Source of the DNA: a virus
Virus record (IMG/VR): IMGVR_UViG_3300025138_000246
Location: 1-28,628 of that record
Strand: one strand, 5' to 3'
Length of the DNA: 28,628 nt
Position 1 is the stretch's first letter. Every line of letters starts with the position of its first letter. The position numbers and the translations under genes were made by a program. Under the pieces are notes generated by a model, which was given only the letters and a program-made list of their open reading frames with translations, was not told where the DNA came from and ran no database searches. Positions 1 to 28,628 of this stretch are shown here, in pieces.

Positions 1-152
1 TTCAAGTTGGAGATGTAGTATTTATCAACCATAAAAAAATAGCTAATACTAGAACATTTGAAATTTTAAAAATTAATAATAAAAATATTAAAGTTAGAGA
101 TAGAGATAATAATTCATTACTTACAGTTTCACCTTCACTATTAAGCAAATAA
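1..152 (+). CDS. Small hypothetical protein, 3' end only
   Basis: The open frame enters from the left edge (first complete codon at base 3) and gives 49 residues before a TAA stop at 150-152. The visible part is rich in Val, Ile, Asn, Lys and Arg and alternates short beta-type strands with turns (VGDVVFINHKK, then FEILKINNKNIKVRDRDNN). This pattern resembles a small SH3-like barrel, but no family can be named. The next gene starts only five bases after the stop, so the two are probably co-transcribed. The true start lies outside the window, and function is unknown. Confidence 0.6.
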   Translation, partial: QVGDVVFINHKKIANTRTFEILKINNKNIKVRDRDNNSLLTVSPSLLSK

Positions 153-157
153 AAATT

Positions 158-397
158 ATGACAAAAAATGAATTAATAAATGTAATTACAAGTCTTAAAA
201 TAGACTTAAAATACCTTAAAAAAAATTTACAATTTAGATTAGATGGTAATGACATAGAAGGTACAAATAAAAAATATGAAAACCAATATCCTGCCTTAGC
301 AGGTACATTTGAAGCATATGCTAAAATGGATAATACTACTTTTAAATTAGCAATAAAGTCAATAGACAAAATGCAAGAAGATTTAAAAATAAATTAA
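158..397 (+). CDS. Small helical hypothetical protein (79 aa)
   Basis: This is a 79-residue protein starting at ATG behind the A/T-rich leader AAATAAAAATTATG, the same kind of leader seen before 496 and 5560. It is predicted to be mostly alpha-helical with many Lys, Asn and Asp residues. An N-terminal helix (about 2-28) is followed by a loop and a C-terminal helix (about 48-77). There is no signal peptide, membrane segment or recognisable motif. It sits directly before a promoter candidate and the DUF932 gene, in what looks like an early region of the phage. Function is unknown. Confidence 0.6.
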   Translation: MTKNELINVITSLKIDLKYLKKNLQFRLDGNDIEGTNKKYENQYPALAGTFEAYAKMDNTTFKLAIKSIDKMQEDLKIN

Positions 398-415
398 AAG
401 TAATGCACAGGAAGC

Positions 416-447
416 TTGGATACCCGGAAGAGCTTTCGTATATTTAC
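416..447 (+). promoter_or_regulatory. Bacteroidota-type promoter candidate upstream of the DUF932 gene
   Basis: TTG at 416-418 (within CTTGGATACCC) is followed after 20 nt by TATATTTAC at 439-447. This fits the Bacteroidota sigma-A pattern of a -33 TTTG box and a -7 TAnnTTTG box. The same CTTGGATnCCC box at identical spacing from a TAnnTT box occurs at 5208-5239. The element lies in a 98-nt intergenic gap, about 50 nt before the DUF932 start codon. Assignment is by pattern only. Confidence 0.5.
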
Positions 448-457
448 GGGGTAAATA
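441..457. repeat. Perfect inverted repeat over the -7 box
   Basis: TATTTAC (441-447) and GTAAATA (451-457) are perfect inverted copies separated by GGG. The left arm overlaps the -7 box of the promoter candidate, so the element could be an operator or the first hairpin of the leader RNA. A small GGC/GCC stem with loop GCGAA follows at 459-469. The 411-471 segment is strikingly G/C-richer than its surroundings. Confidence 0.5.
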
Positions 458-495
458 AGGCGCGAAGCCGGAAAACAAAATAAAAAATAAAAGTT

Positions 496-1314
496 ATGAT
501 CAACACAGAAAATTTACAATCAGCAAAATTTATGAGTAAAGAGGTAATTAATAATGCAGCTCCTTCAGTATTTACTACTATACCTTCAGATGAGGTTTCA
601 GATAAATATACTCATATTCCAACAGAAAAAGTTATTGATGATATGGATTCATTAGGTTGGGGAGTTGTTGAAGCTAAAGAAGTTAAAGCTAGAACTAAAC
701 ATACAAAAGGATTTCAAAAACATTTATTAGTTTTTAGAAATGATGATATTGTAATTAATGGAGAAGATGGTGACACAGTTTTTCCACAAATATTACTAAC
801 AAATTCTCATGATGGTAAAAATGCTTTTACATTTACAGCTGGGTTATTTAGAATGATTTGTGAAAATGGGTTAGTTATTGCAGATACTGAATTTGAAGAT
901 GTTAAAATGCGTCATATGGGTTATACATTTGAAGATCTACAGGTAATGATTAAAGAAATGGTTGAAAAATTACCATTAACTGTTGATTCTATGAATAAAA
1001 TGAAAGAAACAGAATTAGAAGGAGAGCAAGTATTAGAATTAGCAAAATCATTACTTGATATTAGAGTTGAAGGAACAGATAATACATTTAATGATGTTGC
1101 AATTACTAATGTATTAGAATCTCAACGTAAAGAAGATGAAGGAATGGGGTTATGGGAAGTATTTAATAGAATACAAGAAAATATTATTAATGGAAATTTT
1201 TATTATAATACTAAATCAGGAAAACAAAGGCAAGCTCGTATAATTAAAAACTTCAAACAAGATATTGATTTAAATAGATCAATGTTTGAAAAAGCTTTAG
1301 AATATGCTTGTTAA
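496..1314 (+). CDS. DUF932 family phage protein
   Basis: This 272-residue protein matches the DUF932 (phage/plasmid-related) family. The diagnostic stretch is NSHDGKNAFTFTAGLFRMIC followed by ENGLV, at residues about 103-128. N-terminal residues 15-60 hold the usual lead-in (IPTEKVIDDMDSLGWG), and the C-terminal third is helical and charged. DUF932 proteins are common on phages and plasmids and, in many phage genomes, belong to the early or DNA-metabolism set. Their biochemical role is not established. The start is the ATG behind AAATAAAAGTTATG. It has its own promoter candidate at 416-447 and a strong hairpin just after its stop, so it may be a one-gene transcription unit. Family call is secure; function is not known. 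Confidence 0.85.
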   Translation: MINTENLQSAKFMSKEVINNAAPSVFTTIPSDEVSDKYTHIPTEKVIDDMDSLGWGVVEAKEVKARTKHTKGFQKHLLVFRNDDIVINGEDGDTVFPQILLTNSHDGKNAFTFTAGLFRMICENGLVIADTEFEDVKMRHMGYTFEDLQVMIKEMVEKLPLTVDSMNKMKETELEGEQVLELAKSLLDIRVEGTDNTFNDVAITNVLESQRKEDEGMGLWEVFNRIQENIINGNFYYNTKSGKQRQARIIKNFKQDIDLNRSMFEKALEYAC

Positions 1315-1327
1315 TAAGCTAATATAT

Positions 1328-1364
1328 GCGCATGAAATCGCGTTAATTCGCGGTTTTAATGCGT
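1328..1364 (+). terminator. Strong stem-loop after the DUF932 gene, possible terminator or processing site
   Basis: Bases 1328-1342 pair with 1349-1364 around a six-base TTAATT loop. The stem combines CGCAT/ATGCG and AAATCGCG/CGCGGTTT with two or three G-T wobbles and one bulged A (1358). It is the strongest hairpin I found between genes. It lies between the DUF932 stop and the glycan cassette. It is followed by TTATATAA rather than a clean T-tract, so it may be an inefficient terminator, an mRNA-stabilising hairpin or a processing site. Confidence 0.55.
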
Positions 1365-1425
1365 TATATAACAATTATAATACATATACTATAGAATATT
1401 GTGATATTAATAAAAAATTAAATAT

Positions 1426-2460
1426 ATGAGTTGGGAAAATTTATACCCAAAAGAAAATAATTTAGTAAAATTAACTATTGATAATGGAGGATTTATAAAA
1501 CCTCTATTAATCCCAGGAGATAAAACTGGGGGTACAGGTTTATGTAATGCTTCTGTTTATATTGATGATAAAGAGGGAATTATAGTTAGTATAAGGCATG
1601 TAGGATATATAATGCATCATGTTGAATTTAATCAAAAATATTGGGGAATGTGGGGGTGTATGCAATATTTAAATCCTGAAGATTTTATTTATTTAGAAAC
1701 TATTAATTATTTATGTCATTTAGATGAAGATTTAAATCAATTAGACTACCATAAAATAGATACTGCTAAATATGATAAAAAACCACTTTGGGAATTTATT
1801 GGGCAAGAAGATATAAGAATATTTAGGTGGGATGATAAATTTTATACTTGTGGGGTAAGAAGGGATATTGATAGTATTGGGACTGGTAGAATGGAAATGT
1901 GTGAAGTTACTTCAAGTGAATTTGGATTTGAAGAAATAACTAGAGATAGAATTGAAGTCCCAGAAAGTGATGGATATTTGGAAAAAAATTGGATGCCTGT
2001 TTTAGATATGCCTTACCATTTTATAAGACATGCTGATCCTATTGAATTAGTAAAAGTTGATCCTAAAAATAATTCTTGCATTGCAGTTGTGAAAAAACCA
2101 ATATCTAAAAAAATCGCTCATACAAAGTTAAATGGGTGTGATTTAAGAGGAGGTTCACAAGTAATACCTTATGGTGATTATAGATTATGTATAACACATG
2201 AAGTATTTTTTCCTGGGCATCATGTAGGTAATAATAAAGATGCACATTACTATCATAGATTTGTATTTTATGATAAAGATTGGAATATAGTTAAAATATC
2301 AAAAAGATTTAAATTTATGGATGCTATGATTGAATTTAATTGTGGGTTAGCTGAAAGGAAAGAAGATTTAATTATTACTTTTGGATATCAAGATAATGCT
2401 GCTTATGTATTAAGTATGCCCAAAACCGTTTTAGATAAAATAGAATATGAAAAATTATAA
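1426..2460 (+). CDS. Beta-propeller glycosidase-like protein (GH130/GH43-like fold)
   Basis: This 344-residue protein has no signal peptide. Its C-terminal half carries motifs typical of five-bladed-propeller glycosidase-like domains found next to or fused with glycosyltransferases in phages and giant viruses. These are LRGGSQVIPYGD (240-251), CITHE (255-259), YYHRFVFYDKDW (275-286) and IEFNCGL (302-308), followed by LIITFGYQDNAAYV. His258, Glu259 and Asp/Glu residues in these motifs could form the sugar pocket; I cannot say whether it is catalytic. The following TPR-like gene overlaps it by 14 bases and the glycosyltransferase comes next, so the three probably act together in transferring or trimming a glycan in the infected cell. 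It could instead be a non-catalytic sugar-binding partner. Confidence 0.6.
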   Translation: MSWENLYPKENNLVKLTIDNGGFIKPLLIPGDKTGGTGLCNASVYIDDKEGIIVSIRHVGYIMHHVEFNQKYWGMWGCMQYLNPEDFIYLETINYLCHLDEDLNQLDYHKIDTAKYDKKPLWEFIGQEDIRIFRWDDKFYTCGVRRDIDSIGTGRMEMCEVTSSEFGFEEITRDRIEVPESDGYLEKNWMPVLDMPYHFIRHADPIELVKVDPKNNSCIAVVKKPISKKIAHTKLNGCDLRGGSQVIPYGDYRLCITHEVFFPGHHVGNNKDAHYYHRFVFYDKDWNIVKISKRFKFMDAMIEFNCGLAERKEDLIITFGYQDNAAYVLSMPKTVLDKIEYEKL

Positions 2461-3049
2461 ATTAGAACAATTATTAAACCAATATATTAATTCTCCTAGA
2501 GATGCAATTATTAATTTTGAATTAGCTTGTGAATATTTTAATATTAAACAATATGCTCCAGCTATTTCTTATTATTTAAGGTGTGCTGAATTATCTAATA
2601 ATGATGAGTTAGTTTACGAAAGTTTGTTATGTTCTTGGAATTGTATGTTAAATTCTGGTGGGAGAAAAACATTTGAAAAAACTCAATTACTTCAGTTAAT
2701 ATCACAATCCCCAAATAGACCAGAAGGGTATCTAAGTATATGTCAATGGTATGAATTTAATGGAAATGATATGGGTAGAGAAAAACAGTTTTGGCAAATT
2801 TATTCATATGCTTGTATAGGGCTTAACCACATTAAAAATAATAAAGAATTTAAATATTATAATAAATACCCAGGAGGATATAGTTTATTGTTTTATAAAG
2901 GATTTGCGGCATACCACATAGGCCAATTACAAGAAAGTAGAGATATTTTTATAGATCTTTATAATAATTATGATTTAAATGGTGATTATAAAGATTATGT
3001 AATGAATAATATTAATAATTTAGGACTTGGAAATGAAATCAATCAATAA
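2447..3049 (+). CDS. TPR-like helical repeat protein
   Basis: This 200-residue, almost wholly helical protein has several tetratricopeptide-like helix pairs: residues about 17-47 (INFELACEYFNIKQYAPAIS), about 49-75, 92-125 and 145-175 (FYKGFAAYHIGQLQESRDIF). The first and last pairs have the classic small/aromatic spacing. TPR domains mediate protein contacts and are often joined to family-2 glycosyltransferases in large DNA viruses and phages. Its ATG lies inside the end of the propeller gene (14-base overlap), and the glycosyltransferase ATG lies inside its own 3' end, so translation is probably coupled across all three. A scaffold for the glycosyltransferase is the simplest reading, by inference. 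Confidence 0.6.
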   Translation: MKNYKLEQLLNQYINSPRDAIINFELACEYFNIKQYAPAISYYLRCAELSNNDELVYESLLCSWNCMLNSGGRKTFEKTQLLQLISQSPNRPEGYLSICQWYEFNGNDMGREKQFWQIYSYACIGLNHIKNNKEFKYYNKYPGGYSLLFYKGFAAYHIGQLQESRDIFIDLYNNYDLNGDYKDYVMNNINNLGLGNEINQ

Positions 3050-3851
3050 AAAATCTATTCCTGTTATAGGAATCCCTATTGTAAATGGGTTACAATGGTT
3101 AGAAAAATTGATTCTTTCAATTGACTATCCTGTAGATAATGTGTTTATAATTAATAATAGTGGTTGTAAAAAATTTAAAGAAAAATTAGAAAATCTAAGA
3201 GAAAAGATTATTTTTTTAAATTTAAATGTTATTAATTTACATATAACACATTTACCTTCTAATTTAGGAGTTCCTGCTGCCTGGAACTTAATTATTAAAT
3301 CATTTTTAATGGAACCTTATTGGGTAATTTCTAATCATGATGTTTCTTTCACCCCAGGTTTATTAGAAGAAATTGCTAATGTGGCACAAGATAAAGATGT
3401 AAGTTTAATTCATCCTAGAGCTGGGGAGTTTAATATTGGTACTTATGATTTATTTGCTATAACAGAAATGGGAGTTAAAATAATAGGATTATTTGATGAA
3501 AATTTATACCCAGCTTATGGAGAAGATAGTGATTTTATTATGAGAATTAAAAATTTAGACCCTAAAACTATAAAAGGTTTAAAGAATAAATATTTTCATG
3601 GTAATGAAATTGTTGATAATAGTAATGAAAGTTATTATAAAAATGCTCAACAAACAAAAAAAGAAGACCCACAATTAGAAGTAAAATTAGAAAAAGTAAA
3701 TTTAATAAATTTTGAATATTTAAACCAAAAATGGGGAAATCATTGGAGAACATTATCTCCTTATATTACCCCCTTTAATAATCCTGAATATCCTCAATCC
3801 TATACTACTTGGGATTTAAGTTTTATTAGAAAAAAATATTTAGGATTTTAA
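3033..3851 (+). CDS. GT-A fold glycosyltransferase (family 2-like)
   Basis: This 272-residue protein has glycosyltransferase family 2-like features. They are an N-terminal beta-alpha start (IPVIGIPIVNG), NNSG at 41-44, NLGVPAAWN at 77-85 (the nucleotide-sugar-proximal segment of GT2 enzymes), SNHDV at 100-104 in place of the usual DXD, and YPAYGEDSDF ending near 168, where the acidic ED pair sits in the acceptor site. I chose ATG 3033; an in-frame TTG six bases upstream is less likely. It overlaps the TPR-like gene by 17 bases. It would transfer a sugar from a nucleotide donor to an unknown acceptor: phage protein, DNA or host glycan. The NHD form of the metal-binding motif is unusual but occurs in divergent GT2 proteins. 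Confidence 0.75.
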   Translation: MKSINKKSIPVIGIPIVNGLQWLEKLILSIDYPVDNVFIINNSGCKKFKEKLENLREKIIFLNLNVINLHITHLPSNLGVPAAWNLIIKSFLMEPYWVISNHDVSFTPGLLEEIANVAQDKDVSLIHPRAGEFNIGTYDLFAITEMGVKIIGLFDENLYPAYGEDSDFIMRIKNLDPKTIKGLKNKYFHGNEIVDNSNESYYKNAQQTKKEDPQLEVKLEKVNLINFEYLNQKWGNHWRTLSPYITPFNNPEYPQSYTTWDLSFIRKKYLGF

Positions 3852-3867
3852 CATTAAAAATAATAAT

Positions 3868-4536
3868 ATGAAAAAAGAATATGAAAATAATTCAAATCCA
3901 AATTCAGATTGGGGGATTATAGAAACTAATAAATTTAAAGTAAACCCTACTGCTAAAAAAAGGGTTTGGGTAATTGATGATTTTTATGAAAACCCTAAAA
4001 ATGTAAGAGAATATGCTTTAGACCAAATGTATTGGGATAAACATGGGGCTGTAGGTTGGAGGACTAGAAAACAATTTATTTTTGAAGGTGTAAAAGAAAA
4101 AATTGAATCAACTATGGGGTGTAATATTACTAAATGGGCTGATACATATCCTGTATGCGGGGTATTTCAAGCTGGATTTGGTGGTGCTGATGGTATTCCT
4201 CCACAAGTTTATCATTGTGATGATCAACAGTGGGCAGCTATGGTATATTTAACCCCAGATGCCCCATTTGAAACAGGAACAAAAGTTGTAGCAAATAAAA
4301 AATCAAAAGTATTTCATGCATCTCAAAGTAATGATATAAATGATTATTTTCCCCAACAAGAAACTTTTTGTGATGGTACTTTATTTGAAAATGTAGATAC
4401 ATATGGAAATGTTTATAATAGAATGATAATATTTGATGGGATGTATATTCATAGTTCAATGGCTTATTTTGGTCATAGTATAGCAACAGGTAGATTATGG
4501 CAAATGTTCTTTTTTGATGCTGATTTGCAAAGGTAA
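3868..4536 (+). CDS. 2-oxoglutarate/Fe(II)-dependent oxygenase-like protein (DUF6445-like)
   Basis: This 222-residue protein has the layout of a small 2-oxoglutarate/Fe(II) dioxygenase. YHCDDQQWAAMVYLTPDAP (115-133) supplies the HXD iron ligands His116 and Asp118. RMIIFDGMYIHSS (185-197) supplies the distal His195. GRLWQMFFFD (208-217) supplies Arg209, expected to bind the 2-oxoglutarate carboxylate. The N-terminal DDFYENPKNVREYAL is typical of the DUF6445-type group. Such enzymes hydroxylate proteins, nucleic acids or small molecules. The gene begins 16 bases after the glycosyltransferase, which suggests hydroxylation and glycosylation may be coupled. Fold and metal site are well supported; the substrate is unknown. 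Confidence 0.75.
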   Translation: MKKEYENNSNPNSDWGIIETNKFKVNPTAKKRVWVIDDFYENPKNVREYALDQMYWDKHGAVGWRTRKQFIFEGVKEKIESTMGCNITKWADTYPVCGVFQAGFGGADGIPPQVYHCDDQQWAAMVYLTPDAPFETGTKVVANKKSKVFHASQSNDINDYFPQQETFCDGTLFENVDTYGNVYNRMIIFDGMYIHSSMAYFGHSIATGRLWQMFFFDADLQR

Positions 4537-4558
4537 TAATTAATAAACAAATAATAAA

Positions 4559-4759
4559 ATGGATAAATTTCAAGAAGAGTTTTTGGATAAAGTAGGAAGT
4601 GATGAAATAATTAAAATTTCTAAAATAATTAATAGAGTAAATAGACAAGAAAAATTAGTTGAAGTTGTATACTATGCTTTAACAACAATGTCTAAATCAG
4701 ATGGAAATATGTCTCCTCTTTTAGCACTACAGATTGCTGAGGAAGATTGGGATATATAA
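4559..4759 (+). CDS. Small helical hypothetical protein (66 aa)
   Basis: This 66-residue acidic helical protein starts at an ATG 22 bases after the oxygenase gene, behind an A/T-rich leader without a Shine-Dalgarno sequence. It appears to form three short helices (residues 2-11, 14-44, 52-64). The second half (ALTTMSKSDGNMSPLLALQIAEEDWDI) has no motif I recognise. The 3' end contains the TTG of the next promoter candidate (4747). It could be a short regulatory or adaptor protein. Function is unknown. Confidence 0.55.
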   Translation: MDKFQEEFLDKVGSDEIIKISKIINRVNRQEKLVEVVYYALTTMSKSDGNMSPLLALQIAEEDWDI

Positions 4760-4782
4760 TAAATCTTTTATATATTTATACC
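4747..4782 (+). promoter_or_regulatory. Promoter candidate upstream of the UVR-like-motif protein
   Basis: TTG at 4747-4749 (TTGGGAT) is followed after 21 nt by TATATTTATACC at 4771-4782. The TTG lies inside the end of the preceding coding sequence. The -7-like box resembles those at 439, 11037 and 24007, and it ends 11 bases before the chosen ATG (4794). Confidence 0.4.
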
Positions 4783-4793
4783 ATATGATAAAT

Positions 4794-5207
4794 ATGGATA
4801 ATATATTTGATTTATTTGGACCAAATGATGATTTTAATGGAGTAGATAATAGTACTACTTATATGGATTTTAAAAATACTCCTACTTATTGGGTAGGTAT
4901 GTATAAAAAATTAATATTAAATCATATAAGTTTTAATAAAAAAATTCTTAAATTCTTCAAAAAAACAGATAAAGATTTAAATTTGAATGAAATTAAAGAA
5001 GCTGGAGAATATGTGACATATAATAAAGCTTGGTTATATATTAAAAGAATAAATCTATCTAAAAAAGAACATATAAAGGGGATTGAAACCTATGCCGATG
5101 AACATTTAGATACAGCATTAAAATTAGGTATTAGTTTTTTTATAGAAACAGAACAATACGAAAGATGTGCTCATCTTAAAAAAATATTAAAAAGCCTTCC
5201 AGAGTAA
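4794..5207 (+). CDS. Hypothetical protein with C-terminal UVR-like helix motif
   Basis: This protein has 137 residues from ATG 4794. An in-frame ATG lies at 4785, and the frame stays open upstream to a TTG. I prefer 4794 because 4785 lies only two bases beyond the promoter box. The N-terminus is acidic (MDNIFDLFGPNDDFNG), the middle is a charged helical segment, and the C-terminus FIETEQYERCAHLKKILKSL matches the UVR motif shape (E..YE..A.LK..I..L) seen in UvrB, UvrC and various small phage proteins. In those families the motif is a helical hairpin for protein contacts. No nuclease or ATPase motif is present. It may be a small interaction protein of the replication or host-takeover set. Confidence 0.6.
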   Translation: MDNIFDLFGPNDDFNGVDNSTTYMDFKNTPTYWVGMYKKLILNHISFNKKILKFFKKTDKDLNLNEIKEAGEYVTYNKAWLYIKRINLSKKEHIKGIETYADEHLDTALKLGISFFIETEQYERCAHLKKILKSLPE

Positions 5208-5208
5208 C

Positions 5209-5239
5209 TTGGATCCCCAAATTATTTTATATATCTTGG
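5209..5239 (+). promoter_or_regulatory. Bacteroidota-type promoter candidate in the 151-nt gap
   Basis: TTG at 5209-5211 (within CTTGGATCCCC) is followed after 20 nt by TATCTTGG at 5232-5239, close to the Bacteroidota TAnnTTTG box. Ten of eleven bases of the -33 region match the element at 415-425, at identical spacing. The TTGG also pairs with CCAA (5217-5220), so a tiny hairpin is an alternative reading. The remaining 120 bases to the next ATG hold another inverted repeat but no gene. Confidence 0.5.
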
Positions 5240-5246
5240 ATATAAA

Positions 5247-5263
5247 TTAATATTAGGTATTAA
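5247..5263. repeat. Short inverted repeat downstream of the promoter candidate
   Basis: TTAATA (5247-5252) and TATTAA (5258-5263) are perfect inverted copies with a five-base spacer TTAGG. The right part reads GGTATTAAGG, similar to GGTAAATAAGG at 450-460 in the other CTTGGAT-type leader. The two leaders may therefore share a control element. Such short A/T palindromes also arise by chance in this composition. Confidence 0.3.
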
Positions 5264-5358
5264 GGTACAAATGTTAATAAGATATATTGAGTAAGAGATA
5301 TTAGATAATAAAAACAATAAGTATTAAAATATAAAACATACTAACATACTAAATAATT

Positions 5359-5541
5359 ATGAGAAATAAAAATACATGCATGAGATTAATGGATAAACTA
5401 GATGGAAGATTCCAACAACTAAAGTTTATTTTAAGCAGACCTAACGCGGATACTAAAGAATTTACAGATATAATTAATGAATGTAAAGAAATAGTTGAAG
5501 AAACAAAATCATTTTTAGATCGCGAACAGGAAACAATATAA
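5359..5541 (+). CDS. Small coiled-coil-like hypothetical protein (60 aa)
   Basis: This 60-residue, highly charged helical protein has two helices: residues 5-26 (CMRLMDKLDGRFQQLKFIL) and 31-57 (DTKEFTDIINECKEIVEETK) with hydrophobic residues at heptad-like spacing. There is no membrane segment or enzyme motif. It is the first gene after the promoter candidate at 5209-5239 and is followed 18 bases later by the HD-domain gene. It may be a small binding or regulatory partner. Function is unknown. Confidence 0.55.
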   Translation: MRNKNTCMRLMDKLDGRFQQLKFILSRPNADTKEFTDIINECKEIVEETKSFLDREQETI

Positions 5542-5559
5542 ACAATACAAATAAAAGTT

Positions 5560-6327
5560 ATGAAACTATCAGCAGAAAAAATACAAGCTAATTGGGTTGA
5601 TTTTATAAATAATATTGAAAATTATATTTCATCACCTCGTAAAGAACAATTAATTAAATTTTATGAAACCTACGCAGAGCGTATTATGCTTATGCCAGCG
5701 GCTCATAAAAAAGAATACCATTCAGCATTTCCAGGGGGATATGTTGATCATGTTAATAGAGTAGTCCATGCAGCTTTATCAATGTCAGATGTTTGGAAAT
5801 CCTTTGGTTGTGATATGACTACATTTACAACTGAAGAATTAGTATTTTCAGCTATTAATCATGATTTAGGAAAAATGGGTGATGCAAACCATGAAGCATA
5901 CATCCCTCAGACGGATAAATGGAGAAAAGACAAATTAGGTGAGGATTATATGTTTAATAAAGAACTAGCATTTTCAGCGGTACCTGATAGAGGGTTATTT
6001 TTACTCCAAGATAATAATATTAAATATACTTTTAATGAAATGGTAGCTATTCAAACACATGATGGATTATATGATTCAGCTAATGATAAATATTTAAAAG
6101 GATGGATGCCAGAACAAAAACCTCGTACTTCTTTACCTTTTATATTACATCAAGCTGATATGATGGCTGCTAGAATTGAATTTGAAATAGAATGGTTACC
6201 TAAATTTAAAAGATCAGATAATACAGATAAAAATAATTTTACAATTAAATCACCAAAATCAACTAAATCTAAAGCACTTAGTAATATATCAAGCCCAGGA
6301 TTAAAAAATATGTTAGACAATTTATAA
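5560..6327 (+). CDS. HD-domain metal-dependent phosphohydrolase
   Basis: This 255-residue protein is a member of the HD superfamily. The metal-binding set is visible in order: His64 (GGYVDHVNRVV), the His101-Asp102 doublet (NHDLGKMG), His167-Asp168 (THDGLYD) and Asp200 (HQADMMAARIE). Such domains hydrolyse nucleotides, cyclic nucleotides or phosphate esters in the cytoplasm. Related proteins are common in T4-like phages of marine and freshwater bacteria, but their substrate is unsettled. The leader AAATAAAAGTTATG matches that of the DUF932 gene. The gene is tightly followed by the small membrane protein and the sigma factor. The last 40 residues (TIKSPKSTKSKALSNISSPG) are Ser/Lys-rich and probably disordered. 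Confidence 0.8.
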   Translation: MKLSAEKIQANWVDFINNIENYISSPRKEQLIKFYETYAERIMLMPAAHKKEYHSAFPGGYVDHVNRVVHAALSMSDVWKSFGCDMTTFTTEELVFSAINHDLGKMGDANHEAYIPQTDKWRKDKLGEDYMFNKELAFSAVPDRGLFLLQDNNIKYTFNEMVAIQTHDGLYDSANDKYLKGWMPEQKPRTSLPFILHQADMMAARIEFEIEWLPKFKRSDNTDKNNFTIKSPKSTKSKALSNISSPGLKNMLDNL

Positions 6328-6328
6328 T

Positions 6329-6607
6329 ATGGAAACAATATTAATATCAATTTTATCAGCATTATCAATAGTATTAGGATTTGCAGTTTTTAACCTAATG
6401 AAAAAAAATGAACAGCAAGAAGATATCTTAGTTGAGTATATGAAATATTTAAATAAAATATCAAAAGCAATAGAAGTATCAGATGTAAGATTAAAAAAAT
6501 TAGATGCTCAAGGAAGATTTCAGAGTGATGATGAAATAGGTTTTTTCTTTAAAACAGTTATGACAATACAAGATTTATTAAACGGGTTTAAAATTAAAGA
6601 TATATAA
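6329..6607 (+). CDS. Small membrane-anchored helical protein
   Basis: This 92-residue protein has one strong N-terminal transmembrane helix (residues about 4-24, ILISILSALSIVLGFAVFNL), followed by Lys residues and a long helical cytoplasmic part. The later LDAQGRFQSDDEIGFFFKTV is a conserved-looking stretch. The topology suggests a short N-terminal anchor with the bulk inside the cell. It begins one base after the HD gene ends and precedes the sigma factor gene by nine bases. The three form a unit. No function can be assigned; a holin is unlikely because there is only one hydrophobic segment and a long soluble tail. Confidence 0.6.
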   Translation: METILISILSALSIVLGFAVFNLMKKNEQQEDILVEYMKYLNKISKAIEVSDVRLKKLDAQGRFQSDDEIGFFFKTVMTIQDLLNGFKIKDI

Positions 6608-6616
6608 ATGTCATAA

Positions 6617-7426
6617 ATGGATAATATAATAAAAGCAGCAAAGAAAAAAAGACAAAAAAGAAACTATTTCACTCAAGAAACTGAAAATGCAATTGTTCAA
6701 TATAATATAAGTAGTGATAAAAAATTTAAAAGTGATATATATTCTAAAGAAATACATTATCCTTTTTATAAACTAACAGAAAATATAATTCATACTTTTA
6801 AATTCTACTATACTGATGGTGTAGAAAATTTAGAAGATTTACAACATGAAATAATGGTATTTCTTTTAGATAAAATTCATCTTTTTGACCTATCAAAGGG
6901 AGCAAAAGCATATTCTTATTTTGGTACTATTGTAAAAAGATGGTTAATTATATATAATCAAAAAAATTATAAGAAAAAAATAGATTCTGTAGATATGGGT
7001 GATATTACTAAACATCAAAATTTAGATATAAGTGATGATGCTGTATTTGTTTTAAATTCAAAATTAGAGCAAACTTCTGAAAAATTTATAGAATCAGATA
7101 GAAATTTTGGTGATGAATTATATACCAAGGGATATAAAGAAGGAGATAGATTATCTATTTTTATTGATTTATATGTAAAATATATGACAGAAAATATTTA
7201 TTCATATTTTCCTAAAGAATATGATGCTCAAATAGCTGATTGTATTTTAGAATTATTTAGAAAAAGAGATGCTATTGATGTTTTTAATAAAAAGGCTCTT
7301 TATATATACATTAGAGAAATGATTGATGTTAAAACTCCCAAAATTACTAAAATAGCTAATAAACTTCATAAAGTATTTAAGGATAAATATTTAGTATATT
7401 ATGACAGAGGTTATTTTCCTTCTTAA
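6617..7426 (+). CDS. Late-transcription sigma factor, T4 gp55-like
   Basis: This 269-residue protein resembles the phage-encoded sigma factors of the T4 gp55 type. The region around 47-123 carries the sigma region-2-like core: PFYKLTENIIHTFKFYY, NLEDLQHEIMVFLLDKIHLF, then SKGAKAYSYFGTIVKRWLII and YNQKNYKKKID. The FD..KG.KAYSYFGTI stretch is the most diagnostic and is found in cyanophage and other T4-superfamily late sigma factors. Gp55 binds host RNA polymerase core and recognises a short -10-like late promoter without a -35 element. The gene lies immediately before the virion genes, the first of which has a TATTTATA box 18 bases before its ATG. The C-terminal 130 residues are helical and less conserved. 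Confidence 0.75.
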   Translation: MDNIIKAAKKKRQKRNYFTQETENAIVQYNISSDKKFKSDIYSKEIHYPFYKLTENIIHTFKFYYTDGVENLEDLQHEIMVFLLDKIHLFDLSKGAKAYSYFGTIVKRWLIIYNQKNYKKKIDSVDMGDITKHQNLDISDDAVFVLNSKLEQTSEKFIESDRNFGDELYTKGYKEGDRLSIFIDLYVKYMTENIYSYFPKEYDAQIADCILELFRKRDAIDVFNKKALYIYIREMIDVKTPKITKIANKLHKVFKDKYLVYYDRGYFPS

Positions 7427-7440
7427 AAGTTAAAAAATCT

Positions 7441-7453
7441 AATATTTATAACC
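7441..7453 (+). promoter_or_regulatory. Late promoter-like box before the first baseplate gene
   Basis: AATATTTATAACC lies 8 to 20 bases before the ATG at 7461. It shares TATTTATA with boxes before 4794, 11059 and 24036. No TTG is found 23 bases upstream, which fits a late promoter recognised by a gp55-type sigma without a -35 box. Pattern-based only. Confidence 0.4.
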
Positions 7454-7460
7454 AAAAATT

Positions 7461-7817
7461 ATGGGACAACTAGATTCAATAGTATTTGGTAACAAAAAAT
7501 TTTCAGATATTTTACATGAAATATATGATAATCAAACTACTAAAAAACAACAAATAACTTCTTTAATAAGTGAGTTAAAACCTTTAATTCAAGAAATAGG
7601 TGATGCTACTTTAATAGTACCTTTAATAAAAGAATATTTAGAAATAGGAGTTAAAAACGATGAACAATTAATTAAAATGGCTACTATTATCCAAAGAGCA
7701 GTAAATAATATTAATGATGAAAGCGAATTTGGAATTTCTGAAGAAGAAAAAGCTGAATTATTAGCTGAAATGGATAAATTAGAAAGAGTATCTAAAGATC
7801 TAAAAAAAGATAAATAA
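7461..7817 (+). CDS. Hypothetical protein, start of the baseplate operon
   Basis: This 118-residue acidic helical protein consists of several amphipathic helices, ending in a Glu/Lys-rich coiled-coil-like tail (EEEKAELLAEMDKLERVSKD). It has no known motif. Its stop overlaps the ATG of the spike gene by one base (TAATG), so the two are likely translationally coupled. By position, immediately before the gp5-like spike, it may be a baseplate assembly factor or minor hub component, as small helical chaperones are in T4. That is inference from position. The start is the ATG 8 bases after the TATTTATAACC box. Confidence 0.55.
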   Translation: MGQLDSIVFGNKKFSDILHEIYDNQTTKKQQITSLISELKPLIQEIGDATLIVPLIKEYLEIGVKNDEQLIKMATIIQRAVNNINDESEFGISEEEKAELLAEMDKLERVSKDLKKDK

Positions 7818-9061
7818 TGGCTAAAATTCCAACAGGTTTATCTTCTTTTGGTTCTAAATCTTCTAAAAACCAATCAACTCCTACAATATTCCCAGTAAGG
7901 GTTAAATATATTTTTTTTAATGATAAAGATTATCCTACTCAGTGGGATGATTATGGACAATATGCTAGTATAGGTAGTATATTATTTGAAGAAATAAATA
8001 ATCCTGGTAATAAATCTTTAGATTCATTTAGTTTAGCTCGTCCTTTATATTCTAATATTAAACTATTACCTTTAATAAATGAAATTGTATATGTAATGTC
8101 TCTTCCTGATGCTACATTACAGGTAAATGTTGATGGGGGTAAACAATTTTATTATTTTCAAAGTATTAATATATGGAATAGTATTCATCATAATGCAGTC
8201 CCAAACCCACTTGCTAATAGTCCTACAAATGCAGAAAATTATTCTGAAACTGAAGCTGGGGTTGAAGTCCAAACCAATGAAGAAGATGGTGATATTAATT
8301 TAGGAAATACTTTTAAAGAAAGAACTGGAATTAGAAATTTACAACCCTATGAAGGTGATGTTTTATTAGAGGGAAGATGGGGTAATACTTTAAGATTAGG
8401 TAGTACTATAAATGATAGCACACCCCCAAACCCTTGGTCAGATAGTGGAGTGAGTGGTGAACCTATAATTATTATAAAAAATGGTCAATCCGAAACTGAA
8501 AATGATCCTTGGATACCACAAGTAGAAAATATTAATACAGATAAATCATCTATATACTTAACATCAAATCAAAAAATACCTATAGGAGCAGCTAGTACTG
8601 ATTATAGTTCATATACACCGGCCTTTGGTGAAGTTCCTGCTTCACCTGGAAGTTATACTGGTAATCAAGTGATATTAAATTCTGGTCGTTTACTATTTAA
8701 TTCTAAAAATGATCATATTTTACTTAGTTCTGCAAGAACAATATCTTTTGGAGCCCAAAAAGGTTTTAATTTTGATACTCCCTCTAATTTTGTTGTTAAA
8801 GTTGGAACTAAAATAATGTTAGGAGATAAAGAAGAAAGTACTACTGAACCTTTAATATTAGGAGATAAATTTTTAGGTGATTTTCAAAAATTACTTACTG
8901 ATTTAGCATCTTTAACTACAGCTTTAGGAACTGTAGGTACACCTGTACCTTTTACTCCTAATATTGCAGTTGCCCAAACAGCTACTAAAGTAGGTTTACA
9001 AGCACAAGCTATGTTAACTTCAATTGAATTTTATAAATCTAAAACAACAAGAACTTTATAA
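7817..9061 (+). CDS. Baseplate central spike protein, gp5-like without lysozyme domain
   Basis: This 414-residue protein has an OB-fold-like N-terminal region (about 25-125), a low-complexity acidic linker (about 135-175), and the segment YEGDVLLEGRWGNTLRLGST (about 177-196). The region NPWSDSGVSGEPIIIIKNGQ, then a Tyr/Ser-rich repeat-like beta region ending NSGRLLFNSKNDHILLSS, follows. This order is typical of gp5-like spike proteins of T4-superfamily phages of Bacteroidota and aquatic bacteria. These form the trimeric cell-puncturing needle at the baseplate centre. T4 gp5 carries a lysozyme domain between the OB fold and the beta-prism; none is visible here. The gene is joined by TAATG overlaps to its neighbours on both sides. 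Confidence 0.7.
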   Translation: MAKIPTGLSSFGSKSSKNQSTPTIFPVRVKYIFFNDKDYPTQWDDYGQYASIGSILFEEINNPGNKSLDSFSLARPLYSNIKLLPLINEIVYVMSLPDATLQVNVDGGKQFYYFQSINIWNSIHHNAVPNPLANSPTNAENYSETEAGVEVQTNEEDGDINLGNTFKERTGIRNLQPYEGDVLLEGRWGNTLRLGSTINDSTPPNPWSDSGVSGEPIIIIKNGQSETENDPWIPQVENINTDKSSIYLTSNQKIPIGAASTDYSSYTPAFGEVPASPGSYTGNQVILNSGRLLFNSKNDHILLSSARTISFGAQKGFNFDTPSNFVVKVGTKIMLGDKEESTTEPLILGDKFLGDFQKLLTDLASLTTALGTVGTPVPFTPNIAVAQTATKVGLQAQAMLTSIEFYKSKTTRTL

Positions 9062-11013
9062 TGGCCCTAGCAAAATTTATATCTAAAATAGTAACAAGTA
9101 TAACTAAAGTTACTTTTCAATTTAATAAAACTTTAGATGTATTAATCTCACAATTTAAGGATAGTTGTCCAACAACTGATGAATTAGAACTTTTAATATA
9201 CCAGAAAAATCAAATTAATGGTGCATTACAACAAATACAACAAAAAATAGCAACTTTGAATAAAGTAGCAGATGGTTCATCATCAGCAGTAGATGCTTTA
9301 GGTAAAGGAAAAACAATAATTAAACAACTACCTGCACCTTCAGCTGTTCCTCCAGGTGTAGGATTACCATTAAATATTTTTAATAATTTTTCTGATGCTT
9401 TAGATAATTTAGGAACTTTAATAGATAAATCTAAAGCCTCTTTAGATACAATACCTGATGCTTTAGATTTAATTAAAAAAGATGTTGGAGAAGTTATTAC
9501 TAAATTAAAAGAATTTGATGCTGCTTTAAATAAATGTTTAGAAGAAGATCCAAGTATAACACAAGATGCTGATGGTAATTTTATTATTAATGGTGAAAAA
9601 TTTACATTAGAGGTTACAACAGGTAATTTTATAGAAGTTTTGACGGAGGAAGATTTAGAACTTTTATTACTAAAACCTCCTGGATTATTATATGGTGATT
9701 ATTATTTAAGATTAACCCTTTTAAATGAAGATGATTTTTCTTTTATAAAAAAACAAATAATTGCCCAAAATAAAGAATCAGTACCCCCACCGGGAGAATA
9801 TTATAAAGAAGGTACTCCTGTTGAATTTTTATATGGTGATAAATCATTTTCATCTTCAACTTCTGTTTTAATTGAAGAAATGAAATGGTTAATTGATACT
9901 AAAGATTTAATCTTTCCACCACCTCCACCAGCTGAAGATCCCTTAAAAGCTATATATAAAGCAGGACAAATTGTAATATTAATGTCTATTTATGGAGCTA
10001 ACCAAGAAGAAGCAAATGAATTATATGAAATGGCTTGGGAATTATCTCAAAATGAAGGACCAAATAAAGGATATTTTAATACATTAGTTGAAGATGCTTT
10101 TAATAATTCTAGAACTCTTTTAGAACAAGCAGTAGCTAATGAAGGATATGAATGGAAAGAAGGAGATAGAGTATTAGACTCAACTATTAAAAATCTATTT
10201 TTAGGAGGAGTTACAGATGAAGATAAGATAAAAACTTATATAAGTCAATTAAGAAGAGCGGGTAAATCATTAGAAAATAAAGCTAATGCCTTTGGTGGTG
10301 CTTTTAATCCTACAAAGAAAAGTTGGGCTAATGAAAATGATTTTTATAGTCAAGCAAAATTAGAATCATATGCTACTAGGTTATACAATACTGCTGAAAA
10401 TAATTATAATAACTTAGGATCTTTTGAAAGTTTAAGACCTGAAATGAAAAAAAGAAAACGTCTTATGCAAGCTGTATTTGAAGAAGCTAATTACCTAAGT
10501 TTACAAAACCCAGAAATTTCATTTAATGATCCCTTATCAGAATATTTTCTTAGTAAAGAAGTAGGATATAATATGCCTATTATTAATGGACAACCAATTG
10601 TGGGAGATGGAAATTCACCTATTTCATTTGATGAAGTTGAAGCTTTATGGACTTTAGAAAAAGAGTACCAAACTGAGTGGTGGATTTATAATCTAATACC
10701 AGGTTCATTTCCAGAGGAAGCAATGTTTGAAGGAAAACCAGTAATTTATACATTTTTAAATTCAAGTTATGGAAATTTTCTTTCTTTTTCTAAAACTCAA
10801 TTAATGAAAAAATTAAGAGAAGCATTAGGAATAGAATGGTATAATGCAAATGCATTTACAACATCAGAACTAAGTTTTTGGGGTATTGATCCTGCAATAA
10901 ATCCTATTTCACCATCTGCTAGAGCTAATGACCCTAATAAAAATTTAGATCCAAATGATCCCTGGTATTTTGAATTTGGTAAAAATGGTTTACCTGTACC
11001 AACTGGGTCATAA
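9061..11013 (+). CDS. Baseplate/tail structural protein with long unassigned C-terminal extension
   Basis: This 650-residue protein follows the spike gene through a TAATG overlap. Residues 1-165 are helical (SCPTTDELELLIYQKNQI; VPPGVGLPLNIF), a pattern I recognise from proteins next to the spike in related phages. A beta-type region with FSSSTSVLIEEMKWLIDT (about 262-279) follows, closing with a run of five prolines near 285-290. After it come about 360 residues of mixed helix and loop with many aromatic residues (for example TEWWIYNLIPGSFPEEAMF and ELSFWGIDPAINP) that I cannot assign. This part could be a host-specific enzyme or an enlarged baseplate module. No signal peptide or catalytic signature is evident. 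The protein ends PNDPWYFEFGKNGLPVPTGS. Confidence 0.6.
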   Translation: MALAKFISKIVTSITKVTFQFNKTLDVLISQFKDSCPTTDELELLIYQKNQINGALQQIQQKIATLNKVADGSSSAVDALGKGKTIIKQLPAPSAVPPGVGLPLNIFNNFSDALDNLGTLIDKSKASLDTIPDALDLIKKDVGEVITKLKEFDAALNKCLEEDPSITQDADGNFIINGEKFTLEVTTGNFIEVLTEEDLELLLLKPPGLLYGDYYLRLTLLNEDDFSFIKKQIIAQNKESVPPPGEYYKEGTPVEFLYGDKSFSSSTSVLIEEMKWLIDTKDLIFPPPPPAEDPLKAIYKAGQIVILMSIYGANQEEANELYEMAWELSQNEGPNKGYFNTLVEDAFNNSRTLLEQAVANEGYEWKEGDRVLDSTIKNLFLGGVTDEDKIKTYISQLRRAGKSLENKANAFGGAFNPTKKSWANENDFYSQAKLESYATRLYNTAENNYNNLGSFESLRPEMKKRKRLMQAVFEEANYLSLQNPEISFNDPLSEYFLSKEVGYNMPIINGQPIVGDGNSPISFDEVEALWTLEKEYQTEWWIYNLIPGSFPEEAMFEGKPVIYTFLNSSYGNFLSFSKTQLMKKLREALGIEWYNANAFTTSELSFWGIDPAINPISPSARANDPNKNLDPNDPWYFEFGKNGLPVPTGS

Positions 11014-11049
11014 TTGATATAAAAACATAAATTAATAATATTTATAATA
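11014..11049 (+). promoter_or_regulatory. Promoter candidate before the small baseplate-operon gene
   Basis: TTG at 11014-11016 (directly after the stop codon of the preceding gene) is followed after 20 nt by AATATTTATAATA at 11037-11049, ending 10 bases before the ATG at 11059. The 45-nt gap is one of the few non-overlapping junctions in the baseplate region. Confidence 0.4.
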
Positions 11050-11058
11050 AAACTAACG

Positions 11059-11421
11059 ATGAAATTAACAGAATTAAAAAAAGTATTAAAAGAAACTGTT
11101 AGAGAAGTAATACAAGAAGAATTGAAGGATATACTTTTAGAGGCAGTAAAATCCCCAAAAGTAATCACACAAACACCAGTAATGGAATCTTTTAATCCTT
11201 CAGTTTCAACCTCACCTCCAACTCCACCAGCAACCCCAGTAATGTCTTCACAAGATAAAAGAGAGGCTTATCAAAATATTTTAGGAGAAACTTCAGCAGG
11301 TTTTACAAGTAATAATGCTCAAACTTTTCAACCAAACCCTTCAATGGATATGACAAATGGTTCTTTACCACCAGGAAATGTAGGTATGGATCAAATAATG
11401 AATCTAATGAATACTAAATAA
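11059..11421 (+). CDS. Small structural/hypothetical protein with N-terminal helix and Pro-rich middle
   Basis: This 120-residue protein starts with an amphipathic charged helix (MKLTELKKVLKETVREVIQE, then ELKDILLEAVKSPK). A Pro/Thr/Ser-rich disordered middle (STSPPTPPATPVMSS) and a Met/Asn/Gly-rich tail follow. The N-terminal helix is of the sort repeatedly seen just before gp25 in related aquatic phages. It is probably a virion or assembly protein. It has its own promoter candidate, and its stop overlaps the gp25 start by one base (TAATG). No enzyme motif is seen. Confidence 0.55.
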   Translation: MKLTELKKVLKETVREVIQEELKDILLEAVKSPKVITQTPVMESFNPSVSTSPPTPPATPVMSSQDKREAYQNILGETSAGFTSNNAQTFQPNPSMDMTNGSLPPGNVGMDQIMNLMNTK

Positions 11422-11828
11422 TGGCTGAAATTATTTCTACACCTACTTCTTTAATAGGCAGCGGAAGTGCTGCCCAAGGTTTTAGTTTTCCTATATCAGG
11501 AAACGCTGTATTTAACCCTACATATACTGCAGAAGAAGTAATAAGAACTAATTTAATTAATTGGTTATTAACTAATAAAGGTGAAAGAGTAATGAAACCT
11601 AATTTTGGAGCAAATTTAAGAGATTTTATTGGAGAGGGAATTAGTGATGGGACGAATGTAGCAATTGAAGATAGAATTAGAGATAATATAGCAATTAATT
11701 TTCCTTCAATAGAAGTAAAAGAAATAACATTTGAAAATGAACCTGATAGAAATACAATAAATTTATTTATAACTTATTTAATTTTAAATATAGGGATTGA
11801 AGATGAAATTAATATATCACTACAATAA
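11421..11828 (+). CDS. Baseplate wedge protein, gp25-like
   Basis: This 135-residue protein matches the gp25 family of baseplate wedge proteins (T4 gp25 is 132 residues). The signature is the stretch AEEVIRTNLINWLLTNKGER (about 36-55), then VMKPNFGANLRDFIGEGIS, followed by an inner beta region ending in INLFITYLILN. The conserved R..L...GER..P.FG..L..F pattern is diagnostic. Gp25-like proteins nucleate the tail sheath and bind gp6 in the wedge. The gene is TAATG-overlapped on both sides and is directly followed by the gp6 homologue, the same partner as in T4. Confidence 0.9.
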   Translation: MAEIISTPTSLIGSGSAAQGFSFPISGNAVFNPTYTAEEVIRTNLINWLLTNKGERVMKPNFGANLRDFIGEGISDGTNVAIEDRIRDNIAINFPSIEVKEITFENEPDRNTINLFITYLILNIGIEDEINISLQ

Positions 11829-13690
11829 TGGCAAACTTACAAAGAAATATAACATATACTAATAGAGATTTTAATACTTTTAGAGATTCTCTTATAAATT
11901 ATTCACAAACGTATTTTCCAAATACATATAATGATTTCTCTAATGATTCAACTGGAATGTTATTTATTGAAATGGCTGCTTATGTAGGAGATGTTTTATC
12001 TTTTTATTTAGATAATCAAATTCAAGAAACTTTTATACAATATGCTAGACAAGAATCAAATTTATTTGATTTAGCTTATATGTTGGGTTCTAGACCTAAA
12101 GTAACAACAGTAGCAACAACTGATATATCTATTTACCAACAACTCCCAGCAAAAATAGCATCAAATGGGGAATATGTTCCTGATTATGATTATGCTTTAA
12201 GAATTCCTGAAAATTTTCAATTAACTTCTAATACAAACTCTTCTTTAAATTTTATTACAGAAGATATTTGTGATTTTTCAGTATCCTCATCTCAAGATCC
12301 TACAGAAGTTTCAATATATTCTTTAAGTGGAGTTAACCCAACTAGATTTTTATTAAAGAAAACTAGAAAAAGTATTTCAGGAACTGTAAAATCAAAAGAA
12401 TTTACCTTTACAACTCCAAGTAAATTTCCAACTGTTATCTTAAATGATACCAGTATAATTAATGTATTAGATTGTTTTGATAGTGGGGGTAATGAGTGGT
12501 ATGAAGTATTAAATTTGCACAAAGATACTGTTTTTACTACAAAAATAAACGCAAGTTACACAGACCCAAATGCAATACAAGATGATGCTCCTAATTTATT
12601 AAATTTAAAACAAGTTCAAAGAAGGTTTACTACAAGATTTTTAAGCTCTACACAACTACAATTAGGATTTGGTGCTGGGACTGTAAGTGATAATGATGAA
12701 AATTTAGTCCCAAATCCTGATAATGTAGGAACAGGTTTAGCTTTTTCTAAAGATAAATTAACTACAGCCTATTCCCCATTAAATTTTATGTTTACTGATA
12801 CTTATGGAATAGCTCCATCTAATACAGTTTTAACATTTAGATATTTAGTAGGAGGAGGATTAGCTGCAAATGTAGCTTCTGGTGCTTTAACAATTTTTAA
12901 TACTACTAACATTCAGTTTGTTAATCCTAATATTACAAATTCAGCACTAGCAAATACTATTTTTGAATCTGTAGCTACTAATAATATACAAGCAGCTGAT
13001 GGAGGACAAGGAGCAGATACTATAGAGGAAATAAGACAAAATGCTTTAGGTAATTTTCAAAATCAATTAAGAACAGTTACACAACAGGATTATTTAATTA
13101 GATCATTAAGTATGCCTTCAAATATAGGTACTATAGCAAAATCCTATATTGAACCTACTAAAGTAGCAGAATATCAATTAGGTGAATTACCTACTATTTT
13201 AGATATGTATGTATTGTCTTATAATTCTCAAAAACAGTTAAGAACAGCATCTAAAACCTTAAAACAAAATTTAAAAACTTATTTATCTGAATATAGAATG
13301 ATTAATGATTCTATAAAAATAAAAGATGCCTATATAATTAATATAATTTGTAATTTTGATATAATAGTATTACCTAATTTTAACAATAATACTGTAATTC
13401 TTAATTGTATAAATGAATTAACAAATTATTTTAATATAGATAATTTTAATATTAATCAACCTATTTTATTAAAGAGTTTAACTATACTTCTAGATAAAGT
13501 AGAAGGAGTACAAACAGTAATAAATGTTGAAATTCAAAATATATCAGGAGCAAGTAAGGGATATAGTGATTATTCATATGATATTAATGCAGCTACAAAC
13601 AATGGAGTTATTTACCCTTCAGTTGATCCTATGGTTTTTGAATTAAAATATCCTGGAGTTGATATTACTGGAAGAGTAGTACCATTATAA
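11828..13690 (+). CDS. Baseplate wedge protein, gp6-like
   Basis: This 620-residue protein is the homologue of T4 gp6 (660 residues), the central wedge protein. The N-terminal signature TYTNRDFNTFRDSLINYSQT (about 9-28), FSNDSTGMLFIEMAAYVGD and YARQESNLFDLAYMLGSRPK is present. The mid-protein region ADTIEEIRQNALGNFQNQLR (about 398-417), then TVTQQDYLIRSL, is the baseplate-J-like core. Gp6 dimers form the continuous ring of the baseplate inner belt and pass the conformational signal for sheath contraction. The gene overlaps gp25 by one base. The middle third is loop-rich and less conserved. Confidence 0.85.
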   Translation: MANLQRNITYTNRDFNTFRDSLINYSQTYFPNTYNDFSNDSTGMLFIEMAAYVGDVLSFYLDNQIQETFIQYARQESNLFDLAYMLGSRPKVTTVATTDISIYQQLPAKIASNGEYVPDYDYALRIPENFQLTSNTNSSLNFITEDICDFSVSSSQDPTEVSIYSLSGVNPTRFLLKKTRKSISGTVKSKEFTFTTPSKFPTVILNDTSIINVLDCFDSGGNEWYEVLNLHKDTVFTTKINASYTDPNAIQDDAPNLLNLKQVQRRFTTRFLSSTQLQLGFGAGTVSDNDENLVPNPDNVGTGLAFSKDKLTTAYSPLNFMFTDTYGIAPSNTVLTFRYLVGGGLAANVASGALTIFNTTNIQFVNPNITNSALANTIFESVATNNIQAADGGQGADTIEEIRQNALGNFQNQLRTVTQQDYLIRSLSMPSNIGTIAKSYIEPTKVAEYQLGELPTILDMYVLSYNSQKQLRTASKTLKQNLKTYLSEYRMINDSIKIKDAYIINIICNFDIIVLPNFNNNTVILNCINELTNYFNIDNFNINQPILLKSLTILLDKVEGVQTVINVEIQNISGASKGYSDYSYDINAATNNGVIYPSVDPMVFELKYPGVDITGRVVPL

Positions 13691-13700
13691 AAATAAAAAA

Positions 13701-14291
13701 ATGAAAAGTCTATTAGAAATATATAACAGTCAAAATAAATCTCAACCTATAGATGGTACTCCTATAGACGGAGGAGCTACAAATGACTCACCATCAAATT
13801 TTATCCAAAATTATACTCCTGAAAATCCTTTTTATACTAATAATGAGGGTATAGTAAGAGCTACAGATGGTGAATCTCCATTAACAAATACATTTAAAAC
13901 AACAGCTTTAGATGTTGAAAATTCAGAAGCAGGAATAGAACAAGGAGCTGCTGGAGGTCCTAATAGAACATCAGCTGCAAATGGTATAAAATCTAAATTT
14001 TTAGATGGAGGAAATTATAAAGTTTTAAGATATCCTACAAGAGCAAAATTTATTGATACTACTAATGATACAGAAGATGGGGGTGTATTAGAAACTATGA
14101 CATTACAACAGTATACTCCCAATAGAACTTATTTAGAGGTATTAGCAGATCCTAGTAAAGCAATAGAACAAGTAATACAAGGAGAAAAAGGTGAACCAAC
14201 ACCTGGAGGTATACCTACAACTATTGATGAAAATATAGTTCCTGAAGGTGTAAAACCATCACTTGATAAATTAAAAAACTTTTCAATCTAA
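13701..14291 (+). CDS. Hypothetical virion protein (196 aa)
   Basis: This 196-residue protein is rich in Asn, Thr, Gly and Pro and is probably poorly ordered. Its first residues (MKSLLEIYNSQNKSQPIDG) form a short helix followed by a low-complexity segment. The C-terminal half (TMTLQQYTPNRTYLEVLADP; then GEKGEPTPGGIP) has no family I recognise. It lies between the gp6-like gene and a conserved tail protein with gaps of 10 and 3 bases, in the same transcription unit, and is therefore likely a virion or assembly protein. The short GEKGEP stretch is too small to count as a collagen-like domain. Confidence 0.5.
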   Translation: MKSLLEIYNSQNKSQPIDGTPIDGGATNDSPSNFIQNYTPENPFYTNNEGIVRATDGESPLTNTFKTTALDVENSEAGIEQGAAGGPNRTSAANGIKSKFLDGGNYKVLRYPTRAKFIDTTNDTEDGGVLETMTLQQYTPNRTYLEVLADPSKAIEQVIQGEKGEPTPGGIPTTIDENIVPEGVKPSLDKLKNFSI

Positions 14292-14294
14292 CCT

Positions 14295-15779
14295 ATGGCA
14301 ATTTATAAACTATTCCCTTCAAAAGACTCTACATTATATACTCAAAATCCTCTAATGAATACCGGATTAGATGAAATATTAGAAGCATCTACTTATTTAC
14401 TAAATGATAAAGCACAAACTAGTAGATATTTAATGAAATTTTCACAAAATGAAATTAATGGAACTTATGATACTTATATTTCAGGTTCACAATCTAATTC
14501 AAATATAAATTATTTAAATGGAAATATCTTTTCTTCAATAGTTGATAATCCAATAGGTTTAGATGCTAGTGTAGGTGGGGCAAATTTATTCTATCCCCTT
14601 ACATCATCTACAGGAAATGGTATAGGAGCATTTGTAGAACTTTATACAACAGCAGGAACAATTGCATCAACTTATATTGGGGGAATTGCAAATGAAAATA
14701 GAGAATTTAGAGGAAAAAATTATAAACCTGGGGATAAAGTAATAATAAGCGGTTTAAAAAAAGCAACAGGGGGATTTACAACAGCATCTTATACCTTAAC
14801 AGCAGGTGATTTTTTACCTAAACCTTGGGGATCTGATTTAAAAAATTATGCTGCTGTAGTAACAAATTTAAATTCTACTTCATATTTAAAAGTTTATCCT
14901 ATTTCACAAAGTTGGGATATGGGAACAGGAAGATTTGGAAATTCTCCTATTAGTACAAATGGTTGTAGTTGGACAGCATCAATTGAATCCAAAGAATGGT
15001 TTAGTGCTTCTAATAATGGGGTAAATTTTGCTCAAAATACAACAGGATCATTTAATGTTAATTATGGGGGTAGTGGAGGTGGAACCTGGTATACAGGATC
15101 TAATACTTCGAAAAATATTACCCAAACCCAAACTTTTACATATTCTGATACTATAGATTTAAATGTTGATGTAACTAATACCGTAGATATTTGGATAAGT
15201 CAATCTAAAATTATTACTGGTGGAGATATACCAAATGAAGGATTTATTGTTAAACAAACCTCATCTGTTGAATTTGTCCCTTCCCAATCTCAAGCATCTA
15301 CCTTTAAATATTACTCAGTAGATACTAATACTATATACCCCCCTCAATTAGAAATTAAATTTGATGATTTTTCTTATTTTACTTCTTCTAAAATGAATGA
15401 ATTATACCAACCAGAAGCTTTTATATCTTCATATAATAATGATGGAATTTATTATTCTGAAAGCATTCAAAGATTTAGAATAGCAGCAGTTCCTCAATAC
15501 CCAGCAAAAGTATTTCAAACGGCTTCAGGATATTTAACAAACTATTATTTACCAAAAAATTCATATTATTCTATAAAGGATTCAGAAACTAATGAATATG
15601 TAATTAATTTTGATACTACTTATACTCAAATAAGTGCTGATACAACTTCAAGTTATTTTGATATTTATATGGGAGGATTAGAACCTGAAAGATATTATAC
15701 TATTTTATTAAAAACTACAATTGATAATACTACAAAGGTATTTAATGAAGATATAATGTTTAAAGTAATAAATGGATAA
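14295..15779 (+). CDS. Tail/baseplate structural protein with an inserted beta domain
   Basis: This 494-residue protein has a beta-rich virion-type composition. Its start (MAIYKLFPSKDSTLYTQNPL; MNTGLDEILEAS; SRYLMKFSQNEI), its middle (SWDMGTGRFGNSPISTNGCS) and its C-terminus belong to a conserved structural protein found beside gp6 in related phages. Between about residue 108 and 180 lies a segment with GNGIGAFVELYTTAGTIAST and NYKPGDKVIISGLKK. This is the layout of a small beta module repeated in other phage fibre proteins, and it appears nested within the conserved frame. It may contribute to receptor binding or particle stability. The stop overlaps the next ATG (TAATG). Confidence 0.6.
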   Translation: MAIYKLFPSKDSTLYTQNPLMNTGLDEILEASTYLLNDKAQTSRYLMKFSQNEINGTYDTYISGSQSNSNINYLNGNIFSSIVDNPIGLDASVGGANLFYPLTSSTGNGIGAFVELYTTAGTIASTYIGGIANENREFRGKNYKPGDKVIISGLKKATGGFTTASYTLTAGDFLPKPWGSDLKNYAAVVTNLNSTSYLKVYPISQSWDMGTGRFGNSPISTNGCSWTASIESKEWFSASNNGVNFAQNTTGSFNVNYGGSGGGTWYTGSNTSKNITQTQTFTYSDTIDLNVDVTNTVDIWISQSKIITGGDIPNEGFIVKQTSSVEFVPSQSQASTFKYYSVDTNTIYPPQLEIKFDDFSYFTSSKMNELYQPEAFISSYNNDGIYYSESIQRFRIAAVPQYPAKVFQTASGYLTNYYLPKNSYYSIKDSETNEYVINFDTTYTQISADTTSSYFDIYMGGLEPERYYTILLKTTIDNTTKVFNEDIMFKVING

Positions 15780-16198
15780 TGAAAAATATAACATTAAAAG
15801 CCCAAAGATTTGATAAAGATAAATTTAATGAAACTGTAGATACTAAATTTACTCAATTAGTTGATGTTCCAAACCCATCATTTTTTGATAGAGATTTAGC
15901 TGTATTATCTGATTTTTGGTATCTTTATGATAAATTCTTTTACATTATACCTAAGCTTGGAGAAATAGAATCTCATCAGTATCTTGCTAAAACTAGTGGT
16001 GAATATGCTGATTTTGCAACTATAAATGATGAAATAAAAGCCTTATTAGATGAAATAGCTGAATTAAGAACAGAAAATTTAAACTTAATTAAAGAAGCTA
16101 CTAATTTAGAAGGAGCTTTTGAAGAAGAAGAATCAGGAAATCCTAGAGATAATTTATCAGATATTCCTTTTGCACCAGTTGATTTACAAATAAGATAA
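15779..16198 (+). CDS. Tail-associated hypothetical protein with coiled-coil segment
   Basis: This 139-residue protein has an N-terminal mixed region (FTQLVDVPNPSFFDRDLAVL, then SDFWYLYDKFFYIIPKLGE) and a C-terminal acidic helical segment (ATINDEIKALLDEIAELRTE, then NLNLIKEATNLEGAFEEE) with heptad spacing that suggests a coiled coil. It has no enzyme motif. It is coupled by a one-base overlap to the previous structural gene and is followed 20 bases later by the giant tail gene, so it is probably a connector or assembly protein for that fibre. Function is inferred from position only. Confidence 0.55.
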   Translation: MKNITLKAQRFDKDKFNETVDTKFTQLVDVPNPSFFDRDLAVLSDFWYLYDKFFYIIPKLGEIESHQYLAKTSGEYADFATINDEIKALLDEIAELRTENLNLIKEATNLEGAFEEEESGNPRDNLSDIPFAPVDLQIR

Positions 16199-16218
16199 TA
16201 ATAAAAATAAATGATGAT

Positions 16219-19200
16219 ATGATTTCTTCTTCAATTACTCAAATAAATGCAGAGATATTTCTTCAAGAAGGTTATGAATTAAGTTTAGATGCTATTGTCC
16301 CTTCAGTAGAATTAACAGGTTCATTTACACCCTTTCGAAGTAAAACTCAATTATTTATTTATGATTATTCTCATACTTTAGTATATCAAAATCCTGATTA
16401 TGAAGCTAATGGATCTTTTTTACCCTCTTCTCCGGGATCCAGTACTACTTCAACAACTTCTAGTTATAACAAATTTGAATTAAATCCCCAAGAAGATGTT
16501 ATTAGTCAAGGTTATTCTTCAGGTATGTATTATGCTCTTTATAATTTTATAGATTATGAATTAGGATCTGAATTATCTATTGATAGTATAACCCCAGCAG
16601 ATGAAAAAAATCCTGTAGATGTAACTAATTATGGAGGCCATCCTTATTTTATATCAGAAATATCTGGGGATAGAACAGAATTAAGAATACAAAATAATTT
16701 TCTTTCACCAACACAAATAGAAAACTATTATAATAATTTTACTAATAAAATTAATGCACGAGAAAATGCAGATGAATTCTATATTTCGTTTGATAATAAT
16801 AGAAATTTTATAGCAGTAAATAGTCAATTAAAATCAGATCTAACAGATTTATCAACACCTACTTCTATATTAATTAAATTATACAAACCACTACCACCTG
16901 AATTTGTAGAAGAACAACAACTTCAAATTATTTCAAAAGCAGGAGAAACTCAAGTGTTTGCAATAGATTTCAAACCTAACTTACAGTTTGTAGATAATTT
17001 ACTTTCTTTAAAAGGTCCTAATTATAATATAGATTTAAAAGACAAAATAAATAATTCAACTAATAAAAAAAGTTTAAGTGATTTAGTCAATACAGCTAGT
17101 TCACAATCTTATTATCAATTTAATAATTTAAATAATCAAAAAGGTGTTATTTTAAGAAAAGATTGGAGTGATTGGAGTCAATTCGTTAAATATTCATCAG
17201 CAGAACAAAGATTAAATAATTTTAAAGATAAAATGACTTCTATTGAAAGTTATGAAAATGAATTATCTCTTCTTGGAACTCTAGGAAGTAATGTTAAAAC
17301 TACTCCTGATTATTCTTCTAGTTATAACAATATAAGTAATAATATAAATCAAATAATTAGTAAATTTGATAGTTATGAATATTTTTTATACTATATAACA
17401 GGATCTGAATCCTGGCCTAAATATACATCAACATACCCATATACAAATTATTCAGTAACTAGTTCTGCAATATCAAATTGGTTTGGAAGTACAGATGAAA
17501 CAAGTCCTTTTTATAATTCAGGAAAAAATCAAATATACTCAGCTTCTATTTATGATGAAAATAATCAAGACTATTTATATTATTTAATTCCCACTTTTAT
17601 AACTGACAACAGTAGTAATGATAGATATACACAGTTTGTAAATATGACTGGACAAGCTTTTGATGAAATGTATCTTTATACAGAAGCAGTAGAACAAGTT
17701 AGAAATACAAATTCAAGTTTAACTGGAGATGTTTTACCTTTAGGGTTAGCAGATGAAGCTATAGAATCTTTAGGATTTGAAACTTATGGAAATAATTTCA
17801 ATTCTATAGGATTTAATCCAAACCAAATTGGGGTAAAACCACCTGCTGGGTCTGGTTTAGAATATATAACTCGTTATATAGATATTGCTTCTGGTTCTGT
17901 TGTAAATTATTATGATAAACAAGAATCAACCTTAGGATATGTTATAGCATTAGCAGATCCTTCATTCCCTTATCCTATAGATAATGCAGCTCAAGAAATA
18001 TATAAAAGAATATTCCATAATATGGTTTCTTTAGTAAAAAGAAAAGGAACAGTTACAGGATTAAGACAATTAATTAATATATGGGGTGTTCCAAGTACAA
18101 TGCTTCGTATAAGTGAGTTTGGGGGAAAAAATAAAGATGATGAAAATGATTATGACTTATGGATGAATCGTTATAGTACTGCTTTAACTACATATGATTA
18201 TCAATCAGGAAATCCAGATGGTATTCCTTCTGCATCTGTTAGAATTCCTTGGCAACCCCTAAATTCTAATTTTATTAAAGCTCCAGTATATAATGGTGTT
18301 AGTGAATATATTGTACCTAGTTGTATACAATTTAGATTTAAAGTAGATGAAGTAGTAACACCAACATCAAATTTTTCACAATCTTTATTAGTAAAAGGAA
18401 ATTTAAAAGATGGATTTGCTGATTTTGCTTTAACATTAGCTTACTCAGGTTCACAATCTGGATCATATTCTGGATCCGCTCTACCAAATAATTATCAATA
18501 TGGAGAATTAACATTTGCATTATCAGGTTCTGTAGCCGAAGGAGGAACTTTAGTTACTACCCCAATTTCTCTTCCATTTTTTAATAATGAATGGTGGTCA
18601 GTTCAATTACAAAGGCTTAACACAATACCCATGACACTTCATAATAGTCAAGCTCAAACATGGGAATTAAAAGTTGCAAATAATATATATGATGGTTATG
18701 ATGGTAACAAAATAGGATTTACAGGATCAGCTGATATTATTACAACTGGTTTAAAACCATCATACAATCTTGCATGGAATACTAATCATGGTGTTACTAC
18801 ATTTTCACCATCAACAAATGATTCATATGCTAGAGGAAATAGTTCTATAGTTTTAGGTGGAATGATGGAAATATTGGGTGAAAATAATCAATTTACAGGA
18901 GCTACTGCAGCAGATCCTACAAATAGATTAAATATTGGAAAGGGTTTTTCTGGATCATTTCAAGAATTTAGACTTTATAGCCAAGCAATGTCTAGTTCTC
19001 AATTTAATGATTATGTAATGAATCCTGAATCAATCCAGGGTCATTCAGATTCAGTTGATAACATTTATTCAAATTCATTTCCTTATGGAGATGGTAGTTC
19101 ATATGATTTATTATCTTTTAGATTACCTTTAGGAAATGAATTAGAATATACTGAAGTTACTGGAAGTGCTAACTCAGCTAATATTCCCTCTTCTTATGGA

Positions 19201-22200
19201 AAAGTAAAACAACTTGTATTTGGTGGTAATTCTGCTTTTGCAGGAAATGAAGCTTTGGGATCATTACACCCTTCAATAGTAAATAGAAAAGGATCTTTAT
19301 TTACAGGCTCCTTTGTTAATACTTCTACAAATGCAACTTCATCTCAATATAGTATATGCTGGCAAGGAAGAACTGACACAATCATTTTTCCACCTGATTC
19401 AGTTACATCATCTTATTTAGCCCCTAATACAGAAATAAATTATATGGACCAGCCTTCAGCTGGTATTAGAAATAGAATAAAAAATAAAATACAAGTAATT
19501 GATGGGAATGAATACGGTAAAGTATTATCTCCTTTTAGATCAATACAACAAGAATTTGAACAAAGTTCAAGTTATACTGAAGATTTAAATTCATTAGAAG
19601 TTGGTTTTTCTTTTGAAAATGAAATAAATGATGATATTATAGCTACTTTTGGACATGGTGTAGTTTCTGATGCAATAGCTGATCCAAGATTTATATCCGA
19701 AAGTAATGATAGGTATCCTGAATTAACTCGTATAGCAGAAGATTATTTTAAAAAATACCAAGGTGTTTCATTTACTAGTCCTGCTTATAATGGTGGAAAA
19801 CCTACTACTATTGAAAAAAGATATGATTATAATAGATTAATTCAATTTTATGAAACATCATTATTTAAAGCAATAAAAAATTATGTACCTGCTCGTACAA
19901 GTTTAAGTACAGGAATCATCGTAAAACAACATCTATTAGAACGAAACAAAGCAACTGCAGTGATTGGGGTTAATCCTAATACTCCTATAGCTAAGACGCC
20001 TGAAACCGGCTCTGATGTTTATGGTTATACTGATCAAACAGGATTTAATAGTGTAATATCAAAAAGAAATTTATTAATTACTTCAAGTATTGCAGTAGGT
20101 TCTTTAACAGGTAGTGCAGGAGGTAGTATTAATAAATATAATGGTTTATCATATAATAATATTGAGGGTGATAATTTAGCTTATATAACTTGGCAAGCTG
20201 GTGGAACCGCAGGTCAACCAAATCTTTCTTCTAATCCATTAAATCTTTTTACTAATGAATCTCTAAATAATGATTATCAAAATTTAGCATCTTTATATGG
20301 AAAAGGTTCTGGATCTTTAGAAGAAGGAGGTGGATATTTAGCATTTGAAAGAGCATTAACTACTAATATTTATTTAGATATCAATTTTAACTCCGGTACA
20401 ACACCAAATATTATATCACTTGATTTAATATCAGATAAAAGAGGTGTTATCTATAATTTTACACAAAGTATACCTCTTAATGTTAGTCCTAATCCATTCC
20501 CCTACCTTCTTCCTATAGAAGGTACTCATAATGATGAATTATTTACATTTTACCCTGGTGAAAAAATACAATTACTAGCTAAAACATTAAGTGGAGATTT
20601 AAAACTCCAAAACCATCAAATAATATTTGGAAATGTAGCTCAACCTGGTTATTCAGCATTCTATGGTATTTTCTCTCCAACTTCATCTCAACAATTTTAT
20701 TATACATTAGATAATTTTACAGGAGATACAATTATTAAGGATACTCAAGAAGAATTTTATAATGGTGAATATAGTGGTAGTAATATACCAACTATTCCTG
20801 CTCAATATAATCCTTATAGAATATTTGCTGATGGAAATGATAAAACACCAGACATAATTCCTGCTGATCAACCTTATGTTGATTTTACTCAAGGTACACC
20901 TGGTCCTAGTTCTGGAGGATATTTTACAATAACTGGAAAAAATGTAATTAGTGCTAATCCTACTTATACCCCATCTTCCCAAAACTTATCTTTTCAAAAT
21001 ATATTCCAAAATTTAAAAGTTGGAGCGGAATATGAGATTAGTATTACTGTAACTAACTTTGCAAATATTGTTCCAACAAATTACTTACAGGTTGGTTTAA
21101 CTGGTGTTAATGGTAATGGAAATAATCCATGGGATGAAGCATTACGAATTACTGGTAATGGTAATTTTGAAGGAGGTGATGGAATTAATATCGTAAAATC
21201 TAATACAACATCACCAACATTTAATCATTTAACATTTACTGCAACTGATGATGGTACAGCTGGAATAGCTGACGCAGGTGCAATTAATTGGTATGCAGAT
21301 GGGATTAATGCTGATTTTACTATTACAGTTAATTATATTAGGGAAGTAGAAAGTTTAGGTCCTAAACACTTTTATGAAAGAGATGCTTTTACTATAGTAC
21401 CTTCTCAAAGTCAATTATTTCAAAATTCACCATATAATCCTATAATTAATAATATAAGTGGTAGTAGACTAAATTCTTATTTATTTGATCAAGATTTTGA
21501 TCCCCCTACTCCATCTTTTATTGAAGGAGCTTTAGCTCGTAATGAAGGAATACCTGCAGATTATACTTTATTAATATCTTCATCTCAATTAGGTTTTGAA
21601 GGTGCAAATCCAACAAATGATAATTTATTAGAATATTCTGAAGTACCTGATAGTAATTATACAATTAAATCAAGTATAAACCCAAGATATGATGGTAGTA
21701 AAATAACAAGTGCTGATTATAATTTTGGAATAACAGAAATAAGTTTATCTGAAAGTATTGCACCAAATGTTATAACAAGCCCTCTAAGACTACCAGGATT
21801 TCAAAAAGCAAGTAAAATTAGATTTTTAAATGGAGAAACAGGTAGTTGGAAGGGAGATTCTACAAATCAATTTAATTCTGCTATAGATGCTCGTCCTATT
21901 TATTTTGCTCATTTTAAATCTTCTTATGAAAATTTTGAAATATTTAATACTACAACATTTGAAGTTGATACTTTAATTCAAATCCCATTTAATTCTATAC
22001 AAAGTGAACAAGCACCTATTATTACATCATCTCAATTAACTGGAAATAATGAAAATTTAATAGCTGTAGGAAGTACTTTTTTACCACAAAGAAAAGTAAA
22101 AGCAGTTTATAACCAATCTACAAAACAATTTAGAAATTTAAAACAATTTATTACACCTTCTTCTCCATTTATTTCATCACCTACTCTTAATTATTCTTTA

Positions 22201-23976
22201 TTAGATAACAATTCAAATTATATTACATTTCCTGCTCAAGAATTAACAAGTACGTTTACTAATCAAAAATTAGAAGAACAAGTAGTATTAACACAATCCT
22301 TTTTTGCCCCGATTTGGACTGATATTAATGTAAATTATGATAATAATGAAAATGGAAGAACAATATGGCAAATAAATAATACTAGAGTAAATGGAGCTTT
22401 AGATGCAGCTACTGAAATGTTTACATCAAGTATTGTACCTGCCCCTCAAAATTCAGCAGGCTCATCAATTAGTTTATACACTACAGGAAGTTCAATTAAA
22501 GGTAACCAAGAGGGTTATGGATTACTTTATTTAGGGGGATCTGCTTTAGCTGCTACAGATCTTTTTTCTTTTGCATTTGGAACTTTAGGTACAGTCTTAC
22601 AATATGATATTAATGGACCTCATTTTCAAATGATGAATTCTATTAATAGAAATATAGATATAGGAAATGTTGCATATTCAAGTTCAACCCAAACCTGGTA
22701 TGATGGTGCAACTGGAGCTCCTTTTATAAATTCTAGTTGGGCGATAAATAATGTTCCTCCATATATTCGTGGAAATCCTTATAATAGAGTTTCACCCGTA
22801 TCTTATGTAGCTAGTTCTTTTCTGGTAAATGAAGGTAATCAAAAAATAGATAATTCTACTATACCATTACTACCTTCAAATCCTTTAAGATCAACAGCAA
22901 TAAGAGGACCACAAAATTATTTTCAATATAATTACTCTCAATCTGTTTTAACAGAATATACAGATAAAAAACAACCTATTACTATAGATGAAGGAGATAC
23001 TATAAGAGTAACGTATGCTTATTTAGAAGATTCAGGAGGTATTCCAGGTAAAATTGCTGGAGGAGGAATAGGGTTAAATGATATTTCTAATAGTGAACTA
23101 GTTAGTCAAAATTTCAAAGTATTAGGATATGAATTACCACCACCTTTATTATTATTTACAGATGCTCAATCTGAACATTCTAGTATTGGAGAAAGTAAAG
23201 ATGTTTGGACTTCTTCTATTGGAACTACTTTTACTGCAAGTGTTACTAATTTACCCCCAACAGGATTTTTCTCTCCTGATAAGTTAAAAGAAAGATTTGA
23301 TTTAATAGCTACTAATGGACAGTCTATGATAGGAACATGTTCACAAACTAATGGTAGTATTGCTAATATTTGGTCAGGATCTGTTGATAATTGTGAAGTT
23401 TTAACTAGATGGGGGGAACCATCAGGTTCAACTACAACTATAGCTCCAACAGGAAGTATAAAAGTAACATTTACTACTCGAAAACCAGGTATCCTTCCAC
23501 TTTCTAACTTTGTAAATGTATCAACTACTCAAGAAATATTAAGAAACAGTATGACAGGAATAGTAGCTGGAGCTTATGCAACAGGTTCAAATTTAACTTA
23601 TTATGAAGCAATAACATCACAATATCAATATCTAGTTGAGGATGGAACACAATATCAACCTTTAGATCCAGCATTTATTTTTGATACTTTAAAAGTTACA
23701 CCAGATCCAACTACTTTATTAAAACCAATACCTAAAGGATCTATTATGGCTGCAACTCATTATAAAAGAATAGATAATGATACTAAAGTTGTTGTTGATT
23801 TATCTCAACCTGAAGGATCAGTAGGTGCCCTAACACCTTCAGGAGATGGATATTTAATACCTGATGATTTAACAGCTACACAACAAGACAATGTTCAAAA
23901 ATTAATTAATGTACTAAAATCACAAAATGCATTTACAAATCCACCAGATGCAAATGAAACTAATGATGTAAGTTAA
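16219..23976 (+). CDS. Giant tail structural protein (2585 aa) with LamG-like and carbohydrate-binding-like regions
   Basis: This single 2585-codon frame fills more than a quarter of the window. Residues 1-250 form a beta-rich attachment region (YYALYNFIDYELGSELSI; SILIKLYKPLPPEF). A helical part (about 290-420) follows. At about 605-640 is KRKGTVTGLRQLINIWGVPS, then LRISEFGGKNK, a signature of large tail/baseplate proteins of aquatic and Bacteroidota phages. About 676-940 looks like a concanavalin-A/LamG domain, ending GSFQEFRLYSQAMSSSQF. About 1190-1250 is another conserved block (IQFYETSLFKAIKNYVPART, then IIVKQHLLERNK). About 1550-1715 is a jelly-roll, carbohydrate-binding-like insert. 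Overall it is Ser/Thr/Asn/Tyr-rich and very Cys-poor. It is probably the tail fibre or outer baseplate protein that meets host surface glycans. It starts at the third of three clustered ATGs (16211, 16214, 16219); I cannot exclude leaderless use of others out of frame. Confidence 0.75.
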   Translation: MISSSITQINAEIFLQEGYELSLDAIVPSVELTGSFTPFRSKTQLFIYDYSHTLVYQNPDYEANGSFLPSSPGSSTTSTTSSYNKFELNPQEDVISQGYSSGMYYALYNFIDYELGSELSIDSITPADEKNPVDVTNYGGHPYFISEISGDRTELRIQNNFLSPTQIENYYNNFTNKINARENADEFYISFDNNRNFIAVNSQLKSDLTDLSTPTSILIKLYKPLPPEFVEEQQLQIISKAGETQVFAIDFKPNLQFVDNLLSLKGPNYNIDLKDKINNSTNKKSLSDLVNTASSQSYYQFNNLNNQKGVILRKDWSDWSQFVKYSSAEQRLNNFKDKMTSIESYENELSLLGTLGSNVKTTPDYSSSYNNISNNINQIISKFDSYEYFLYYITGSESWPKYTSTYPYTNYSVTSSAISNWFGSTDETSPFYNSGKNQIYSASIYDENNQDYLYYLIPTFITDNSSNDRYTQFVNMTGQAFDEMYLYTEAVEQVRNTNSSLTGDVLPLGLADEAIESLGFETYGNNFNSIGFNPNQIGVKPPAGSGLEYITRYIDIASGSVVNYYDKQESTLGYVIALADPSFPYPIDNAAQEIYKRIFHNMVSLVKRKGTVTGLRQLINIWGVPSTMLRISEFGGKNKDDENDYDLWMNRYSTALTTYDYQSGNPDGIPSASVRIPWQPLNSNFIKAPVYNGVSEYIVPSCIQFRFKVDEVVTPTSNFSQSLLVKGNLKDGFADFALTLAYSGSQSGSYSGSALPNNYQYGELTFALSGSVAEGGTLVTTPISLPFFNNEWWSVQLQRLNTIPMTLHNSQAQTWELKVANNIYDGYDGNKIGFTGSADIITTGLKPSYNLAWNTNHGVTTFSPSTNDSYARGNSSIVLGGMMEILGENNQFTGATAADPTNRLNIGKGFSGSFQEFRLYSQAMSSSQFNDYVMNPESIQGHSDSVDNIYSNSFPYGDGSSYDLLSFRLPLGNELEYTEVTGSANSANIPSSYGKVKQLVFGGNSAFAGNEALGSLHPSIVNRKGSLFTGSFVNTSTNATSSQYSICWQGRTDTIIFPPDSVTSSYLAPNTEINYMDQPSAGIRNRIKNKIQVIDGNEYGKVLSPFRSIQQEFEQSSSYTEDLNSLEVGFSFENEINDDIIATFGHGVVSDAIADPRFISESNDRYPELTRIAEDYFKKYQGVSFTSPAYNGGKPTTIEKRYDYNRLIQFYETSLFKAIKNYVPARTSLSTGIIVKQHLLERNKATAVIGVNPNTPIAKTPETGSDVYGYTDQTGFNSVISKRNLLITSSIAVGSLTGSAGGSINKYNGLSYNNIEGDNLAYITWQAGGTAGQPNLSSNPLNLFTNESLNNDYQNLASLYGKGSGSLEEGGGYLAFERALTTNIYLDINFNSGTTPNIISLDLISDKRGVIYNFTQSIPLNVSPNPFPYLLPIEGTHNDELFTFYPGEKIQLLAKTLSGDLKLQNHQIIFGNVAQPGYSAFYGIFSPTSSQQFYYTLDNFTGDTIIKDTQEEFYNGEYSGSNIPTIPAQYNPYRIFADGNDKTPDIIPADQPYVDFTQGTPGPSSGGYFTITGKNVISANPTYTPSSQNLSFQNIFQNLKVGAEYEISITVTNFANIVPTNYLQVGLTGVNGNGNNPWDEALRITGNGNFEGGDGINIVKSNTTSPTFNHLTFTATDDGTAGIADAGAINWYADGINADFTITVNYIREVESLGPKHFYERDAFTIVPSQSQLFQNSPYNPIINNISGSRLNSYLFDQDFDPPTPSFIEGALARNEGIPADYTLLISSSQLGFEGANPTNDNLLEYSEVPDSNYTIKSSINPRYDGSKITSADYNFGITEISLSESIAPNVITSPLRLPGFQKASKIRFLNGETGSWKGDSTNQFNSAIDARPIYFAHFKSSYENFEIFNTTTFEVDTLIQIPFNSIQSEQAPIITSSQLTGNNENLIAVGSTFLPQRKVKAVYNQSTKQFRNLKQFITPSSPFISSPTLNYSLLDNNSNYITFPAQELTSTFTNQKLEEQVVLTQSFFAPIWTDINVNYDNNENGRTIWQINNTRVNGALDAATEMFTSSIVPAPQNSAGSSISLYTTGSSIKGNQEGYGLLYLGGSALAATDLFSFAFGTLGTVLQYDINGPHFQMMNSINRNIDIGNVAYSSSTQTWYDGATGAPFINSSWAINNVPPYIRGNPYNRVSPVSYVASSFLVNEGNQKIDNSTIPLLPSNPLRSTAIRGPQNYFQYNYSQSVLTEYTDKKQPITIDEGDTIRVTYAYLEDSGGIPGKIAGGGIGLNDISNSELVSQNFKVLGYELPPPLLLFTDAQSEHSSIGESKDVWTSSIGTTFTASVTNLPPTGFFSPDKLKERFDLIATNGQSMIGTCSQTNGSIANIWSGSVDNCEVLTRWGEPSGSTTTIAPTGSIKVTFTTRKPGILPLSNFVNVSTTQEILRNSMTGIVAGAYATGSNLTYYEAITSQYQYLVEDGTQYQPLDPAFIFDTLKVTPDPTTLLKPIPKGSIMAATHYKRIDNDTKVVVDLSQPEGSVGALTPSGDGYLIPDDLTATQQDNVQKLINVLKSQNAFTNPPDANETNDVS

Positions 23977-23983
23977 CTATAAT

Positions 23984-24018
23984 TTGGATTAAAAATAAAA
24001 AATACATATATTTATAAC
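23984..24018 (+). promoter_or_regulatory. Promoter candidate before the downstream tail gene block
   Basis: TTG at 23984-23986 (inside TTTGGAT) is followed after 20 nt by TATATTTATAAC at 24007-24018, which ends 17 bases before the ATG at 24036. The region (59 nt) holds no gene and is the best match to the full TTTG/TAnnTTTA pair among the virion-gene promoters. Confidence 0.5.
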
Positions 24019-24035
24019 AAAAATACAATTAGAAA

Positions 24036-24689
24036 ATGGGATATTTAAATAATCAAGTAGTAACAGTAGATGCTATTCTAACAAAAAAAGGAAGAGAATT
24101 ATTAGCTAAAGGAGGTAATAGTTTTAATATAACACAATTTTCACTAGCAGATGATGAAGTAGATTATTCATTATATAATCCTAATCATCCATCGGGATCA
24201 GCATATTATGGTGAAGCAATTGAAAATATGCCTGTATTAGAAGCTTTTCCTAATGAGTTACAAACTATGAAGTATAAATTAGTAACATTACCTAGATCAA
24301 CAGCAGTAATGCCTACTATAACTCTTGGAATGAGTACAATTCAATTAATAACAGGAGAATCAACAACCCCAGCTCTTGCTCCTCAAACTTCAACTTTTTC
24401 AGGAGTAGCAGCAGAACCAGAAGGATATACTGTAACATTTTCAAATATTACTTATGCTACATTAACGGGTGGAGGAGCTACGGCTGATGAGACTTTAAAT
24501 ACTGAACAAACTTTAGGTACTAATGTTTCTAAAACAGTAGTAGGTACTACCTTTACATTAGATGCTACATCAATTAATATATTTGGATCATTAACTGTAT
24601 TATATGCTACTTTAACTATTGTAGGTAGAGGAACAGGAGCAAGATTGCAAGTTCCATTTGAGTTAAGGAAATCACCTGGAATGCAATAA
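24036..24689 (+). CDS. Conserved tail structural protein (217 aa)
   Basis: This 217-residue protein has the N-terminus MGYLNNQVVTVDAILTKKGR, then ELLAKGG and ITQFSLADDEVDYSLYNPNH, a strongly conserved pattern I recognise in virion proteins of related T4-superfamily phages of aquatic bacteria. The following AYYGEAIENMPVLEAFPNEL and MKYKLVTLPRSTAVMP are also characteristic. The C-terminal half is an all-beta Thr/Gly-rich domain. It is probably part of the tail or neck, but its exact place in the virion is not known. It is the first gene behind the promoter candidate at 23984-24018. Confidence 0.7.
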   Translation: MGYLNNQVVTVDAILTKKGRELLAKGGNSFNITQFSLADDEVDYSLYNPNHPSGSAYYGEAIENMPVLEAFPNELQTMKYKLVTLPRSTAVMPTITLGMSTIQLITGESTTPALAPQTSTFSGVAAEPEGYTVTFSNITYATLTGGGATADETLNTEQTLGTNVSKTVVGTTFTLDATSINIFGSLTVLYATLTIVGRGTGARLQVPFELRKSPGMQ

Positions 24690-24717
24690 AATTTAAAAAC
24701 TTAAAAAAAAAAACAAT

Positions 24718-25767
24718 ATGGCTAACGGAGCTTTCACAGAATTTGGATCAGGTGATATAATTAATAGTATAGATTCTACAACAGGAACTTTATGGAGTGA
24801 TAATCAACCTAGATTAACAGAAATGTTTACATCTTCAGTTCAAAATGCATCAAATTCAGGACAATACTATATTCATGTATATCAAACAGCATCTACATTA
24901 ACAAATGCAGCAGTTCAATTCGACATAGCTTTTGCTGATGAAAATGGTAGTGGTAGTTTAGATTATAATTCTTTAGTCCCAGGTAAATCACCTTCATCTA
25001 CTATATTTGGACAATATCAAAATATTGCATTAGGAGATGATACAGATCCTTTTATATTTGGTGATTTTACTGGATCATATTTTTATGCTTTAGCAATTGA
25101 GAGAGCAAGATATAAAGAATCATTAGCATTAGGAGTAATGTCTTTATCCTTAAAAAAAGGATCTGATCAAATAACTTTAACTGATAATAGTAATATAAGT
25201 ACTGGAAATGTTTTTGGAAATGCAGGAAGAGTTTATCAAGTAGTTTCAGGATCAGAAGGAACAGTTTATACAGGTTTTAATTCTAATGGTTTTACACCAC
25301 GTTCAGGATCATATGGTTTATTTTTACCTGACGTAGGTTTAGTATTATTAAATGGAGCAGCATTAGATGGAGCTAATTCAATATCTGTAGATGGAGGAAT
25401 ATCTTTAGGTACATTAAGAGCTTCAAATACTAATAATGCTAATATGGGTAGATTAAATACAGCTATATCTGAAAGTCTTGTAGCTAGTAGACCATTTCGT
25501 TTAAATTCACAAGAAACTTTAGCATCTGATTTTTATTTTGTAAGAGCACAAAACTCAGAATTTAATTATTCATCTAATCCTTCATTTGTTTCAGGATCTA
25601 CTGGACAACTTTTATTTCCAACTATGTATAATAATCCTCAAACTTTTATAACATCTGTTGGTTTGTATAATGGTGCAAATGAATTATGTGCTATAGCAAA
25701 ATTAAGTAGACCGCTAGTTAAAGATTTTACAAAAGAACTACTCGTTAGAGTTAAATTAGATTACTAA
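24718..25767 (+). CDS. Tail structural protein A of a paralogous pair (349 aa)
   Basis: This 349-residue, Ser/Asn/Gly-rich, all-beta virion-type protein begins MANGAFTEFGSGDIINSIDS. Residues about 110-140 (PFIFGDFTGSYFYALAIERA) and the C-terminal part resemble conserved tail proteins of related phages. The last 70 residues (AQNSEFNYSSNPSFVSGSTG, then ITSVGLYNGANELCAIAKLS and VRVKLDY) align with the end of the next protein, marking the two as paralogues or sharers of one assembly module. It is probably a tail or collar component. It is preceded by an A-rich leader with no Shine-Dalgarno sequence. Confidence 0.6.
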   Translation: MANGAFTEFGSGDIINSIDSTTGTLWSDNQPRLTEMFTSSVQNASNSGQYYIHVYQTASTLTNAAVQFDIAFADENGSGSLDYNSLVPGKSPSSTIFGQYQNIALGDDTDPFIFGDFTGSYFYALAIERARYKESLALGVMSLSLKKGSDQITLTDNSNISTGNVFGNAGRVYQVVSGSEGTVYTGFNSNGFTPRSGSYGLFLPDVGLVLLNGAALDGANSISVDGGISLGTLRASNTNNANMGRLNTAISESLVASRPFRLNSQETLASDFYFVRAQNSEFNYSSNPSFVSGSTGQLLFPTMYNNPQTFITSVGLYNGANELCAIAKLSRPLVKDFTKELLVRVKLDY

Positions 25768-25773
25768 AAATGT

Positions 25774-26943
25774 ATGTCAGCGTACAAACAATTTACAACC
25801 AAGGACATTGTAATAACTCCATTCTCAGCTAATAAGGGATTTAGATTTACTGGTAATCCCATGACAGCTTCTAATGTAGGAGTTGAAATTTATTTCGGTA
25901 CTCAACCACCTACTAATAAATTAATATTTGAAACTACACAAAATACTATTTGGACTGGATTTTCATCAACAGTTTCTGGATCTCAAAATTTTACAGGATT
26001 TACAAATAAATTAAATACTAATTCTGTTTATTCAAGTGTAATGCAACTTTATTACTCTAATTATTTTGGAAGTCAATCTGGTAGTTTAGTTGCTACTTCA
26101 AGCTTAGTATATGGTTTAGAAGGTCCTCGAAATAATCCATTTGCTTCATATAATAATATTAATATAGGCATTAGTGGATCAAATAATATACCTATTGGAG
26201 CTATAAAAAGTCCTCAATATGATAATTATCTATCAAGTACTATTACCCAAACTAAAACAGCATTATTAGGAGAAAATGTTCTTGTATCCTCTACAGCTAA
26301 TAATAATTTTTTATCATTAATCTCAATTCCTTCAAAATTATGGGGTAATAATATTGAACCCCAAAGTATAAACTTAGAATGGAAACCATCTGGGGGTGCA
26401 ACTACATATTCCGTCTATGATGATGGTAATGGAAATTTATTTTATTCAGAAAATACAACTCCCATTAATAACCAATATTGTGGTAATGTAATTTATGAAC
26501 ATGGAAATATAATTTTAACTCCTATAAGTGAATCCGCAGGTAATCCATATTCAGCTAATGTAGCACCCCTTGCTATTGTAGGACAGAGTGTTTTAGGGGG
26601 ACAAAATGGATATAGTTTAACTAATCAATTACAATATCTTACTGTAGGATGGTCCTCATCAGTTATGTTATATGAACATCAATACAAATGTGTTGTAAGA
26701 GAAAATGAATTTGGTTATTCATTAAATCCATCATTATTATCAGGTAGTCAAAATTCACAAGCTATTTTAGGACAAAATACAGTTTATAAAGATTTTGCAA
26801 CTGGATCTTATTTTAGTCCTTATATTACAACTGTAGGATTATATGATAATGATCAAAATTTATTAGCTATTGGAAAATTATCTTCTGCTACAAAAGTTCC
26901 AACAAATGCTGATTTAGAAATTCAAGTAACATTTGATTCTTAA
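25774..26943 (+). CDS. Tail structural protein B of a paralogous pair (389 aa)
   Basis: This 389-residue, beta-rich virion-type protein has many Ser, Asn, Tyr and Gly residues. Its C-terminal stretch VRENEFGYSLNPSLLSGSQN, then ITTVGLYDNDQNLLAIGKLS, aligns closely with the end of the preceding protein (NSEFNYSSNPSF; ITSVGLYNGANELCAIAKLS). The N-terminal parts differ (here MSAYKQFTTKDIVITPFSAN), so the pair looks like two head domains carried on one conserved tail. The gene starts six bases after the previous stop. An out-of-frame ATG at 25770 is ignored. It is probably tail or fibre associated. Confidence 0.6.
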   Translation: MSAYKQFTTKDIVITPFSANKGFRFTGNPMTASNVGVEIYFGTQPPTNKLIFETTQNTIWTGFSSTVSGSQNFTGFTNKLNTNSVYSSVMQLYYSNYFGSQSGSLVATSSLVYGLEGPRNNPFASYNNINIGISGSNNIPIGAIKSPQYDNYLSSTITQTKTALLGENVLVSSTANNNFLSLISIPSKLWGNNIEPQSINLEWKPSGGATTYSVYDDGNGNLFYSENTTPINNQYCGNVIYEHGNIILTPISESAGNPYSANVAPLAIVGQSVLGGQNGYSLTNQLQYLTVGWSSSVMLYEHQYKCVVRENEFGYSLNPSLLSGSQNSQAILGQNTVYKDFATGSYFSPYITTVGLYDNDQNLLAIGKLSSATKVPTNADLEIQVTFDS

Positions 26944-26945
26944 TA

Positions 26946-27401
26946 ATGAATTGGATTTACAATAAAGAAGAAATAATTAGTATAGAGCAATTAAAAAAAC
27001 AAGTTATGGGATTTGTTTATAGAATAGATCACATCCCATCTGGTAAATCCTATATAGGCAAAAAATTTCTTGTATTTACTCGCAAACAAAAATTAGGTAA
27101 AAAAGAATTAAAAATATTTGAGGGTCAAAAAGGTAGACCACCTAAATTTAAAGTAGTTTCTAAGGAATCAGATTGGAAAACTTATTGGAGTTCAAATAAG
27201 CAATTAGTAGAATTAGTTAAAAAAGAACCAAAAGAAAATTTTAAACGTATAATTCTCCATTTTGCCAATAGTAAAAAAGAATTAACTTATTTTGAAACTA
27301 AATATCAATTTTTATACGAGGTTTTAGAAAAACCTAATGAATTTTTTAATGATAACATATTAGGAAAATTCTTTACACGTGACTTTGGAGATATAAAATA
27401 G
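26946..27401 (+). CDS. GIY-YIG fold endonuclease-like protein
   Basis: This 151-residue protein has GFVYRI at 22-27 and SYIGKKF at 35-41, the GIY and YIG elements of the GIY-YIG nuclease fold, separated by the usual short loop (DHIPSGK). ESDWKTYWSSNKQLVELVKK (74-93) and ENFKRIILHF (97-106) follow, then ELTYFETKYQF with Glu117 as the likely metal-binding catalytic residue, and NDNILGKFF near 135-143. Proteins of this shape occur as free-standing genes in many T4-like phages. Some members of the fold are homing endonucleases; others act in DNA repair or host DNA breakdown. It sits two bases after a tail gene and 18 bases before the primase, at the virion/replication border. Confidence 0.7.
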   Translation: MNWIYNKEEIISIEQLKKQVMGFVYRIDHIPSGKSYIGKKFLVFTRKQKLGKKELKIFEGQKGRPPKFKVVSKESDWKTYWSSNKQLVELVKKEPKENFKRIILHFANSKKELTYFETKYQFLYEVLEKPNEFFNDNILGKFFTRDFGDIK

Positions 27402-27419
27402 TATTCGTACATTCCCCAT

Positions 27420-28352
27420 ATGATAAATGAGCTACTAGTAAACTTAGTAAGTAAAGTATTAGGTCAAGGTAAACAAACTGCTCGAGGTAATAGAGCTTTT
27501 AATTGTCCTTTATGTAATCATTCAAAACCTAAATTAGAAATTAATTTTACAGATAATAAAAAAGGATATCACCCTTGGCATTGTTGGGTTTGTAATGAAA
27601 AGGGGAAATTTTTAAATGGATTATTTAAAAAAATAAAAGCACCCCCAGAACATTTTGATGAATTAAAATCTTTAGTAAAAACAGGATACCAAGTTAATGA
27701 TATAGAAGTAATTAAATATGATATTAAATTACCTAAAGGATTTACACCTATAACTAATAATAATAAAAATTTAATAGGAAGACAAGCTTGGTTTTACTTA
27801 AAAAATAGAGGAATAACTTTAGATGATATTGAAAAATATAACATAGGTTATTGTGAATATGGTGGGTATGCTAAAATGGTTATTATCCCTTCTTATGATA
27901 AAAACGGACAATTGAATTATTATACAGGAAGATCATTTGAAAAAGATCCTTATGTTAAATATAAAAATCCTGAGGCTTCACGTAATATAATACCTAATGA
28001 ACATTTAATTAATTGGTCATTACCTCTTGTAATATGTGAGGGTATGTTTGATGCCATTGCTATAAAACGTAATGCTATACCATTATTAGGTAAAAATATC
28101 CAATCAGAATTAATGAAAAAAATAGTAACCTCAACAATTGAAAAAATATATATAGCTTTAGATACAGATGCTATGAAACAAGCTATAAAATTTTCAGAAG
28201 AATTTTTAAATGAGGGAAAAGAAGTTTATTTAATAGATTTAAAGGGGAAAGACCCCAGTGAAATAGGATTTTCCAATTTTACTAATTTAATTCAAAACAC
28301 CTATCCATTAACTTCATATCAATTAATGGAAAGGAAATTACAATTAATATGA
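27420..28352 (+). CDS. DNA primase, T4 gp61-like (zinc finger plus TOPRIM)
   Basis: This 310-residue protein has an N-terminal zinc-binding domain with CPLC (29-32) and CWVC (55-58), the second pair preceded by His51 and His54. A C-terminal TOPRIM domain follows: VICEGMFDAIAI with Glu207, then ALDTDAMKQ with Asp248 and Asp250 as the metal-binding pair, and KDPSEIGF near the end. This is the layout of phage primases that lay down RNA primers on the lagging strand with a gp41-type helicase. Length is close to T4 gp61 (about 342). The start is ATG 27420. The stop overlaps the ATG of the next nuclease gene (ATGA), so the two are coupled. A weak promoter candidate lies at 27385-27415. Confidence 0.85.
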   Translation: MINELLVNLVSKVLGQGKQTARGNRAFNCPLCNHSKPKLEINFTDNKKGYHPWHCWVCNEKGKFLNGLFKKIKAPPEHFDELKSLVKTGYQVNDIEVIKYDIKLPKGFTPITNNNKNLIGRQAWFYLKNRGITLDDIEKYNIGYCEYGGYAKMVIIPSYDKNGQLNYYTGRSFEKDPYVKYKNPEASRNIIPNEHLINWSLPLVICEGMFDAIAIKRNAIPLLGKNIQSELMKKIVTSTIEKIYIALDTDAMKQAIKFSEEFLNEGKEVYLIDLKGKDPSEIGFSNFTNLIQNTYPLTSYQLMERKLQLI

Positions 28353-28628
28353 AAAAAAGAAATATTAAAAAATCTTATAATAGGATTTTAGAAATTAGTG
28401 AAGACTCAAAACAAATTACTCTTCCTGATGCAAGGTATTATAGAAGAAATGGTAAATATTATCCTTCTATAACCTATGTTTTAAGTTGTTACCCAAAAGG
28501 TAAACATTTTCAAGACTGGTTAAAAAAAGTAGGTTTTAGTGCTGATTGGATTGTTAAAAAAGCAGCTGAAGAAGGTACTCAAGTACATGAAATGATTGAA
28601 GATTATCTTAATGGTAAAGAATTAAATT
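28349..28628 (+). CDS. PD-(D/E)XK (RecB/Cas4-like) nuclease, 5' end only
   Basis: The frame starts at ATG 28349, four bases overlapping the primase stop, and runs off the right edge after 93 codons. The visible part includes YYPSITYVLSCYPKG, FQDWLKKVGFSADWI and AAEEGTQVHEMIEDYLNGKE. The pattern P(S)(V/I)T.VL and A.E.GT.VH..IE.YL.G is typical of the N-terminal part of RecB/Cas4-like PD-(D/E)XK exonucleases of phages. The catalytic D...EXK residues should lie downstream, outside the window. It is likely a recombination or DNA-processing nuclease of the replication module. Confidence 0.75.
   Translation, partial: MKKRNIKKSYNRILEISEDSKQITLPDARYYRRNGKYYPSITYVLSCYPKGKHFQDWLKKVGFSADWIVKKAAEEGTQVHEMIEDYLNGKELN

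Follow-up and report, generated by a model that had tools for sequence, protein, structure and literature searches.

Does the long C-terminal part of a putative phage baseplate protein represent a module with a history of its own, and, if so, what might such a module do? This question is raised by an open reading frame (positions 9061-11013) in the window, i.e., the whole stretch of 28,628 bases that was analysed, which is an uncultured viral record. Its predicted product of 650 amino acids consists of a conserved N-terminal core (residues 1 to ~283) followed by a C-terminal extension of ~365 residues without a family match. Judged by titles and the openings of abstracts, the literature yielded nothing on this 650-aa protein. 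The features discussed below are as follows.

7817-9061, plus strand: conserved upstream neighbour in the spike position, 414 aa; synteny in 42 of 48 loci, no family match
9061-9909, plus strand: core, residues 1-283; alignment with core-only homologues
9910-9930, plus strand: proline-rich linker, residues ~284-290; P288 and P290 invariant in 20 sequences
9931-10260, plus strand: extension subdomain A, residues ~291-400; predicted helical, conserved; part of it common to two other lineages
10261-11010, plus strand: extension subdomain B, residues 401-650; predicted mostly helical, fast-evolving, conflicting gene tree
11059-11421, plus strand: small downstream neighbour, 120 aa, conserved; synteny
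11421-11828, plus strand: gp25 baseplate wedge protein; Pfam GPW_gp25 (E 7.3e-11), PHROG 261 and PHROG 43, baseplate wedge subunit
11828-13690, plus strand: gp6-like baseplate wedge protein; PHROG 10646 (E 3e-13) and PHROG 219 (E 7.1e-13), baseplate wedge subunit

Genomic neighbourhood

The 650-aa reading frame is followed by genes for a small protein, gp25, and a gp6-like wedge protein. Among 48 loci that are not of the window type, this order is unchanged, with gp25 downstream in 44 and the upstream neighbour present in 42, and all of the missing cases adjoin contig ends. The putative assignment of the 650-aa protein to the baseplate rests on this synteny with gp25 and gp6. The first-pass annotation had described a spike-adjacent baseplate protein; the synteny agrees with the baseplate part of this description, whereas searches of Pfam, PHROGs, and PDB brought no noteworthy match for the gene in the spike position, so that an attempt to confirm it as a spike did not succeed.

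Three other reading frames in the window may be mentioned here. In the tail region, a 2585-aa frame (16219-23976) is without a PHROG match at E values up to 0.1, and a 269-aa frame (6617-7426) matches sigma-70 region 2 below the threshold (E 3.1e-4; 20.9 bits, cutoff 24). The frame at 3027-3851 matches a galactosyl transferase PHROG (phrog_29879, E 2.6e-25).

Boundary and coding status of the extension

In alignments with extension-free homologues, similarity ends just after the motif SFSSSTxVLxEExKxxID at residues 262-279, and the extension accordingly comprises residues ~284-650 (nucleotides ~9910-11010). The core that precedes it has N-terminal helices, which a low-confidence model places between residues 2 and 162, and continues with a variable loop and a small stretch predicted to be rich in beta structure before closing with the terminal motif. 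An unassigned extension of about 360 residues, starting at residue 292 after a proline run, had been proposed from the sequence of the window; the extension and its estimated size (~365 residues) are confirmed, although its start was placed about eight residues too late according to the alignment with core-only homologues. The proline run is present at residues 286-290, and its P288 and P290 are the same in all 20 sequences compared (the window and 19 relatives). At the other end, subdomain B closes with a conserved C-terminal stretch, WYFEFGxNxLPxPT. The same proposal called the region aromatic-rich, which holds relative to the core (13.4% vs. 7.8% F+W+Y) but not as an exceptional property, since the 14 other window reading frames measured range from 6.6 to 15.8%. 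There are no internal stops in the frame of any of the 32 translated relatives, and dN is lower than dS throughout the three parts of the gene (nine pairs compared), which indicates that the extension is a genuine coding region.

Distribution among homologues

A profile scan of uncultured viral contigs identified 32 contigs with a window-type protein, 31 of which match residues 1 to 647-650, while the remaining one (L042) is cut by the contig end. Both scan patterns (TFQFNK[TS] and AQNKESV) lie in the core and hence introduce no bias towards the extension. A scan with extension-derived patterns retrieved 31 contigs, every one of them among the same 32, and the extension was thus not seen as a separate gene.

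The core profile recovered 178 homologues, of which the best 80 were classified and 98 remained outside. The 178 were ranked by their match to a profile headed by the window sequence, so that the following shares among the best 80 lean towards the window type: 32 are of the window type (a status taken from the profile scan of uncultured viral contigs), 28 end at the junction (22-28 residues from the start of the motif to the end of the protein), nine have short tails (39-50 residues), and 11 carry other long extensions (205-319 residues; one of them, L121, is cut by the contig end). The junction-ending class includes L116, which may be a broken copy or an error: its frame stops at the core/extension junction, whereas the near-identical L145 continues to 694 aa, such that the stop may represent a population variant or a sequencing error of a gene that exists as an intact copy. 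The first-pass annotation had named the presence of the same extension in most homologues as an outcome that would speak against its proposal. This is the case in the near clade (32 of 32 contigs) but not in the wider family, where it applies to 32 of the 80 top-ranked among 178 homologues.

Other long extensions at the same junction

The 11 other long extensions are of two kinds.

1. Extensions that have part of subdomain A in common with the window. Six of the 11 (L120-L124 and L145) match the window extension in blastp over 50-89 residues (E 3e-5 to 4e-5). Alignment of a profile of the window extension (A3) with the extensions of L145, L120, and L122 by hhalign gave a probability of 95.2 and an E of 2.9e-8 over 74 columns (query columns 24-97), and the stretch common to the other lineages corresponds to residues ~308-381. 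Compared with 16 records, the extension profile matched L122, L123, L145, and six of the window type, and none of the other seven. The six proteins are encoded by the same gene in the same synteny as that of the window, but their extensions span ~260-297 residues, with an outer part that does not align with subdomain B of the window, and L120 and L145 differ further from the window by extra inserts in a core loop. Blastp revealed no internal repeats in the extension within the window-type family; L145 alone has a second, weaker match to part of subdomain A.

2. Extensions unrelated to that of the window. L106, L107, L115, L109, and L110 have the same gene with a long extension at the same position, and a profile of this extension (L106, L115, and L109) is unrelated to the window extension (probability 0.1). 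A C-terminal stretch, YRYLAxSxKWVxHTP, is common to the extensions of L106, L115, and L109, and that of L106 (L106:5644-6195) matches ribosome modulation factor (PF04957) below the threshold (E 1.1e-4; 22.7 bits, cutoff 27.9).

The two kinds were placed on a three-gene tree (upstream neighbour, gp25, and gp6) from 49 contigs (31 other loci and 18 of the window type, including the window; midpoint root), which leaves out L106, L121, L123, L124, and L145. The window type groups with L116, standing for the near-identical L145, with a support of 1.00, and both group with L120 and L122 with a support of 0.93. L107, L115, L109, and L110, which carry the unrelated extension, form a separate clade, and core-only proteins are found around both extension clades. 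As read from these sequences, the simplest history would be that subdomain A was gained once and the other extension independently of it, with losses possible; we infer both the direction and the number of these gains.

Additional sequence is also found within the core itself, where the loop after residue ~164 carries inserts of tens to more than 100 residues in L120, L145, L140, and L147. Those of L140 and L147 have weak matches to carbohydrate-binding module 5/12 (E 0.091 and 0.044, respectively, below the cutoff). This loop may be a second site for add-on modules.

Sequence evolution and gene-tree conflict

Identity to the window is 37-67% in subdomain B vs. 64-76% in the core (20 rows), and mean pairwise identity is 73.7% in the core, 70.3% in subdomain A, and 54.1% in subdomain B (190 pairs from 20 sequences). 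The highest dN/dS, ~0.73, is also found in subdomain B (window and L011); the ratio is below 1 throughout (nine pairs), and weak constraint may account for the fast change of this subdomain. One explanation would be that the whole extension is a spacer of little function, a helical appendage drifting under weak constraint, as suggested by the fast evolution of subdomain B and by the core-only homologues, which manage without it. However, dN is low compared with dS in subdomain A, where many residues are invariant; none of the translated relatives has an interrupted frame, and the C-terminal stretch is conserved. We regard a spacer as quite improbable.

The core and extension trees reject each other (AU p 1.1e-11 and 1.3e-88; n = 20, comprising the window and 19 of the 32 contigs, with near-identical window-type sequences left out). 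Among 16 of 18 sequences, two having failed the gp6 length filter, the log-likelihood conflict of subdomain B with the gp6 or core topologies is 0.46-0.59 units per site, vs. 0.03-0.05 in a control that set one half of gp6 against the other, so that per site the extension conflicts with the core and gp6 trees about ten times as strongly as the gp6 halves conflict with each other. The conflict between core and gp6 is intermediate (0.08-0.26), and that of subdomain A is 0.21-0.74 against core or gp6 and 0.13-0.14 against subdomain B. It should be noted that every one of these conflicts, including that between the gp6 halves, is significant by the AU test, which indicates that recombination is general and that the extension stands out by degree.

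A comparison of L030 with L039 locates the conflict within a single pair. Identity between these two is 97% over the core but 62% over subdomain B, with a dS of 0.12 in the core vs. 0.44-0.49 in the extension (0.49 in subdomain B). Approximately 3 kb upstream together with the core are mostly 93-100% identical, the extension falls to 50-84% per 150 bases, and downstream the identity is back to 88-96%, so that the flanks exceed 90% for the most part on either side; the drop begins at residue ~320 and not at residue 285. The raised dS favours exchange over rapid protein change as the sole cause, but no source of the L039 extension was identified, its nearest subdomain B being that of L030 itself (62%). 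More generally, of the eight pairs with at least 85% identity in the core, three fall below 65% in subdomain B, and a further set of four pairs reaches 80% or more in subdomain B while staying below 85% in the core. The trees and the L030/L039 comparison show that the gene history of the extension is independent of that of the particle-side part. Together with the syntenic homologues that end at the junction and the unrelated extension at the same place in another clade, the differing gene trees lend good support to the earlier suggestion that the module was swapped in.

Gene-tree conflict would also be expected of an internal baseplate adaptor, in which the extension docks a lineage-specific baseplate or tail-fibre partner and changes as that partner changes. 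The arrangement of a conserved subdomain A and a conserved C-terminal stretch flanking a variable middle is consistent with this explanation, but no partner gene was identified, and the L039 contig ends soon after gp6, before the fibre genes. We consider an adaptor unlikely, if readily conceivable.

Predicted fold and database searches

Modelled alone (21 sequences), the extension has a mean pLDDT of 77.5 and a pTM of 0.64. Residues 11-220 of the model are nearly all helical, with pLDDT mostly between 80 and 95; there are a few short strands elsewhere, and the last ~50 residues are poorly defined. The model is a compact bundle of short helices. The extension is thus predicted, with fair to good confidence, to fold on its own, and a continuation of the core domain, which the first-pass annotation had considered as a contrary outcome, was not seen in the model.

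No convincing match of the extension to a binding fold or family was found in Pfam, PHROGs, PDB, or BFVD. The best sequence matches (Pfam, E 0.035, and PHROGs, E 0.14, each with one of seven members; PDB sequence profiles, E 0.069; phage records, E 5 or worse) were taken as chance, and none of 595 candidate stretches in bacterial genome contigs was confirmed. The absence of a recognisable family, as noted at first sight, therefore holds for Pfam, PHROGs, and PDB sequences. With the extension model as the query, the best E was 1.4 in BFVD and 2.8 in PDB (Foldseek). VIA-align against 268 chains gave a best Z of 4.0 (rmsd 4.2 over 62 residues), to be read against reference values for unmatched helical models that stem from a much larger chain set and are a loose yardstick. 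The missing structural match is no proof of a new fold. Among known families and folds, likewise, no convincing catalytic match (lysozyme, protease, depolymerase) was obtained for the extension. A catalytic role is not supported, and of the two roles originally offered for the module, an enzyme and a receptor contact domain, the putative receptor contact is the plausible one.

The same searches bear on the idea of an ejected cargo or effector, in which the domain travels with the spike into the envelope or cytoplasm and acts there, like type VI spike fusions. The central tail position suggested by synteny would be compatible with such a role, as would the weak ribosome modulation factor match of the L106 extension in the other clade. 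However, the window extension matches no enzyme or toxin family or fold, and no PAAR profile is present among the eight Pfam matches of the protein up to E 1. Cargo is, in our estimation, improbable.

In the full-length model (mean pLDDT 65.1), the core part matches generic helical bundles. The only BFVD match of this model with an E below 0.001 is to A0A6J5KV62 (E 3.6e-4; 305 alignment columns with 22% identity), which is an uncharacterised protein of 331 aa from an uncultured phage and perhaps a core homologue. The core profile finds coiled-coil matches only among PDB sequences (best E 0.0019) and coiled-coil type matches in Pfam (DUF948 best, E 2.4e-4, below the cutoff), all of which are unspecific. 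Single core members have weak matches to tape-measure PHROGs (best E 2.8e-5), as might be expected if the length of the protein set that of the tail and the extension lengthened it. We hold a tape measure to be very improbable, given the unspecific nature of the coiled-coil matches, the range of 232 to 694 aa among homologues complete at both ends at this one locus, and the prediction of a compact bundle of short helices rather than a long coil.

Proposed role of the extension

The reading that we prefer is that the extension is an accessory module that phages exchange and that most likely serves contact with the host or a fibre, with a probability of about 0.45. According to this proposal, the gene product would be a conserved structural protein of a T4-like baseplate, whose C-terminus was lengthened in this clade by a helical module, subdomain A, and in the window's lineage this subdomain would have grown to a domain of 365 residues made up of A and B. 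The end of the core would be a tolerated attachment point at which phages add, lose, and exchange modules. The conserved subdomain A and the conserved last residues probably anchor the module to the particle, while the variable subdomain B probably makes the changing contact, most likely with a host-surface component or a variable phage fibre, and the module would thereby tune adsorption. We predict that the extension is exposed on the particle. Host or fibre contact is preferred because parts of this kind are typically exchanged and evolve fast between conserved ends; the helical fold keeps the probability at this level. Known receptor-binding tips are mostly beta-structured, whereas the extension is predicted to be mostly helical, which counts against the contact reading.

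A broader proposal, which we advance as possible though on balance doubtful, is that a broad group of uncultured T4-like phages has a general slot for modules at the end of the core, which at least two unrelated modules have come to occupy. The window module would then have a new, mostly helical fold, would act either in host recognition or as an ejected device, and would represent a previously undescribed kind of tail-tip domain. The present analysis draws attention to an unannotated but conserved baseplate gene whose C-terminus is a site of module addition and exchange. Should the module prove to govern host contact, this would tie an orphan domain family from uncultured phages to host choice and provide a defined part to delete in a laboratory phage. 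The fair-to-good prediction and the lack of a convincing structural match make the extension a good target for structure determination.

Comparison with known systems

Among 50,697 phage records, four matched at E 1e-5, all of them Flavobacterium phage immuto, which has genes annotated as T4-like gp20 and gp23. The immuto35A_155 protein (vB_FspM_immuto_3-5A, QQO92073.1) occupies the same slot between the upstream neighbour and the series of small protein, gp25, and gp6, is 28.9% identical to residues 29-159 of the window protein, and has the terminal motif in common with it; immuto and many relatives stop right after SFSSSTxVLLxExKFxIDN. By core similarity, terminal motif, and gene position, the window core belongs to the immuto35A_155-like family. 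Unlike the window protein, however, immuto35A_155 comprises 371 aa, ends at the motif, and carries ~100 N-terminal residues peculiar to it but no extension. No trace of the extension was found in the 160-kb immuto genome in a search run without a positive control. The immuto35A_155 gene (MW353176.1; L010:11599-12714) was deposited as 'DNA repair ATPase, RecN', which looks like a coiled-coil misannotation.

In tailed phages, modular proteins of the tail tip and fibres combine a conserved particle-side part with exchanged distal domains. The window protein differs from these in that its extension is predicted to be mostly helical, without a known receptor-binding fold, and in that its gene sits between the gene in the spike position and the wedge genes. 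It resembles them in its organisation, in which a conserved particle-side part is likewise joined to an exchanged distal part.
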